NCBI RefSeq assembly: GCF_007828865.1
Contig: NZ_VIVK01000001.1
Location: 4,464,001 to 4,528,000, forward strand
Origin: Kribbella amoyensis
Lineage (GTDB): Bacteria; Actinomycetota; Actinomycetes; Propionibacteriales; Kribbellaceae
Length of the DNA stretch: 64,000 nt
Reading direction: 5' to 3'
Of the stretch, positions 1 through 64,000 are shown piece after piece. Both the position numbers and the translations under genes were made by a program. The notes under the pieces were generated by a model. The model saw only the letters and a program-made list of their open reading frames with translations, had not been told where the DNA came from and searched no databases. The number at the start of each line of letters is the position of its first letter. Within the stretch, counting starts at the first letter, position 1.

Positions 1-679
1 CGCCCTGCATCGCGCACAACGCGTCGGCACCCGACTCCCGGGCGACGTGCCGGACGGCGTCGGCCACGTTCGTGCCGCCCGTGTCCGACGACGGCGCGCG
101 GCCGACGACCACGGCGACCTCCGAGTTCGCCGTCCCGGTCCAGCCCAGGGCCGACGCGCGGGACCGGACCGACTCGTCCGCCTCACCGCGGATCACCGAG
201 TCGACGACCAGCGCCTCCAGCCGGGCATCCCAGGCACCGCGCATCTCGGCGGCCTGTGCGTAGACGGTCGCGGCGGCGAACGCGACCTCCCGCGCGTACC
301 GCTGCATCGCCTCCCGGACCACGGGGACGTCGTCCTCGGGCAGCAGGTCGCCGATCGTGTTCTCGATCATCTCGATCGTGGTGCGGAGCAGTTCGACGGT
401 CTGGTGCAGGCTGATCACCCGGGTGAACTCCCGCGGCGCCGACCCGAACATCCGGGTCGGCATCGACGAGTGCGCCTCCGGATCCCGGAACCAGTCGACG
501 AAGGCGGTGATCCCGGACTGGGCCACGAGGCCGATCCAGGACCGGTCCTGCGCCGACAGCTGCCCGAACCAGGGCAGCTCATCGTCCATCGCGGCCATCG
601 CCGCGGTCGCCAACGCCCCGGTCGCCTTCTGCAACCGGTCGGCGCGCGCCAGATGGGCCTTACCCGTACCCGTCACCAC
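1..679 (-). CDS. fasR: PucR-family transcriptional regulator, FasR-like (5' part only)
   Basis: The frame is open from a GTG at 679 (a second GTG follows at once) to the window edge, so only the first ~226 residues are present. The N-terminal part is mostly helical, with the motif LPWFGQLSAQDRSWIGL followed by a helix-rich segment, and matches the N-terminal region of the actinobacterial PucR/CdaR regulators that sit beside aceE and the fabD-fabH-acpP-fabF cluster (Streptomyces FasR). The C-terminal PucR helix-turn-helix should lie beyond the left edge. In Streptomyces FasR activates fatty-acid synthase genes; having aceE a few genes upstream fits that neighbourhood. Start choice is uncertain: an earlier in-frame GTG lies only 2 nt after a GGAGG. 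The name rests on context and N-terminal resemblance. Confidence 0.7.
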   Translation of the reverse strand, partial: MVTGTGKAHLARADRLQKATGALATAAMAAMDDELPWFGQLSAQDRSWIGLVAQSGITAFVDWFRDPEAHSSMPTRMFGSAPREFTRVISLHQTVELLRTTIEMIENTIGDLLPEDDVPVVREAMQRYAREVAFAAATVYAQAAEMRGAWDARLEALVVDSVIRGEADESVRSRASALGWTGTANSEVAVVVGRAPSSDTGGTNVADAVRHVARESGADALCAMQG

Positions 680-718
680 GCTGCAGACCCTACCCACGTC
701 CTCCGGGGGACCCGCCTG

Positions 719-1273
719 CTACTTCCCGAAGCTCACGTCCTTCGTCTCCACCGTGCCCGCCGTCCGGCCCGGAGCGCGGTGGTACTTCCAGTACAGGTTG
801 GTGTGGGCGATCACCTGGTCCGGTGGTGGGGCGCCGTACTCGCTCAGGTCCTCCGTCGTGTGTGCGTCCTCGACCAGGGTTGCGTCGTACCCGCGGACGA
901 TCGCGCCGTGCAGGGTCGAGCGCACGCACTCGTCGGTCTGCGCGCCCGTCACGACCAGCTGCCCGACCCGCAACCCGGCGAGGACGTCCTCGAGGTCGGT
1001 CTCCTCGAACGAGTCGGCCCAGGTCTTGTGCACCACCGGATCGCCGTCGGCCGGCTTCAGCTCGGGAACGATCTGCCACTGCTCCGACTCCTTGGCGAGC
1101 TCCTCGCTGGAGTGCTGGACCCAGACCACCGGGATCTCGGCCTGCCGGGCCCGGTCGACCAGGGTGGCGATGTTGGCGACGACGGCGTCGCGGTGGTGAC
1201 CGCCGCTGACCACGCCGTTCTGGACGTCGATGACGACCAGCGCCTGGTGCGGACGGTTCTCGAGTGTGGCCAT
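719..1273 (-). CDS. Isochorismatase-family cysteine hydrolase
   Basis: A 184-residue alpha/beta hydrolase of the isochorismatase-like family. The catalytic triad is visible: Asp16 in VVIDVQNG, the Lys in VVHKTWADSFEET, and the nucleophilic Cys in TGAQTDECVRST. The length is normal for the family. Family members hydrolyse nicotinamide, N-carbamoyl compounds, isochorismate and similar amides or ethers; the sequence does not reveal the substrate, and nothing next to it points to nicotinamide salvage. It starts at an ATG and lies ~40 bp upstream of the FasR-like gene on the same strand, so co-transcription is possible. Probably a soluble cytoplasmic enzyme. Confidence 0.85.
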   Translation of the reverse strand: MATLENRPHQALVVIDVQNGVVSGGHHRDAVVANIATLVDRARQAEIPVVWVQHSSEELAKESEQWQIVPELKPADGDPVVHKTWADSFEETDLEDVLAGLRVGQLVVTGAQTDECVRSTLHGAIVRGYDATLVEDAHTTEDLSEYGAPPPDQVIAHTNLYWKYHRAPGRTAGTVETKDVSFGK

Positions 1274-1327
1274 GGTTCCTCCCCGGAGATCGGTACTTCG
1301 GACCCTAGACCCGGCCGGGGACAGAAA

Positions 1328-2371
1328 TCAGGCGTTCGTCCAGTCGAGCAGCTTGCCGGACTCCCAGGTGTTGATCACGCGGTCGGCCGGGACCTCGCAC
1401 TCCTCGGCGCGTTCGCAGCCGTACACCTGCCAGTCCAGCTGGCCCGGGGCGTGCGCGTCCGTGTCGATGGAGAAGACACACCCGGTCTCGACCGCCATCG
1501 ACAGCAGCCGCTTCGGGGGATCCAGGCGTTCCGGGCGGGAGTTGATCTCGACCGCCGTCCCGAACTGGCGGCAGGCCTCGAAGACCACCTCGGCGTCGAA
1601 CTCGGACTCCGGCCTGGTCCCGCGGTTCCCGGTGACCAGGCGGCCGGTGCAGTGCCCGAGGACGTCGACGTGCGGGTTCGCGATCGCGCGGACCATCCGC
1701 TCGGTCATCGGTTCGGACTGCATCCGGAGCTTGGAGTGGACGCTGGCGACGACCACGTCGAGCCGGGCCAGGATCTCGGTGTCGCAGTCGAGCGAGCCGT
1801 CCTCGAGAATGTCGACCTCGATCCCGTTCAGGATGGTGAATCCGTCCAGCTCGTCGGCGAGCTTCTTGTTGAGCTCGGCAACCACCTCGAGCTGCTGGAG
1901 CCGGCGTTCGCGGGACAGCCCGTTCGCCACGGTCAGCCGGGGGGAGTGGTCCGTGAGCGCGATGTATCTGTGCCCGAGCCGTGCCGCCGTCCGCGCCATC
2001 TCCTCGATCGGGCTGCCGCCGTCGGACCAGTCGGAGTGCAGGTGCAGATCCGCGCGCAACTGCGAGCGCAGCGCCGTCCCGGTCTCGGTCAGCTCGCTGG
2101 CCGCCTCCTCCAGCTTCACCAGGTACGACGGGGTGGTGCCGTCCATCGCCTCGAGGATGACGGCCTCGGTCTTCGGACCGATGCCGGGCAGCTCGGTCAA
2201 CGTACCGGCCCGGCGGCGGGCCCGGACCTCGGCCGCGGGCAGGGCCTCGATCGTGTCGGCGGCGCGCCGGTACGCCTTCACCCGGTGCGTGGGCTGCCGG
2301 TCGCGTTCCAGGTAGTACCCGATCGCGCGCAGTGCCTCGACCGCGTCCGCAACACCTGCCTTGTCGCTCAT
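1328..2371 (-). CDS. PHP-domain metal-dependent phosphoesterase with HhH N-terminus
   Basis: About 347 residues. Residues ~5-90 resemble the helix-hairpin-helix region at the N-terminus of PolX-type enzymes (GYYLERDRQPTHRVKAYRRAADT, then LTELPGIGPKTEAVI). Residues ~105-340 form a PHP phosphoesterase domain with metal-ligand motifs RADLHLHSDWSDG, ALTDHSPRL, GIEVDILEDG, VVASVHSKL, LGHCTGR and FSIDTDAHA. The polymerase palm is absent, so this is a stand-alone HhH-PHP protein, probably a nuclease or phosphatase acting on DNA ends or nucleotides (inference). I start at the ATG of MSDKAG, which fits family length; an in-frame ATG 30 nt upstream is possible because a GGGGAG abuts the chosen start with no spacer. 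Confidence 0.85.
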   Translation of the reverse strand: MSDKAGVADAVEALRAIGYYLERDRQPTHRVKAYRRAADTIEALPAAEVRARRRAGTLTELPGIGPKTEAVILEAMDGTTPSYLVKLEEAASELTETGTALRSQLRADLHLHSDWSDGGSPIEEMARTAARLGHRYIALTDHSPRLTVANGLSRERRLQQLEVVAELNKKLADELDGFTILNGIEVDILEDGSLDCDTEILARLDVVVASVHSKLRMQSEPMTERMVRAIANPHVDVLGHCTGRLVTGNRGTRPESEFDAEVVFEACRQFGTAVEINSRPERLDPPKRLLSMAVETGCVFSIDTDAHAPGQLDWQVYGCERAEECEVPADRVINTWESGKLLDWTNA

Positions 2372-2510
2372 CTCCCCATCATGACGTGCGGCACGGACCA
2401 TTCCCGGCGACTGGCGGGTTGTCGGATCCCTGACGTGCTGCACCAGGGTCAGCGGTGGAACAACCGGTTATCGGCCGCCGGACTACCGGAGCGCGGTCAT
2501 ACTCGTCCCT

Positions 2511-3521
2511 ATGAGCGATCTGGAGAAGGATCCGGCCGAACTGGTCGTCGAGGCTCCCGGCGTCGACGGACCGGTCCTGGAACTGCTGGAGCCGCGGCAC
2601 GTCGTCCTCGGCCGGACCACCACGGTCCGCCGACTGCTGCCGAACAAGAACCGCCGGATGATCGGCGCCTGGTGCTTCGTGGACCACTACGGACCGGAGG
2701 ACCTGACCAGCAGGGTCGACTCGTACGGCGTCCCGGGCGAGCGCGGCATGCTCGTCCCACCGCACCCGCACACCAGCCTGCAGACGGTGAGCTGGTTGCT
2801 GGAGGGCGAGATCGAGCATCGGGACAGCGCGGGCTCGCACGCCCTGGTCCGGCCCGGCGAGCTGAACATCATGACGTCGGGTCCGGGCATCGCGCATTCG
2901 GAGGTGTCGTCGCCGGCCGCGCCGCCGAGGTTGCACGGTGTCCAACTGTGGGTCGCGCTGCCCGACTCGGTCCGGAACACGGTCACCCCCGCCTTCAACG
3001 CGTACGCCGACCTCCCGGTCCTCGAGCTGGACGGCGCCCGTGCCAAGGTCATGGTCGGCGCCGTCGGCGGAGTCACCTCGCCCGCTCCCGCGTACTCACC
3101 CCTCGTCGGCGCAGACCTGACGATCGAGCCGGGCTGGACGGTCACGATCCCGCTCAGCCCCGAGTTCGAGTACGGCGTCCTGGTGGTCGAGGGGTCGCTC
3201 TCGGCCGGGGAGCTGGCGCCGGGGTTCGGCGAGCTCGCGTACTTCGGGACGGGGCGCGAGGCGATCGACGTGACCGCGTCGGCGGAGGGCGCGCGCTGCC
3301 TGTTGCTCGGTGGCGAACCGTTCGACGAGCAGCTGGTGATGTGGTGGAACTTCATCGGCCGCGACCACGACGAGGTGGTTGCCGCACGCAATGACTGGAT
3401 GGCGTCCCTGGAGTCCGGCGGCTCGGCCCGCTTCCCGGTCGTCCGGGGCTACGAAGGCGACCCGCTCCCCGCCCCACCGCTCCCGGCCACTCGCCTCAAA
3501 CCCCGCCCACGGTCCCGCTGA
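2511..3521 (+). CDS. Pirin-family protein
   Basis: A 336-residue double cupin of the pirin family. The N-terminal cupin carries the characteristic PHPHTSLQTVSWLLEGEIEHRDS and ELNIMTSGPGIAHSE segments, which include the metal-binding His residues; the C-terminal cupin follows with the pirin-typical YFGTGREAI and CLLLGGEPFDEQLVMWWNFIGR motifs. Bacterial pirins are iron-binding proteins, some with quercetinase activity and some that modulate metabolic enzymes, including a reported effect on pyruvate dehydrogenase E1 in Serratia; whether that applies to the aceE 2.5 kb away is speculation. The last ~30 residues are Pro/Arg-rich. It is divergent from the PHP gene across ~140 bp. Confidence 0.9.
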   Translation: MSDLEKDPAELVVEAPGVDGPVLELLEPRHVVLGRTTTVRRLLPNKNRRMIGAWCFVDHYGPEDLTSRVDSYGVPGERGMLVPPHPHTSLQTVSWLLEGEIEHRDSAGSHALVRPGELNIMTSGPGIAHSEVSSPAAPPRLHGVQLWVALPDSVRNTVTPAFNAYADLPVLELDGARAKVMVGAVGGVTSPAPAYSPLVGADLTIEPGWTVTIPLSPEFEYGVLVVEGSLSAGELAPGFGELAYFGTGREAIDVTASAEGARCLLLGGEPFDEQLVMWWNFIGRDHDEVVAARNDWMASLESGGSARFPVVRGYEGDPLPAPPLPATRLKPRPRSR

Positions 3522-3594
3522 GAGGACGTTCATCCAGCGGGAACATCAAGGCGTCCTCCGGTGTTGAGTCGGTCAGCCGATCGAAGGAGGAGCC

Positions 3595-3717
3595 ATGAAG
3601 GTCCGTCGTTCACTCCGAGCCCTGAAGTCCAGGCCCGGCGCCCAGGTGGTCCGCCGCAAGGGCCGCGTCTACGTGATCAACCGCCGCGACCCCCGCTTCA
3701 AGTCCCGCCAGGCCTGA
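3595..3717 (+). CDS. rpmJ: Ribosomal protein L36, zinc-independent (type B) paralogue
   Basis: A 40-residue protein beginning [20 protein letters not shown] and ending FKSRQA, preceded by an ideal AAGGAGG 4 nt before the ATG. It is the L36 form that lacks the four zinc-ligand Cys/His residues, the C-minus paralogue that replaces zinc-binding L36 in ribosomes under zinc limitation. It stands alone, away from the ribosomal protein operon, as usual for this form. In Streptomyces such genes are repressed by Zur; I do not see a convincing Zur palindrome in the 73 bp upstream, only a GAGGACG/CGTCCTC inverted repeat (3522-3528 and 3552-3558) that could equally terminate the pirin transcript. Confidence 0.93.
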
Positions 3718-3754
3718 CCAACCAGCGTCGGTACAGCGCGAGCAGCCCTGACCC

Positions 3755-4315
3755 TTAGTCGAGGGTCCCGGCGTGCTCGCGCGTGCGGCGGCGGTAGTAC
3801 GCCCAGGTGAGGACGAGGAGGGCTGGTCCCCACAGTTGGAGGGGCGCGTAGCAGGCGATCATCAGGGCGGCGCCGGCGTCGGTGGCGAAGGGGATGAAGT
3901 CGCCGCTGAACGCGTCGCGGAAGCCGTAGGTCCAGATCGCGATCAGCCCTAGTCCGCCGAGAGTCGCCGGGACGACCGCGGCGAGTGGGTGCACCCTTCG
4001 TCCGCCGATCAGCGGGATCCAGCGCGGCGCGACCTCGCCCCACGGTTTCACCAGGCCGAACGCGGTCAGCGCGACCGCCTCGGAGAACAGGCTGAGGCCG
4101 ACGATGTACCAGACTTCCCAGCCGTGGACGTGAGCCGGGTTGCCGGCGTCGTCCAGCATCCCCATCGACGAACCAGCCGCCAGGCCGAGGCGCCACAGTC
4201 CGGACGGCAGGGTGAGCAGCGGGATGACGTGGGCGAGGACGAGAGCCCAGCGCGGTACCGGTCGCTCGGTTCCGGCCTTGGTCCGGCGCTGGGTCCCGCG
4301 AAAGGTCGTCGTCAT
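3755..4315 (-). CDS. Small four-helix integral membrane protein, unknown function
   Basis: About 186 residues. Four hydrophobic segments are evident: WALVLAHVIPLLTLPSG, VWYIVGLSLFSEAVALTAFG, ATLGGLGLIAIWTYGF and the last near LQLWGPALLVLTWAYY. The N-terminus is basic and polar and the C-terminus ends in an Arg-rich tail, both suggesting a cytoplasmic face. No catalytic motif is recognised. The frame stays open upstream for hundreds of bases, so the start is a judgement: I use the ATG of MTTTFRGTQ because the sequence upstream does not look coding in this frame. It is ~100 bp downstream of the POT transporter on the same strand and could share its transcript. Confidence 0.65.
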   Translation of the reverse strand: MTTTFRGTQRRTKAGTERPVPRWALVLAHVIPLLTLPSGLWRLGLAAGSSMGMLDDAGNPAHVHGWEVWYIVGLSLFSEAVALTAFGLVKPWGEVAPRWIPLIGGRRVHPLAAVVPATLGGLGLIAIWTYGFRDAFSGDFIPFATDAGAALMIACYAPLQLWGPALLVLTWAYYRRRTREHAGTLD

Positions 4316-4416
4316 GGTCCAAGCCTCTGGCCGGACGACCGGTGCGGCCTCACCCGTGGGGGTGAAGCGCCTCCCTCCGACGGTTGGCGCCTCGCACTCG
4401 CGAGACGCCCGTCCGG

Positions 4417-5913
4417 TCAGTGCTGCTGTCGCGCCTGCGCCGAGAGCTTCCGCGGGTCGGCGTGCCGGCGGATCCACGGCGAGAGGAAGTACAGGATGAC
4501 CGCGAACGCGATCGTCACCACGGCCAGCCCGCCGAAGTACGCCGTGTCCGACGCGTCCTCGGTCGCCTGCACCAGCTGGGCCGTGATCGCCTGACCCGCG
4601 GCCGGTGCCAGGAACCACAGCGCCATCATCTGGCTGAGGAACGCCTTCGGGGCCAGCACCGTCGTCGCGGCCAGGCCGACGGGGGAGAGGAACAGCTCGC
4701 CGAGCGTCTGGATCACGTACACCAGCACCAGCCACAACGGCGAGGCGAGACCGGTCCCGGTGATCGACGACGCCAGCGCCATCACCGCGAACGAGATCCC
4801 GGCCAGCAGCAGCCCGGTGGCGAACTTCTGCCCCAGCCCCGGTCCGCGGTCGCCGAGCTTGATCCAGATCGCCGCGAACACCGGCGCGAGCACGATGATC
4901 GTGAACGGGTTCACCGATTGGAAGAACTCCGGCGAGATCGTGATGCCGAACAGGTCCAGCTCGGTCCGGTCTGCCGCGAACGTGGTCAGTGTCGTCGCCG
5001 CCTGCTCGAACAGCATGAAGAACAACATCGCCGCGACGAACAACGGGATGTACGCCCGCACCTGCTGCCGTTCGACCGGGGTGACCAGCGGGCTGCGAAG
5101 GAGCATCACGAAGTACGCGATCGGGGCGAGGAAGCACAGGTACGAGATCGCGTCGACGACCGGCTTCGGCCCGATCCCGCCGGACCGCCACGCCGACCAG
5201 GCGAACACGACCGCCAGCACCGCGAGCACGGCCAGGCTGATCTTCAGCATCGTCGGCCGGTCCTCGGCGGTGAGCGGGTTCGGCGGGGTGTCGCCGCGGC
5301 CGTGCAGGGTGCGCCGGCCGAGCAGGTACGCGATCAGCGCGAGCGTCATCCCGACCGCGGCGGCCGCGAACGCGACGTGGAAGCCGAACTCGCGGCGCAG
5401 GAACCCGACCACGAACGGCGCCGTGAACGAGCCGATGTTGATGCCCATGTAGAAGATCGAGAACGCCGAGTCGCGCCGGTCGTCGCCGGCCTCGTACAGG
5501 GTGCCGACCAGGGTGGACACGTTCGGCTTCAGCAACCCGGTGCCGAGGGCAACGAGCGCGATCCCGGCGTACGCCGTCGCGGTGGCCGGCAGGGCCAGGC
5601 AGAGGTGCCCGGCCACGATCACGGACCCGCCGTAGAGCACCGTCTTCCGGGCCCCGAAGACGCGGTCCGCGAACCAGCCGCCGAGCACCGACAGCAGGTA
5701 CACCGAGGCGCCGTAGATCGAGACGACCGCCTCACCGAGCGACTGCCCGAGCCCGAGCCCGTACGCCTGGTCGGTCAGGTACAGCAGCAGGATGGCCCGC
5801 ATCCCGTAGTAGCTGAAGCGCTCCCACAACTCGGTGGTGAACAGCGTCATCAGCCCGCGCGGATGGCCGAGAAAAGTCTTCTCGCCGGCTGCGGACGATT
5901 GCGGTGCGGACAC
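4417..5913 (-). CDS. POT/PTR2-family proton-coupled di/tripeptide transporter
   Basis: A 498-residue major facilitator protein of the proton-dependent oligopeptide transporter family. The N-terminal helix carries the ExxER-type motif in ELWERFSYYGMRAILLLYL, where Glu/Arg couple proton and peptide binding, and helix 5 carries the PTR2 signature FYMGINIGSF. About 14 transmembrane segments are apparent, the usual bacterial POT arrangement with two extra helices. It imports di- and tripeptides across the cytoplasmic membrane using the proton gradient. Length is normal. It is downstream of aceE in the same orientation, but a hairpin terminator at 6013-6045 separates them, so it probably has its own promoter in the ~70 bp that remain. 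Confidence 0.93.
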   Translation of the reverse strand: MSAPQSSAAGEKTFLGHPRGLMTLFTTELWERFSYYGMRAILLLYLTDQAYGLGLGQSLGEAVVSIYGASVYLLSVLGGWFADRVFGARKTVLYGGSVIVAGHLCLALPATATAYAGIALVALGTGLLKPNVSTLVGTLYEAGDDRRDSAFSIFYMGINIGSFTAPFVVGFLRREFGFHVAFAAAAVGMTLALIAYLLGRRTLHGRGDTPPNPLTAEDRPTMLKISLAVLAVLAVVFAWSAWRSGGIGPKPVVDAISYLCFLAPIAYFVMLLRSPLVTPVERQQVRAYIPLFVAAMLFFMLFEQAATTLTTFAADRTELDLFGITISPEFFQSVNPFTIIVLAPVFAAIWIKLGDRGPGLGQKFATGLLLAGISFAVMALASSITGTGLASPLWLVLVYVIQTLGELFLSPVGLAATTVLAPKAFLSQMMALWFLAPAAGQAITAQLVQATEDASDTAYFGGLAVVTIAFAVILYFLSPWIRRHADPRKLSAQARQQH

Positions 5914-6012
5914 GGTCGATTACTCCTGGTAGAGCGAACAGGTACCGGACCGACGGTAGTTGGTTGCACTTCCCAACCACGAAACGGGGTGGGAAAACCC
6001 ACCGGCAAGCCG

Positions 6013-6045
6013 AAGGGCCGCCCACCTCGACGGTGGACGACCCTT
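6013..6045 (-). terminator. Terminator of aceE
   Basis: Two 14-nt arms flank a 5-nt loop. The minus-strand transcript folds with only G-U wobbles at two positions, whereas the plus-strand transcript would have two A-C mismatches, so the hairpin is built for the aceE transcript, whose stop codon is just upstream. Confidence 0.7.
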
Positions 6046-6064
6046 CAGGCCTTGCTGCTGTGCG

Positions 6065-8839
<2,775 letters not shown>

Positions 8840-8950
8840 GGTGTCCTGCCGTTCTGTCTAGTAGGTACTCCAAGCAATCCTGTCACCTGTTCGGAATGCG
8901 TTCTACTTTGCGTCCCTTCCGCTGCAGGTTCCGGTCCGGGCGACCATGTC

Positions 8951-8993
8951 ATACCGGACACGCACAGTCTGCGCCACGCGGATACCGGACACG
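8951..8993. promoter_or_regulatory. Spaced direct repeat in the aceE / DUF3052 divergent promoter region
   Basis: The 12-mer ATACCGGACACG occurs at 8951-8962 and again at 8982-8993. The start-to-start distance of 31 bp is close to three helical turns, so two protein units could bind the same face of DNA. The pair sits ~110 bp from the aceE start and ~100 bp from the DUF3052 start. Repeat and spacing are seen directly; the operator role is inferred. Confidence 0.45.
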
Positions 8994-9094
8994 TCACGGA
9001 ACCCTCGTGCATACTTGCGCGACGCGGTAGGCCACGATGGACTACTGCTACTGACGCCTAGCCCCGGCCAGACGGGGACGACGGAGGAGGACAC

Positions 9095-9541
9095 GTGAGC
9101 GCGACCGCGGACCACGCGGACGACAAGGGCGGCGAGCCGAACATGGCTGCGCGGCTCGGTTTGGAGAGCGGCACGGTCGTGCAGGAGCTCGGCTACGACG
9201 ACGACTGCGACGACGCCTTCCGCGACGCCATCCAGGCGATGACGGGCGAGGCGTTCGCCGGTGAGGACACCGACGACGTCGTGGACGCCGTGCTGCTCTG
9301 GTTCAGGGAGGACGACGGCGACCTGGTCGACGCCCTGTTCGACGTACTGACCGACCTGAAGGCCGGCGGGGTGGTGTGGCTGATGACCCCCAAGGTCGGC
9401 CGGGACGGGTACGTCGACGCCAGCGAGATCGCCGAGGCGGCGCCGACGGCCGGTCTGTCCACGACCAGCAGCCTGACCGTGACCGAGAACTGGTCCGCCA
9501 CCAAGTTGGTGATGCCGAAGTCGCCCCGGGTCAAGAAGTGA
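9095..9541 (+). CDS. DUF3052 family protein
   Basis: A 148-residue soluble, acidic protein matching the actinobacterial DUF3052 family: AARLGLESGTVVQELGYDDD, an acidic helical stretch, then the conserved DLVDALFDVLTDLKAGGVVWLMTPKVGRDGYVDASEI and a Lys-rich C-terminus. The GTG start at 9095 is preceded by GGAGGAGG at good spacing. Biochemical function is unknown. It is nearly always found between aceE (divergent) and an AhpE-type peroxiredoxin, as here, where the peroxiredoxin starts 7 bp after its stop, so the two are surely one operon. Confidence 0.92.
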   Translation: MSATADHADDKGGEPNMAARLGLESGTVVQELGYDDDCDDAFRDAIQAMTGEAFAGEDTDDVVDAVLLWFREDDGDLVDALFDVLTDLKAGGVVWLMTPKVGRDGYVDASEIAEAAPTAGLSTTSSLTVTENWSATKLVMPKSPRVKK

Positions 9542-9548
9542 CGTCGCG

Positions 9549-10025
9549 GTGACCACTGCCGTCCCCGCGGTCGGCAGTCAGGCACCGGATTTCACCGCCC
9601 GGAACCAGCACGGCGAACAGTTCCGGCTCTCGGACCACCGGGGCCGGCGCGCCGTGGTGCTGGTGTTCTACCCGTACGCGTTCAGCCGTGTCTGTACTAG
9701 CGAGCTGGGCGCGTTGCGGGACCGCCCGGACCTGCTCGCGGCCGCGGACTTCCTGGCCGTCTCGTGCGACCCGATGTTCACGCTCCGCGCGTACGCCGAG
9801 GCCGAGCGGCTCGAGTTCGGCCTGCTGAGCGACTTCTGGCCGCACGGCGCGATCGCGTCCCGGTACGGCGTGTTCGACGCCGACCGGGGGGCCGCGGTGC
9901 GGGGGACGTTCGTGGTGGATCCCGGCGGCGTGATCCGCTGGTCCGTGGTCAATCCGATCGGGGAGGCCCGCAGCGTCGACGACTACGCCGACGCGTTGGC
10001 GAGTCTGGGTCTCGATCTCGGATAG
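9549..10025 (+). CDS. Peroxiredoxin, AhpE-type (alkyl hydroperoxide reductase / thiol-specific antioxidant)
   Basis: A 158-residue thioredoxin-fold peroxidase that reduces hydrogen peroxide and organic hydroperoxides in the cytoplasm. The peroxidatic Cys is Cys49 in FSRVCTSELGALRD; the usual Pro/Thr environment of PxxxTxxC is altered to YPYAFSRVC, as in AhpE-like proteins. A second Cys lies in FLAVSCDPMF, but not at the classical C-terminal resolving position, so a 1-Cys mechanism with mycothiol or mycoredoxin as reductant is likely (family inference). It starts at a GTG 7 bp after the DUF3052 stop and is probably co-translated with it. Confidence 0.92.
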   Translation: MTTAVPAVGSQAPDFTARNQHGEQFRLSDHRGRRAVVLVFYPYAFSRVCTSELGALRDRPDLLAAADFLAVSCDPMFTLRAYAEAERLEFGLLSDFWPHGAIASRYGVFDADRGAAVRGTFVVDPGGVIRWSVVNPIGEARSVDDYADALASLGLDLG

Positions 10026-10045
10026 ACTGCGCGCTCGCGGTCTTC

Positions 10046-10117
10046 GGGTGCTTAGCTCAGCGGTAGAGCGCTTCCCTTACAAGGAAGATGTCGGGGGTTC
10101 GATCCCCTCAGCACCCA
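10046..10117 (+). tRNA. tRNA-Val (anticodon UAC)
   Basis: A 72-nt cloverleaf: acceptor stem GGGTGCT/AGCACCC, D arm with TAGCTCAGCGGTAGAGC, anticodon stem CTTCC/GGAAG with loop CTTACAA giving anticodon TAC, and T arm GGGGGTTCGATCCCC. The 3' CCA is not encoded. It reads valine GUA codons, which are rare in this GC-rich genome. The tRNA ends ~75 bp before a lower-GC gene pair, but no second copy of the tRNA 3' end was found that would mark an integrated element. Confidence 0.97.
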
Positions 10118-10193
10118 CCCGAAGTGTCCTACGGGTTCGGCCGGTCTCGGGCGTACCTGCTGGGGCTGGCCGGTGATCTTGCGACTACGTAGC

Positions 10194-10604
10194 ATGACGA
10201 ACGTGTCGATCAAACGTCTCAGCCCGCCGAGTCTGGTGCAAAGCCCGGCTTTCAGTCATGTCGCTGTCATCCCGCCCGGCGCAACGACAATCTACGTCGG
10301 TGGTCAGAACTCCGTCGATGCCGACGGCGTACTGGTTGGTGAGGGCGATGTCGCGGCACAGTCTGTTCGAACCCTGGAGAACGTCAAGACAGCCCTTGCC
10401 GCTGCGGATGCCACGTTCGCTGATGTTGTGCAGTGGACGGTGCTGTTCGTGGACGGTGTCGATGTTGGTGCGGCATATCGCGCGATCGCTCCTGAACTCG
10501 CCGGCAACGAACCGGCACTTGTTACGGGTGCCACCGTTTCAGCCCTTGGAGTTCCGGGTGCGCTGGTCGAGATCGCCGTGGTCGCCGCCGTGAGCCGCCG
10601 ATGA
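10194..10604 (+). CDS. RidA-family (YjgF/YER057c/UK114) protein
   Basis: About 136 residues. Family features: N-terminal RLSPPSLVQSPAFSHVAVIPPG, the VGGQNSVDADGVLVGEGDVAAQSVRTLENVKTAL region and a C-terminal GALVEIAVVAAV strand. RidA proteins are trimeric enamine/imine deaminases that clear 2-aminoacrylate and similar reactive intermediates; other subfamilies have unknown roles, and the classical substrate-binding Arg is not obvious here, so deaminase activity is not assured. I start at the ATG 7 codons into the open frame (MTNVSIK). The stop overlaps the next gene start by 4 bp (ATGA). Codon use is less GC-biased than in neighbours, suggesting acquisition together with the DUF1697 gene. Confidence 0.85.
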   Translation: MTNVSIKRLSPPSLVQSPAFSHVAVIPPGATTIYVGGQNSVDADGVLVGEGDVAAQSVRTLENVKTALAAADATFADVVQWTVLFVDGVDVGAAYRAIAPELAGNEPALVTGATVSALGVPGALVEIAVVAAVSRR

Positions 10605-11146
10605 CCTCGTACGTTGCCCTGCTTCGAGGGATCAACGTCGGCGGACGAAACCCGGTCGGAATGCCCGCGCTTGTCGAGTGCTTCGAGGAATCCGGGTACC
10701 TGAATGTGCGGACGCATCTACAAAGCGGCAATGTCCTGTTCGATACCGACTTGACGGACGGCCTTGAGCTGGAAGCCAGGCTGGACGGCTTGCTCTCCGA
10801 GAGATTCGGTATCTCGATTCCCACCGTGGTCCGGTCGAAAGATGATCTGGCCGGAACGGTCGCCAATGCTCCTGACGGGCACGACTCCGAAGAGCTGCGG
10901 AGCGAAGTGTTCTTTCTGAAACGACCCCTGACCGTCGAAGCCGCGATGCAACAGATGCCCGAACTGCGAGAGGGCGTGGACTCAATCACTCCCGGTGCTG
11001 ATGTGCTCTATTTCTCGCGTGTAGCAGCACAGGCAAGAAAAACGCGCATCACCCGATTCATGAGCCTGCCTGTCTTCCGACAGATGACTGTACGCAGTTG
11101 GCGCACGACAACACGGCTGCTCGAGCTGTCCACGACCCCAGGTTGA
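10601..11146 (+). CDS. DUF1697 domain protein
   Basis: A 181-residue protein with the DUF1697 signature at its N-terminus (YVALLRGINVGGRNPVGMPAL, then GYLNVRTHLQSGNVLFD) and the later VFFLKRPLT region. The function of this widespread family is unknown. The start codon overlaps the RidA stop (ATGA), indicating translational coupling. GC content falls towards the 3' end, with AT-rich codons such as AGA, AAA, ATT and TTT, unlike the surrounding genome. Taken with the adjacent tRNA-Val this suggests the pair arrived by horizontal transfer. Confidence 0.88.
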   Translation: MTSYVALLRGINVGGRNPVGMPALVECFEESGYLNVRTHLQSGNVLFDTDLTDGLELEARLDGLLSERFGISIPTVVRSKDDLAGTVANAPDGHDSEELRSEVFFLKRPLTVEAAMQQMPELREGVDSITPGADVLYFSRVAAQARKTRITRFMSLPVFRQMTVRSWRTTTRLLELSTTPG

Positions 11147-11658
11147 TTGCCGGCCGATCCAAGACCGACCCCAAGCTGGAACAAGCCTCTCAACCTTGGT
11201 CGCCTGTTCCCGGAGCGCCCCATTGCGTCCGCCCCTTCTCACCGGTCGAGATTCCTTCCCGGTCAGCCGTGTCGTCCACGCCGCCCGCTCGTTGTCCAGG
11301 TGGTGACGGCCGCTGATTTCTTAACCATCGGCTGTCCCGATCGGACTCCTCCGGCCCGGCTCGCGGCTGGTAGGGTTCACGGCTGTCGGTCGGCACGATG
11401 ACGCACCCGGTTCGGACCGGTGCGCGGCGTGGTTCCGTCCGGCGGAACGGGGCCTGTTCTGTCGGTGAGAGCGAGACGGGTGTGCCCTGAGCCCGGCTCC
11501 GTCCAGTTGGGGAGGCACGTGTCCGTGGGTCGCCGACTGACAGGCGTCTCCGAGCTTCGGAAGACCAGCTCTGCCCCCGCCCAGCCCCTCCGCCCCGACC
11601 TCTTCTCGCACTGCAGACTGCCCCTTTCGGCCCCGGCCGTGCTGGTGGTGGGATCGGC
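11147..11658. promoter_or_regulatory. Leader region of the megasynthase with two inverted repeats
   Basis: 512 bp with no convincing gene. Two compact inverted repeats lie ~240 bp before the megasynthase start: CCGGT-TCGG-ACCGG (11407-11420) and GTTCCG-TCCGG-CGGAAC (11432-11448). Their 11-bp separation and symmetry look like operator half-sites. I do not see a confident -35/-10 pair. Short open frames here have no family resemblance. Confidence 0.35.
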
Positions 11659-14600
11659 GTGGTGAGGAACGGCGTGGACCGGCCGGCGATCAGTACCGGA
11701 CCGGCCCTGATGATCCCGGCCGGCTATCCCCGCGACCTGCCCAGCGCGCTGCTGCGGGCGGCGCGGGACTTCGGTGCGGCCGGCGTGGTCGAGATCGGCC
11801 CGGACGGCCGCGAGACCCGGCTGGACTTCCCGACCCTGCTCGAGCTGGCCGCGCGGATCCTGGCCGGCCTGCGGGCGAACGGCGTGCGCGCGGGCGACCC
11901 AGCGGTCGTGCACTGCACCGAGCCGGTCGGCTTCTTCGCCGCGTTCTGGGCCTGTGCGCTGGGCGGGATCAGGCCGTTGCCGATCGCACCGGCTCCCGAG
12001 GGCGACCGGTCCGAGGAGGGCCGCGAGCGGCTCCGCCGGATCACCGAGCTGCTGGGCTGGACGGTCCTGATCGGCCGCCCCGCCGACCTGCCCGACGACC
12101 TCGGCCTGCCCGTCCTCGACCCGGACGCGCTCGCCGGACACGAGCCGACCTCGGAGTACCACCGCCCGGCCGCCGACGACGTCGCGCTGCTGATGACGTC
12201 GTCCGGCACCACCACCGGTACGCCGAAGATCATCCAGCTGACCCACCGCGGCCTGGTCGAGTTCGCCGCCGGGACGCCGGCGATGCTGCCGGTCCGGCCG
12301 GGCCAGGTCACGCTGAACTGGCTGCCGCTGGACCAGAGCGGCGCGTTCCTGCTGTACCACCTGCTGCCCGTCTTCACCGGCTGCACGAACATCCACGTCA
12401 GCCCGGACTGGATCCGGGCCGCCCCGCTGCGCTGGCTCGACCTGATGGACCAGCACCGGGTGAACCACTCCTGGGCGCCGAACTTCGGCTACCGCCTGGT
12501 GACCGGCGCGATCGCGGAGGACCCGGACCGGCACTGGGACCTGTCAGCGTTGCGCAGCCTGGTCAGCGGCGGCGAGCAGATCACGGTGCCGGTGACGAGC
12601 GAGTTCCTCCGGCTGACGAACCGCTTCGGTGTCGTTCCGGAGACCTTCGTCGCGGCCTGGGGGATGACCGAGACCGTCACCGGGATCACGTTCGCCCGGC
12701 CCGGCCTGACGCCGAACGTGCACCGGGTCCGGATCTCCGCGTCCGGTGCCGTCGAATGGGTGGACCAGGCAACGACCCCGGGCAAGGTCGCCGTCGCGCG
12801 CCCAGGCAAGGCGCGGACCGAGGCACCCGGCGTCCTGAGCCTGGTCTCGGTGGGCGCCCCGGCACCGGGGACGACGGTCCGCATCGTCGGCCCGAACGGC
12901 GCGGTCCTGCCCGAAGGCCGCATCGGTCAGCTGCAGATCGCCTCCGCCCGCGTCACCCCGGGGTACCTGGGCAACCCGGACGCCGATCGCGCCGCGTTCC
13001 CCGCGGGCAACTGGCCGGCCCGGAAGTGGCTGGCGACGGGCGACCAGGCGTTCATCACCGGCGGCCAGGTGGTCATCACCGGCCGGGACAGCGACCGCAT
13101 CGTCCTCGACGGCCAGAACCACCTGGCCCACGACCTCGAAGCCCTCGCCGGCGCCGTCCCCGGTACGGTCGACGGCCTCGTCGCGGCCTGTGGTGTCGCC
13201 GACCCCGGGACCGGGTCGGACCGCTTGGTCGTGTTCTACGCCGTCACGCCGGAGTCGCCGGAATCCGTTGCCGAGGGCATTCGCCTGGTGCTGTACGAAC
13301 GTCTCGGACTGACCGCTCAGCCGGTGCCGGTGCCGCGGGAGAACTTCCCGACGACTCCCGGCGGCAAGGTCATCCGGCCGCTGCTCAAGCAGCGACTGAT
13401 CGAAGGCACACTCGACCGTCCGGTGCCTGAGCCGGCCGCGCGCGTCCAGGAGGACGACCCGAGCGAGCGGACCACGGAGCTGCCGGTGGTGCGGCTGGCG
13501 TGGCGTCGTGAGCTGAAGGAATCCATCCCGAAGCCGCCGGAACGCCCGACGTTGGGCGGGAGTCGCGAGGACGAGGAGCCCGACGAGGAAGAGCACTTCT
13601 TCGACGGCAAGGCCTTCTCCACGCCGCCGTCCGAGTCCGACGCGGGTGGTGCCGCGGCCGTGGACGATGCCGAGACGACGCTCCTTCCAGCTGTGAGGTC
13701 CAAGCTTGCCGACGCCCAGGCATCCGACACTGCTGCACCGTCGGACGACGGGACGCAGGAAACCGAAGCAGCTCAGCCGGCCGACGACGCTGAGCCGACT
13801 GACAACGCTGAGCTGACTGACAACGCTGAGCTGACCGACAGCGCTCAGCCGACCGAGAGCGTTGAGCCGACCGAGGGCGCTGGGTCGACCGAGAGCGCTG
13901 GGCCGACGGACAGTGCCGAGCCGACGGACAGTACTCGGCTGACCGACGATGGGCAGTCGGCGGCGCTCGTGGAAGCAGCCGACGAGGTGTCCACTGAAGC
14001 ACCGGCCCCGGACGGCGCGGCGACACTTGAGGCGTCTACCGCATCGGAGCAGGCAGCCTCGGCTCAGCTGGATGACGCCGAAACCACAGTCCTCCCTGCC
14101 ATCAAATCCAAGGCCCGGTCGGCTGCGTCGACGCCGACCACGCAGGAAGCCGACCCGGCTGGACCCGCCGACGCTCGACCGTCCTCCGACGCGAGCGCGC
14201 TCACGCTCGAGCAGAGCGCCGAGCCAGAGGTACCTGCCGACGGTCAGTTTGCGGACGAGGTGACGGCAGCGGAGCCGGCCACGCAGGACACCGAATCAAC
14301 CGCACCGGCGGACGCCGAGCCCTCCGCCGACACGAACGCCCCCGCGCTTGCCGAAGCTGCAGAAGCCGCATCTGCTCCAGGCAACACCGACGATGAGGTG
14401 CCCGGCCTGCCGGAAGCAGTCGCGGACGTACCGGCCGAGGTTCCGACCTCGGCGGAACAGGCCTCTGCAGCTCCGTCCGAACCAACGGAAGCCGTCCCGG
14501 CCGACACCCAGCCACAGGTACTAGCTGACGCTCAGCCGGACGTACCGGCGGTATCGACTGACGCTCAGCCGGACGTACAGGCGGTATCGACTGACGATCA

Positions 14601-17600
14601 GCCGGACGTACCCGCGGACGCTGAGTCGGCGGTATCGACTGACGCTCAGCCGGACGTACCCGCGGACGCCGAGCCGGAGCTGAGCGTCGACGGTCTGTCC
14701 GCAGCAACTACGGACGACCAGCCGGAGGTACTCGCGGATGTCGAGTCGGAGGCGCCGGCCGACGGTCTGCCGACCGCGACCACGGACGCCACGACGGCCG
14801 ATCCCGCAGCCGCGCAAACCACCGCCGACGCCAGCGCAACCCCCGACGTACCAGCCGACGCTCAGCTGCCGGCCGAGTTCGACGATCAGCGCCTTGCCGA
14901 AGCGCCTGGCGTAACTCTCGCCGACTCGGCCGCGTCGACAGACGTCGAACCTCTCGCCGGTAAGGACGAGCTGGCCGCCATCACCACGGACGCGCAGCCC
15001 GTCGGTGCGACGGAAGAGCAGCCAGTTGGTACGGCAGACCAGATCGCCGCCGGTTCCGAGGACGAGTCGTCCGTCGGCGCCACGGAGGCGCTGTTGGCTG
15101 GTTCGTTGGTGGAACAGCCGACCGCCGCGGAGCCACAGCTCGCCGATGCACAGGACGAGCAGAACTCCGGCATGGCCGACGAGCTGGTTGGTCCGGCGGT
15201 AGCCCCGGACGAGAAGTTCGCCGAGGCGCCTGACAAGCAGGACGCCGAGACGACCGACGAGCAGCTCGCTCGCGCGGCGGAAGCGGCAAGCGCTACCGCC
15301 GAGGACCGGACCGCTGGCGCGTCGGACAAGCAGGACGCCGAGACGACCGACGAGCAGCTTGACGGTTCGGCGGATGTGCAGGCGGATGCCGCAGAGGAGC
15401 CGTTTGCCGGTGAGCCTGACGCGCTGGACGCCGGCACGGCTGACGAAGAGCTGGCTGATTCTGCCGAGGCGCGGCCTGTCACTGCGCCCGGGGAGCAGAC
15501 GACCGGTACCGGAGTCGGGCAGCTCGCCGCGTCCGGGGAGCTCGCCCGTACGGCTGGTGAGCAGCTCGTCGGTCTCGAGGAGTTCGCCAGTACGACAGGT
15601 GAGCAGCCCGTCGGTCCGGAGGAGGTCTCCGGTGCAGCGGGTGTGCACCCTGTCGGTCCGGAGGAGCTTGCTGGTGCGGCAGGTGAGCGGCCTGCCGGTG
15701 CCGAGGAGGTCGCCGGTACGGGAGGCGAGCAGGTCGTTGGTTCTGGGGAGCAGCTCGCTGGGACCTCGGACGAGCCGTCTAGCGAGGGCGCTGAGGAAAC
15801 GGGCAGCGCTGAACCTCGTGCCGACCTGCAGGAGAGTGTCCCTGCCGACGACGGGAGCGAGACGGCGTCTGTCGCCGCTCGGGCAGATGATTCCGCTGAT
15901 GAGCAGACGGCATCCGATGCCGATGAGCAGAAGCCCTCCGATGCTGATGAGCAGTCTCCTGTCGTGCGCGGGGACGGAATCACTGACGACGAGTCGGATG
16001 CCGAAGCTGAGGATGTGCAGACTGTTGCACCCGCCGAGGCGCAAGAGGTCGCGGCCAGTGAAGAGCAGTCGGACGACCCGACGGCGGACGGAACCGCTGA
16101 GGCCGAGGCGAGTGCTGCCGATGGCGAGCGAGCTGCCGAGGTTCAGGCGCATGCGTCCGCTGACGCCGCGATCGTTCCGGTATCCGCTGATGCGGTAGCA
16201 GGCGAGTCCGGCGACGCAGATGCGGTGACATCCGACGACGTGCCAGGTGGAGTACCCGCTGAGGCGGATGCGTCTGCCGATGGGCCTGTTGTTCTGGCTG
16301 GCGACAAGCAGGTTGCTTCGCCGACGCGGACGCGGGCGGGTTCGCTTGCTGAGGCGCGCGGTGGTGTACGGACTGACGATGAGTCCGCTGGCACTGCGGA
16401 GGTGCGTCGCGGGCCGGTTGCTGCTGAGTTCGAGCGGGCTGTCGACGGTTCTGCGCGGGCTCCCGAAAGGCGGGCGGAGGGCGGGCAGCCAGTTGCGGCG
16501 GAGTTTGCTGGGGTCAGCGCGCCGGTTGGTACTGCCGCAGTGCGTGAGGTTCCTGAGCGCAACCAGAACAGCCCGGTGGAGCAGGTCGCGCGGGCTGAAG
16601 GCGACGCTGTTGATGACCAGGTTGCCGACGGCGCGGCACCCCTCAAGGATCGTGTTGGCGATGGGCTGGTTGTGGCGCCCGCCGTTGATGAAGCTGCCGT
16701 CGTCGACGAGTTGCCGACCGCCCCCGCGCCCGAGCGGGCCGCCGTCGAGCAACCCGTTGCGACCCGGGCGAAGGCCGTTAGTGCTGCTGGACAAGGCGAT
16801 GCCGTCGCCGTTGTCGGGCTTGCCGCGCGGCTGCCCGGGGCTGATGGGTTGGAGCAGTTCTGGGACAACCTGGTCGGTGGGGTCGAGAGCATTCGCCGGT
16901 TCGCTCCGGATGAGGTTCGGGGCGGCGGTGAGGCCTTCGGGGACGACGAGCTGGTTGCCGTCAGTGGCGCGCTGGATGACGTCGAGTCGTTCGATGCCGC
17001 CTACTTCGGGCTCAGTGCACGCGAGGCCGAGCTGACCGATCCCGCGCAGCGGTTGTTCCTGGAGGTTTGCCAGCAGGCGCTCGAACACGGTGGGTACGCC
17101 GGGCCGAGTGGGCGGATCGGCATCTTCGCCGGATCCGGGATGAACCTGTACGCCCAGCAGAACCAGGCCGGGGAGAACCTCGCCACCCGGGTCGCGTACC
17201 GGCTCGGGCTGACCGGGCCCGCGATCGGCGTCCAGGCCGCGTCGTCCTCGTCGTTGGTTGCCGTGCACCTCGCATGTCAGGCCTTGCGCAGTGGGGACGC
17301 GGATCTCGCGCTCGCCGGTGCCGCCGCTGTCCACGTGCCGCAGGCAACGGCTTATCACGCGACCCCCGAGTCGATCATGTCGCCGACCGGGCAGGTGCGG
17401 GCGTTCGACGCGGGAGCCGACGGGACCGTCGGTGGGAACGGTGTCGCCGCGGTACTGCTCAAGCGGCTCGACCAGGCGATCGCGGACGGGGACACGGTGT
17501 ACGCCGTGATCCGGGGTTCCGCGGTGAGCAACGGGGACGGGCAGGTCGAGCTCGTCGAGCGGGCGCTGGAGAAGGCGGGCGTACCGGCCGAGTCGATCAG

Positions 17601-20600
17601 CTATCTCGAGGCCAACGCGGCCGGGTCGGCTGCCGACGACGTCGCCGAGTTCCGCGCGTTGTCGACCGCATTGCGCAAGCACACCGACAAGGTGGGTTTC
17701 TGCACGATCGGCTCCGTCAAGCCGAACATCGGCCACCTGGACAGCGCCGCCGGGATGGCCGGCCTGATCAAGACCGTGCTGATGCTGCAGCACCGGACCC
17801 TGGTCCCGACGATCAACGTCGACAAGCCGCATCCCGAGCTCCCGTTGGCCGGCGGCCCGCTGACGATCGGGACCGAGGTCCGCGACTGGGAGTCCGGGAC
17901 CCCGTTGCGCGCGGGCGTCAGCGCACTCGATGCCCACGGCACCAGTGCACACGTCATCCTCGAAGAGGCGCCGCGCCAGGTTCGCCGCGGCGACGACGGA
18001 CCGGTGGTCCTTCCGTTGTCGGCGCCGGATTCGCATGGCCTGACCGATCTCGCGGCGTTGTTCGGTACCGATCTCGAGGACGGCACCGGGCATCGCCTGA
18101 TCGACCTCGCGAGTACGGCGGCGCTCGGCCGGCCGGCGCATCGGCATCGGATCGCGGTCACCGGATCGTCGGAGCGCGAGCTGGCCGAGGGACTCGGGAC
18201 GGCGATCGCGTCCGAGGTACCGCGGGGTGGCCCCGGTCCGCTCGGGTACGCGTTCACCGGCCAGGGCGCGGCGCGTCGGGGGATGGCGGCCGCGCTCGCC
18301 TCCCGGTTCCCGGTGTTCCGGGCCGTCCTGGACGAGTGCGACAAGGTGTACGCCGAGGAGTTCGGTGGGAGCCTGCTCGACCTGCTGCTCACCCCCGCCG
18401 GTACCGACGGGGTCTGGCCGACCGAGACGGCGCAGCCCGCGTTGTTCGCGTTCGAGTTGGCGCTGGCGCGGTTGTGGCAGTCGTTCGGGGTGCAGCCCGC
18501 GTTGGTCGTCGGGCACAGCGTGGGCGAGTACGCCGCTCTGTGCGTGGCCGACGCGCTGTCGTTGGCGGACGGCGTCCGGTTGACGGCCAAGCGCGGCGAG
18601 CTGATGCAGCGCGGTACCGTGCCGGGCGCGATGGTCGCGGTCCGCGCCGACGCGGATCGAGTGCGGGAGCTGGCGCAGACGCCAGGCGTTGAGGTTGCTG
18701 CGGGCAACGGTCCGCAGTCGTTCGTCCTGGCTGGGTCCGAGGTGATCGTCGGGCAGCTGGCCGAACAGCTCGACCGGCTCGAGGTCGCGTGGCAGCGGCT
18801 GGACGTGGATCGCGCGTTCCACAGCTCGCTGGTGGACCCGATCCTCGCGGACTTCGCGGCCGTGGTCGCGGGGATCAAGCTGAAGCCGTTGCGGCTGCCG
18901 ATGGTGTCGTCGTGGTCGGGTGAACTGCTGGAGAGCGGCACGATCCTCGACAGCGACTACCTGGTCGGGCAACTGCGCCAGCCGGTGCTCTTCGGCGACG
19001 CGGTCGAGGCGTTGACCGCGGCCGGCTGCCGTCGTTTCCTCGAGCTCGGCCCGGACGCCGTACTCAGCCCGGCCGGCCGCCGGATCGCCCCGAACAGCAC
19101 GTGGATCCCGGCCCAGCGTCTCGGCCAGGACCCCGTCCTCGCGACGATGAACGGCCTCGCCGAGCTGTATCTGCAGGGCACAGAGATCACCTGGTCGAAG
19201 GTGTACCCGGACGGTGGGCGCGTTCCGCTGCCGACGTACCCGTTCCGTCGGATCCACCACCCGGTCGACCCGAGCGCCCGCCCGGTCGCGCGGATCCACC
19301 AGCCGGCCGTGGAGGAGGAGCGCCCGGTCGAGCGGACGTCGGGATCGCTCAAGCGCATCCCGCTGGACCCGCCGCCGGCCAGCGCGAAGGCGGCCGAGCC
19401 GGAGGTCGAGCCGGCCGAGCCGGACAGCTCCCCGTTCGCCATCCCGGCCGACGACCACGACCGGCCGGCCACCGTGCGCCCGACCGTCCCAGAGGTTGCC
19501 GCAGGCACCGAAGTCAAGGTGAAGCTGGTCACCGGCAAGAAGTCCCAACGCGCCGCCGAGGCCATCCAGACCGGAGTCGACGCGAAGGCCGACGTCGACG
19601 CGAAGGCCGGCGTGCCGGGCGAGGCCGCGGCGGTATCCGCGAAGGCGACCCCTGCCGCTGAGGCCGAGAGCCGTCCGTTGCAGGCGGCGGAGCCGGGCGC
19701 CGAGATGGCCGCGGCGGACGTAGCAGCCGAACCTTCCGAGCATGCGGTTGCTGCTGCTGAGGGTGTCAGTGCTGAAGCGCAGGTCGCTGACACGGAGGTT
19801 GTTGACGAAAGGGCCACTGAAGCAGAGGCCACTGAAGCAGAGGGTGCCGAGACCGCTGAAGTACAGGCTGCTGAAGTCCGAGCTGCCCACGCGGAGGTTG
19901 CTGACGCCGGGGACGTTGCGGCGGATGCTCTGGATGCGGCTGAGCGGTACCGGGAGGCGCTGGGCGTTGTCCTGGACCTGACGGGTGAGCAATTGGGGTT
20001 GGATCCCTACGACGTCACCGTGGACCACACCTTCGTCGAGCTCGGCGCGGATTCGCTGTCGATGCTGCGGGTCGTCGAGGTGGTGGCTCAGCGGTTCGAC
20101 GTCGAGGTCGCGGTCAGCGAGTTGTTCGACGAGCTGAAGACCCCGCACCAGCTCGCCTCCGCGGTGGCTTCGCGGACGAACCCGGGCGGCCCCGTCGATC
20201 CCCTCGACCTGCTCACTCCGCCGGCCCCGGTCGAGGAGCCGCAGGACTCGCGGGCCGCGCTCGCGGTTCTCGGTTCCGGGCTCGCCGAACTGGCGGCGAA
20301 GGTCGACGCGGCCGCCGCAGCGACCAGCGAGGCCGAGCTCCCCGGATCGGGCATGGCCGCGCTGATGTCGCAGCAGCTGCGCGTCGCGAGCCAACTGGTC
20401 GAGGGCGTCACCAAGCTGATGCACGAACAGCTCGCCCTCCTGACCGAAGCGACCCCGTTGGCCGCGACCGCCCCGCCCGAAAACCCCAACCAGGCAAAGC
20501 CGGCGAACACCGAGGTCCTCGACGCACTCGACGAAGCCACGGCCACCCAGAAGCAGGACGAAAGACAGGACTCGGCGCCGATCCCCGGCACCGAGCAGGA

Positions 20601-22863
20601 CGCCACCCCCGCACCGGTTCTGCGGACCGACAGCAAGCGGCAGTCTGACCTCGGGTACTGGCAGGCCGCGCTGAGTGGCGCCCAGCCGTTGGTCCTCCCC
20701 ACGGATCGCCCGCGCCCGGCCGGTGGATCCGCGACGGCCGAAGTCGTGCATCATCTCGACGCCGCGCTCGGCGACGCCGTGTTCGCGTTCAGCCGCGATC
20801 GCCGGGTCAGTCCGCTGATGACGATGCTCGCCGCCGTCGGTACCGTGCTCGGCCGGTTCGCCGCCCAGGACGACGTCACCATCGGCGCCGCCGCGCTGCG
20901 GAGCCAGGGCGCCAAGCCGTTGCCGCTCCGCCTCGACCTGTCCGGTGAGCCGGATCTCGGCGAACTGGCGCAGCGCGTCCGCGAGACCACGACGGCCGCG
21001 TTCGACCACGCCGGCGCCGACCTCGCCGTCCTCGAGCAGGATCCGCTGTTCCAGGTGCTCGTCGAGTTCGAGCCGTCGGACGCTGAGCTCGCGGCCGACC
21101 TGGATCTCCGGCTCACGCTCACCCATCAGCCCGGTGGGATCACCTGTACCGCGACCTACCGGACCGGGTTGTTCGACGAGTCGACGATCGTCCGCGTCCT
21201 CGCGTACCTGGAAGCCGTCCTGCGTCGCGCGACCAGCGAGTTCGGTCGCTCGCTGCCCGAGCTGATGGCCCCGATCGGCAACGACCTCGACCTCCTCGGC
21301 GAACTGGAGGGCGAGCCGCCCGCGTCCGGTCCGGTCGGCCGGTCCCGCCGGGACGCCGTCGTGGCCGGTGAACTCAGCGGGCTGCACACGTTGTTCGAGC
21401 AGCAGGTCGCCCGGACGCCGGACGCGATCGCGCTGATCCAGGGCGCCCGCGAGATCACGTACGCCGAGCTCGACCGTCGCGCGAACGCGGTCGCCTGGCA
21501 GCTCGTCGATCTCGGGGTGAAGCCGGGCCAGGTCGTCGCGGTCCGCGTCGGCCGGAGCGCCGAGCTCGTGATCGCAGTCCTCGCCGTGCTCAAGTCCGGC
21601 GCCGCCTACCTCCCGCTCGACCCGGGCGTGCCGGAGTCGCGGTGGGCGTTCATGACCGACGACGCGGCCGCGGTCGCAATGGTCGGGGACGACGCGGCGC
21701 TCGCGGATCGGCTCGGCCTGCGGCTGATCCCGGTCGGCGCGGGCGACGCGGACGCCCGGGCCAAGCAGGCACCGCCGGTCCAGGCCGCCGCGGATGACGT
21801 TGCCTACTGCATCTACACGTCCGGCTCGACCGGCAGCCCGAAGGGTGTCCTCGTCCCGCATCGCGGCCCGGTCAACCTGATCCGGCACTACCTGCGGACC
21901 CGCTCGTCGCTGCGGACGTTGCAGTGGAGCTCGTTCGGGTTCGACGTCCACGTGCAGGAGATGTTCACCGCGCTCGCCTCCGGGTCCGCGCTGGTGCTGA
22001 TCGGCGAGGACGACCGGTACGACCCGGACGCGGTGCTGGCCGCGCTCACGGAGTACTCCGTGCAGCGGTTGTTCATGACGTTCACCCCGCTGACCGCGTT
22101 GCTGGCCACGCTCGAGGAGATGCCGGAGCTGCCCGCGTTGCGCGAGATCGTCGCCGGTGGTGAGGCGATGGTGATGACGCACGGGATCCGCGACTTCCTC
22201 GCCGCGCACCCGCACTGCGTGCTCTACAACGAGTACGGGCCGACCGAGGCGTCCGTGGTCACCACGATCCACCGGGTCGACCCCGACGACGACCGGCCGT
22301 CGATCGGCCGGCCCATCGACGGCGTCGTGGTCCGGTTGCTCGACGAGGCACTCCGGCCGGTCCCGGTCGGCGCGATCGGCGAAATCCACCTCGGCGGCCT
22401 GGCCGTTGCCCACGGCTACGTCGGCCGGCCGGACGAGACGCTGACCGTGTTCGTCGGCGACCCGGGGCATCCGGGCGGCCGGCTGTACCGGACCCGTGAC
22501 CTGGCCCGCTGGCGTCCGGACGGCACGCTGGACTACCTCGGCCGCGTCGACGACCAGGTGAAGATCCGCGGCCACCGGGTCGAGCCGGGCGAGACCGAGC
22601 ACGTCCTCGCCGACCTGCCGGGCGTGACCGACGCGGTCGTGGTCGCGTGTACCGATCCGGGCGGCGAGACCTGCCTGATCGGGTACGTCGTGCTGGCCGA
22701 CGGGGATCCCGCGGTGCTGACCAGGCTGATGATGGAGCTGACCAAGGAGCTGCCCATCTACCTGGTCCCGGCCGACCTGATCCCGTTGGAGGATCTCCCG
22801 CTCGACGCCAGCGGCAAGCTCGACCGCGCCCGCCTCCCCGAACCGGAATGGCTCAAGGACTGA
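11659..22863 (+). CDS. Giant hybrid CAL-PKS-NRPS megasynthase
   Basis: 3,734 residues. Order: AMP-binding CAL/FAAL-like domain (~20-580; TSSGTTTGTPK, WGMTETVTG, TGDQAFI, GGKVIRPL); an acidic repeat-rich disordered linker (~590-1710); ketosynthase (~1713-2120); acyltransferase (~2190-2480; GHSVGEYAA with Ser2287, RAFHS with His2388, the Phe-His form typical of malonyl-CoA); a second low-complexity linker (~2525-2760); ACP (~2765-2845; LGADSLSM, phosphopantetheine site Ser2799); the C-terminal half of a condensation domain (~2995-3205); and an NRPS adenylation domain (~3242-3734; YTSGSTGSPKG, YGPTEAS, final Lys motif ASGKLDRA). The KS lacks its Cys and first His. No KR, second carrier or thioesterase follows. 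It would activate an acid and an amino acid, but how they are joined is unclear. Start GTG 11659; an ATG at 11710 is possible. Confidence 0.93.
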   Translation: MVRNGVDRPAISTGPALMIPAGYPRDLPSALLRAARDFGAAGVVEIGPDGRETRLDFPTLLELAARILAGLRANGVRAGDPAVVHCTEPVGFFAAFWACALGGIRPLPIAPAPEGDRSEEGRERLRRITELLGWTVLIGRPADLPDDLGLPVLDPDALAGHEPTSEYHRPAADDVALLMTSSGTTTGTPKIIQLTHRGLVEFAAGTPAMLPVRPGQVTLNWLPLDQSGAFLLYHLLPVFTGCTNIHVSPDWIRAAPLRWLDLMDQHRVNHSWAPNFGYRLVTGAIAEDPDRHWDLSALRSLVSGGEQITVPVTSEFLRLTNRFGVVPETFVAAWGMTETVTGITFARPGLTPNVHRVRISASGAVEWVDQATTPGKVAVARPGKARTEAPGVLSLVSVGAPAPGTTVRIVGPNGAVLPEGRIGQLQIASARVTPGYLGNPDADRAAFPAGNWPARKWLATGDQAFITGGQVVITGRDSDRIVLDGQNHLAHDLEALAGAVPGTVDGLVAACGVADPGTGSDRLVVFYAVTPESPESVAEGIRLVLYERLGLTAQPVPVPRENFPTTPGGKVIRPLLKQRLIEGTLDRPVPEPAARVQEDDPSERTTELPVVRLAWRRELKESIPKPPERPTLGGSREDEEPDEEEHFFDGKAFSTPPSESDAGGAAAVDDAETTLLPAVRSKLADAQASDTAAPSDDGTQETEAAQPADDAEPTDNAELTDNAELTDSAQPTESVEPTEGAGSTESAGPTDSAEPTDSTRLTDDGQSAALVEAADEVSTEAPAPDGAATLEASTASEQAASAQLDDAETTVLPAIKSKARSAASTPTTQEADPAGPADARPSSDASALTLEQSAEPEVPADGQFADEVTAAEPATQDTESTAPADAEPSADTNAPALAEAAEAASAPGNTDDEVPGLPEAVADVPAEVPTSAEQASAAPSEPTEAVPADTQPQVLADAQPDVPAVSTDAQPDVQAVSTDDQPDVPADAESAVSTDAQPDVPADAEPELSVDGLSAATTDDQPEVLADVESEAPADGLPTATTDATTADPAAAQTTADASATPDVPADAQLPAEFDDQRLAEAPGVTLADSAASTDVEPLAGKDELAAITTDAQPVGATEEQPVGTADQIAAGSEDESSVGATEALLAGSLVEQPTAAEPQLADAQDEQNSGMADELVGPAVAPDEKFAEAPDKQDAETTDEQLARAAEAASATAEDRTAGASDKQDAETTDEQLDGSADVQADAAEEPFAGEPDALDAGTADEELADSAEARPVTAPGEQTTGTGVGQLAASGELARTAGEQLVGLEEFASTTGEQPVGPEEVSGAAGVHPVGPEELAGAAGERPAGAEEVAGTGGEQVVGSGEQLAGTSDEPSSEGAEETGSAEPRADLQESVPADDGSETASVAARADDSADEQTASDADEQKPSDADEQSPVVRGDGITDDESDAEAEDVQTVAPAEAQEVAASEEQSDDPTADGTAEAEASAADGERAAEVQAHASADAAIVPVSADAVAGESGDADAVTSDDVPGGVPAEADASADGPVVLAGDKQVASPTRTRAGSLAEARGGVRTDDESAGTAEVRRGPVAAEFERAVDGSARAPERRAEGGQPVAAEFAGVSAPVGTAAVREVPERNQNSPVEQVARAEGDAVDDQVADGAAPLKDRVGDGLVVAPAVDEAAVVDELPTAPAPERAAVEQPVATRAKAVSAAGQGDAVAVVGLAARLPGADGLEQFWDNLVGGVESIRRFAPDEVRGGGEAFGDDELVAVSGALDDVESFDAAYFGLSAREAELTDPAQRLFLEVCQQALEHGGYAGPSGRIGIFAGSGMNLYAQQNQAGENLATRVAYRLGLTGPAIGVQAASSSSLVAVHLACQALRSGDADLALAGAAAVHVPQATAYHATPESIMSPTGQVRAFDAGADGTVGGNGVAAVLLKRLDQAIADGDTVYAVIRGSAVSNGDGQVELVERALEKAGVPAESISYLEANAAGSAADDVAEFRALSTALRKHTDKVGFCTIGSVKPNIGHLDSAAGMAGLIKTVLMLQHRTLVPTINVDKPHPELPLAGGPLTIGTEVRDWESGTPLRAGVSALDAHGTSAHVILEEAPRQVRRGDDGPVVLPLSAPDSHGLTDLAALFGTDLEDGTGHRLIDLASTAALGRPAHRHRIAVTGSSERELAEGLGTAIASEVPRGGPGPLGYAFTGQGAARRGMAAALASRFPVFRAVLDECDKVYAEEFGGSLLDLLLTPAGTDGVWPTETAQPALFAFELALARLWQSFGVQPALVVGHSVGEYAALCVADALSLADGVRLTAKRGELMQRGTVPGAMVAVRADADRVRELAQTPGVEVAAGNGPQSFVLAGSEVIVGQLAEQLDRLEVAWQRLDVDRAFHSSLVDPILADFAAVVAGIKLKPLRLPMVSSWSGELLESGTILDSDYLVGQLRQPVLFGDAVEALTAAGCRRFLELGPDAVLSPAGRRIAPNSTWIPAQRLGQDPVLATMNGLAELYLQGTEITWSKVYPDGGRVPLPTYPFRRIHHPVDPSARPVARIHQPAVEEERPVERTSGSLKRIPLDPPPASAKAAEPEVEPAEPDSSPFAIPADDHDRPATVRPTVPEVAAGTEVKVKLVTGKKSQRAAEAIQTGVDAKADVDAKAGVPGEAAAVSAKATPAAEAESRPLQAAEPGAEMAAADVAAEPSEHAVAAAEGVSAEAQVADTEVVDERATEAEATEAEGAETAEVQAAEVRAAHAEVADAGDVAADALDAAERYREALGVVLDLTGEQLGLDPYDVTVDHTFVELGADSLSMLRVVEVVAQRFDVEVAVSELFDELKTPHQLASAVASRTNPGGPVDPLDLLTPPAPVEEPQDSRAALAVLGSGLAELAAKVDAAAAATSEAELPGSGMAALMSQQLRVASQLVEGVTKLMHEQLALLTEATPLAATAPPENPNQAKPANTEVLDALDEATATQKQDERQDSAPIPGTEQDATPAPVLRTDSKRQSDLGYWQAALSGAQPLVLPTDRPRPAGGSATAEVVHHLDAALGDAVFAFSRDRRVSPLMTMLAAVGTVLGRFAAQDDVTIGAAALRSQGAKPLPLRLDLSGEPDLGELAQRVRETTTAAFDHAGADLAVLEQDPLFQVLVEFEPSDAELAADLDLRLTLTHQPGGITCTATYRTGLFDESTIVRVLAYLEAVLRRATSEFGRSLPELMAPIGNDLDLLGELEGEPPASGPVGRSRRDAVVAGELSGLHTLFEQQVARTPDAIALIQGAREITYAELDRRANAVAWQLVDLGVKPGQVVAVRVGRSAELVIAVLAVLKSGAAYLPLDPGVPESRWAFMTDDAAAVAMVGDDAALADRLGLRLIPVGAGDADARAKQAPPVQAAADDVAYCIYTSGSTGSPKGVLVPHRGPVNLIRHYLRTRSSLRTLQWSSFGFDVHVQEMFTALASGSALVLIGEDDRYDPDAVLAALTEYSVQRLFMTFTPLTALLATLEEMPELPALREIVAGGEAMVMTHGIRDFLAAHPHCVLYNEYGPTEASVVTTIHRVDPDDDRPSIGRPIDGVVVRLLDEALRPVPVGAIGEIHLGGLAVAHGYVGRPDETLTVFVGDPGHPGGRLYRTRDLARWRPDGTLDYLGRVDDQVKIRGHRVEPGETEHVLADLPGVTDAVVVACTDPGGETCLIGYVVLADGDPAVLTRLMMELTKELPIYLVPADLIPLEDLPLDASGKLDRARLPEPEWLKD
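13430..16795 (+). repeat. Low-complexity acidic repeat region inside the megasynthase gene
   Basis: Encodes ~1,120 residues dominated by Ala, Asp, Glu, Thr, Ser, Pro, Gln and Val with almost no aromatics. Several degenerate repeat families follow one another: six-residue AELTDN/AQPTES units (~13,790-13,950), eleven-residue AQPDVPAVSTD units (~14,530-14,670), DKQDAETTDEQL units (~15,235-15,365) and EEVAGTGGEQ-like units (~15,560-15,760). The frame stays intact throughout, and both repeat phase and composition read as one disordered protein segment. Confidence 0.85.
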
Positions 22864-22869
22864 CCCGTA

Positions 22870-23442
22870 CTAGCACCGCGTCCGCTCGACAGTTGCCAGC
22901 CACTCCGAAGTGGCTCGCGGATCGGTCAGCTGGACGACGGCCAGGTGGGACCAGCGAGGCTGCCGGGTCCGCTCGGTGAGTTCGCGATGCCGTACCGCGC
23001 TGAGCCGCCACGACCGGCGGATCGGGTGCTCGGGCCGCAGCCACCACAACGGGGTCTCGCGGTGCCCGTGCCACAAGCGTTCCCGAGTGACGATCCGCCG
23101 GACCGACCGCTTGGCCGCACGGCTCACCACCACCCGTCGCGGATAGTCGAGCCAGAGCAGCGTGTCGGCCCGGGTCCACAGCTGTTCGCGGATCCGCGGT
23201 GGCGCCTCGGAATCGGCCGGCGGTCCCTGCGAGTCGAACAGCCAAGCCCCGCCCGCCGTGATCCGGTCGATCTCGGCCTCGAAGCTGGGCGCCATCCGCA
23301 GGTCGGGCCCGTAGTACAGCGCGTCGAGCTCGTACAGCGGCAGGCCGAGGAGTGGCGCGAGCCGGCGAGCGAGCGTCGTCTTGCCCGATCCGCCCAGGCC
23401 GGCGATGAGGACTTTGCGTGGTGATGGACCCGAGGTACTCAT
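22870..23442 (-). CDS. P-loop kinase, FlaR/adenylate-kinase-like (topology-modulation protein family)
   Basis: About 190 residues. The Walker A motif is LIAGLGGSGKTTLARRLA near the N-terminus, followed by the family feature LPLYELDALYYGPDL and an Arg-rich lid-like helix (LDYPRRVVVSRAAKRSVRRIV). These small P-loop proteins resemble nucleotide kinases and are often annotated as topology modulation or adenylate kinase-like proteins; the true substrate is not known. Start at the ATG of MSTSGPSPRKV. It converges on the megasynthase with a 6-bp gap, and its promoter side is interrupted by the IS481 element, whose left target repeat lies 50 bp upstream of its start. Confidence 0.8.
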   Translation of the reverse strand: MSTSGPSPRKVLIAGLGGSGKTTLARRLAPLLGLPLYELDALYYGPDLRMAPSFEAEIDRITAGGAWLFDSQGPPADSEAPPRIREQLWTRADTLLWLDYPRRVVVSRAAKRSVRRIVTRERLWHGHRETPLWWLRPEHPIRRSWRLSAVRHRELTERTRQPRWSHLAVVQLTDPRATSEWLATVERTRC

Positions 23443-23545
23443 GGCGCCGATTCTGGAGTCGCCGGGTCCTGGCGGTCCAAGACGCAACTGCTCTAGTTGT
23501 ACCGGGTCGAGACGTTGGTGGCAGGTGGGGTGGGGTTGACGTGAG

Positions 23546-23602
23546 GAGAACCTCCGGTTGGGGTGTGGCTTGTCGAAGGCTTCACACTCACCGGAGGTTC
23601 TC
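23546..23602 (+). promoter_or_regulatory. Hairpin sequestering the transposase ribosome-binding site
   Basis: GAGAACCTCCGGT (23546-23558) pairs perfectly with ACCGGAGGTTCTC (23590-23602), a 13-bp stem ending immediately before the GTG at 23603. The GGAGG Shine-Dalgarno (23593-23597) is inside the 3' arm. Transcripts reading in from outside would hide the ribosome site, a known way for insertion sequences to limit transposition. Confidence 0.75.
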
Positions 23603-24571
23603 GTGTCCCACCGTAACGCGCGTACGACGTTTCATGGCCGGTTGCTGATCGTGCAGCGGCACCGGGCCGGGTGGGCGCAGGCGCATATCGCGAAGGCGAT
23701 GGGTGTGTCGCGCAAGTGTGTGAAGACCTGGCTCGATCGGTACGAGGCTGAAGGCGAGGCGGGTCTGCGGGACCGGTCGTCGCGGCCGCATCGGTGTCCG
23801 CGGCGTACGCCGGCCGAGGTCGAGCAGCGGGTCCTGGACGCGCGGGAGCGGTTGCGGCTCGGTCCGGAACCGATCGCGGCCCAGACCGGGGTACCGGCCC
23901 GGACGGTGTCGCGGATCCTGCGCCGCCACCGGGTGCCGCATCTGGCCGTGTGTGACCCGATCACCGGTCAGGTGATCCGGGCCTCCAAGACCACCGCGAT
24001 CAGGTACGAGCGGGACCGGCCAGGCGAACTGGTCCACATGGACGTGAAGAAGATCGGCCGGATCCCCGACGGCGGCGGCTGGCGCGCACACGGCCGCGCC
24101 AGCGCCTCGACCCGCCGCGACCGCAGCACCCGGGTCGGGTTCGACTACGTGCACTCACTCGTCGACGACCACTCCCGGCTGGCCTACTCAGAGATCCTGC
24201 CCGACGAGAAAGGCCCCACCTGCGCCGGCTTCCTGACCCGCGCCATCGCCTTCTTCGCCGCGCACGGCATCACCCGGATCGAACGGTTGATGACCGACAA
24301 CGCCTGGTCCTACCGCTGGTCACTGCGCGAGGTCTGCGCCACCCACGCCATCACCCAGAAATTCATCAAACCCCACTGCCCCTGGCAGAACGGGAAGGTC
24401 GAGCGCCTCAACCGGACCCTGCAAACAGAGTGGGCCTACCGGCAGGTCTTCACCACCAACACCGAACGCACCGCCGCACTTGCACCCTGGCTCGAGTCCT
24501 ACAACACTCAACGCCCACACACCGCACTCGGAGGACACCCACCCATCACCCGACTGCAACCAACCTCATGA
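23603..24571 (+). CDS. IS481-family transposase
   Basis: About 322 residues. An N-terminal helix-turn-helix region (GWAQAHIAKAMGVSRKCVKTWLDRY) is followed by a second HTH-like segment and an RNase H-fold DDE integrase core (~residues 115-320). The acidic triad is in VHMDVKKIGRI, LMTDNAWSY and NGKVERLNRTLQTEW. I start at the GTG of VSHRNARTTF because it has GGAGG at the right distance; the open frame extends 15 codons further upstream through the regulatory hairpin. No frameshift or stop, so it should be active. Confidence 0.95.
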   Translation: MSHRNARTTFHGRLLIVQRHRAGWAQAHIAKAMGVSRKCVKTWLDRYEAEGEAGLRDRSSRPHRCPRRTPAEVEQRVLDARERLRLGPEPIAAQTGVPARTVSRILRRHRVPHLAVCDPITGQVIRASKTTAIRYERDRPGELVHMDVKKIGRIPDGGGWRAHGRASASTRRDRSTRVGFDYVHSLVDDHSRLAYSEILPDEKGPTCAGFLTRAIAFFAAHGITRIERLMTDNAWSYRWSLREVCATHAITQKFIKPHCPWQNGKVERLNRTLQTEWAYRQVFTTNTERTAALAPWLESYNTQRPHTALGGHPPITRLQPTS

Positions 24572-24581
24572 CCGGGTACAT

Positions 24582-24750
24582 CTAGTGCCCCGTGTTGGAA
24601 GTTGCTTGGCGCTTGCGGCGCCCAGGCACGCACCTCGCGGCACCGGCCGATCATCCACGATGGCACCGCATCGAGGACGCTCGTCCGGCACCGCGATGCA
24701 CGCACCTGACCACCGCAATCACTCAAGAAACTTCCAACACGGGGCACTAG
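24582..24750. repeat. MITE-like palindromic element A
   Basis: 169 bp with 27-bp terminal inverted repeats, one mismatch, beginning CTAGTGCCCCGTGTTGGAAG on both strands. No coding capacity. The interior has a run GCACCTCGCGGCAC, then CCACGATGGCACC and GCATCGAGG, which are also found in the element at 42658-42826. The IS481 copy is inserted at its left CTAG. Long terminal repeats, small size and a second family member support a non-autonomous mobile element or structured repeat. Confidence 0.75.
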
Positions 24751-24778
24751 CGGTAACGGATCAGGTTATGGCTCGAAG

Positions 24779-24808
24779 GGCCGGGCCGCCTCGGGGTGCG
24801 GCCCGGCC
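24779..24808. terminator. GC hairpin between element A and the 24.9 kb membrane gene
   Basis: GGCCGGGCCGC (24779-24789) pairs perfectly with GCGGCCCGGCC (24798-24808) around an 8-nt loop. It lies beyond the 3' end of the minus-strand membrane gene and could act as a secondary terminator. There is no U tract. Confidence 0.5.
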
Positions 24809-24822
24809 GGTCTCGAGGGGTT

Positions 24823-24901
24823 GGTTCTGCACCGCGGACGGGGGAGCGGCCCGATGCCGGCCCTCCCGTCGGCACCGGCCCACCGTCCGTGGTGCAGAAC
24901 C
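24823..24901 (-). terminator. Long stem downstream of the 24.9 kb membrane gene
   Basis: GGTTCTGCACC-G-CGGACGG (24823-24841) and its complement at 24883-24901 match at 18 of 19 positions around a 41-nt GC-rich interior that can form further stems. It starts 12 bp past the stop of the minus-strand gene at 24914, the right place for its terminator, though the stem is much longer than needed. Confidence 0.5.
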
Positions 24902-24913
24902 CGCGTGCGATCC

Positions 24914-25465
24914 TCATCCCTCCCGAGGATCGATCGCAGTCGCCGGGGTCCGTCGGCGGAGCAGCGCGAACGCACTGATCACACAGATGAGCAGCGAGTA
25001 CACCGCCCAGACGGATCCGACGTTTCCCAGGCCCGGTCCGTTCCCCCGGGAGCCGAGGGCGACGACGGCGGTGACCGCGACCAGCGCGATCAGCGGGCCG
25101 GTCCAGCCCAGCACGCCCATCCGTACCGGCTGCTCGTCCTCGGCCGGCGCCTCGTCGGCCGAGGTCGGGGGTACAGCGGAACCACGGATGGACTCGTGCA
25201 GGGCCGCGACGCCGCAGGAGGCGGCGACGTTGAGCAGCAGCAACCGGTCGGCGACCTCACCGAGCGACGCCCCGTGCGGACCGAGAGTGCCGTACACGAC
25301 GGCGTACAGGTCCACGGGAACGGTGACAGCGGCGGCGGCGACGACGGCGAGCTGGAGGAGCCGGGGCCGGCGGACGGAGGTCCGGAGCCGGCCGTGCGGC
25401 GTGATCGCGAGCACGACCACGCCGGAGAAGAAGAAGGCGAAGACGAGCAGTACCGCGACGTCCAT
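24914..25465 (-). CDS. Integral membrane protein, unknown function
   Basis: A 183-residue protein with about four to five hydrophobic segments: VAVLLVFAFFFSGVVVLAIT at the N-terminus, then LLQLAVVAAAAVTVPVDLYAVV, LLLLNVAASCGVAAL, WTGPLIALVAVTAVVAL and VYSLLICVISAFALL near the C-terminus. A hydrophilic acidic loop (ADEAPAEDEQP) lies in the middle. No motif assigns a family or reaction. It starts at an ATG and ends next to strong hairpins. It has a 437-bp upstream region and no same-strand partner, so it is probably monocistronic. Confidence 0.65.
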   Translation of the reverse strand: MDVAVLLVFAFFFSGVVVLAITPHGRLRTSVRRPRLLQLAVVAAAAVTVPVDLYAVVYGTLGPHGASLGEVADRLLLLNVAASCGVAALHESIRGSAVPPTSADEAPAEDEQPVRMGVLGWTGPLIALVAVTAVVALGSRGNGPGLGNVGSVWAVYSLLICVISAFALLRRRTPATAIDPREG

Positions 25466-25902
25466 CAGGACCTGTCCCTACGGTCGAGCGTTGCCCCGGA
25501 CAACGCTGGTGGACGTACGTACGACCCGGTTGTCCACGCGAGCGGCGAAGGGTCACCCCTCCACCGCACACGCGAACGGCCAATCCCTGACATGCAGGCC
25601 CCCTGATTGCCCTCGGACGGCGTGCCCCCCACCCCATCCATCCGTTGCATCGGGCCCCAAGGGCAGCTCGTTACACAGATTGCGGGATTGAGTAAAAATT
25701 GCACAAAATTGCGCGGGAGATCCGTTTCCGCACCGCAGTTCTGTGTGCGGTACGTCGCCGACCGGACGACGATTCGTCACCACGGCCTTGGTCGCTGCGA
25801 CGGCAGCGATCCGGACTGCCGGACGGACGGAATGTCAGCTTGTCCGACAACATCCATCCGGCCGATCCGGTGCATCGAACCCCGGCGCGGGGCCGGGTGG
25901 GG
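25466..25902. other. Intergenic region with an AT-rich patch
   Basis: 437 bp between the membrane gene and the ROK kinase stop. No gene is supported. Around 25,680-25,720 the DNA is unusually AT-rich; on the minus strand it holds two direct copies of GCAATTTT 10 bp apart, near a possible promoter for the gene at 25465, though ~200 bp from its start. Nothing else stands out. Confidence 0.4.
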
Positions 25903-26820
25903 TCAGGCGGCGGTGTTCCAGGCGAGCCGGGCGGCGCCGAGCAGACCGGCGTTCGGGAGCTGGGCCGGCTCGACGGTGAGGTCGGTGACGAACGGGAGCT
26001 GGGCGAGCCGCTTGACCCACCGCTCGACCGGGTCGAACAGCACCGGGCCCGCCTTCGCGACGCCGCCGCCGATCACGACGCTGGTCAGGTCGACGGTGAC
26101 CGCGGTCGCGACGATCCCGGCGGCGAGCGCCTGGGCGCCGTCGTCGAACACGGCGAGTGCGACCTCGTCACCGGCCGCCGCGTCGGCGGAGAGTACCGCC
26201 GCGTCCACGGCCTCGCCGGACCGCCAGCCGCGCCGCTGGGCCCGGGCCACCATCCGCGGGCCGCTCGCGTACGTCTCGACGCAGCCGTACGAGCCGCACG
26301 CGCAGGCCTCGCCGTCCAGGTCGACGACCATATGGCCGAGGTGGGCCGCGTTGCCGGACTGGCCGAGCATCGGCTCGCCGTCCACCACCAGGCCGGCGCC
26401 GACCCCGGTGGAGACGACGATGCCGAGCAGGTTCTCGGCCGCCCGGCCGGCGCCGGTCCAGAACTCGCCGAGCGCGAAGCAGTGACCGTCGACGCCGAGC
26501 GCGACCGGGAGGTCACCGACCAGCGCCTGGACCCGGTCGACCAGCGGGAAGTTCCGCCAGCCGACGATGTTCACCGGTGAGACCAGGCCGTGCCGCAGGT
26601 CCAGCGGTCCGGCCGAACCGATGCCGACCGCGACCGGCCGGACGTCCCCCCGGACCCGGCCGATCAGCTCGGCGAGCGCCGCGAACACCTGCTCGGCGTC
26701 TCCCGGCGGCGTCATGATCCGGTCCTCGGTGATGATCTCGCCGTCCTCGGCCACCAGCGCGGCGGCCATCTTGGTGCCGCCGATGTCGATGCCGAGAACG
26801 GTCGCTGCAACGTCGCTCAT
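25903..26820 (-). CDS. ROK-family sugar kinase
   Basis: A 305-residue kinase of the ROK family. The ATP-binding motif is VLGIDIGGTKMAAALV at the N-terminus; the catalytic Asp is in ALGVDGHCFALGE; the zinc motif is HMVVDLDGEACACGSYGCVE; a second nucleotide loop is SVVIGGGVAKAG. It lacks an HTH, so it is an enzyme rather than a repressor. ROK kinases phosphorylate glucose, mannose, fructose or N-acetyl sugars. It is the last gene of an operon behind an alpha-mannosidase, 10 bp after the preceding gene, so mannose is a reasonable substrate (inference). Confidence 0.92.
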   Translation of the reverse strand: MSDVAATVLGIDIGGTKMAAALVAEDGEIITEDRIMTPPGDAEQVFAALAELIGRVRGDVRPVAVGIGSAGPLDLRHGLVSPVNIVGWRNFPLVDRVQALVGDLPVALGVDGHCFALGEFWTGAGRAAENLLGIVVSTGVGAGLVVDGEPMLGQSGNAAHLGHMVVDLDGEACACGSYGCVETYASGPRMVARAQRRGWRSGEAVDAAVLSADAAAGDEVALAVFDDGAQALAAGIVATAVTVDLTSVVIGGGVAKAGPVLFDPVERWVKRLAQLPFVTDLTVEPAQLPNAGLLGAARLAWNTAA

Positions 26821-26830
26821 GGTCCCCCCG

Positions 26831-27496
26831 TCAGTGCCGGTGCAGGTTGTCAGGTTGATTGCTGTCGCCGGGATGCTCCAGCCCGCGGACCAGCTGGACC
26901 CGCTCGGCGATCACCCGGTTCAGCCACCGCGCGAACGCCTCCAGTCGCGCGCTGTCCACCAGCTCCCGATGCCACCGTGCCACCGGGACGGCAGGATCCG
27001 CAGGCGGTTTTTCACCGAGGACGTCGGCCGCGTACGCGAGCTGACCGGCTGGGATCCGGACGTCCGCGCTGACCAGCTCGGCCACCCGCCGGACCGCCGC
27101 GGACCCGGCCAGCGCCGCCGCGGTGATCGAGCCGACGGCGATGGCGGTGGACACGTCGAGCGGGGTGACCGGGGCCGGCGACGCGTCGTCACCGCGCCGG
27201 CGCAGTTCGTCGAGGCAGAGCTGCTCGGTGAGGACGACCTGGGCGACCCAGCGGGCGAGCTGCCGTCCCTCCCGGCTGTCCGGGCGGGGGAGCACGCAGG
27301 CCGCGTCACTGGCCCGGAGCGCCGCGAGCCGCTCGTCGAGCAACTCGCGGGCGACGGGTTCACCGTTGAGGTACGCCATCACCTCCGGCGGCGCGACCGG
27401 CGCCTCACTGTGCCCGTGACTGTGGCCCTGCCCATGACCGTGGCCATGACCGTGGCCGTGGCCATGACCGTGGCCGACGGCGAGGGTGGCCGTCAC
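26831..27496 (-). CDS. Protein with His-Gly tract N-terminus, unknown function
   Basis: About 221 residues. The GTG start overlaps the alpha-mannosidase stop by 4 bp (GTGA), so the two are translationally coupled. Residues ~8-30 are an alternating Gly-His tract with about ten His residues, a likely nickel, zinc or copper-binding segment like those of UreE, HypB and metal chaperones. The rest is a helical domain starting VMAYLNGEPVARELLDERLAALR, a pattern reminiscent of the N-terminal chaperone region of SurA/PrsA-type proteins but without a parvulin domain. No signal peptide. Because GH38 enzymes need zinc, a metal-delivery role for the neighbouring mannosidase is a testable guess, not a finding. 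Confidence 0.75.
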   Translation of the reverse strand: MTATLAVGHGHGHGHGHGHGHGQGHSHGHSEAPVAPPEVMAYLNGEPVARELLDERLAALRASDAACVLPRPDSREGRQLARWVAQVVLTEQLCLDELRRRGDDASPAPVTPLDVSTAIAVGSITAAALAGSAAVRRVAELVSADVRIPAGQLAYAADVLGEKPPADPAVPVARWHRELVDSARLEAFARWLNRVIAERVQLVRGLEHPGDSNQPDNLHRH

Positions 27497-30400
27497 CGGA
27501 TCTCCAGCCGGACCGTCGGGGCGTACTGGGCCCGGCCGAACCACATCACTTTCGGCAACACCCACGCGTGCGCCGGACCCGCGTCGGCCGGGGCCACGAC
27601 GGGCACCGGGACGGTCACCGACGCCTTCGGCGGGACGACGACCGAGCGCACCGGCTCGGGCAGCCACGACCACGTCCCGTACGGCGAGGCCAGCTGCAGC
27701 TCGGCGCGGATCTCCGAGGAGGTGGAGTTCAGGAATTCCAGCTCGAGCGTCTCGGTCGTCCCCGCGGTGAGCCGCAGATCCCGGGTCGACGGGGAGACCG
27801 TCAGCCCGGTCGCGCGGCCGGGCTCGCCTTCGACGGCACCGGCGCCGTGGTCCGGTGGCTCGGTCGGCGCCATCCCGAATCCGAGCACCGCGGTCAGCTC
27901 CGGACTCTCCCCGACGAACACGGTGACCACGTCCTCGACCGCCTGGACGCCGGCGCCACCAGCGAGCTCGTCGGTCTTGGTGACGACGCGCGCGGCGACG
28001 AAGTACTGGCCGGGCTCGCAGCTCTCCGGCGGGTTCACGTACGCCAGGTGGCGGACGTAGCCGCCTGGTTCCAGGCGCACGGCGCGGTCGGGCTGATCGG
28101 TGGTCCAGCCGGCCGGCAGATCGAGGGTCAGGGTGCCTTCGGCCACCGCGTCGACGTACTGGTTCGCGATCACCATCGAGACCTCGAACGGCTTGCCCGC
28201 CGTCCGGGCGACAGTCGGCGACACCGAGAGGCTGACCGGCAGGAAGCCCATCTGCGCGGGGCCGCGGTTGTGCAGCCAGTACCGCGAGTACGACGGCTGC
28301 GCGAGCTCGCCGGCCTGGCCGAGGATTTCGCCCTCGGCCGCGGCGCCGTCGAGGTCGAGCACGAAGGTGTCCACCGCCGAGCCGGTCAGCTCGACCGTGA
28401 GCTTGCCGTCGGCAACCTCGATCGGCGCACCGCGGGACTCCAGCAGGTCGGCGTGGGTGGCGCCGGTGATCGGCAGGGCGGACGTGACGGTGGCGGTACC
28501 GCCGAGACCCGTTGCCTCGATCAACCGCAAGGTGACCCCGTCCCGCGGGTCGGAGGCGCGGCCGGAGCCGTGCGCGATCGGATTGCCGGCCGGCTTGAGC
28601 GTGGAGACCAGCACGTCCCGCTCGGGGGAGACCTGGAGCAGCGAGTGGGTCGCGGGCAGCGTCCCGTCGTGCGCGGTGGTGGTTGCCGCCAGCAACGGTG
28701 AGGAGAACTCCTGGCCGCGGGCCGGGAGCTGCAACGCCCGCCAATCGCCTTCGCCGGTGGACAGCGCGTACCGGAACTCGTGGGTCCAGTGCTGCAGCTG
28801 GAACGACGAACCGTCCGGCGTGGACCGGCGCGGCGGGTCGATCCAGATCCCCGACGGCCACCCGGTGCAGGACCGCAGCAGCGAGGCGTGCAGGGCGCCG
28901 GTCGCGTCGACCGCGAACCCAGGCAGCCCGTACGTGAGCAGCGCGACGGTGACATCGCTGAAGTCCTCGATCACGCCGTCGCCGGAGACGGTCGCCGTGA
29001 TGCGTGCCTGACCGAGCTGCTCGACGGCCGTCGCGACAGCCTCGGCCGTCGGCAGGACCAGGGCGGGGATCGCGCGGACGTCGCGGACGTCCGCGTTCGG
29101 CTGCCAGACCTCGGCGAGCGCGGTCCGCGGCGGCACGTAGTACGGATCGGACCCGGAGCCCGTGTCGTCGCCGAGGAGTGCGGCGGCGTCGGCGACCAAG
29201 ATGCGGAGGTCGGGGAGGTTCGAGTCGACCTTGAGCGAACCGTACCGCGAGCCGCCGGCCAGCGAGGTGGTCGCCGTGACCCCGACGCGGGCCAGGGCGA
29301 CGACCAGGTCGCGGACGTCGGCCGGCTCGGAACCGTCCGGCACGACGATCTCGGCGACCGCCAGCGGGCGGGTGCCGACGTGGTTGCCGTCAGCATCGGT
29401 CAGGGCGATCCGCGCCGTCGAACCGAGGCCGAACCAGGTGTTCGCCGGGTTGTCGAGCGTCCACGGCGCCTGCTCGACGTCCACGTCGATCAGCCCGAAC
29501 CCGCGCCCGACCACGGCCCCGGCGACCTCGCTCAACGGCAGCGCGCCCGGGACGTCCGCGGGGAACTTGACCCGGACCAGCCGGTCCGACTGGGCGTGGT
29601 CGAGGATCCGGGTGGTGAACTCGATCCGGTCCAGCCCCGCGTACGCCGTGATCACCGACTCGTACGAGATCCCGTCCACCTCGCCGCGGCTGATCACCCG
29701 GCTGCCGAGCGGCCCGGACTGGGTGAACACCTTGGCCGGCGCCTCGGTCGAGCCGACCACCGGGCCGGACGGGGTGAGGTGCCAGGGCCCCTCGCCGAAC
29801 CGCGGGTGGTCCGGGTACTCCTGGTAGACGCGGAGCTCGTTGCCGAGACCTTTGAGGACCTGTCGACCGGTCCGCTTGTCGACAATCCCGCTCACCGCGC
29901 CGCCGCGGGACGGATCCACGGTGACGGTGAAGAACTCGTTCTCCACGGCGTCGGTGGACTCGGCCGGGCCCCACGTTCCCGCCGTACCGTCGACGAGGCC
30001 GTAGCCGCGCCAGCCGAGCGAGGGGACGTCCTCCGCGAGGAAGGTCAGCTTGTTGCCCTCGACAACGGACGGGACCTGCTCGCCGTCGGCGCCGACGACG
30101 GTGCGGGGGCTGTCGTCGGGCAGTTCGACGGTGACCAGGTCGGTCCGGGCGAAGGAGAGCGTGTTGGTGACGACGATCGCGTGCGCGCCGAACGCGCTGG
30201 TGTCGATCCGGGCCGCGAACGCTTCGAGCGACGCGGTCCGGGCCTCGTCGGACAGGTCGTGCGCCTCGCGCCAGCCGGTGACCAGGTCGATGTACACCTG
30301 GTCCGACTCCGACCCGGTGATCGCGTCGTGGTGCGCGCCGTACGCGAGCTGCCGCCACACCTTGTCCAGCGAGGCCTCGGCGAACCGGCCGAGCCCGAGC

Positions 30401-31752
30401 AGATCGGCGTACGTGCCGAGCTTCTCCGCGTCGACCGCCGCGACCTCGGCCGCGCGCTGGGCCTGCTTGGTGTCGATGTACGACACGTCCTTGCCGGTGT
30501 AGATCGGGTTCATGTCGCGCGACTGCGGTGACGGCTTGCGGCCCTCGGTGTCGAGCTCGGCACGGACCCGGTCCATGAAGTGCTTGGTGGTGCCGCAGAC
30601 GAACTTGGGCCACGCGTACCGCTCGGCCCAGTCGTGGTGCAGCGCGGTGATCCAGTTGTTCGGCGGGGTGTAGTCGCCGCCGACCGGGAGCAGGGTGTTC
30701 TTCGTCGCCGCGACCGTCTTCAGCGTGGCGAACAGCTGGTACGCCGTGTCGCCGGCCGCCTCGACACTCGGTGCGTGCTGCAGGTCCCAGCCCGGGCCGT
30801 AGTGGTCCGGCATGTAGTGCGTGAGGACGCCGTCGCCGCTCGGGCTGATCCACTCGAACTCGCTGTGGAACTGCATCACCGCGGCCGTCCCCGACTTCGG
30901 GTCGCCCCACGCCTGCCGCAGCGGGCCCCACTGGTGGAACGGGCCACGCGCCCAGGCGGACCCGGTCAGCCCGGCCTTCGCCAGGTACCCCGGGAACTGC
31001 GGGTCGTGCCCGAATACGTCCAGCTGCCACGCGTTCCGCGGGTCGCCGCCGAGGATGTCGCGCTGGTACCCGACCCCGTACACGATATTGCGGATCGTGG
31101 TCTCGGCACCGGTGAGGTTGGTGTTCGGCTCGTTGTACGTACCGCCGATGATCTCGACCCGGCCCTCCGCGATCAACCGCCGCAGCACGGCCCGGTTCTC
31201 GGGGAAGGTGTCGAAGTACGGCTTGAGGTAGTCGAGCTCGGCGAGTACGAAGCAGTACGCCGGATCCCGCAGCGCGAGCTTGAGATGCGCGTCGACCAGG
31301 CTGAACGCGTTGTGCGTGTACACCGGCCGGGTGGTGCCGTCGGGGCCCTGCAGGTCCCAGCTGGTCGTGTACGCCGCCTGCGTGTTCCACCAGACCGGGT
31401 CGTAGTGGAAGTGGCTGACCATCACCATCGTCCAGCCCGGCTCCGCGATGACGATCACCCCGGCGTCCCGCGCGACCTCGGCCCCACCGGCCTCGACCGT
31501 GACGGTGGCCGCGACCTCCGCGCCGTACCGGGTCCGTAGCTCGGCGTCGACGTCCAGCGGTACCTCGACCCGCGCGTCCCCGTCACCGGCGGGCAGTTCC
31601 GCGGTACCGCTCACGCCGTCGCCCTCGACGCGCACACCGAGTACCCCGTCGGCGCTCGTCCGGTGGAGCTCGATCCGCAGCACCTGGCGCGGATCGTCGT
31701 CACTCCCGACGAACAACTCGGGCGAGGAGACACGGGTGATCTGAACGGTCAA
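27493..31752 (-). CDS. GH38 alpha-mannosidase with NEW3-like C-terminal domain
   Basis: 1,419 residues, longer than the usual ~1,000. An N-terminal beta-rich domain (~1-105) precedes the GH38 catalytic domain, whose zinc site shows as VSHFHYDPVWWNT (His and Asp), the nucleophile Asp region AWQLDVFGHDPQFP and the later His pair in AYGAHHDAITGSESDQV. A large beta-sandwich region follows, then a C-terminal NPCBM-associated NEW3-like segment (LTAGTTETLELEFLNSTSSE). It hydrolyses alpha-mannosides, likely from glycoprotein or yeast mannan fragments. No signal peptide, so it acts inside the cell. Start codon TTG with GGAG upstream. First gene of the mannosidase / His-Gly protein / ROK kinase operon. 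Confidence 0.93.
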   Translation of the reverse strand: MTVQITRVSSPELFVGSDDDPRQVLRIELHRTSADGVLGVRVEGDGVSGTAELPAGDGDARVEVPLDVDAELRTRYGAEVAATVTVEAGGAEVARDAGVIVIAEPGWTMVMVSHFHYDPVWWNTQAAYTTSWDLQGPDGTTRPVYTHNAFSLVDAHLKLALRDPAYCFVLAELDYLKPYFDTFPENRAVLRRLIAEGRVEIIGGTYNEPNTNLTGAETTIRNIVYGVGYQRDILGGDPRNAWQLDVFGHDPQFPGYLAKAGLTGSAWARGPFHQWGPLRQAWGDPKSGTAAVMQFHSEFEWISPSGDGVLTHYMPDHYGPGWDLQHAPSVEAAGDTAYQLFATLKTVAATKNTLLPVGGDYTPPNNWITALHHDWAERYAWPKFVCGTTKHFMDRVRAELDTEGRKPSPQSRDMNPIYTGKDVSYIDTKQAQRAAEVAAVDAEKLGTYADLLGLGRFAEASLDKVWRQLAYGAHHDAITGSESDQVYIDLVTGWREAHDLSDEARTASLEAFAARIDTSAFGAHAIVVTNTLSFARTDLVTVELPDDSPRTVVGADGEQVPSVVEGNKLTFLAEDVPSLGWRGYGLVDGTAGTWGPAESTDAVENEFFTVTVDPSRGGAVSGIVDKRTGRQVLKGLGNELRVYQEYPDHPRFGEGPWHLTPSGPVVGSTEAPAKVFTQSGPLGSRVISRGEVDGISYESVITAYAGLDRIEFTTRILDHAQSDRLVRVKFPADVPGALPLSEVAGAVVGRGFGLIDVDVEQAPWTLDNPANTWFGLGSTARIALTDADGNHVGTRPLAVAEIVVPDGSEPADVRDLVVALARVGVTATTSLAGGSRYGSLKVDSNLPDLRILVADAAALLGDDTGSGSDPYYVPPRTALAEVWQPNADVRDVRAIPALVLPTAEAVATAVEQLGQARITATVSGDGVIEDFSDVTVALLTYGLPGFAVDATGALHASLLRSCTGWPSGIWIDPPRRSTPDGSSFQLQHWTHEFRYALSTGEGDWRALQLPARGQEFSSPLLAATTTAHDGTLPATHSLLQVSPERDVLVSTLKPAGNPIAHGSGRASDPRDGVTLRLIEATGLGGTATVTSALPITGATHADLLESRGAPIEVADGKLTVELTGSAVDTFVLDLDGAAAEGEILGQAGELAQPSYSRYWLHNRGPAQMGFLPVSLSVSPTVARTAGKPFEVSMVIANQYVDAVAEGTLTLDLPAGWTTDQPDRAVRLEPGGYVRHLAYVNPPESCEPGQYFVAARVVTKTDELAGGAGVQAVEDVVTVFVGESPELTAVLGFGMAPTEPPDHGAGAVEGEPGRATGLTVSPSTRDLRLTAGTTETLELEFLNSTSSEIRAELQLASPYGTWSWLPEPVRSVVVPPKASVTVPVPVVAPADAGPAHAWVLPKVMWFGRAQYAPTVRLEIR

Positions 31753-32133
31753 GGCGATCGGACTCCGTCTGGCAGGCGGTCAGGTCGAGAGACAACGTTA
31801 TCCGCAAGAGGCCGATACAGCGAGGGGTAAGCCCAGCTAATCACCCATCACCGCGCCCCAACCAGCGAAGAATCCGCCGTCAGCCGCCTGACAACCCCCT
31901 GACAACGAACGTCCTGACAAGCCAATCAACCCCCAGAATCACCCCTGACCACCAGATCAGCCGAACCACCGGTCGCGGTGTGCAGGTGGACAGGAGGATG
32001 TCGCGTCTCGGCTGAGCGAGCGGCCAGGGTCCGCCGGCCGAGTTCGCGAGTTGGGGACTACCTCCTGTCCTCGTGCACGCTCAGGACAAGAGCCGGCCCG
32101 GGATGCGCAAGGCACCCCGGGCCGGGCGGGAGT
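31753..32133. other. Intergenic region with a 99-bp inverted repeat
   Basis: 381 bp between the mannosidase start and the phosphatase stop. A C-rich stretch (31,850-31,970) is followed by an inverted repeat, 31980-31997 against 32061-32078, 16 of 18 matching, with a stable GGACAGGAGG/CCTCCTGTCC core. It resembles a small palindromic element but shares no core with elements A and B. No gene is supported. Confidence 0.5.
32093..32125 (-). terminator. Terminator of the phosphatase gene
   Basis: CCGGCCCGGG (32093-32102) and CCCGGGCCGG (32116-32125) form a perfect 10-bp stem with a 13-nt loop, ending 8 bp beyond the stop of the minus-strand phosphatase gene. There is no U tract, as is common in high-GC actinobacteria. 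Confidence 0.65.
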
Positions 32134-33717
32134 TCAGGCCTGGTTGAGGCCGGGGTTGCCGGCTTCTACAACGAAGGTGGCGCGGGTGGTGACGGGCGCG
32201 CCGGCGGTCGTCACGTAGGGGATGGTCTTGAAGTCGGCGCGCAGGGAGTCGCGGGTGATGGTGGTGCTCACGTAGCCGCGCTGATTGTTGATGAGCTTGA
32301 TGTGCGGGTTCTCGTCCAGCTGGAGCTGGCCGCCGGTCGGCATGTCCTGGCCGTCGCCGCCGGAGGTGATCGAGGTGGTCACCAGTTCGACGCCGACGGT
32401 GGCCGAGTCCGGGTTGCGGAAGTCGGCCTTGAGGTCGTTCGCGTAGTGCTTGTGGACATCACCGGTGAGCACGACCGGGTTGGTGACGTTGCGCTGCTGG
32501 ATGCCGTCGAGGATGCGCTGGCGGGACGCGACGTACCCGTCCCAGGCATCCATGCTGTACGTGACGGACGGTCCGGCGGTGAAGTCGCGAGCCGCGAAGA
32601 ACACCTGCTGCCCGATCACGTCCCAGGTCGCCGAGGACCGGCCGAGCCCGTCGAGCAACCACTTCTCCTGGTCGGGTCCGGTGATCGACCGAGCCGGGTC
32701 GAACGCGGCCGGGCAGTCCGACGCGGTGTCGCTGCACGCCTGGTCGCTGCGGTACTGCCGGGTGTCGAGCATGTGGAACTCGGCGAGCCGCCCCCACTGG
32801 ATCCGCCGGTAGATCTGCATGTCGATCCCGCGCGGGATGCTCGACCGGCGCAACGGCATGCTCTCGTAGTACGCCCGGTACGCCGCCGCGCGCCGCTCCA
32901 GGAAGCCGGCCTGACCCGCGGGTGACGGAATCTCGTCCGCGTAGTTGTTCTCGAGCTCGTGGTCGTCCCACACCACGACCCACGGCGCCACCGCGTGCGC
33001 GGCCTGCAGGTCGGGGTCGGTCCGGTACTGCGCGTGCCGGACCCGGTAGTCGGCCAGCGTCCAGATCTCCTTGGCGGGGGAGTGCGCACGCGCCCCACTG
33101 CCACCGGCACCCTCGTAGATGTAGTCACCGAGGTGCAGTACGAGCGACGGGTGCTCCTCGGCCATCCGCTGGTACGCGGTGAAGTACCCGCCGGCGTAGT
33201 TGGAACACGACACGAACGCCATGTGCAGCGGGCTCCCGTACGTCCCCGGCAGCGGCGTGGTCACCGTGCGGCCGATGGCGGACAGGTGCTTCTCGCAACG
33301 GAAGCGGTAGTAGTACTCGCGGCCGGGCAGCAACCCGCCGACCTCGACGTGCACGGCGTGAGCCGACTCCGGCCCGGCGGAGACGACGCCGGCGCGGACG
33401 ACGCGCCGCATCTGCGGGTCCAAGGCGACCTGCCACTGCACGTTGTACCGGCGGCTGGGCATCCCGCCCATACCGTCGGCCGCGAGCGGGTCGAGCGCGA
33501 GCCGGGTCCACAGCACGACGCTCCGGAAGTCGGGGTCACCGGACGCGATACCAAGCGTGAAAGGATCGGTCAGAGTCTGCCGCGAACCGGCAGACTCCAC
33601 CGGGACGGGCGACCCGGAGGCCGGGACGGTACCGGCGGCGACAGCGGTGGCGCCGACAGCGGTAGCGGCGAGCAGGCCGCGCCGGGTGAGCGGGCGGTTG
33701 ATCGGTGTAACGGGCAT
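32134..33717 (-). CDS. PhoD-family alkaline phosphatase/phosphodiesterase, Tat-exported
   Basis: About 527 residues. The N-terminus has a twin-arginine signal (LTRRGLLAATAVGATAVAAG) and an Ala-x-Ala-like cleavage region. A fibronectin-like N-terminal domain (FTLGIASGDPDFRSVVLWTRL) precedes the PhoD metallophosphatase core, with motifs FVSCSNY, LVLHLGDYIYEG, VVWDDHELENNY and VLTGDVHKHYAN holding the Fe/Ca ligands. PhoD enzymes fold in the cytoplasm, are exported by Tat and release phosphate from esters and diesters outside the cell. Phosphate control is expected from the family, but the upstream DNA is the repeat array and no clear PHO box was found. I start at the ATG of MPVTPINRP, as the long open frame upstream is repeat-derived. 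Confidence 0.93.
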   Translation of the reverse strand: MPVTPINRPLTRRGLLAATAVGATAVAAGTVPASGSPVPVESAGSRQTLTDPFTLGIASGDPDFRSVVLWTRLALDPLAADGMGGMPSRRYNVQWQVALDPQMRRVVRAGVVSAGPESAHAVHVEVGGLLPGREYYYRFRCEKHLSAIGRTVTTPLPGTYGSPLHMAFVSCSNYAGGYFTAYQRMAEEHPSLVLHLGDYIYEGAGGSGARAHSPAKEIWTLADYRVRHAQYRTDPDLQAAHAVAPWVVVWDDHELENNYADEIPSPAGQAGFLERRAAAYRAYYESMPLRRSSIPRGIDMQIYRRIQWGRLAEFHMLDTRQYRSDQACSDTASDCPAAFDPARSITGPDQEKWLLDGLGRSSATWDVIGQQVFFAARDFTAGPSVTYSMDAWDGYVASRQRILDGIQQRNVTNPVVLTGDVHKHYANDLKADFRNPDSATVGVELVTTSITSGGDGQDMPTGGQLQLDENPHIKLINNQRGYVSTTITRDSLRADFKTIPYVTTAGAPVTTRATFVVEAGNPGLNQA

Positions 33718-33816
33718 GGCGGAGCTCCGTGACTGATCGGGAAAAGGATTCCCCGACACCTTTCTCTCCGCCCAAGAACCCCAGGTGACACCCCGGCATG
33801 CCCCCGGTGAACCTTC

Positions 33817-33940
33817 CACCCGACCCCACCCACCTCGACCACCCACCTGGCCACCCGCCCACCTCGACCACCCACCCCACCTCGACCACCCACCCCACCT
33901 CGACCACTCACCTGACCACCCGCCCACCCGCTCGCCCGCC
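33817..33940. repeat. C-rich tandem repeat
   Basis: Tandem 18-mers of the type CCACCTCGACCACCCACC, about four copies with drift, giving nearly pure C/A on the plus strand. It is at the left edge of the large repeat array, upstream of the phosphatase start. Confidence 0.8.
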
Positions 33941-33968
33941 ACCCGACCGAGCCGGGCCTCAACCACAG

Positions 33969-34768
33969 CTGCGAGCTCGCGCACCCAGCCGAAGACGGCG
34001 CCGTGTGCTGCAGCTGCGGATCGTGGCGCGGGGTTGTGGGCTGAGCACCCCAACCAGCTGGGGAAGGCCGGGAGCGTACGACTTTGTGCACGGGCCGGTC
34101 GGCGGAGCAGGTCCACCGCGACCGGTGCGTGCTCAAAGTGCGTGGGGCAACGGTTGGTGCGTGCACAAAGTGCGCCGAGGCAGCCGGCGGCGACCGCGGC
34201 TGCGAGCTCACGTGCCCGACCGAAGACAGCGCCGGGTGCTGCAGATGGAGATCGTGACGCGGGTTTGTGGGCTGAACACCCCAGCAAGCCGGGGCAGCTC
34301 CGGGGCGTACGACTTTGTGCACGTGGCGGTCGTCGGAGCGGGCTGTCCATGGCTGGTGTGTGCTCAAAGTGCGTGGGGCAACGGTTGGTCGGTGCACAAA
34401 GTGCGCCGAGGCAGCCGGCGGCTGGGGCGTATGACTTTGTGCACGGGCCGGTGGACGGAGGGGGCTGTCCGTGGCTGGTGTGTGCTCAAAGTGCGTGGGG
34501 CAACGGTTGGTGGGTGCACAAAGTGCGCCGAGGCGGCTGTCGGCGACCGCGGCTGCTAGCTCGCGTGCCCGGCCGGAGACGGCGGTGGGCGATGTAGGCA
34601 GAGCAAGGGGCGCGGGTTTGTGGCTGAGCACCCCCAGCAAGCTGGGGAGGGGCGGGGCGTACGACCTTGTGCACGGGCCGGTCGGTCGTGTGGTCTCGCG
34701 GTGGACGGCACGTGCTCAAGGTACGGAGGGGGTTGGCTGGTGGGTGCACAAGGTGCGGCGAGGCGTGG
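33969..34768. repeat. Four-unit tandem array with conserved inverted 11-mers
   Basis: Units of ~231 bp consist of a ~107-bp spacer (starting CTGCGAGCTC at 33969 and 34200, and a variant at 34553) and a ~110-bp core whose first bases GTACGACTTT lie at 34076, 34307, 34429 and 34659; the third core lacks its spacer. Each core has three 11-mers: ACTTTGTGCAC, then GTGCTCAAAGT, then GTGCACAAAGT (unit 1: 34081, 34129, 34161; unit 2: 34312, 34360, 34392; unit 3: 34434, 34482, 34514; unit 4: 34664, 34712, 34744). The first pairs perfectly with the third and with one mismatch to the second. No coding support. It fills the divergent region between the phosphatase and hexosaminidase genes. Confidence 0.85.
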
Positions 34769-35010
34769 GGCGGCGAGGCGAGGCGGGCGAGGCGAGGGGG
34801 CGAGGCGAGGCGGGGCGGGGTGGGATGCGACCGGGTGCGGCGGCGCGAGGCGAGGCTGGGCGGGATGCGACCGGGTGCGGCGGGGCGGGGCGAGGCGGGG
34901 GTGGATGCGGCGGGGTGCGGTGAAGGGCGTTGGGGAGGTGCGGCGGAGTGCGGGTGAGGTGGTGGGGAGGGTGGAGTGGCGGGGCGGGGTTGGGGTGGGG
35001 GTGAGAGGGT
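34764..35010. repeat. G-rich low-complexity tract
   Basis: About 245 bp of GGCGAGGCGAGG-type runs with two copies of GGGATGCGACCGGGTGCGGCGG (partly shown by positions 34833 and 34869), leading to GGGG-rich DNA just before the hexosaminidase start. Runs of three or more G at short spacing could form G-quadruplexes on the coding strand. No gene in this stretch. Confidence 0.7.
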
Positions 35011-35016
35011 GTCGGG

Positions 35017-36474
35017 ATGAGCGACCAACTCGAGCGGGATGCTGCTGGTGCGTTGATTGTCGGTTTTCATGGGGCGACGCCTTCGGATGAGCTTCGGCGT
35101 GCGGTTGCGGCTGGGCTTGGGGCCGTCATCTTGTTCACCCGGAACGTTGTCGACGCCGACCAGGTCGCCGCGTTGACGGCGGCGTTGCGGGCCGAGCGGC
35201 CGGATCTGCTGATCGCGATCGATCACGAGGGTGGCGAGTTCTCCCATCTGTCGCCGGCGAACCCGTGGCCGCTGTCCTCCCCGCGTTCGCTCGGCGAACT
35301 GGACGACGTCGAGCTGACCCGCGCGTCCGCCCGCGACGCCGCGGCCACGCTGGCCCTGCTCGGGATCGACGTGATGCTCGCGCCGTCGGTCGACGTGAAC
35401 AGCAACCCGGCGAACCCGATCATCTCGACCCGCTCGTTCGGCACCACCGCGGATCTCGTCTCGCGGCACGGGGTCGCCTTCGTCCAGGGGGTCCGGGACG
35501 CCGGGATCGCCGCCTGCCCGAAGCACTTCCCGGGGCACGGTGACGTCGCGGTCGACTCGCATCTCGCGCTGCCGCGGGTGGACCGGTCGATCGAGGAGGT
35601 CGGCGCCGTCGAACTCGCGCCGTTCCGCGCCACCATCGAGGCCGGCGCCGACGTGATCATGTCCGCGCACATCGTCTTCTCCGCGTACGACGACCAGCCG
35701 GCCACGTTGTCCCACCGGATCCTGCAGGGCCTGCTCCGTGACGAGCTCGGGTTCACCGGCGTGACCACGACCGACGCGCTGGAGATGCAGGCGATCACCA
35801 ACACCCGCTCGATCGAGGACGCCGCGGTCGCGTCGATCCGGGCCGGCGCGGACCTGGCGATGATCGCGGTCGGCGACGCGAATCCGCAGGCCCTGACCGA
35901 CCGAATCGTCGAGGCTGTCCGGACCGGATCCCTGGACGCCGCCCGGGTCGCCGAAGCCGCGTCCCGGGTCCGCGATCTCGGTGCGACGCTGGCGACACGG
36001 ACCCGTCAGTCCGGGCTCGACGGCGCCCCGGTGCGTGAGGTTGCTGCTCGCGTGGTGGCCGGTCAGGAGTTCCCCGCGCTCGGCAGCGCGCCGTACGTGG
36101 TGGATCTGACGCAGGGGCTGCACCCGGCCTGGAACCCGTACTTCAGCGGCCTCCCGGAGGTGTTCCGCCGGATCGCGACCGACTCGGCCGGTGTCGTACT
36201 CCGCGCCGAGGACCCGGCCGCCCTCGCCGAAGCCCAGGCCGCCGCGACCGGCCGGCCACTCGTCATCGCGATCCAGGACGCGGTCCGTACGCCGTGGATG
36301 CGCGCGGCGCTCGAACAACTCCTGCGAGGCCGCGAGCGTGACGTCTTCGTCCTGTGCACCGGCATCCCCGAGGACCGCGCCCTCGTACCGGCCGGCGTCC
36401 CCACCGCGGTCACCTACGGCCGCAACCTGGTCGTCCTGGAGTCCGTCGCCGAGGTGCTCACCCGCAACGCCTGA
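35017..36474 (+). CDS. GH3 beta-N-acetylhexosaminidase, NagZ-type
   Basis: A 485-residue glycoside hydrolase family 3 protein. NagZ-type motifs: LLIAIDHEGGEFSHL, the KHFPGHGD loop that carries the unusual His/Asp general-acid dyad (about residue 167), and the nucleophile region FTGVTTTDALEM. It should release N-acetylglucosamine from muropeptides or glycoconjugates. A second C-terminal domain (~340-485) is present, as in longer actinobacterial forms, with YVVDLTQGLHPAWN and VFVLCTGIPEDRAL. No signal peptide, so cytoplasmic. The gene is preceded by the G-rich tract; ATG start with a weak GAGGG. It is followed on the opposite strand by a ROK regulator. Confidence 0.9.
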   Translation: MSDQLERDAAGALIVGFHGATPSDELRRAVAAGLGAVILFTRNVVDADQVAALTAALRAERPDLLIAIDHEGGEFSHLSPANPWPLSSPRSLGELDDVELTRASARDAAATLALLGIDVMLAPSVDVNSNPANPIISTRSFGTTADLVSRHGVAFVQGVRDAGIAACPKHFPGHGDVAVDSHLALPRVDRSIEEVGAVELAPFRATIEAGADVIMSAHIVFSAYDDQPATLSHRILQGLLRDELGFTGVTTTDALEMQAITNTRSIEDAAVASIRAGADLAMIAVGDANPQALTDRIVEAVRTGSLDAARVAEAASRVRDLGATLATRTRQSGLDGAPVREVAARVVAGQEFPALGSAPYVVDLTQGLHPAWNPYFSGLPEVFRRIATDSAGVVLRAEDPAALAEAQAAATGRPLVIAIQDAVRTPWMRAALEQLLRGRERDVFVLCTGIPEDRALVPAGVPTAVTYGRNLVVLESVAEVLTRNA

Positions 36475-36495
36475 GCGACGTACCGCCCGTCGTGG

Positions 36496-37698
36496 TCAGA
36501 AGCGGCGGGCGGTCAGGGTGAGGTCCAGGGCGTTCTGTTCCACGTAGTTGAGGGCGTGCCGTACGGCGCCGACCGAGACGATGGTGTCGCCCAGGGGAGA
36601 GGCCGCGACGCGGGGTGGGGTCGTGGTGAAGGTGGCCAGTTGCTCCTCGACGGCGGGGAGCAGGGCGCGGGCCGCCTCCGCGACGGCGCCGCCGAGGATA
36701 ATCAGCTCGGGGTTGAAGAGGATCGCGAGGGTGGCGACCACGCGGGCGGTCCGCGCGGCCACCTCGGCAAGGATGCCTTGGGCAATGAGATCGCCCTTGG
36801 CGGCGGCCGCGAAGACCAGCTCGGCGGTGACCGGATCAGGCCCGGCCAGGTCGCGCAGGATCGTGTCGATGGCCGGATCGGCCAGGGCGGCGGTGCCGAG
36901 CTCGCGGGCGGTGCGGGCGATGCCGTGGGTGTCGCCGACGCCTTCGACCAGCTTGAGGTACACCATCTCGCCGGCACCGCCGCGGCTGCCGTGCAGGAGC
37001 CGGCCGGAATCCATCAGGCCCGCACCGAAGCGTTCGCCCGCGAGTAGTACGACCAGGTCGTCGACGTCGCGCCCGACCCCGCGCCAGTGCTCGCCGAGGA
37101 CGGCCAGGTTCGCGTCGTTCTCCAACAAGGCCGGCCAGCCGTGCTGCTGGGACAGCCGCGCGGTCAGCCCGGTGTCGAACCGGCGCCAGAACTCGTCGTC
37201 GGCCAGGATGTTGCCGGTCCGGTCCACCGGGGCCGCGACGCCGACCCCGGCCGCGATCACGTCGGAGTCGGTCACCCCGGCCTCCGCGACCGCCTCGGCC
37301 ACCGCCTGGTCGACCAGGTCGGTCCGCTGCTGCGGGGTCTCCTGGCCGGTGAACGAGCGGCCGGCCCGGGCCAGCGTCTCGCCGCGCAGGTTCGCCGCGA
37401 CCACGATGGTCTTGCTCGCGCCGACGTCGATGCCCAGCACGTACCCGGCCTGGCTGTTGAACTCGAACCGGCGGGACGGCCGGCCGACGGTGGTGTCGTC
37501 GCGGCCGGGGTCGAGCTCGACCACCCAGCCCATCTCGATCAGGTCGTTGCAGACCGCGTGCACGGTCGCGCGGGTCAGTCCGGTGGCCTCGATCAGGCCT
37601 GTTCCGGTCATCACCCCCGCGGTCGAGAGCACGCCGAGTAGCTTGCCGGCATTGACCCGGCGCAACAGGGGCGGCGTGGCCGCCGAAGTCTTCGGCAT
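36496..37698 (-). CDS. ROK-family transcriptional repressor
   Basis: About 400 residues. An N-terminal winged helix-turn-helix (~10-75; GLIEATGLTRATVHAVCNDLIEMGWVVE) is fused to a ROK sugar-kinase-like domain starting YVLGIDVGASKTIVVAAN. The kinase domain lacks a clean CxCGxxGCxE zinc motif, consistent with a sensor rather than an enzyme. ROK repressors such as NagC and XylR release DNA on binding a sugar. It is divergent from the alpha-glucosidase gene across 131 bp with an AT-rich palindrome, so it very probably controls that gene and itself. I start at the ATG of MPKTSAATPP because it has AAGAGGG upstream; a start 12 codons earlier is possible. Confidence 0.9.
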   Translation of the reverse strand: MPKTSAATPPLLRRVNAGKLLGVLSTAGVMTGTGLIEATGLTRATVHAVCNDLIEMGWVVELDPGRDDTTVGRPSRRFEFNSQAGYVLGIDVGASKTIVVAANLRGETLARAGRSFTGQETPQQRTDLVDQAVAEAVAEAGVTDSDVIAAGVGVAAPVDRTGNILADDEFWRRFDTGLTARLSQQHGWPALLENDANLAVLGEHWRGVGRDVDDLVVLLAGERFGAGLMDSGRLLHGSRGGAGEMVYLKLVEGVGDTHGIARTARELGTAALADPAIDTILRDLAGPDPVTAELVFAAAAKGDLIAQGILAEVAARTARVVATLAILFNPELIILGGAVAEAARALLPAVEEQLATFTTTPPRVAASPLGDTIVSVGAVRHALNYVEQNALDLTLTARRF

Positions 37699-37749
37699 AA
37701 CCCTCTTGACCTCCTCGCAGAACCCCGCGCACAATACTGCAGAATCTAA

Positions 37750-37764
37750 ATATAGAGTCTATAT
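37750..37764. promoter_or_regulatory. Candidate ROK operator
   Basis: The perfect palindrome ATATAGA-G-TCTATAT lies in a sharply AT-rich stretch (37,738-37,772) in the divergent region between the ROK repressor and the alpha-glucosidase. On the minus strand TAGACT with a 17-bp spacer before AGTATT is a plausible promoter overlapping it. Position, symmetry and base composition all fit an operator; ligand and binding are inferred. Confidence 0.65.
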
Positions 37765-37829
37765 AAATTTCGCGGCAATGTCGCCGTCACCTCCAGGCAA
37801 CACCACCGCCGATCCTGAGTGAGGCCCCC

Positions 37830-39485
37830 TTGACCAGCACCGACCTCCAGGCGTCCCGCGCAGTGAGCCCCTCCGACCCGGACTGGTGGCGCCAGGCCGT
37901 CGTCTACCAGATCTACCCGCGCAGCTTCGCCGACTCCAACGGCGACGGCGTCGGCGACCTGCAGGGCATCATCAGCCGGGTCCCGTACCTGGTCGAGCTC
38001 GGCATCGACGCGGTCTGGCTGAGCCCGTTCTACCCGTCCGCGCTGGCCGACGGCGGGTACGACGTGGACGACTATCGCGACGTGGACCCGCGGCTCGGCA
38101 CCCTGGCCGACTTCGACCAACTGGTCGGCGCGCTGCACGGCGCCGGGATCAAGCTGATCGTCGACATCGTGCCGAACCACTCCTCCGACCGGCACGTCTG
38201 GTTCCAGGAGGCGCTCAAGGCCGCGAAGGGCTCGGCGGCCCGGGACCGGTACATCTTCCGCGAGGGTGCCGGCGACGAGCCGCCGTCGGACTGGGACTCG
38301 GTCTTCGGCGGCTCCGCGTGGACCCGGATCGAGGACGGCCAGTACTACCTGCACCTGTTCGCGGCCGAGCAGCCGGACCTGAACTGGGACAACCGGGAGG
38401 TCCGCGACGACTTCCTGAAGACGCTGCGGTTCTGGTCCGACCGTGGCGTGGACGGCTTCCGGGTCGACGTGGCGCACGCGCTGGTCAAGGACCTGACCGA
38501 GCCGCTGCCGTCGAAGACCACGCTGCCGCGGCAGTCGGAGTCGAACGGCATCCACCCGCTGTGGGACCGCGACGAGGTGCACGAGATCTACCAGGAGTGG
38601 CGCGAGGTCCTGAACGACTACGACCCGCCGCGGTCCGCGGTCGCCGAGGCGTTCGTACCGGCCGCCCGCCGCGCGCGGTACGCAAGTGCCCAGGGGCTGG
38701 GGCAGGCGTTCAACTTCGACCTGCTGCAGGCGGACTGGGACTACGACCGGTTCGTCCAGGTGATCAAGGAGAACCTCGCGCTGGTCGAGCAGAACGGCTC
38801 GTCCTCGACCTGGGTGTTCTCCAACCACGACGTGGTTCGGCACGCGACCCGGTACGGGCTGCCGAAGGACCCGAACGGGCGCTGGCAGGACGGCAAGGCG
38901 TGGCTGCTCAGCAACGGCACCGAGCCGACGGTCGACGTCGAGCAGGGGCTGCGCCGGGCTCGTGCGGCGGTGCTGCTGATGCTGGCGCTGCCGGGCTCGG
39001 CGTACCTGTACCAGGGCGAGGAGCTCGGGCTGCAGGAGGTCGGCGAGCTGCCGGCCGCGAACCTGCAGGACCCGGCGTACTTCCGCTCGAAGGGTGCCGA
39101 GAAGGGCCGGGACGGCTGCCGCGTGCCGCTGCCGTGGACGGTCGGCGGGCTGTCGTTCGGCTTCGGCACCGGCGGGTCGCACCTGCTGCAGCCGACCTGG
39201 TTCGGCGGGTACTCCGTGGAGGCGCAGGTCGGCGACCCGGACTCGACGCTGAGCCTGTACCGCAAGGCGCTCGCGGTCCGTCGTGGCCTGCAGACCGGTG
39301 AAGGGCTGGAGTGGGTGGACGGTGTCGACTGGCTGCTCCACTTCAAGCGGCCCGGCGGCTGGCAGTCGGTGACGAACTTCGGCGCGGCCCCGGTGGAGCT
39401 GCCCGAGGGTGCGGTGGTCGTGCTGTCGAGCGGTCCGCTCGAAGGCGCGAAGCTGCCGACCGACACGACCGCCTGGCTGATCTGA
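37830..39485 (+). CDS. GH13 alpha-glucosidase (oligo-1,6-glucosidase-like)
   Basis: A 551-residue family 13 enzyme. Conserved regions in order: VVYQIYPRSFADSNGDGVGDL, DIVPNHSSDRH (region I), GFRVDVAHALVKD (region II, nucleophile Asp), ALVEQNG/ the acid Glu in VAEAFVPA (region III), and WVFSNHDVVRHATR (region IV). The pattern matches exo-acting alpha-glucosidases of the oligo-1,6/maltose group. It hydrolyses maltose, isomaltose or trehalose-like oligosaccharides in the cytoplasm; no signal peptide. The start is a TTG with GAGG upstream. Likely repressed by the divergent ROK regulator. A strong terminator follows. Confidence 0.93.
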   Translation: MTSTDLQASRAVSPSDPDWWRQAVVYQIYPRSFADSNGDGVGDLQGIISRVPYLVELGIDAVWLSPFYPSALADGGYDVDDYRDVDPRLGTLADFDQLVGALHGAGIKLIVDIVPNHSSDRHVWFQEALKAAKGSAARDRYIFREGAGDEPPSDWDSVFGGSAWTRIEDGQYYLHLFAAEQPDLNWDNREVRDDFLKTLRFWSDRGVDGFRVDVAHALVKDLTEPLPSKTTLPRQSESNGIHPLWDRDEVHEIYQEWREVLNDYDPPRSAVAEAFVPAARRARYASAQGLGQAFNFDLLQADWDYDRFVQVIKENLALVEQNGSSSTWVFSNHDVVRHATRYGLPKDPNGRWQDGKAWLLSNGTEPTVDVEQGLRRARAAVLLMLALPGSAYLYQGEELGLQEVGELPAANLQDPAYFRSKGAEKGRDGCRVPLPWTVGGLSFGFGTGGSHLLQPTWFGGYSVEAQVGDPDSTLSLYRKALAVRRGLQTGEGLEWVDGVDWLLHFKRPGGWQSVTNFGAAPVELPEGAVVVLSSGPLEGAKLPTDTTAWLI

Positions 39486-39507
39486 GCCGACCGGCTCAGT
39501 AAAGACT

Positions 39508-39563
39508 GCGGACGCGCGACCGGGTACCTCCCCTCAGCCCGGTCACGCGTCCGCGGGGGTTTC
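39508..39563 (+). terminator. Terminator of the alpha-glucosidase gene
   Basis: GCGGACGCG (39508-39516) pairs with CGCGTCCGC (39546-39554) and, inside, ACCGGG with CCCGGT, then GGGGGTTTC follows. A smaller perfect hairpin CTGAGCCG-AC-CGGCTCAG spans the stop codon itself (39482-39499). Confidence 0.8.
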
Positions 39564-39607
39564 ACTCCGGCCACCCGCCCGTCCGCCCGGTGCGGCAGGA
39601 TGGGCGG

Positions 39608-40741
39608 GTGACTGCTTCGCTTGGGGATGTCGTTCGGGTACTAGACGCGTTGTACGACCCGGCCTGGGCCGAGAGTTGGGATGCCGTCGGCCTGGTCAGC
39701 GGGGATCCTGGTCAGCCGGTGCGGCGGATCCTCTTCGCCGTCGACCCGATGCGCGCGGTGGTGGACGAGGCGATCGAGGGGAAGTTCGACCTGATCGTCA
39801 GTCACCACCCCCTGCTCCTGCGTGGCGTGAACAGTGTCGCCGCCACCACGCCGAAGGGCCGGGTCGTGCACGACCTGATCCGGAACGGCGTCGCCCTGCA
39901 CGTCTGCCACACCAACGCGGACAACGCGAACCCGGGTGTGAGCGACGCGTTGGCGGCCGCGCTCGGCCTGACCGGGACGCGCCCGTTGAAGGCGATGCCG
40001 GCCGAGGCGATGGACAAGCTCGTCGTGTACGTCCCCGTCGCCGAGACGCAGGCGATGATCGACGCGCTCGCGGCCGCCGGCGCCGGCCGGATCGGCGACT
40101 ACGACCGGGCCGCCTGGTCCACCACCGGCGAGGGAACCTTCCGGCCGTTGGCGGGCGCGAACCCGACCATCGGCGAGGTCGGCGGTATCGAGGTCGTGCC
40201 CGAGTCGCGGGTCGAGATGGTGCTGCCGCGGTCCCGCCGGCGCGCGGTCGTCGCGGCGATGCGGGCCGCGCACTCCTACGAGGAACCGGCCTTCGACGTG
40301 TACGAGATGGCGTCGTTGCCGAGCGTGCGCGGCGGTGGCCGGATCGGCGTACTCCCGCGGCCGGTTCCGTTGGCCGAGTTCGCGCGGATCGTCCAGGACG
40401 GTCTGCCGCGGACCGAGCACGGGGTGCGCGTCTCGGGTGATCCGGAGCGGCTGATCGAGTCGGTCGCCGTGGTCGGGGGAGCAGGGGACTCGGAGTTCGA
40501 CCGGGTCCGGGCGGCCGGCGTGGACGCGTACGTGACGGCCGACCTGCGGCACCACCCGGCGACCGAGGCCCGCGCGTACGCCGAGGGACCCGCGCTGGTC
40601 GACGTCGCGCACTGGGCCAGCGAGTGGCCGTGGTTGCGGGACGCCGAACGCCTCCTGGTCGCGGGGTTGGCAGAGCAGGGCAGTACCGTGGACACTCACA
40701 TCTCGACGCTCTGCACGGACGCCTGGACCCTGCGGCTCTGA
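39608..40741 (+). CDS. Nif3-like dinuclear metal centre protein (GTP cyclohydrolase I type 2/NIF3 family)
   Basis: About 377 residues. Metal-ligand motifs of the Nif3/YbgI family: LIVSHHPLLLRGVNSV (His-His), LHVCHTNADNANPG, and near the C-terminus VTADLRHHPATEARAYAEGPALVDVAHW. A central inserted domain (~130-235) is the CutA-like insert found in longer Nif3 proteins. The function of the family is still unsettled. I start at the GTG of VTASLGDVV; the open frame begins six codons earlier. It heads a conserved actinobacterial trio with the zinc ribbon and RNase H-phosphatase genes (Rv2230c-Rv2229c-Rv2228c order in M. tuberculosis). Confidence 0.9.
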   Translation: MTASLGDVVRVLDALYDPAWAESWDAVGLVSGDPGQPVRRILFAVDPMRAVVDEAIEGKFDLIVSHHPLLLRGVNSVAATTPKGRVVHDLIRNGVALHVCHTNADNANPGVSDALAAALGLTGTRPLKAMPAEAMDKLVVYVPVAETQAMIDALAAAGAGRIGDYDRAAWSTTGEGTFRPLAGANPTIGEVGGIEVVPESRVEMVLPRSRRRAVVAAMRAAHSYEEPAFDVYEMASLPSVRGGGRIGVLPRPVPLAEFARIVQDGLPRTEHGVRVSGDPERLIESVAVVGGAGDSEFDRVRAAGVDAYVTADLRHHPATEARAYAEGPALVDVAHWASEWPWLRDAERLLVAGLAEQGSTVDTHISTLCTDAWTLRL

Positions 40742-40801
40742 CCCCGGGACCGCGTCGGCAGCAGCTGAACAACTGAACGCGCCGTAGCGAAGGAGCCGAC
40801 C

Positions 40802-41545
40802 CTGAACGCCGAGCCCGCTGTCCAACGCCGGTTGCTGGACCTGCAGGATCTCGACCTGCAGCTGGATCAGGTCGCCCACAAGCGCAAGTCGCTGCCCGAG
40901 CACCAGGCGCTCACCGCACTGGCCGCCGAGAAGTCGGTGGTCGACCGCGAGCTGGTCACCGCCGACACCGAGGTGTCCGACCTGCAACGCGAACAGAAGA
41001 AGGCCGACAGCGACGTCGAGCAGGTCCGGCAGCGGAAGGCGCGCAACCAGCAGCGCCTCGACTCCGGCCAGGTCACGTCGCCGAAGGACCTGGAGGGACT
41101 GCAGCACGAGATCGGTTCGCTGGACCGGCGGATCGCCGATCTGGAGGACGCCGAGCTCGAGGTGATGGAGAAGCTGGAGGCCGCCGAGGCGACCCAGGCC
41201 GAGCTGCGTACCCGGGCCGAGGCGTTCGCGGGTCGGCAGGCCGAGCTGGAGACCAGCCGGGACGCCGCCACCAAGGACCTCGACGAGCAGCGCGCCACCG
41301 TCGGCGACCAGCGCGCCACCGTCGCCGCCGAGCTGCCGGACGACCTGGTCACGCAGTACCAGCGGCTGCGTGAGCGCAACGGCGGGATCGGTGCCGCGCC
41401 GCTGGTCGGCAAGCGGTGCATGGGCTGCCGGATGGAGCTCGCCCCGTCCGACCTGAACCGGATCCGCGCGGCCGCGCCGGACGTGGTGCTGCGGTGTGAG
41501 GAGTGCGGGCGGATCCTCGTCCGGACTTCGGAGAGCGGCGTATGA
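40802..41545 (+). CDS. Coiled-coil C4 zinc-ribbon protein, CTG start
   Basis: About 247 residues: a long antiparallel coiled coil (residues ~10-190, rich in Glu, Lys, Gln, Leu) followed by a C-terminal zinc ribbon with two CxxC pairs (RCMGCRMELAP and RCEECGRILV). Homologous proteins begin MNAEPA-like before RLLDLQDLDLQLDQ; that segment is encoded here from a CTG at 40802 with AAGGAG six bases upstream, whereas the first conventional start is a TTG at 40832 inside the conserved region. I therefore annotate a rare CTG start. It probably works as a nucleic-acid or ribosome-associated factor (inference). Its stop overlaps the next start by 4 bp (ATGA). Confidence 0.85.
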   Translation: MNAEPAVQRRLLDLQDLDLQLDQVAHKRKSLPEHQALTALAAEKSVVDRELVTADTEVSDLQREQKKADSDVEQVRQRKARNQQRLDSGQVTSPKDLEGLQHEIGSLDRRIADLEDAELEVMEKLEAAEATQAELRTRAEAFAGRQAELETSRDAATKDLDEQRATVGDQRATVAAELPDDLVTQYQRLRERNGGIGAAPLVGKRCMGCRMELAPSDLNRIRAAAPDVVLRCEECGRILVRTSESGV

Positions 41546-42660
41546 GCCCGGACCACGTCATCGTCGAGGCCGACGGTGGCTCCCGGGGCAACCCGGGCCC
41601 CGCGGCGTACGGTGCGCTGGTGCGGGACCCGGCCACCGGCGCGGTCATCGCGCAGGCCGGGGTGACGATCGGTGTCGCGACGAACAACGTGGCCGAGTAC
41701 AGCGGTCTGATCGCCGGGCTCGAGCTGGCCGCGGAGTACGCGCCGAACGCGTCCATCGAGGTCCGGATGGACTCCAAGCTGGTCGTCGAGCAGATGGCCG
41801 GCCGGTGGAAGGTCAAGCACCCGGACCTCAAGCCGCTCGCGATCAAGGCGCAGGGCCTGGCTCCGTTCGGTACCGAGTGGACGTGGGTGCCGCGGGCCAA
41901 GAACGCGGCCGCCGACGCGCTCGCGAACATGGCGCTCGACGGCAAGCCGGTACCGCTGAAGCCGGCCGAGAGCTCGGCGGCCCCGGTCGCCACGGAGCCG
42001 TCGGACCTGCAGAAGGCCTTGCGTGGTTGGGGTGCGCCGGCCGAACCGCCGACGCGGCTGCTCTTCCTGCGGCACGGCGAGACCCCGCACACGGTGGACA
42101 AGCGGTTCTCCGGTTCGGGCGGGGACGACCCGGGGCTGAGCGAGACCGGCGAGGCGCAGGCGCGGGCGGCCGCGGAGTACCTGGACCGGCTCGGTGGGGT
42201 CGACGCGGTCGTGACGTCGCCGATGCGGCGGACCCGGCAGACGGCCGCGGTGGTGGCCGACAGGCTCGGGCTCGAGGTCGACGTGCGGGACGGCTGGGTC
42301 GAGTGCTCGTTCGGCGACTGGGACGGGCACACCTTCGCCGAGGTGCAGGAGAAGTGGCCGGAGGCACTCAAGGACTGGCTCGAGTCGACCACGGTCGCGC
42401 CGCCCGGCGGTGAGTCGTTCGACAGTTGCGCCCGGCGGGCCCGCTCGGCGCGCGACGGGTTGCTCGCGTCGTACCCCGGCAAGACGGTCGTCGTGGTCAC
42501 CCACGTGACGCCGATCAAGCTGATGGTCCGCGGGGTCCTGCAGGCGCCGATGTCCTCGATGTTCCGGATGGAGCTGCGCCCGGCGACCCTCACCGAGATC
42601 CACTGGTACGCCGACGGCCTCGCGTCCCTCAGGTCCTTCAACCTCCAACCTGGCCTGTAG
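41542..42660 (+). CDS. Bifunctional RNase HI / phosphoglycerate-mutase-family acid phosphatase
   Basis: About 372 residues. The N-terminal RNase H domain (~1-135) has the acidic residues in VEADGGSRGNPG, NNVAEYSGLI and VRMDSKLVVEQM, plus VPRAKNAAADALANMAL. The C-terminal histidine-phosphatase domain (~170-370) has LLFLRHGETPHTVDKRFSG and VVVVTHVTPIKLMV, the catalytic His pair. The M. tuberculosis orthologue (Rv2228c) has both RNase H and CobC-like alpha-ribazole phosphatase activity. ATG overlaps the zinc-ribbon stop. The stop codon TAG is also the first three bases of repeat element B, so the element has defined the end of this protein. Confidence 0.93.
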   Translation: MSPDHVIVEADGGSRGNPGPAAYGALVRDPATGAVIAQAGVTIGVATNNVAEYSGLIAGLELAAEYAPNASIEVRMDSKLVVEQMAGRWKVKHPDLKPLAIKAQGLAPFGTEWTWVPRAKNAAADALANMALDGKPVPLKPAESSAAPVATEPSDLQKALRGWGAPAEPPTRLLFLRHGETPHTVDKRFSGSGGDDPGLSETGEAQARAAAEYLDRLGGVDAVVTSPMRRTRQTAAVVADRLGLEVDVRDGWVECSFGDWDGHTFAEVQEKWPEALKDWLESTTVAPPGGESFDSCARRARSARDGLLASYPGKTVVVVTHVTPIKLMVRGVLQAPMSSMFRMELRPATLTEIHWYADGLASLRSFNLQPGL

Positions 42661-42826
42661 GCCCTGTCCGGTCATCCCGTGCGTGCTGCGCGGCACTCGG
42701 CACGGCACCTCGCCGCACTGGAGCAAAGGCCACGATGCACCAGCATCGAGGCCTTCCCTCCAGCGCGCCGAGCCACCGCACCGAGCACCTGCTCGCTACT
42801 GCACCGGATGACCGGACAGGGCCTAG
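42658..42826. repeat. MITE-like palindromic element B
   Basis: About 168 bp with 20-bp perfect terminal inverted repeats TAGGCCCTGTCCGGTCATCC (42658-42677 and the complement ending 42825). The interior shares GGCACCTCGCCGCAC, CCACGATGCACC and GCATCGAGG with element A (24582-24750), and GAGCACCTG with its GCGCACCTG-type end, so the two belong together although their arms differ. No coding capacity. It sits between the RNase H-phosphatase gene, whose stop codon it supplies, and the RNB gene. Confidence 0.75.
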
Positions 42827-42877
42827 TCTGACCCCACCCGTACATCGAGGTACGGGTGGACAGGACGGAGTGATCGG

Positions 42878-44314
42878 GTGCCGTTGCAGAGAGTGCACTT
42901 CGCCGAGGACGTTCCTGAGGTTTTCCGGGCGTCGTTGCAGGACATCCGGACCGAGCTCGAGGTGCCGGCGGAGTTCCCGGCCGAGGTGGTCGCGGCCGCG
43001 CTCGAGGTGGCGGCGCAGCCGCGGTTGCCGGAGCTGGACCGGACCGACCTCGAGTTCGTCACGATCGATCCACCCGACTCGATGGACCTCGACCAGGCCG
43101 TCTTCATCGAGCGGGCCGGCGACGGCTTCACGGTGTACTACGCGATCGCGGACGTCGGCGCGTTCGTCCAGCCGGGCGACCCGATCGACGTCGAGGCCCG
43201 CAAGCGCGGCGAGACCTTGTACGCACCGGACAAGCGGACTCCGTTGCACCCGCCCGAGTTGTCCGAGGGCGCCGCGTCGTTGCTCGCCGGCGAGGTACGT
43301 CCCGCGGTGCTGTGGACGATCACGGTGGACGCGACCGGCGAGGGTACCGACGTGCTCTGCCAGCGTGCCCTGGTGAAGTCGCGGGCCAAGCTCAACTACG
43401 CGGGCGTGCAAGAGGAGCTCGACGCGGGGACCGCCTCCGAATCGCTGCAGCTGCTCCGCGAGGTCGGCAAGCTCCGCGAGCAGCGCGAGCTGGACCGCGG
43501 CGGCGTCAACCTGCCGATCCCGGACCAGGAAGTGGTCGCGTCGGACGGCGAGTGGACCCTGGAGTTCCGCGCCCCGCTGCCGGTCGAGGGCTGGAACGCG
43601 CAGATCTCGTTGCTCACCGGGATGGCGGCCGCGCACCTGATGATGCAGGGCGAGATCGGCATCCTGCGAACGTTGCCCGAGTCACCCGACGACCTGCGCC
43701 GCAAGCTGGAGAACACCGCGAAGGCGCTCGGCATCTCCTGGTCCGCCGAGACCTCGTACGCGCAGTTCATCCACGGGCTCGACCCGAAGGTCCCGGCGCA
43801 CGCGGCGATGCTGGCGGCGTGCACGGTGTTGTTCCGCGGCGCCGGGTACACGTCGTTCGCGGGTGGTGTGCCGGAGCACCCGCAGCACGCGGCGATGAAG
43901 GCGGAGTACGCGCACGTCACCGCTCCGTTGCGGCGTCTGGTGGATCGCTGGACCAGCGAGATCTGTGTCGCGTTGTCCGCGGGCGCCGAGGTGCCGGAGT
44001 GGATCCGCGAGTCGCTCGACGACATCCCGAAGATCATGGACGAGGCGGACCGCAAGGCGCACGCGTACGAACGGTCGATCGTCTCGATGGTCGAGGCCGG
44101 CCTGGTCGCCGAACACGTCGGCGCGACGTTCGACGGCGTCATCACCGACGTCGACGAACGCGAGGAGACCCGTGGCGTGGTCGCGTTGTCGACCCTCGCG
44201 ATCGAAGGCCGCGTCACCGGGACCAGCCCGCTGCCGCTGGGACAGCAGGCCCGCGTGAAGCTCACCGAAGCCGACATCGCCAAGCGCACGATCGCGTTCG
44301 AGCTAGTCGGATAA
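42878..44314 (+). CDS. RNB-domain exoribonuclease (RNase II/R family)
   Basis: A 478-residue protein centred on the RNB catalytic domain. The active-site signature FVTIDPPDSMDLDQAVFIERAGDGFTV carries the clustered Asp residues that bind magnesium, and YAPDKRTPLHPPELSEG and HVTAPLRRLVDRW are the other family motifs. It lacks the long N-terminal cold-shock domains and the full S1 domain of classical RNase R, so it is the short actinobacterial form. It degrades RNA 3' to 5' in the cytoplasm. The GTG at 42878 has GGACGGAG upstream. Its 3' end overlaps the convergent TetR gene by 12 bp. Confidence 0.93.
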   Translation: MPLQRVHFAEDVPEVFRASLQDIRTELEVPAEFPAEVVAAALEVAAQPRLPELDRTDLEFVTIDPPDSMDLDQAVFIERAGDGFTVYYAIADVGAFVQPGDPIDVEARKRGETLYAPDKRTPLHPPELSEGAASLLAGEVRPAVLWTITVDATGEGTDVLCQRALVKSRAKLNYAGVQEELDAGTASESLQLLREVGKLREQRELDRGGVNLPIPDQEVVASDGEWTLEFRAPLPVEGWNAQISLLTGMAAAHLMMQGEIGILRTLPESPDDLRRKLENTAKALGISWSAETSYAQFIHGLDPKVPAHAAMLAACTVLFRGAGYTSFAGGVPEHPQHAAMKAEYAHVTAPLRRLVDRWTSEICVALSAGAEVPEWIRESLDDIPKIMDEADRKAHAYERSIVSMVEAGLVAEHVGATFDGVITDVDEREETRGVVALSTLAIEGRVTGTSPLPLGQQARVKLTEADIAKRTIAFELVG

Positions 44315-44863
44315 CGCCTGCCGGACCGCCTTCGTGGTGCGGTCCAGGTCGCCGGTGGCGAGCAGGTCGAGCAGGGCGCCACGGAGCAGGGCCAGGACCG
44401 CGGTTCGGCGTGCCCGGGCTTTGGCGGTGTGGCCGTCGGGCTGGCTTGTCTGGAGCAGTTCGAGCCAGTCGTCGACGGTGGAGCGGGCGTAGTCGCCCCA
44501 CGGGCCGTCGGGGGAGACCAGCGAGCGGCCGTACGCCTCGACCCAGAGGTTCATCAGGGAGCGTCGTTCGGGGGCGGCGAGCCAGGTCCACAGTTCGCGG
44601 GCGACCACGTCGAGGCCGGGCTTGTCGTCGTACCGGAGCTGCTGGAGCAGGGCCAGCTCATCGGTCCGGGCGCGGGCCAGCAACGCCCGGATCAGGCCGT
44701 CCTTGCTGCCGAAGAGGAACAGCAGCACCCGTGGACTCGAGCCGATCGCGGCCGCCAGCGGGCGCAACGACAACTCGGCCAGCCCGTGCGTCAGCGCGTA
44801 CTCGTAGGCGAGCTCGAGGAGTTCGCGCTCACGGGCCGAGGGGGCTGGATTCGTCGTCACCAC
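44303..44863 (-). CDS. TetR/AcrR-family transcriptional regulator
   Basis: About 186 residues. N-terminal TetR helix-turn-helix: ELLELAYEYALTHGLAELSLRPLAAAIGSSPRVLLFLFGSKDGLIRALL, with the ligand domain behind. I start at GTG 44863 (another GTG follows at 44860) because a promoter-like CTGACA, 17-bp spacer, GATACT sits directly upstream with its expected transcription start on that GTG, giving a leaderless transcript; an upstream GTG at 44881 would lie inside the -10/operator region. The gene is divergent from a GNAT acetyltransferase across a palindrome and probably regulates both. Confidence 0.88.
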   Translation of the reverse strand: MVTTNPAPSARERELLELAYEYALTHGLAELSLRPLAAAIGSSPRVLLFLFGSKDGLIRALLARARTDELALLQQLRYDDKPGLDVVARELWTWLAAPERRSLMNLWVEAYGRSLVSPDGPWGDYARSTVDDWLELLQTSQPDGHTAKARARRTAVLALLRGALLDLLATGDLDRTTKAVRQALSD

Positions 44864-44869
44864 CCGGCT

Positions 44870-44904
44870 AGTATCGCTCACTGAAACAGTCGTGTCAGTA
44901 GAGT
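44870..44904. promoter_or_regulatory. TetR/GNAT divergent promoter and operator
   Basis: The imperfect palindrome ACTGAAACAGTCGTGTCAGT (44880-44899) overlaps the -35 CTGACA and spacer of the minus-strand promoter whose -10 is GATACT (44870-44875). On the plus strand TAGAGT (44899-44904) is a possible -10 for the GNAT gene. Binding of the TetR protein here would shut both directions. Confidence 0.6.
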
Positions 44905-44915
44905 GGGTGGTGCGG

Positions 44916-45431
44916 ATGTCCGAAGCGGTGGTCCGGCGGCTGGGCGAGCCCGGCGATCTGGGCTGGGTGGTCCAGGCACACGGCGAGATCTACGCCGCGG
45001 AGTACGGCTGGGGGCCGGCGTTCGAGACCCTGGTGGCGCGGATCGTCGCGGACTTCGCGGCCGATCAGAACGCGGATCAGAACGCCGATCAGGACTTGGG
45101 TCGGGAGGCGGCGTGGATCGCGACCGTCGACGGCGAGCGGGTCGGGTGTGTCTTCTGCGTCCGCGGTGACGACGAGGCGACCGCGAAGCTCAGGTTGTTG
45201 CTGTTGGCGCCGTCCGGCCGTGGGCAGGGCCTCGGTGGGCGGCTCGTCGACACCTGCCTGGAGTTCGCCCGGTCGGCGGGGTACAAGCGGATGGTGTTGT
45301 GGACCAACGACCCGCTGGTCGCGGCCCGGCACATCTACCTGGCCCGCGGCTTCCGCCTGACCGGCTCCGAGCCGCACGACCTCTTCGGCAACGACCTGCT
45401 GAGCCAGACCTACGAGCTGGATCTGAGCTAA
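44916..45431 (+). CDS. GNAT-family N-acetyltransferase
   Basis: About 171 residues. The acetyl-CoA motif is LLLLAPSGRGQGLGGRLVDTCLEFARSAGYKRM, followed by LWTNDPLVAARHIYLARGFRL, the usual motif B. The acyl acceptor is unknown. A tandem in-frame 12-nt repeat gives DQNADQNADQDL near residue 45, an unusual hydrophilic insertion absent from typical members. I start at the ATG of MSEAVVRRLGE with GGGTGG upstream; an upstream GTG (44892) would overlap the operator. Convergent with the next gene, with a 4-bp overlap. Confidence 0.88.
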   Translation: MSEAVVRRLGEPGDLGWVVQAHGEIYAAEYGWGPAFETLVARIVADFAADQNADQNADQDLGREAAWIATVDGERVGCVFCVRGDDEATAKLRLLLLAPSGRGQGLGGRLVDTCLEFARSAGYKRMVLWTNDPLVAARHIYLARGFRLTGSEPHDLFGNDLLSQTYELDLS

Positions 45432-46573
45432 CAGGTCGGCGCGCCCGGAGCCGCGGTACCGCGGATCGCGTGATCGAGGAAGGTGACGGCGTACCCGTTC
45501 TGGATCGTCAGGGCGCGCTCGGGGTCGATGTCACCGAGCGGAAGGGCCGCCCGCAACGGCCAGGCCAGGTAGTACGCGCCGTAGTCGGTGAAGTTGAAGT
45601 GCCGGGCGCCGTCGACGGTGGCGCACCACTTCGCCGCGGTGCTTGCCTTGATCAACGAGCGGGCGCGTTCGAGGTCGGCGGTGTCGTCCTTCGCCTGCTG
45701 TCCGCAGCTGCCGGTGATACACGAGTCCTCGGAGCCGACGAGCAGGAACGGGGCCTTCAGCCCGGTCTTCACCACCTCGCCGTACTGGGTGCCGTCCAGG
45801 TCGATCGCGGCACCGCAACGTGGATCCAGCCGGCACGCCTCCAACGAGGCCGCGCCGCCGAACGAGTGCCCGACGTAGCTGACCTTGGTGGCCGGATTGA
45901 CCCGGCCCTCCAACGGTCCCTCGTCGAGGGCGGCGAGCGTGGTCGCGACGAAGCGGGCGTCCGCGGCCCACACCTGGACGATCCGGTCCCCGTGCTCGTC
46001 CAGGTCGTCGGGCTTGGCCTGCTCGGTACTGCCGACGGTCTGGCCGTCCAGCACGGTGAGGTTCGCGCTGTAGGTCGGGGTGAAGCCGGCGACCAGGTAC
46101 CCGTGGCTGGCGAGGTCCTCGGCGAGGGCGGCGTACTGCGGTGCCGAGAAGCCCATCCCTGGTTGGAGGACGACGACCGGGAACCGGCTCGGGGCGACCG
46201 GGGCGTCGTCGAGCGCGCGGTCCCGGAACGTGTCGAACGAACCCTGCAGGAGGCCGGCCGGTCCCTTCAGGTGCAGCCCGTCCCACGGCCCCGGGGCGTA
46301 CGGGACCCGCGGCCCGGTCGTGCTGGGGGAGACCGGGTACCAGATCCAGACGGACAGCTTCCGCGGCGTCCCGGCCTCGGGGGAGAACGGGTCCTTGCGC
46401 GCGGTGTCGGTCCAGTCGTACGTCGTCCGGCCGACCGCGTACGCACCGGTGGGCGCGGGGAGATCGAGCGGTTGGGAGCGTTGGATCCCCACCCAGCCGA
46501 GGTACCCCGCGCCGGCGAACAGCACGACCAGGACCAGCAGGGCCACCTTTCGCAGGACTCGTCGCAGCCTCAT
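45428..46573 (-). CDS. Alpha/beta hydrolase, platelet-activating-factor acetylhydrolase/lipase-like
   Basis: 381 residues. One N-terminal transmembrane or signal segment (VALLVLVVLFAGAGYLGWV) indicates a membrane-anchored or secreted enzyme. The catalytic Ser is in YVGHSFGGAAS, preceded by the oxyanion region VVVLQPGMGFSAPQY; the acid Asp is likely in LLVGSEDSCITG and the His in VDGARHFNFTDYG. The pattern matches PAF-acetylhydrolase-like lipases that cleave short acyl esters. Length is normal. ATG start. Its promoter side faces the DUF899 remnant. Confidence 0.88.
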   Translation of the reverse strand: MRLRRVLRKVALLVLVVLFAGAGYLGWVGIQRSQPLDLPAPTGAYAVGRTTYDWTDTARKDPFSPEAGTPRKLSVWIWYPVSPSTTGPRVPYAPGPWDGLHLKGPAGLLQGSFDTFRDRALDDAPVAPSRFPVVVLQPGMGFSAPQYAALAEDLASHGYLVAGFTPTYSANLTVLDGQTVGSTEQAKPDDLDEHGDRIVQVWAADARFVATTLAALDEGPLEGRVNPATKVSYVGHSFGGAASLEACRLDPRCGAAIDLDGTQYGEVVKTGLKAPFLLVGSEDSCITGSCGQQAKDDTADLERARSLIKASTAAKWCATVDGARHFNFTDYGAYYLAWPLRAALPLGDIDPERALTIQNGYAVTFLDHAIRGTAAPGAPTC

Positions 46574-46674
46574 GCCTCGATCGTGCCATCCGGACGGCGT
46601 CCGGTCGTGTGTCCCGGCGTGTGTCCGAAGGCGCGTCGGAACAGATCGGCGAAACGCCCACGCGGCGCTTGCCG

Positions 46675-46872
46675 ATGGTGCGGGTCGACCACACGTACTC
46701 CACGTACGGGCGGGGGACCGACTCGATGGGGTTCGTCCCGAACGTGCTCGACCTGACCGCGTTCGGACGTCAGGAGGCGTGGGAGCTGCCGGCCGGCCGC
46801 AGCACCGGGCTCGGCGCCAAGGCGGGCGACCCCGGCATCACCCTGCGCGCGGGGGAGCCGCACTGCCACTGA
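46675..46872 (+). pseudogene. DUF899-like C-terminal fragment
   Basis: A 65-codon frame (MVRVDHTYSTYGRGTDSM ...) whose middle resembles the C-terminal part of DUF899 thioredoxin-like proteins (HTYSTYGRG ... LDLTAFGRQE), but the N-terminal two thirds, including the thioredoxin core, are missing; upstream sequence in this frame is antisense to the lipase gene. Nearly every codon ends in G or C, so it still looks like coding DNA and decay must be recent, or the short protein is used. No ribosome site is evident before the ATG. It ends immediately before the 3' end of rnpB on the other strand. Confidence 0.5.
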
Positions 46873-46873
46873 G

Positions 46874-47281
46874 TGGAACGGGCCGGCCCGTAAGCCGGAT
46901 TCTGTCTCAGGCGACCATCCATCTACGGTGACCGTTGCCGGTCACCTCCAGCAGCCTACCCGCGAGCTCGGGCGGGCAGCCCTCGAACGCTCGCGCGGGC
47001 GGCGGTTGCCCGTCGCCCTTCTTGGCCTTGCTCCGCGTGGGGTTTACCGAGCCTCCGCAGTCACCTGCGGAGCTGGTGGTCTCTTACACCACCGTTTCAC
47101 CCTTACCCGCACCTCGATGAACCACGGGGTCCATCGAGGCCGCTGGCGGTCTGTTCTCTGTGGCACTGTCCCGCGGGTTGCCCCGGGTGGGCGTTACCCA
47201 CCACGCTGCCCTTCGGAGTCCGGACTTTCCTCGGCGCCCACCTCGCGGTGGACGACGCGGTCGCCCGGCCGGCCCGTTCCG
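46874..47281 (-). ncRNA. rnpB: RNase P RNA, bacterial type A
   Basis: About 408 nt on the minus strand. Recognisable conserved parts: 5' region with GAGGAAAGTCCGGACTCC, ACAGTGCCACAGAGAACAG, the AAGGGTGAAACGGTGGTGTA region, GGTAAACCCC, AGATGGATGGTCGCC and 3' ACAGAATCCGGCTTACGGGC. The two ends GGAACGGGCCGGCC and GGCCGGCCCGTTCC pair as helix P1. It is the catalytic RNA that matures tRNA 5' ends. End positions are estimated from the P1 pairing. Confidence 0.95.
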
Positions 47282-47285
47282 TCCC

Positions 47286-47654
47286 TCAGGATACGGCCTG
47301 CGGGGCCACCTCCGGCCAACGACCGTCGGCACCGCGGACGTACGGCAGGACGTCGACGACGGCGTCGGGGTTCAGCGGGCCGTAGATGTGCGGGAACGTC
47401 GTCCCGGTCCCGTCCAGGTCCTCGTCGCAGACCGCGGACACGAGCCGCTCGGTGTCGATCACCAACAGGCACAGCGGGTCGGTCACGTCGGCGTAGGCGA
47501 TGTTCGCGACCAGGCTGACCTGCTCCGGCCGGGACGCGTGGATGAACCGGGCCCCGTCGTCGAGCGACTGCCCGCGGGTGGAGATCCGATAGGCCCGCGC
47601 GGCCTTCGCCGCCTCCCACTCGGCCACGAACGCGATGTGCAAGATCCTCGCCAT
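47286..47654 (-). CDS. DUF952 family protein
   Basis: About 122 residues matching the DUF952 family: ILHIAFVAEWEAAKAARAYRIST, GARFIHASRPEQVSLVAN, and FPHIYGPLNPDAVVDVLPY. These small proteins resemble ADP-ribosyl transferase-fold or RNA 2'-phosphotransferase-like proteins in predicted structure, but their role is not established. I start at the ATG of MARILHIAF; an ATG four codons earlier is less likely. It sits 5 bp upstream of rnpB on the same strand. Confidence 0.88.
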   Translation of the reverse strand: MARILHIAFVAEWEAAKAARAYRISTRGQSLDDGARFIHASRPEQVSLVANIAYADVTDPLCLLVIDTERLVSAVCDEDLDGTGTTFPHIYGPLNPDAVVDVLPYVRGADGRWPEVAPQAVS

Positions 47655-47733
47655 ACGCCCGACCATAACGCCTGGGACCCTCGCCGGACGTCAGGTTGCG
47701 GAGTACGTTGACAGCATGGGCGGGTGGAACGCC

Positions 47734-48525
47734 ATGTCCTTCGACGGCAAGGACAATCTGCTGCGAGTGGTCCGGAGCGAGGCCGAGCAGTTCTTCGCGC
47801 TGGTCGACGACGACGCGAGCTGGCGGGCGCCGACCGGGGCCGGGCACTGGCAGGTCCGGGACGTGGTCGCCCATCTCGTCGACACCACCGAGGCGTACTT
47901 CATCGGGTTCGACGCGGCCCGGTCGGGCCACGAGTTGCCGGCCGCCTACGGGTTGCCGGGGATGGCCGAGCGGGTGGACCAGCGGGCGCTCGCCCTGCGC
48001 GACGTACCGCGGCCCGAACTGGTCGCGCGATTGCGCCAGGACTTCGACCGGATGTCCGAGATCCTCGACGCACTCGGGCCGGACGACTGGGCCGGACTGA
48101 CGGTCGCGCACTTCTACATGGGCCCGTTGCCGGCCTTCTTCTACCCGGCCTTCCAGTTGATGGACTACGGCGTGCACTCGTGGGACGTCCGGCAGGGGAC
48201 CGGCCGCGCGCACGGGCTGGCCGGGGACGCGGCCGACCTGCTGGTGCCGTTCATGTTCGTCCTGTGGCAGGCCACGACCGGCAACCTCGAACCGTGCGAG
48301 CTCGGGATCCGGATCACCAGCGGCCCGAACGCCGGCGACACCCGGGTCCGGGTCGGCCCGGACGGGATGGACTACGCGAGCGGCTCGGTGGACGACCTGG
48401 AGTCCGTGCTCGAGTTCGACCCGGGCAGCTTCGTGCTGACCGCGTTCGGCCGCAGCAACGCCGGCACGATCCGCGGCGACCGGGCCGTCGCCGATCGGTA
48501 CCTGAATCTGTTCTTCCGAATCTGA
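47734..48525 (+). CDS. Mycothiol-dependent maleylpyruvate isomerase-like (DinB superfamily) protein
   Basis: About 263 residues. An N-terminal four-helix DinB/MDMPI domain (NLLRVVRSEAEQFFALV, WQVRDVVAHLVDTTEAYF, with the metal-binding His in VVAHLVD and another in YGVHSWDVRQG) is followed by a C-terminal alpha/beta domain. Such proteins use mycothiol, the actinobacterial thiol, in isomerase or transferase reactions; substrate unknown. I choose the ATG of MSFDGKDNLL, which has GGGTGG at good spacing and matches homologue starts; an ATG six codons earlier is possible. Confidence 0.85.
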   Translation: MSFDGKDNLLRVVRSEAEQFFALVDDDASWRAPTGAGHWQVRDVVAHLVDTTEAYFIGFDAARSGHELPAAYGLPGMAERVDQRALALRDVPRPELVARLRQDFDRMSEILDALGPDDWAGLTVAHFYMGPLPAFFYPAFQLMDYGVHSWDVRQGTGRAHGLAGDAADLLVPFMFVLWQATTGNLEPCELGIRITSGPNAGDTRVRVGPDGMDYASGSVDDLESVLEFDPGSFVLTAFGRSNAGTIRGDRAVADRYLNLFFRI

Positions 48526-48574
48526 CCTCGCGGTGCGGACGCGGCGGGATCACCGGCTGGACTAGGGTCGGCGC

Positions 48575-50074
48575 ATGACGACGGCTGAGCAGGGATCGAC
48601 GGGTACGCCGGACGAGGCCAAGGCGGAGCCGGGGCCGGCGAAGACGAAGCCCACGGACGACCTGACCACGACACAGCACACCCTCACCATCGGCCGGAAG
48701 AAGCTGCGGTACACCGCGACGACCGGCCGCGTCGTGCTCCGGCAGGAGGTGCTCACCGACGGGAAGTTCGACGGGCACGTCCCGAAGGCCGAGGTCTTCC
48801 TCACCGCGTACACGCTCGATGGCGCGGACGCGGCGCAGCGCCCGGTGACGTTCGCGTTCAACGGCGGCCCTGGTTCGTCGAGTATCTGGCTGCACCTCGG
48901 TCTGCTCGGACCGCGGCGCGTGGTGTCCGGCGACGCGGGCGAGCTCGCGCCGCCGCCGTACGGGCTGGCCGACAACGCGGAGACGTTGCTGCAGCACAGC
49001 GACCTGGTCTTCATCGACCCGGTCTCCACCGGGTACTCGCGCGCCGTCGAGGGGGAGAAACCGGGCGAGTACCACGGGTTCACCCGCGACCTGGAGTCGG
49101 TCGGCGAGGTGATCCGGTTGTGGACCTCGCGCAACGGCCGGTGGATGTCGCCGAAGTTCCTGGCCGGCGAGTCGTACGGGACCACCCGTGCGGCCGGACT
49201 CGCGGCGCACCTGCAGGACCGGCACGGGATGTACCTCAACGGGGTGATGCTGATCTCCGCGGTGCTGGAGTTCGGCACCCTCGACTTCACCCCGGGCAAC
49301 GACCTGCCGTACGCGCTCTTCCTGCCCTCGTACGCGGCCGTCGCGCACTACCACGGGCTGATCCCGGACCGGGAGCTCGCGGACGTGCTGGCCGACGCGG
49401 AACGGTACGCCGGCGGCCGGTACCCGAATGCGCTTGCCCAGGGCAACCGTCTGCCGGCCGACTACCGGGCCGAGGTGATCACCCGGCTGGCCGGGCTGAC
49501 CGGGTTGTCGGAGGACTACCTGGACCGGGTGAACCTGCGGATCGAGCACACCCGCTTCTTCGCCGAGTTGCTGCGCTCCCGGCGTCAGGTCGTCGGGCGC
49601 CTCGACGGACGGTTCACCGGGTGGGATGCGGACTCGGCCGGCGAGCAGTCCGTCGACGACCCGTCGTTCCGCGCGATCACCGGGCCGTACACCGCTGCGC
49701 TGAACCACTACGTCCGCGCCGAGCTCGGGTACCTCAACGACGTGCCGTACGAGGTGCTGAGCAGCCAGGCCGCGAAGGACTGGTCGTTCAAGGAGTTCGA
49801 GAACCAGCAGGTCACCGTGGCCGACAAACTCGCCGAGGCGATGCGGGCGAACCCGTTCCTCAGGGTGCACGTCTCGTCCGGCCACTACGACTGCGCGACG
49901 CCGTACTTCGCCACCGAGCACACGCTCGCCCGGTTGCAGGTGCCGGCCGAACTGCGCGACAACATCGAGGTCCGGTACTACCCGGCCGGGCACATGATGT
50001 ACGTCCACGAACCGACCCGCGTCCAACAGTCCGAGGACCTCGCCGCCTTCGTCCGCGCGGCCTCGAACCGCTGA
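48575..50074 (+). CDS. S10-family serine carboxypeptidase-like peptidase
   Basis: 499 residues. Peptidase S10 motifs: FAFNGGPGSSSIWLHLGLLGPRR (oxyanion hole), FLAGESYGTTRAAGLA (catalytic Ser), SSGHYDCATPYFATEHTL (catalytic Asp) and RYYPAGHMMYVHEP (catalytic His). It should remove C-terminal amino acids from peptides, best at acidic pH in characterised relatives. No signal peptide is evident; the first ~30 residues are charged and low-complexity, unlike most exported members. ATG start. Convergent with map. Confidence 0.92.
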   Translation: MTTAEQGSTGTPDEAKAEPGPAKTKPTDDLTTTQHTLTIGRKKLRYTATTGRVVLRQEVLTDGKFDGHVPKAEVFLTAYTLDGADAAQRPVTFAFNGGPGSSSIWLHLGLLGPRRVVSGDAGELAPPPYGLADNAETLLQHSDLVFIDPVSTGYSRAVEGEKPGEYHGFTRDLESVGEVIRLWTSRNGRWMSPKFLAGESYGTTRAAGLAAHLQDRHGMYLNGVMLISAVLEFGTLDFTPGNDLPYALFLPSYAAVAHYHGLIPDRELADVLADAERYAGGRYPNALAQGNRLPADYRAEVITRLAGLTGLSEDYLDRVNLRIEHTRFFAELLRSRRQVVGRLDGRFTGWDADSAGEQSVDDPSFRAITGPYTAALNHYVRAELGYLNDVPYEVLSSQAAKDWSFKEFENQQVTVADKLAEAMRANPFLRVHVSSGHYDCATPYFATEHTLARLQVPAELRDNIEVRYYPAGHMMYVHEPTRVQQSEDLAAFVRAASNR

Positions 50075-50080
50075 CCCCGA

Positions 50081-50929
50081 TCAGGGCAGCGTGAGGACCT
50101 CGGCGCCGGTGTCGGTGACGACCAGGGTGTGCTCGAACTGGGCGGTGCGCGACTTGTCCTTGGTGGTGGCGGTCCAGCCGTCGTCCCACAGGTCGTAGTC
50201 GTAGCTGCCCAGGGTGAGCATCGGCTCGATCGTGAACGTCATCCCCGGCTCGATCACGTCGTCGAACCGCTCGTCGTCGTAGTGCGGGATGATCAGGCCG
50301 GAGTGGAACGCGGTGGCGATGCCGTGCCCGGTGAAGTCGCGGACCACGCCGTACCCGAAGCGCTTGGCGTAGGACTCGATCACCCGGCCGATGATGCTGA
50401 CCTGGCGGCCGGGCTTGACCGCCTTGATGCCGCGGTTCAGCGCCTCCTGGGTGCGCTCGACCAGCAGCCTGCTCTCCTCGTCGACGTCGCCGACCAGGAA
50501 CGTCGCGTTGGTGTCACCGTGCACACCGTCGAGGTACGCGGTGATGTCGACGTTGACGATGTCGCCGTCCTCGAGCGGGCGGTCGTCGGGGATGCCGTGG
50601 CAGATCACCTCGTTGACCGACGTGCACAACGACTTCGGGTAGCTGCGGTAGCCGAGGGTGGACGGGTACGCGCCGCGCTCGACCAGGTAGTCGTGGCCGA
50701 CCGCGTCCAGCTCGTCGGTGGTGACACCCGGCTTGGCGGCCGCACCGACGGCCTGCAGGGCCTGTGCGGCGAGCTTGCTCGCGACCCGCATCTTCTCGAT
50801 CAGCTCCGGCGCGGTGACGTACGACCCGTCGTACGGCGCGGGGGCGGGCTTGTCGACGTACTCCGGTCGGGGAATGGACGCGGGTACCGGACGGCGCGGC
50901 GAGATGAGGCCGGGAGTGAGAAGCGACAT
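50081..50929 (-). CDS. map: Methionine aminopeptidase, type I
   Basis: A 282-residue metalloprotease that removes N-terminal methionine from new proteins. Metal ligands are visible in [20 protein letters not shown] (two Asp), [11 protein letters not shown] (His), [10 protein letters not shown] (Glu) and [13 protein letters not shown] (Glu). The ~40-residue Pro-rich N-terminal extension ([17 protein letters not shown]) is typical of the actinobacterial MapB-type enzyme. ATG start. Monocistronic, facing the S10 gene at its 3' end. Confidence 0.97.
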
Positions 50930-50984
50930 GGTGAGATCATTCTAGTGAGCGGTGACAAGACTCCAGGAGGTGGTCATCCCGATG

Positions 50985-51170
50985 AGCGACGATCACAGCA
51001 ACGAGTGGTACTACAACGTCAAGACCGGCAAGGTGGAGCCGTACCAGGGGTCGAAGTCGGCCGACCGGCTCGGCCCGTACAACTCCCCGGAGGAAGCGGC
51101 GCGCGCCCTGGACAAGGTGCAGGAACGCAACGAGTCCTGGGACAACGACCCGAAGTGGGACGACGACTGA
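50985..51170 (+). CDS. Small conserved acidic protein (actinobacterial, SPOR-like annotation in relatives)
   Basis: About 61 residues: MSDDHSNEWYYNVKTGKVEP, then a DRLGPYNSPEEAARALDKVQERNE core, ending in DNDPKWDDD. The compact pattern of aromatic residues and the DRLGPY...A..AL motif recurs in small actinobacterial proteins of unknown function, sometimes labelled SPOR-domain-like. I start at the ATG of MSDDHS; AGGAGG is present but 12 nt away, so an upstream GTG at 50952 is not excluded. A near-perfect palindrome terminates it. Confidence 0.75.
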   Translation, partial: SDDHSNEWYYNVKTGKVEPYQGSKSADRLGPYNSPEEAARALDKVQERNESWDNDPKWDDD

Positions 51171-51182
51171 GCTTCGCACCAG

Positions 51183-51229
51183 ACGTTCTGAGGGGCACTA
51201 CCCGGGCCGGGTAGTGCCCCTCAGAACGT
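51183..51229. terminator. Bidirectional terminator, 47-bp near-perfect palindrome
   Basis: Two perfect 23-bp arms, ACGTTCTGAGGGGCACTACC plus CGG and the complement, around a single G at 51206. It lies 12 bp after the small acidic protein gene and 8 bp after the H1-like gene on the other strand, serving both. Confidence 0.85.
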
Positions 51230-51237
51230 GACTGGCG

Positions 51238-51864
51238 TCAGGCTTTCTTGGCCACGCGCTTCGCCGGTGCCTTGCGCGCGGGGGCGCGCTTCGCGACCGT
51301 CTTGCGGGCCGTGGTGGCCTTCTTGGCCGCGGTCTTCGCCGGCGCCTTCTTGGCGGCGACGCGCTTCGTCGCCGTCTTCTTCGCCGCGGTCTTGGCCGGC
51401 GCCTTCTTGGCGGCCACCTTGCGGGCCGGCGCCTTCTTCGCCGCGACCTTGCGGGTCGTGGTGGCCTTCTTGGCCGGCGCCTTCTTCGCGGCGGTGGTCT
51501 TGCGGGCCACGGTCTTCTTCGCCGTCGTCGCCTTCTTCGCCGGCGCCTTCTTGGCGGCGGTCGTCTTCTTGGCCGCGGTCTTCTTCGCGGGGGCCTTCTT
51601 GGCCACCGTCTTGCGGGCGGTCGTCGCCTTCTTCGCCGTGGTCTTCTTCGCCGCGGCCTTGGTGGCGGTCGCCTTCTTGGCGGGGGCCTTCTTGGCCACC
51701 GTCTTCTTCGCCGCACTCACCTTCTTCGTCACTGTCTTCTTCGCAGCGGTGACCTTGCGCGCGGCGGTCGTCTTCGCGGCTGGGGACTTCTTGGCGACAG
51801 TCTTCTTGGCGGGAGAAGCCTTTTTGGCTGTCGCCTTCCCTGCGGCTGCCTTCTTGGCTGGCAC
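51238..51864 (-). CDS. Histone H1-like Lys/Ala-rich DNA-binding protein
   Basis: A 208-residue protein made almost wholly of Lys, Ala, Thr, Val, Arg and Pro in [16 protein letters not shown] repeats, like the tail of eukaryotic H1 or of actinobacterial HupB, but with no HU-fold head. It should bind DNA non-specifically and compact the nucleoid. The GTG start has AAGGAGG at ideal distance. The repeats make the gene prone to copy-number change. Both strands show arginine-rich shadow frames that are not genes. Confidence 0.85.
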
Positions 51865-52252
51865 TCTGCCTCCTTGGTGCGGCTGAGGAAAACCACGGTG
51901 GATTCCTCGTCGTCATGATGATGACAACAGTTGGTGCCCACGTAAAGCACCTGAAACGCCAGCAGGTCAAGGCCTCTGAGCCGTCAATTCGGGCGGTAAT
52001 GCCGAAAATCCTTGTGCAGAAGGGATTTCGGTGCACGTCGAGCATGCCGGACCGGCGGCAAGAAATGTTGGCGACACGCGCACGAACTGGCCGCTGTTGT
52101 GGGTCGCCGGCACGTTTTCGGTGAGTGTTGTCCTGGGCAACGTCTTGCCGGACGACCCGACGAACGGGTCGCGAAGCGCGCTGTGCGCGGTCTCGCGAAG
52201 CGTCCTTGAAGTGTGCTGTGATGCTGGTGCCAACGACCTTGTGAGGTAGCTG
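51865..52252. other. Intergenic region between the H1-like and BtuF-like genes
   Basis: 388 bp, divergent, with no convincing gene. Relatively AT-rich for this genome near 51,895-52,050. A 7-bp hairpin CGACCCG-ACGAA-CGGGTCG lies at 52153-52171, and the 10-mer TCGCGAAGCG occurs at 52169 and 52193. Either could be regulatory for the gene at 52253; no family match. Confidence 0.35.
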
Positions 52253-52999
52253 ATGACACCGTTGCGCGACGACCTGGATCTCGTTGTCGAGCTGCCTTCG
52301 CGGGTGCGCCGGGTGGTGAGCATCGTGCCGTCGCTGACCGAGTCGATCGCTGTCACCGACGCGTCGTTGCTGGTCGGTGCGACCGATTGGTGCAGTCATC
52401 CCGAAGACCTCGACGTGACCCGGGTCCGGGGTACGAAGAATCCCGACGTCGACCTCATCCGCCGGCTCGGACCCGATGTCGTGATCGCGAATGCCGAGGA
52501 GAATCGCGGCGCCGATCTGGACGCGTTGCGAGCGGCCGGTCTGGCCGTTTGGGTGACGTCGCCGGCAACGGTCGAACAGTCACTGGAATCACTGCGCCGA
52601 ATGCTCTCGGCAATCACCGGCACCGTGCCCGGCTGGGTCGACGAGGCCGCGGCCGTGTGGAGTCCGCCGTACTCGGGTCCGCGCCGGCGGGCAGTGATTC
52701 CGATCTGGCGACGACCGTGGATGGCGTTGGGCCGGAACACCTTCGCCGGTGATCTGCTGGACAAACTCGGGATCGACAACGTGCTCGCGGAATCCGCCGA
52801 CCGCTATCCGCGGTTCGATCCGGCCGAGCTGCCGGCGTACGACGTGGTGGTGTTGCCGGACGAGCCGTATGCGTTCTCGCCCGACGACGGGCCGGAGGCG
52901 TTCGGCGGTCCCGCGCACTGCGTGTCCGGCCGGCACCTGACCTGGTACGGGCCGTCGCTGGTCGGCGCGCGCGAACTGCTGAGCGGACAGCTCGCGTGA
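52253..52999 (+). CDS. Helical-backbone metal/cofactor receptor (BtuF-like substrate-binding fold)
   Basis: 248 residues of the periplasmic-binding fold class III: RRVVSIVPSLTESIAV at the N-terminus, then DLIRRLGPDVVIANAEENR and a C-terminal lobe with GRNTFAGDLLDKLGIDNVL, the pattern of cobalamin and iron-siderophore binding proteins. Unlike transport receptors it has no signal peptide or lipobox, so it should be cytoplasmic, and no ABC permease or ATPase is adjacent. Role therefore unknown. ATG start; ends 70 bp before a small Cys-rich gene with a possible iron box. Confidence 0.82.
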   Translation: MTPLRDDLDLVVELPSRVRRVVSIVPSLTESIAVTDASLLVGATDWCSHPEDLDVTRVRGTKNPDVDLIRRLGPDVVIANAEENRGADLDALRAAGLAVWVTSPATVEQSLESLRRMLSAITGTVPGWVDEAAAVWSPPYSGPRRRAVIPIWRRPWMALGRNTFAGDLLDKLGIDNVLAESADRYPRFDPAELPAYDVVVLPDEPYAFSPDDGPEAFGGPAHCVSGRHLTWYGPSLVGARELLSGQLA

Positions 53000-53033
53000 G
53001 CTGCGCCACGACCCTGCCGCCTCAGCTAGACGG

Positions 53034-53052
53034 TAAGGGTTGCCTCACCTAC
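53034..53052 (+). promoter_or_regulatory. Candidate DtxR/IdeR-type iron box
   Basis: TAAGGGTTGCCTCACCTAC matches 13 of 19 positions of the IdeR/DmdR consensus TTAGGTTAGGCTAACCTAA, keeping the AGG...CCT arms. It lies 18 bp upstream of the small Cys-rich gene, where such a repressor would block transcription. Alignment was by eye. Confidence 0.45.
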
Positions 53053-53070
53053 TCTCGCTGTGTGCCGACC

Positions 53071-53238
53071 ATGACCGCCAAGAAGAAGTGCTGCAAGGAC
53101 AAGCCGAGGTGCAAGAAGTGCCCGGTCGTCCTCAAGCGGCTGGCCGATGCCGGCTGCGCGGAGCGGCTCGACCTGCGCCACTACGTGGTCGACAAGAAGG
53201 TCAAGAAGAAGGTGCTGAAGACGGCGCGCGAGCGCTGA
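53071..53238 (+). CDS. Small basic Cys-rich protein
   Basis: A 55-residue protein beginning MTAKKKCCKDKPRCKKCPVV and ending in a Lys-rich helix (VDKKVKKKVLKTARER). The first 20 residues hold four Cys in a CC(x5)CxxC pattern, then a fifth Cys follows, suggesting a zinc or iron-sulfur site on a nucleic-acid-binding protein. Function unknown. An upstream GTG would add 4 residues; the frame is open further but upstream sequence is the iron-box region. The possible iron box suggests expression when iron is scarce. Confidence 0.72.
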   Translation: MTAKKKCCKDKPRCKKCPVVLKRLADAGCAERLDLRHYVVDKKVKKKVLKTARER

Positions 53239-53241
53239 GTC

Positions 53242-53739
53242 TCAGGACGCCTTGCGCAGGTCGATCGCGGAGACGGCCTGGCGCAGCAGTCCGGGGATGG
53301 TGATGTGCGCGGCCTGACCGGTCGCCTCCAGCGCGTCGGCGTCCCACCAGCCGTGCGCGCTGATCGTCTCCAGCTCCAGCTCCTCCTGGTTCGCGAACGT
53401 GACCTCGACGGCGTCCACGCCGACCGCGAAGAACGTCTGCCGCTGGATGATCGGGCAACCGCCCCACTCGAACTCGATCGTGTTCGTCGCGACCGGCCGG
53501 CCGAGCGCCTCGGGCGGCAGCACGATGCCGACCTCCTCGCGCAGCTCCCGGCTGCCGGCCTGGGCCGCGGTCTCGCCCGCCTCGACGCCGCCACCGATGG
53601 TGAACCAGTACGGCACGTCTGGCTTCAGCGGATCCCAGCCGTGCAGCAACAGCACCTTGCCGTCCGGTCGGACAGGCAGGACACGGGCCGTCGTACGCCG
53701 GACGACGGTGCCGGGCGGAGGCAGGCGGGAATCTGTCAC
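53242..53739 (-). CDS. Nudix hydrolase
   Basis: A 165-residue Nudix-fold pyrophosphatase. The Nudix box is GGGVEAGETAAQAGSRELREEVGI, matching Gx5Ex7REUXEEXGU with all magnesium-binding Glu residues present. Substrate unknown; relatives cleave nucleoside diphosphate derivatives such as ADP-ribose or oxidised nucleotides. GTG start (VTDSRLPPPG). It converges on the small Cys-rich gene with a 3-bp gap. Confidence 0.92.
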   Translation of the reverse strand: MTDSRLPPPGTVVRRTTARVLPVRPDGKVLLLHGWDPLKPDVPYWFTIGGGVEAGETAAQAGSRELREEVGIVLPPEALGRPVATNTIEFEWGGCPIIQRQTFFAVGVDAVEVTFANQEELELETISAHGWWDADALEATGQAAHITIPGLLRQAVSAIDLRKAS

Positions 53740-53846
53740 AGCTCAGAACGCTAGACGAACCATCCCGTCCTCCGACTCCTCACGCGGCGCGTCTCGTCCC
53801 GCCGTCCCACCAGCTGGGCCGCCTGCGAGGGTGAGACGATCGCGGT

Positions 53847-54752
53847 ATGACAGCGCGCATCGGACTCGGTCTGGCCGCCCTCGGCCGGCCCGGGTACATC
53901 AACCTCGGACACGACCAGGACCTGTCCGCCGGTCGCGCGGTGGACGACCTCCGCGCCCGGACCCACGAACTCCTGGACGCCGCCTGGGAGGCCGGCGTGC
54001 GGTACTTCGACGCGGCCCGCTCGTACGGTCTGGCCGAGCGCTTCCTCGGGGAGTGGCTGCGGAGAACCGGGCGCCGCGACCAGGTGACCGTCGGTTCGAA
54101 GTGGGGCTACACGTACGTCGCAGACTGGCGCGCCGACGCGGACGTGCACGAGGTGAAAGACCACTCGCTCGCCACCTTCGAACGGCAGTGGCCCGAGACT
54201 CTCGAAGCGCTGGGCGGTCCGCCGGACTTCTACCTGGTGCACAGCCTCACCTCGGACAGCCCGGCGCTCGCGGACAAGGCGCTGCTGGATCGTCTGGGCG
54301 AGCTCGCGGCCGAAGGTGTCCGCGTCGGTCTGTCCACGAGCGGCCCGCGACAGGCCGAGACGCTCCGCGCCGCTCTCGCGTCGAACGGTCCCTTCACGGC
54401 GGTCCAGTCCACCTGGAACGTCCTCGAACCGTCGGTCGGTCCGGCGCTCGCCGAAGCGCACGACGCCGGCTGGTTCGTCGTCCTCAAGGAAGCGGTCGCC
54501 AACGGCCGCCTCACCGGTCGCGCCGGCCGCACCCCGTTCACGGTCTTCGCCGGCCAGCACAACGCGACCCCGGACGCGATCGCCCTCGGTGCCGCACTCG
54601 CGAACCCGTGGACCGACATCGTCCTCAGCGGCGCGACCACGAAAGCTCAGCTGGAGAGCAACCTCAGGCCGGTGACCGTCGGCCCGACGGCGGAGTTCGT
54701 CCAGCAGCGCGACGAGTACTGGACCGAGCGCTCGGCCCTGCCCTGGATCTAG
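53847..54752 (+). CDS. Aldo/keto reductase
   Basis: A 301-residue TIM-barrel NADPH-dependent reductase. Family features: GLAALGRPGYIN at the N-terminus, RYFDAARSYGLAERFLGEWLR with the catalytic Asp/Tyr, SKWGYTYVADW with the Lys, FYLVHSLTSDS with the His replacement region, and a C-terminal cofactor loop IVLSGATTKAQLESNL. It reduces carbonyl compounds; physiological substrate unknown. Closest in style to the Tas/YghZ-like group of longer AKRs. ATG start. It faces panB at its 3' end (22-bp gap). Confidence 0.92.
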   Translation: MTARIGLGLAALGRPGYINLGHDQDLSAGRAVDDLRARTHELLDAAWEAGVRYFDAARSYGLAERFLGEWLRRTGRRDQVTVGSKWGYTYVADWRADADVHEVKDHSLATFERQWPETLEALGGPPDFYLVHSLTSDSPALADKALLDRLGELAAEGVRVGLSTSGPRQAETLRAALASNGPFTAVQSTWNVLEPSVGPALAEAHDAGWFVVLKEAVANGRLTGRAGRTPFTVFAGQHNATPDAIALGAALANPWTDIVLSGATTKAQLESNLRPVTVGPTAEFVQQRDEYWTERSALPWI

Positions 54753-54773
54753 GGCTAGGGCCGAGCGCTCGGA

Positions 54774-57158
54774 TCAGAAGGTGTGCTCGTCGGCGGGGAA
54801 GGTGCCGTTGCCGACTTCGGCGGCGTACTGGGTGGCGGCCTGGGTGAGGATGCCACGGAGGTTCGCGTACTGCTTGACGAACCGTGGCATCGGGCCGGAG
54901 CGCAGGCCGGCCATGTCCTGCCAGACCAGCACCTGCGCGTCGGTGTCGCGGCCCGCGCCGATACCGATCGTCGGGACCGGGATCCGCTTGCTGATCTCGG
55001 CCGCGACGTCCCCCGGCACCATCTCGAGCACCACCGAGAACGCGCCCGCCTCCGCCAGCGCGACGGCGTCGTCGATCAGACCGGCGGCCTGGTCGCCGCG
55101 GCCCTGGACGCGATAGCCGCCGATGCTGTGCTCGCTCTGCGGGGTGAAGCCGATGTGGGCCATCACCGGGATGCCCGACTGCGTCAGCTTCTCGACGGCC
55201 GGGACGACGGTGCGCCCGCCTTCCAGCTTCACCGCCTGGACGCCCGCCTCCTTCATGAACCGGACGGCCGTGTGGAACGCCTGCTCGGGGGAGGCCTGGT
55301 ACGACCCGAACGGCAGGTCCGCGACCACGAGGGCGCGAGGTGCCGCGGTGGCCACCGCACGGGCCAGCGGGATCAGCTCGTCGACCGTGACGCGGAGCGT
55401 GGTCTCGTAGCCGAACACGTTGTTCGCCGCGGAGTCGCCGACCAGCAGGACCGGGATCCCGGCCTCGTCGAAGATCTCGGCGGTGTACTGGTCGTACGCC
55501 GTGAGCATCGCCCACTTCTCGCCGCGGTTCTTCATGTCCCGCAGGTGGTGGACGCGGTACTTGCGCGGCCGCTTGCTGCCTTCACCCGTCGACGCGGAGC
55601 CACCCGATGGCGGGGTGCTGGAGGCGGTCGGGGTGAGGGGCTGGCCCAGGTTGCCGGTGGGAGTCGGGTCGACCTGAGCCGCGGGCTGGGCCCGGCGTGC
55701 CGCGCGGTGCGCCCTGATCGACTCGGTACGCACCTGGCTCGGCGCGTCCTGCTGCACGTCCGCCCGGCGACGCGCGCCGACCGGCTTGCTCTCCGATGCG
55801 GTGCTCTCGTACTCCGCGCTCGGGTCGGTCGGGTAGCCGTTCGTCGCCGAGTTCGACCGGGCCGGACCCTGCGGTCCGGTCTGCGCACCCGACTGCGGCC
55901 CAGGCTGCGAGCCCGACAACGCCTCAGCCTCTGCGCCGGCCTGCGAGCCTTGCTGTGATCCTTGCTGCGGCCCGGCCTGCGATCCCTGCCGGGACCCGCC
56001 CTGCGAGCCCAACGGCGACCCGGCTTGTGAGCCTGACGGCGAGCCCGACTGCGATCCTGCGTGCGGCCCTGACTGCGAACCTGACGGCAAGCCTGGGTGC
56101 GGGCCCGACGGCGCCGCGGCCTGCGATTCACTGGGCGATCCCGGCCGGGATCCGGCCTGCGAACCTTGCTGCGGAGTCGAGGGCGGCGCGGACTGCGCGG
56201 ACGACTGGGCCGAGGACGACTGCGGTGCCGCCGGCGGCGCTGTCTGCGGAGGAGTCGGCTGCGCCGCGGACGGCCGGTGCTGTTGCGGCGCGTGCGGGTG
56301 GTGCGGCCCGTTGCTGGGTGGCGGGGGAGCACTGCTCCCACCACTGAGCCCATTGCCGGCACGGCTCAAACCGTTGCTGCCGTGACCAAGTCCGTAGCTG
56401 CTGCCGTCGTCGCCGAGGCCGTTGCCGCCGGTGAGGCTGTTGGCGGAGCTGAGTCCGTTGCTGCTCAACCCGTTCGACGCCGACGGCGGCGTGTTGCTGC
56501 CTTGACCCGGGCCCGGGTTGTTCCAGCCGTTGCTGCTGGATCCGTTCGAACCGTGTGGCGCGGACACACCGTTGCTTCCGGGTGGTCCAGCGGGACGCGG
56601 TGCCTGCTGTGACGGTCCGCCTGGTCCCTGCTGCGGGGGTCTGTTCTGCGGTGCGCCGGTCCCGTTCTGCCCCGGCTGCGGTGCGAACGGACTCGGCCGC
56701 CCCTGCTGCTGCTGAGGTTGCGGTGGCTGGCCCTGAGGCGTCGACGGCCGGAACGGGTTGGCCTGCTCCTGGTACGACGACGGCGCGAACGGCGACTCGT
56801 CGTACCGCTGAGGGTCGGCCTGCCGGGACGGCTCGTCGTACGACGGCTGCTGGGGCTCGGCGGACTGGCTCGGGTACCCGCGCTCCGGGCCGGACAGGTA
56901 TGGCGGCTTCGGCACGTACGGTTGTTGCGGTACCGGGCCGCGTTCGTAACTGCGGGGCGCGTTCGGCAGGGACGGTGAGGGGTCGAGGCCCTCGAGTGAG
57001 GTGGGCCGGTCGCGCCAGCCCGCACCCGAGTCGTCGCCGGAGTAGCCGTAGTCGGCGCGCTCCTCGGTTGTCCGGTTCTTCGGTCCGGTCCCGTACGGCG
57101 CCGGCAGTTCGTCGTCGGCGTCGCCGTTGGTACCGGCCGACAGGAAGTTGTCAACCAT
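54774..57158 (-). CDS. panB: Ketopantoate hydroxymethyltransferase with giant disordered N-terminal extension
   Basis: About 794 residues. The C-terminal ~275 are a complete Pan[32 protein letters not shown], the Mg-binding region [11 protein letters not shown] and [18 protein letters not shown]. PanB makes ketopantoate from 2-oxoisovalerate and methylene-THF for CoA synthesis. The first ~515 residues are low complexity, rich in Gly, Ser, Pro, Gln and Asn: Pro/Gln blocks, then [10 protein letters not shown]-type repeats, then GSQSGSQAG-type repeats. The frame is uninterrupted with coherent repeat phase. Usual PanB is ~270-290 residues. Start uncertain (ATG 57158 or GTG 57221); a downstream start near the core would give normal PanB, but no ribosome site was seen. 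Confidence 0.88.
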
Positions 57159-57310
57159 GTCTTCATCGTCCCACCGTTGCGGAGGGTGAGCACCACCGGC
57201 TGTGCGTGAGCGGTCGCTCACGTCGTCGGCGGGCAGGCCGGAGCGATCCGGGAAGTCCTCGGCAGGACTCCACGGGCTGTCGGAGGAAGGGCGGTTCCGC
57301 CATGATCCAC

Positions 57311-59083
57311 TCAGTTGTCGGCCGCCTTTCGCGCGTCCTCACGCCAGGCGCTGGTGATCGGGAGCCGGCGGTCCCGGCCGAACGCCTTGTGGGTGATCTT
57401 CGGGCCCGGCGGGAACTGCCGCCGTTTGTACTCCGCCTTGTCGACCAGCTGGATCACCTTGCTCACCAGCTCCGGGTCGAACCCGGCGTCGACCAGCTCG
57501 GCACTGCCGCGGTCCTGCTCCACGTAGTCGTCGAGCAGGTCGTCGAGCAACTCGTACGGCGGCAGCGAGTCGGTGTCCTTCTGTCCCGGCCGGAGCTCGG
57601 CCGACGGCGGCTTGGCGATCGCGTTCGACGGGATCGGCGGCTGCTGGCCGCGCTTGCGCGCCTCGGCGTTGCGCCATTTCGCCAGCCGCCAGACCGCCGT
57701 CTTCGGCAGGTCCTTCAGCGGTGCGTACCCACCGACCGCGTCGCCGTAGATGGTCGAGTAGCCGACGGACAGCTCGGATTTGTTGCTGCAGGCAAGCACC
57801 AGGTGGCCGTCGGCGTTCGACAGCCCCATCCAAATCACCGCCCGGACCCGGGCCTGCAGGTTCTCCTCGGCCAGCCCGGTCAGGCCGAGCGTGTCCAGGA
57901 ACGGCTGCACCATCGGCTGGATCGGGATCACCCGGTAGTTCAGCCCGGTCCGCGCGGCCAGCTCGGCGGCGTCGTCGCGGGAGTGGTCGCTGGAGTACAC
58001 GCTCGGGTTGGAGATGCCGAAGACGTGCTCGGCCCCGATCGCGTCACAGGCGATCGCGGCGACCAGGGACGAGTCGATGCCACCGGACAACCCGAGCAGC
58101 ACCGACTTGAAGCCGTTCTTGCGGACGTAGTCGCGCAGCCCGAGCACGATCGCGCCGTACATCTCGGCCTCGTCGGACAGCCGGGGCGCCTGCGCGGCCT
58201 CGATCGGCTCGTACGCCGGCAGCGGCTCCTCGTGCAGCACGGTGTGCACGATCGCGATGCCCTCGTACTCGCCGTGCGGCGTCCCGGTCGGGGCGGGCAG
58301 GTCCAGGTCGACCACCATGCTGCCCTGCTCGAACTGCGGGGCGCGGGCGATCACCTTGCCGTCGGCGTCGGCGATCAGCGAGTCGCCGTCGAAGACCAGC
58401 TCGTCCTGGCCGCCGACGAGGTTCACGTACGCGAGCGAGCAGCCGGCCTCGCGGGCCCGCCGGGTGACGAGCTCACCGCGGAGGTCGTCCTTGTTGGCTT
58501 CGTAGGGCGAGCTGTTCACGACGAGCAGCAGGCCGGCCCCGGCCGCGCGGGCCACGGCGACCGGGCCGCCGTCCTGCCAGAGGTCCTCGCAGATCACCAG
58601 GGCGACGTCGACGCCGTGGATCCGGATCACCTGCAGGGTGTTACCGGGGACGAAGTGCCGGAACTCGTCGAAGACGCCGTAGTTCGGCAGGTGGTGCTTG
58701 ACCGCGGAGGTGATCACCTGGCCGCGGTGGATGACGGCGGCCGAGTTCGTCGGGGAGCCCTTCGGCCGGCCGAGCCGGTCGAGCCCCATCGCGGTCCCGG
58801 TCGCGCGGTCGAGGTACCCACAGACCACGACGACGTCGCCGAGTCCTTCCTCGTCGAGCCGTTGCGCGAGCCACCGGACCTTGGCCTGGGACGCATCCAC
58901 GAACGAGCCGCGCAGGGCCAGGTCCTCGACCGGATAGCCGGTCAGCGCGAGCTCCGGGAAGGCCACCACGTGCGCGCCTCGCTCGACCGCGTTGCGCGTC
59001 CACGCGACGAGCTTCTCGACGTTCCCGTCGAGATCACCGACCGTCACGTCGAGCTGAGCGAGAGCAAGGCGTAGCTGAGGCAC
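57311..59083 (-). CDS. nadE: NAD+ synthetase, glutamine-hydrolysing
   Basis: A 590-residue two-domain enzyme for the last step of NAD synthesis. The N-terminal nitrilase-type glutaminase has its Glu/Lys/Cys triad in [23 protein letters not shown] and [14 protein letters not shown]. The C-terminal synthetase has the PP-loop [21 protein letters not shown] and the later [15 protein letters not shown] motif. It adenylates nicotinic acid adenine dinucleotide and amidates it with ammonia channelled from glutamine. ATG start, normal length. It is followed by panB on the same strand after ~150 bp. Confidence 0.97.
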
Positions 59084-59196
59084 GGGAGCACCTTACTGGT
59101 TGAGACGCGTCCGCGCCTTCACACCTGTGGACCGTTCGCCGGGTCCGACGACGGATCGGCGACGAAGGTTCGATCCGGTCGATACTTTCTGCGGCT

Positions 59197-60381
59197 GTGG
59201 CCCGGACCGGTGGTCGCTTGACTGAGTTTGTGACGACATTTCGGGAAGGGCCGACCGAGGTCCGGGAGCGCGCCCTCGGACCGGATCTGGCGCGCGGGTT
59301 CATGTTGCTGTTCATCGCGCTGGCGAACTCGCACTACTTCGTCCGCGGGACGTCGTACTTCGGCGGCTTCCCGCAGGACGGCGGGGTGGTGGACCGCGCG
59401 ATCAGCTGGACGATCGCCACCTTCGTGGACGGCCGGGCGTTCCCGATGTTCGGCCTGCTCTTCGGGTACGGCGTCGCGCAGATCGTCCGACGGCAGAGCG
59501 GCCGTCCCCGCGACACCCGGCGGTTGCTCTGGCGCCGCAGTCTCGTTCTCATCGTCCTCGGACTCCTGCACGGCACGCTGTTGTACGTAGGCGACATCCT
59601 CGGCGCGTACGGCGTACTGCTGCTGCTCGGCGCGTGGACGGTGCGGTGGAAGGACCGGTGGTTGTGGATCATCGCCGTCCTCGTCTTCGTGCTGACCGCG
59701 TTGCCGAGTGACGGGTCGCTGGCGATCACCACGGATGGGCCGGATGTCTCCATGGTGCCGCCGGACCTGGCGACCCAGTTCGTCGAGCGGATCAAGGTGA
59801 CGCCACTGATCGCCGCCCTCGGGCCGATCGGGTTCGCCGGTCCGTTCCTGATCGGTCTGTGGGCCGGTCGCCGCCGGATCCTCGAGTTCCCGGACCGGCA
59901 CCGGACCCTGCTCCGCGGTACCGCGATCGTCGGCATCACCGCGGCCGTCCTCGGGGCCCAGCCGGTCGCGTTGATGATTGCCCGGGTCATCGACCGGCAG
60001 GACCACCTGGACTACTTCGGCCCGCTGCACGACGCGACCGGCGTCCTGGGCGGCTTCGGGTACGCGGCCCTGATCGCGTTGTGGTCGATCCGTCTCGCCG
60101 ACGCACCCGGCCCGATCACCCGCGCGATCGCGGCGACCGGACAGCGATCCCTGACTTGCTACCTTGCGCAGTCGGTGGTGTGGACGATCGTGTTCACCCC
60201 TTACCTACTGGACCTTTCCGACGACCTCGGCATCACCGGCACCGCAGTCCTCGCGACCGCGACCTGGGCCGCGACGGTCCTCGCCGCCGACCGCATGAAC
60301 CGCGCGGGCTACCGCGGCCCGTTCGAGCTACTGATCCGCCGCTTCACCTACCGCTCGAAGCAGAGGGTGCCGTCGAGATAA
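59197..60381 (+). CDS. DUF418 family membrane protein
   Basis: 394 residues with about nine to ten transmembrane segments, e.g. GFMLLFIALANSHYFV, LVLIVLGLLHGTLLYVGDILGAYGVLLLLGA and WLWIIAVLVFVLTAL. The ALGPDLARGFMLL start, the FGLLFGYGVAQIVRR loop and the C-terminal TGQRSLTCYLAQSVVWTIVFTPYL match the DUF418/YeiB family, thought to be acyltransferase-like transporters or enzymes of unknown role. GTG start. A long AGAACCTCCGG hairpin follows the stop. Confidence 0.88.
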   Translation: MARTGGRLTEFVTTFREGPTEVRERALGPDLARGFMLLFIALANSHYFVRGTSYFGGFPQDGGVVDRAISWTIATFVDGRAFPMFGLLFGYGVAQIVRRQSGRPRDTRRLLWRRSLVLIVLGLLHGTLLYVGDILGAYGVLLLLGAWTVRWKDRWLWIIAVLVFVLTALPSDGSLAITTDGPDVSMVPPDLATQFVERIKVTPLIAALGPIGFAGPFLIGLWAGRRRILEFPDRHRTLLRGTAIVGITAAVLGAQPVALMIARVIDRQDHLDYFGPLHDATGVLGGFGYAALIALWSIRLADAPGPITRAIAATGQRSLTCYLAQSVVWTIVFTPYLLDLSDDLGITGTAVLATATWAATVLAADRMNRAGYRGPFELLIRRFTYRSKQRVPSR

Positions 60382-60383
60382 GA

Positions 60384-60435
60384 AGAACCTCCGGCCGTGG
60401 TTCGGCGTCGCAGGCCGTACCCGTCCGGAGGTTCT
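60384..60435. terminator. Hairpin after the DUF418 gene
   Basis: AGAACCTCCGG (60384-60394) and CCGGAGGTTCT (60425-60435) are perfect 11-bp arms around a 30-nt loop. It lies between the convergent DUF418 gene and the small secreted protein gene. The arm sequence is the same as in the IS481 regulatory hairpin at 23546-23602, though flanks differ. Confidence 0.65.
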
Positions 60436-60452
60436 CCGTCCGATCTACACCG

Positions 60453-60719
60453 TCAGCAGTACCAGTTGAACCAGTAGCCGCTCGTCGGCAGGTAGTAGAT
60501 CGGGTCGACCTTGCACAGGAAGCGCTTGAACTCGCTCTGCTTGGCCACACAAGCCGGCCGGTTCCACCCACAGCCCCAGGTGCCCTTGCTCGCGGTCACG
60601 ACGGGACCGGACGCGGCCGGTGTCGTCGTTGCGTGGGCGCTGGCGGCCGTGGCGACCGGCAGTACGAAGCCCGCGGCCGCGATACCGGCGACGGCGAGCA
60701 TGCGCTTGGCTCGAACCAT
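60453..60719 (-). CDS. Small secreted Cys-containing protein
   Basis: 88 residues with a Sec signal peptide (MVRAKRMLAVAGIAAAGFVLPV, then ASAHA cleavage). The mature ~58 residues have four Cys in C-x6-C-x11-C-x17-C spacing (GCGWNRPAC, FLCKVD, NWYC) and many aromatics, suggesting a compact disulfide-bonded protein outside the cell. No family recognised; possibilities include a bacteriocin-like peptide, an enzyme inhibitor or a surface protein. ATG start. The neighbouring plus-strand gene begins 130 bp away on the other side. Confidence 0.7.
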   Translation of the reverse strand: MVRAKRMLAVAGIAAAGFVLPVATAASAHATTTPAASGPVVTASKGTWGCGWNRPACVAKQSEFKRFLCKVDPIYYLPTSGYWFNWYC

Positions 60720-60850
60720 GTCCTCAACTCCTCAGGGGAAAAAGCTTGGACTGACTGCGGGGAAGCGAAGCAGTGCCGACTGCCGCCGAACTGTCGGCCC
60801 GCTGCCGTCGCGCCAGCACGAAGGCAGGGCGTAGGTGCGAGGCTGACGTC

Positions 60851-61345
60851 ATGGTGCGTTACTGCTTCAAGTGGAACTACGCCGACAGTTGCCCTGGCGA
60901 CCTGCTGACCGAGGAGGAGGCGCGTTCGCGCGACAGTGCGGGTGAGGAGTACACCGCGGTCCTGCCGCCTCGGGACGGGACGACCGCGCCGGTACTGGTG
61001 ACGGTCGTGCGGAAGACCGGTGTCGTGGTGGTGACGTTTCTCGACGAGCCGGGGCGGAAGGCGGCCGAGTACACCTTCCTGAAGAAGACCGACCCGAGGC
61101 TGTTCCTGTCCCGCGTCAGTTTGTGGGGTTATCCCACCGACGAGCCCGGGCTGCGGCTTTCGAGTTCGTCATGGCACGAGACGGTGAACTATCGCGAGGA
61201 CGGCACCGTCAAGCGGGTCGTGAAGAACAAGGTCGAACGGTCCCAGGAAGTCTTCGAGTACACCGACGTGCCGATGGACTCGCAGTGGGAGGACCTTCCG
61301 GTGTTCGGCAACTACCGATCGATCGCCCGGTACGAACGGGGCTGA
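60851..61345 (+). CDS. Conserved-looking protein of unknown function
   Basis: About 164 residues: MVRYCFKWNYADSCPGDLLTEEEARSRDS, a beta-rich middle (LVTVVRKTGVVVVTFLDEPGRKAAEYTF), and SLWGYPTDEPGLRLSSSSWHETVNYREDGTVKRVV. Soluble, without signal or membrane segments. Most codons end in G or C. I start at an ATG 26 codons into the open frame because the upstream segment reads as low-complexity Arg/Ala. The WGYP..E.gl..S.s..H...Y..DG.vkr pattern resembles immunity-like or DUF proteins but I cannot assign one. Confidence 0.6.
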   Translation: MVRYCFKWNYADSCPGDLLTEEEARSRDSAGEEYTAVLPPRDGTTAPVLVTVVRKTGVVVVTFLDEPGRKAAEYTFLKKTDPRLFLSRVSLWGYPTDEPGLRLSSSSWHETVNYREDGTVKRVVKNKVERSQEVFEYTDVPMDSQWEDLPVFGNYRSIARYERG

Positions 61346-61357
61346 CGTCGGCAGCAC

Positions 61358-63196
61358 TCACCAGGAGCTGCCACCACCGCCACCTCCACCACCGCCCGCG
61401 CCCGCTCCACTGTCGAACCCGGACGACGTACCACCACCGCCCCCGTACGAGTTGGCGCGATCGTCCGCGTAGGCAGCAGCTCCCGGGCCCGATCCGGTGA
61501 CGAGGGTGCCGGCCATGAACGCGGCGACCGTGCGCCGGAACTTGCCGACCCGGAAGAGCCCGATCGTGCTCCAGAACCGGACCGGGTCACCGCCGGCCAG
61601 CATCTGCTCCCACCGATCGCCGAGGTCGAGCGTCATCGCCCAAGGCAGGAACTCGATCAGCTGCTGCTCCGGTACCGCGTCGGCGGGCACGTCGGCCAGG
61701 TACGCGCGGAACCGCCGCACCTCCACCGCCAGCTCCCGTCCTCGCGAGGTCAACCGGCCCCGCGAGACCACCCGGCGCAGAACGTAGACCGCGAGGCCGG
61801 CCACCAGGACGACCGCCGCGATCAGGACACCGTCGAGCGGGCGCTGGGTGGCCGTCTCGGTGATCGCGCCGGCGAACCCGAGCACGGTGGCGATGATCGG
61901 TACCGCGATCGCGATCCGGGTCAGCCGGCGTCCGAGGGTCCGGCCGAGCACCGGTGGTTTCCGCCGGGCCGACGGCAGCTCGTGGTACCAGCCCTTGGTC
62001 GCCACCTCTTCGCGCAGTGCGGTGACCATCGCCTTCTGCGCGTCGAGCAGGCGGCGGTTCTCCTTGAAGCGGCGCCGTAGTTGGACGGTCGAGCCGGGCT
62101 TGAGGAGTGGAAAGAGCCCCTTCAGCAAGGCACGGTGATGCGGCCGCTTCGCCAGGTCCGAGTCCACCAGGACGAGGGTCTGCGGTGCGTCGTCGTCCTC
62201 GGCGTCCTCCTCCTCGATCCGCAGCGCGCCGAGCAGGCCGAGTTCGAGGATGGTCGCCTGGGTGGCCTCGGGATGCAGGGTGGAGTTCACCAGGAGGCAG
62301 GCCTCGGCGACGCTGATCGGCGGGGGAGTCGTCACCGGTTTGGGTCGCTCGCCCCGGCGGTTCCAGCGGAAGTACGCGGCGACAGCGGCGACGAGGGCGA
62401 GGATCACGGCGAGGACCGACCCGAGCACCCGCACCAGCGCCCACGAGGTGAGCGGCGGCGGCTCGGCGGCCGGCTCGATCAACGGGACGTCGTGGGCGAC
62501 CTGGCCGGGCCGGATCGCGGCGACGATCGTGAGCTGCTGGCCGGGTGGCAGCACGCCGTGCCCGTACCGGCCGCGGCCGTCGGCGACTTCGGCGCGAGCG
62601 CACGGGCTCTCGGTGGTGACGACACCGGCGAAGCAACCGACTCGGGTGACGCCGCCGGGGACGTCGACGGTGACGTCCACCGTCTGCAGGGGTCCGGCCC
62701 AGTTCCGGCCGGTCGCGTCCCAGTACAGCTCACTGCGATCGTCGAAATGCCGCAGCGCTCCACGGACCTGGTAGCTGATGACGTACGTCGCGGTCGGGCC
62801 GGTGACCGTGCGATCGGCGGACCCGATGCGAACCCGCTGGACCTCGGTCCGCCGGCCGCCCAAGGTGAGTCGCTCGAGCTGGACCGAGGCGTCGGCGCCA
62901 CTCGGGCTGCTCGCGCGCACGTCGGACACGTCGTACCGCTGGTCCTGGTGATCGTCGAACGGCTCCCGGACGAGCAGGTCGCGGACGATCCCGTGGCGCC
63001 CGGAGCGGGTACCGAACCGGTACACGATCTTCTCCTCGACGTGCAGCACGCCGGCGGAGTCGACCCGGTACGTGACCGAGAACGTGTCGACCTGGTCTCC
63101 CGAGGGCCGGGGCGGTTTCGCCGCCGCGGCCGGGGCGGCCAGCCCGAGGGTGGTGGCCGCCAGCGCGAGGAACACCCACAGCAACCGGCATCTCAT
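61358..63196 (-). CDS. DUF2207 domain membrane protein with Gly-rich C-terminus
   Basis: 612 residues. A Sec signal peptide (LLWVFLALAATTLGLAAPAAAA), an extracellular DUF2207 beta domain (~30-235; FSVTYRVDSAGVLHVEEKIVYRF), a TM segment near 250, a cytoplasmic acidic/basic region, then paired TM segments (~410-470: IAIAVPIIATVLGFAGAI and GVLIAAVVLVAGLAVYVL) and a C-terminal tail of pure Gly/Ser ending GGGGGGSSW. This layout is standard for DUF2207 proteins, whose function is unknown. ATG start. It may share a transcript with the NTF2-like gene upstream. Confidence 0.9.
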   Translation of the reverse strand: MRCRLLWVFLALAATTLGLAAPAAAAKPPRPSGDQVDTFSVTYRVDSAGVLHVEEKIVYRFGTRSGRHGIVRDLLVREPFDDHQDQRYDVSDVRASSPSGADASVQLERLTLGGRRTEVQRVRIGSADRTVTGPTATYVISYQVRGALRHFDDRSELYWDATGRNWAGPLQTVDVTVDVPGGVTRVGCFAGVVTTESPCARAEVADGRGRYGHGVLPPGQQLTIVAAIRPGQVAHDVPLIEPAAEPPPLTSWALVRVLGSVLAVILALVAAVAAYFRWNRRGERPKPVTTPPPISVAEACLLVNSTLHPEATQATILELGLLGALRIEEEDAEDDDAPQTLVLVDSDLAKRPHHRALLKGLFPLLKPGSTVQLRRRFKENRRLLDAQKAMVTALREEVATKGWYHELPSARRKPPVLGRTLGRRLTRIAIAVPIIATVLGFAGAITETATQRPLDGVLIAAVVLVAGLAVYVLRRVVSRGRLTSRGRELAVEVRRFRAYLADVPADAVPEQQLIEFLPWAMTLDLGDRWEQMLAGGDPVRFWSTIGLFRVGKFRRTVAAFMAGTLVTGSGPGAAAYADDRANSYGGGGGTSSGFDSGAGAGGGGGGGGGSSW

Positions 63197-63236
63197 GCCC
63201 GAATAGATGCGCGCGGTGGGCCCGCGGTTGCATGGA

Positions 63237-63599
63237 TCAGTCGAGCGTGTCCGGATCGACGGCGGCGGTGTACGAGGTGATCGCGGTCAGGTTGCCCTGG
63301 GTGAACTCCAGGATGTCGCACGAGGAGATGAACGACGACTGCCACAGCTGGTCGACGTACCGGGTGACCGCGTCGACGACGACGGCGTCCGCGCTGGCGA
63401 TGGTCTTGAACCGGAGGAACTGCTTCGAGCTGCGCGCCATCCGCTCCAGCGCACCCTCACAGGCCACCACGACCTCGTCGCGCCCCTGCAACCGGGCCGC
63501 CCCGACCAGCGTCCAGGTCACCTGCGGATGAAGGAACGGATAGACCTCCGAGTACCGGTGCGTGGCGAAGGCCTCCGCCACCTGCTGAATCGTCGCCAT
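63237..63599 (-). CDS. NTF2/SnoaL-like protein
   Basis: 120 residues of the cone-like NTF2/SnoaL fold: VAEAFATHRYSEVYPFLHPQVTWTLVGAARLQGRDEVVVACE at the N-terminus, then beta strands VVVDAVTRYVDQLWQSSFISSCDILEFTQGNLTAITSYTA. Members are ketosteroid-isomerase-like enzymes or binding proteins; no catalytic residues are assigned. ATG start. About 40 bp upstream of the DUF2207 gene on the same strand. Confidence 0.82.
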   Translation of the reverse strand: MATIQQVAEAFATHRYSEVYPFLHPQVTWTLVGAARLQGRDEVVVACEGALERMARSSKQFLRFKTIASADAVVVDAVTRYVDQLWQSSFISSCDILEFTQGNLTAITSYTAAVDPDTLD

Positions 63600-63740
63600 C
63601 CCGCGATCCTCTCAGAGCCGGACCCCCAACACTCACCAACCTCAGGGTCAGTCCGCGGCGCCCGCTGGTGGACCGCTTGATCACGCGCAGTGCTGGTGGT
63701 TCGTGAGTGCTGGGGGTTCGGGCTGTGAGAGTGGTGTGTA

Positions 63741-64000
63741 ATGGCGGGCGTGACGAAGGGTGATGGCGGGGTGGTTCGGCTCGGGGTTGCTGGGCGGGTT
63801 GTCCGGGTGCTGGTGGTCGTGACCGGGATCGTTCTGCTGGTGAACGGGTCGGTGCGGGCCACGGACGACGTCTGGCCGTTCGGGCCGATGTCGCAGTACG
63901 CGATGAGCGTGCCGGACGACGCCTCGGTCACCTACACGCGGATCGACGCGCAGACCGACGCCGGGACCACCGTGGACGTGCCGCTGAACATCGAGGGCGC
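63741..64000 (+). CDS. N-terminal part of a conserved actinobacterial membrane protein (HTTM-neighbour type)
   Basis: The frame runs off the window after 86 codons. MAGVTKGDGGVVRLGVAGRV is followed by one TM segment (VLVVVTGIVLLVNGSV) and then RATDDVWPFGPMSQYAMSV. The DDVWPF.PMSQ motif is typical of small membrane proteins encoded beside HTTM/vitamin-K carboxylase-like proteins in actinobacteria, whose role is unknown. ATG at 63741; the rest lies beyond the right edge. Confidence 0.7.
   Translation, partial: MAGVTKGDGGVVRLGVAGRVVRVLVVVTGIVLLVNGSVRATDDVWPFGPMSQYAMSVPDDASVTYTRIDAQTDAGTTVDVPLNIEG

Follow-up and report, generated by a model that had tools for sequence, protein, structure and literature searches.

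Genes for assembly lines are mined as product makers, and domesticated pseudoenzymes are a known kind of protein. To our knowledge there is no earlier example of a domesticated PKS-NRPS pseudo-megasynthase, and the gene described here would, if our reading of it is true, be the first. In the KS0 domain Art14KS4 of a trans-AT PKS, the available part of the source describes Asn in place of the first catalytic His (PMC8302727). The QutR, GaaX, and TanX type of repressor is, in the portion of the source available to us, related to the last three AROM domains and thought to be catalytically inactive while still binding ligands (PMC10512348). Groups of similar NRPS-PKS-I-trans-AT clusters have been reported among 38 Kribbella strains, and the accessible sections of that report do not discuss the megasynthase gene (PMC9962454). 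A limited search of the open-access literature, covering parts of the papers, retrieved none on a conserved dead PKS/NRPS. Here we describe a megasynthase gene of Kribbella amoyensis and its orthologs across the genus.

Results

The gene lies at 11659-22863 (+) of the window (the whole stretch of 64,000 nucleotides analyzed, C1:4464001-4528000 of an 8.1 Mb genome) and encodes CAL, linker, dead KS, AT, linker, ACP, half-C, and A, in that order. The unbroken frame of 3,734 aa reported in the initial annotation was seen again in the open reading frame check, and the conserved N-terminal context backs either the GTG start codon chosen there or the GTG immediately after it. An open frame of 2,693 aa on the opposite strand (14521-22602, -) most likely just reflects GC-rich codon usage. 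Pfam detects AMP-binding (two stretches), KS, AT, one PP-binding, a partial Condensation, and AMP-binding_C, and the 3,734-aa protein yielded no second carrier, KR, or TE, which agrees with the earlier description of a CAL without an adjoining carrier and of a single ACP. No PPTase gene is nearby either, in agreement with the initial annotation; the two matches in the genome lie away from the megasynthase gene, at C1:4135536 and C1:512874.

Orthologs were detected in 38 of 38 Kribbella genomes by a search with the ACP-to-A region, and a CAL search of 391 genomes of the order matched the same 38 and none of the 353 outside Kribbella at E ≤ 1e-90. Scanning named genomes with an AT alignment gave 34 loci, 22 at 88 to 93% identity and the other 12 at 37 to 52%. 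A record titled Streptomyces sp. SID13031 (L103) holds a Kribbella-type gene with an AT identity of 92%, and its title is probably a misnomer. CAL to A is read in one complete frame in 34 of the 38 genomes (K. amoyensis and 33 others; 3,232 to 4,229 aa stop to stop); the copies in G001 and G036 are cut by contig ends, and frame breaks occur only in those of G008 (L069) and G017 (L050). Either true mutation or sequencing error may have caused these two breaks. A second CAL copy in another genome (G011:C1:2418829-2420544), in a 1,389-aa frame and with a score equal to that of the main copy, reflects a duplication or an assembly artifact. The initial annotation had asked whether orthologs keep the stop position: the same short end, with a stop 0 to 2 aa past the A match, is found in 35 of 37 other loci (a measure that leaves out G017, whose A sits in a separate ORF), and G031 runs 820 aa further.

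The surroundings of the gene are also kept. A ROK gene lies downstream in 36 of 37 other loci, and peroxiredoxin and/or DUF3052 genes lie upstream in 32 of 37, the remainder being two loci without upstream sequence and three with other genes in the stretch fetched. Just downstream of the megasynthase, the window carries an IS481-type transposase gene (23603-24571, +) with rve and LZ_Tnp_IS481 matches; most other loci pass directly to the ROK gene there. FAS II genes including AcpP and FabF lie directly upstream of the window, and FabD is part of this set.

The KS fold (16798..17988, +; Pfam, genus alignment, and solved PKS) lacks the catalytic Cys of a working hybrid PKS-NRPS. Ser1862 (17242-17244, +) occupies its position in K. 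amoyensis, and the column reads Trp 27, Ser 10, Gly 1, and Cys 0 of 38, as counted, like the other residues, from the genus alignment. At the first catalytic His stands Asn1986 (17614-17616, +); the 38 rows show Asn 28, His 5, Ser 3, and Asp 2, a replacement in 33 of 38, and the second His is kept in 37. Equivalent positions of KS, A, and CAL are seen in alignments to solved chains. A KSQ loading decarboxylase, which has Gln for Cys and keeps both His, was considered and rejected: Ser, Trp, or Gly, and never Gln, is present at the Cys position.

The condensation domain is represented by its C-terminal half (residues 2992-3235; 20632..21363, +; Pfam), matching only profile positions 189 to 435 of 456. 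The profile part before position 189, in which we place HHxxxDG, is missing; this motif, expected of the C domain in a hybrid PKS-NRPS, is present in G031 and in the intact relatives described below, and a full C upstream of A occurs in G031 only. The sole ACP (19921..20193, +) bears Ser2799 (20053-20055, +), the predicted site of phosphopantetheine attachment, in K. amoyensis. In the genus the same column holds Ser 11, Pro 23, Ala 3, and Val 1, so that the carrier Ser is lost in 27 of 38. A first ACP with Ser is present only in G031, G013, G037, and G017; the remaining 32 of the 36 loci spanning the region gave no match to it, and two loci do not reach that far. Searches of the linkers and flanks of 37 loci (blastp at E 0.01, tblastn at E 0.001) returned no match to the monooxygenase, the N-terminal half of C, or the PCP of the intact synthases; the last C gave two weak matches, in the K. 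amoyensis window and in G037, both falling on the kept half-C. The domain set is incoherent as an assembly line, as initially proposed, and the line is, beyond that claim, catalytically gutted, with the KS Cys and half of C lost.

The AT domain (18226..19278, +) keeps its Ser-His pair and Arg throughout: Ser2287 (18517-18519), Arg2312, which we take to be the carboxylate-binding residue, and His2388 show no change in any of the 38. The CAL (acyl-adenylating) domain (residues 20-600; 11716..13458, +; Pfam and solved relatives) has 6ulw/6ulx and McyG 4r0m as its closest solved relatives. Lys570 is kept in 35 of 36 CAL rows (L068 and L081 begin inside KS at contig ends), and the one exception is the out-of-frame row of G017 (L050), whose cells are partly artifacts and which was dropped for the P-loop comparison. 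In that comparison with 13 intact synthases, the P-loop (residues 180-190; 12196..12228, +) is longer by one residue in 15 of 35 rows, K. amoyensis included. The A domain (residues 3240-3734; 21376..22860, +; Pfam and alignment) has Arg for Gly in A7 in 38 of 38 against the 13 intact synthases (residue 3613; 22495-22497, +), reading YRTRD versus YRTGD in a solved relative. A10 is Lys in 14 and Arg in 24 of the 38, with Lys3720 (22816-22818, +) kept in K. amoyensis. The residues D3429, V3430, Q3433, V3498, and E3525, which by GrsA numbering presumably line the A pocket, are invariant in 38 of 38. The view of the CAL, AT, ACP, and A motifs as intact thus holds fully for AT and, in K. amoyensis, for the ACP Ser, but not for the CAL with its P-loop insertion or for the A with its A7 change.

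Columns invariant in the 13 intact synthases are likewise invariant, with the same residue, in the genus at 95 of 120 in CAL, 47 of 56 in AT, and 100 of 124 in A, and at 93 of 180 in KS, 18 of 54 in C, and 3 of 12 in ACP. Positions frozen here and variable in the intact synthases number 102 in CAL, 90 in AT, 56 in A, 16 in KS, 10 in ACP, and 5 in C, counts that are biased by setting one genus against a wider set, the same-genome dN/dS comparison below being fairer.

Between the domains, short motifs are conserved in linkers of varying length (statistics from 33 or 34 loci). After CAL, residues 603-634 (ERTTELPVVRLAWRRELKESI...RPTLG; 13465..13560, +) include TTELP, present in 29 of 33 linker sets; a putative phospho-Thr docking role was considered for this TTxLP motif. 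A long, disordered-looking linker rich in Ala, Glu, Pro, and Asp follows (13561..16797, +), recognized by composition and lengths, in which the ancestral first ACP is missing, and the low-complexity stretch directly after CAL comes to about 1,100 aa. KRIPLDP follows AT in 28 of 33 sets, and LMSQQLR follows the ACP in 33 of 33, within a conserved helix pair (LGSGLAELAAKVD ... MAALMSQQLRVA ... QLALL; 20224..20448, +). The lengths between linker motifs vary widely, with 725 to 1,472 aa from late CAL to KS. The post-ACP stretch forms two helices in a low-confidence fold model (mean pLDDT 52.8) of the post-ACP/half-C region, built from 18 rows, namely 17 of 22 named ortholog stretches and the window, and its confidence is too low to support any conclusion about the half-C.

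Upstream of the gene, a block at 11318..11545 (+), present as a single copy in the genome, is conserved in 36 aligned genomes, with G031 matching the final portion alone. It belongs to no Rfam family, and Rfam on 10000-11900 gives only a tRNA at its cut-off. A structured RNA was considered for the block and is not claimed, since there is almost no covariation (covariation term -0.44 kcal/mol; 4 of 32 pairs changed on both sides, in 28 of 36 rows). No sigma-70-like promoter was found in 10100-11800. The block is possibly a promoter plus leader, and it fits an expressed gene while being no proof of expression.

Selection was estimated by pairwise Nei-Gojobori dN/dS, with L084 left out of the genus, clade, and eight-genome sets; the pairs are not independent. 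Over the genus, leaving out pairs with dS outside 0.05 to 1, the medians were 0.088 for AT, 0.121 for A, 0.164 for CAL, 0.186 for KS, 0.321 for half-C, and 0.361 for ACP. In the 24 species of one clade without the carrier Ser, for which, as for a second clade of three species, only pairs with dS under 0.05 or undefined were left out, the medians were 0.055 for AT, 0.085 for CAL (22 species), 0.087 for A, 0.143 for KS, 0.182 for ACP, and 0.253 for half-C, and the highest values for any pair were 0.131 for A, 0.120 for AT, and 0.459 for ACP. The three-species clade gave 0.090 for AT, 0.091 for KS, 0.111 for A, 0.152 for ACP, 0.186 for half-C, and 0.200 for CAL (three pairs). Five neighboring genes range from 0.140 to 0.239. 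By these values, the AT, A, and CAL folds are under the strongest selection, the carrier and half-C under the weakest.

In the eight genomes that hold both the gutted gene and the intact relative, AT shows 89% identity and 0.117 in the gutted gene versus 58% and 0.292 in the intact one, A shows 86% and 0.157 versus 70% and 0.262, and CAL shows 85% and 0.170 (seven genomes) versus 70% and 0.284, a comparison in which horizontal exchange of the intact relative is possible. There is no such difference for KS (0.185 gutted versus 0.174 intact), and the ACP is less constrained in the gutted gene (0.377 versus 0.327). Without the divergent G028 copy of the intact relative, the values, gutted versus intact, are 0.117 versus 0.256 for AT, 0.158 versus 0.258 for A, 0.170 versus 0.243 for CAL, 0.188 versus 0.159 for KS, and 0.373 versus 0.263 for ACP.

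The megasynthase had been called lone, which is right locally, but the K. amoyensis genome also encodes an intact relative at C1:3638998-3649395 (L095:4984-15492 (-) in region G000:C1:3634000-3653999). Pfam and NCBIfam assign it two AMP-binding, a KS, an AT, three PP-binding, and two Condensation domains together with a MupA-type luciferase-like monooxygenase (LLM), and it carries the motifs VQTACSTS, EAHGTG, HHIVFDS, LGADS, and LGGHS. A 402-aa ORF, membrane-transporter-like by eye, adjoins it on the same strand. The intact relative is present in 8 of 38 Kribbella genomes, in 7 of these with ten of ten domains, as judged against those of the K. amoyensis copy, in the order CAL-ACP-KS-AT-ACP-LLM-C-A-PCP-C; the copy in G028 is without the last C. 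Similar synthase genes occur in Streptomyces, Saccharothrix, and Wenjunlia (L124-L128).

An intermediate is preserved in G031. Its first ACP has Ser; in its KS, Gly replaces the Cys and Tyr replaces the second His; and a second ACP with Ser is followed by a full C with HHLVFDS, A, PCP, a linker, and a further C; no monooxygenase match was obtained. In a tree built from AT and A by a quick method (46 rows) and rooted on the intact relatives, G031 branches first; the deep forks among the other 37 are open, and L084 sits on a long branch. On this tree, A10 requires one change, the KS residue four, and the carrier state (Ser or not) two, and the carrier Ser was accordingly lost twice, in the 24-species clade and again in the three-species clade, the latter having Val, Pro, or Ala at this position. 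The megasynthase is derived by loss from the complete synthase type. An ortholog with a further C-terminal carrier, named in the initial annotation as a sign of recent truncation, does exist in G031 (PCP-linker-C), but the truncation is old, not recent, because the shorter end is common to the other loci.

Discussion

We consider it probable, from comparison of sequences, that the gene encodes a domesticated megasynthase that works as a ligand-binding scaffold rather than an assembly line and whose AT probably still functions. Within Kribbella, a synthase of the type CAL-ACP-KS-AT-ACP-monooxygenase-C-A-PCP-C shed, step by step, the parts that condense and carry: the KS Cys and the monooxygenase everywhere (38 of 38), the N-terminal half of C together with the terminal PCP-C everywhere except in G031, the first ACP, to which 32 of 36 covering loci gave no match, the Ser of the remaining ACP in 27 of 38 by two losses, and the A10 Lys in 24 of 38 by one change, with the CAL, AT, and A folds staying under strong purifying selection. 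With these residues lost, no chain would be built on the protein itself. The KS fold and the conserved helices may hold a dimer, the AT may still form an acyl enzyme from a CoA thioester, and CAL and A may still bind acid and ATP ligands without needing to pass them on, long flexible linkers presumably separating the domains. The whole would then be an acyl-metabolite-binding scaffold or sensor, as has been suggested for the inactive fungal repressors that resemble AROM. That it is a bacterial sensor or scaffold of several hundred kDa, keeping the AT, CAL, and A folds and discarding condensation and carriers as a counterpart of those repressors, is a tentative extension that we hold at rather less than even chances. 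A role as a regulator is a guess, since neither a DNA-binding domain nor a partner gene was detected.

Several observations count against the scaffold reading. The ACP Ser, the A10 Lys, and CAL Lys570 persist in K. amoyensis, where some loading chemistry may persist with them, and three genomes besides G031 keep two carriers with Ser. The copies in G008 and G017 have frame breaks, the constraint on KS and ACP does not exceed that in the intact relative and is slightly weaker once G028 is set aside, and the CAL value of 0.200 in the three-species clade is a further result against the reading. Moreover, the AT alone has an untouched catalytic set, which equally fits a trans-acting enzyme: the AT, perhaps with the CAL, would load a carrier on another protein, for instance AcpP of FAS II or the intact relative, and the other domains would be ballast or serve docking. 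Such an enzyme, the main rival reading, which we think somewhat unlikely, would account for the AT being the most conserved domain, with catalytic residues invariant in all 38 genomes, and would find AcpP and FabF encoded directly upstream of the window. However, only 8 of the 38 genomes hold the intact relative, and A and CAL are strongly conserved too, beyond what AT action explains. Given FabD in the FAS II set, plain malonyl loading would be redundant, although another acyl group or acceptor could be served.

The initial annotation had suggested that both acyl and aminoacyl groups are delivered to the one ACP. A line of this kind acting in cis, in which CAL, AT, and A would all use flexible tethers to load the one ACP and a product would be made, appears very improbable to us. 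K. amoyensis does have the ACP Ser, the AT residues, CAL Lys570, and the A10 Lys for it, but its CAL P-loop carries the insertion, the half-C is without its first half, and A7 is changed in 38 of 38; as a general account the idea fails, because 27 of 38 orthologs are without the carrier Ser and none of the 38 has the KS Cys, though for K. amoyensis taken alone it keeps a slim chance. We give scarcely any credence to slow decay of a former biosynthetic gene with no present function, to which the stepwise domain loss, the frame breaks in G008 and G017, and the faster change of ACP and half-C might point. The broken frames and relaxed selection of a simple pseudogene are not what is seen: 34 of 38 copies are complete in one frame, two more are cut only by contig ends, median dN/dS in the carrier-less species is 0.055 to 0.253 by domain, retention is universal in the genus, and the upstream block is conserved. 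The term degenerate remnant is apt for the origin, by loss from a complete synthase, but this is not simple decay, in view of retention in 38 of 38, a stop 0 to 2 aa after A in 35 of 37, and median dN/dS of 0.055 to 0.087 for AT, CAL, and A in the 24-species carrier-less clade. Catalytic residues lost from folds under purifying selection describe a domesticated pseudoenzyme of the QutR kind, though the AT residues are all kept, and retention under selection across Kribbella suggests that the protein now has a different job.

Genome mining would probably flag the megasynthase as a hybrid PKS/NRPS cluster in every Kribbella genome, although 37 of 38 lack a functional condensing domain and 27 of 38 lack a carrier Ser. 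The stepwise loss is documented by living intermediates, and the AT, CAL, and A folds evolve more slowly than their counterparts in the intact relative that the same cells carry, which raises a testable question: what these three folds do for the cell once the assembly line is gone.

Among known systems, the CAL-ACP-KS-AT-ACP-LLM-C-A-PCP-C synthases of actinomycetes share the domain order and have homologous domains, the intact Kribbella copies being identical to the window protein at 41 to 45% in CAL, 53 to 56% in KS, 41 to 45% in AT, and 47 to 50% in A; compared with these intact hybrid synthases, the window gene is without the first ACP, the monooxygenase, half of C, the PCP, the last C, and the KS Cys. 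Its CAL differs from those of 6ulw/6ulx and McyG 4r0m in having no directly following carrier and, in 15 of 35 rows, in the P-loop insertion. The KS resembles KS0 domains in the Asn that replaces the first catalytic His in 28 of 38, but KS0 keeps the Cys when the first His is replaced, whereas here the Cys is also gone in 38 of 38, which makes transthiolation through Cys impossible. The QutR/GaaX/TanX repressors are fungal, belong to an unrelated sequence family, and are paired with an activator gene, whereas the analysis here turned up no partner gene; the likeness lies in a gene derived from a multi-domain enzyme.
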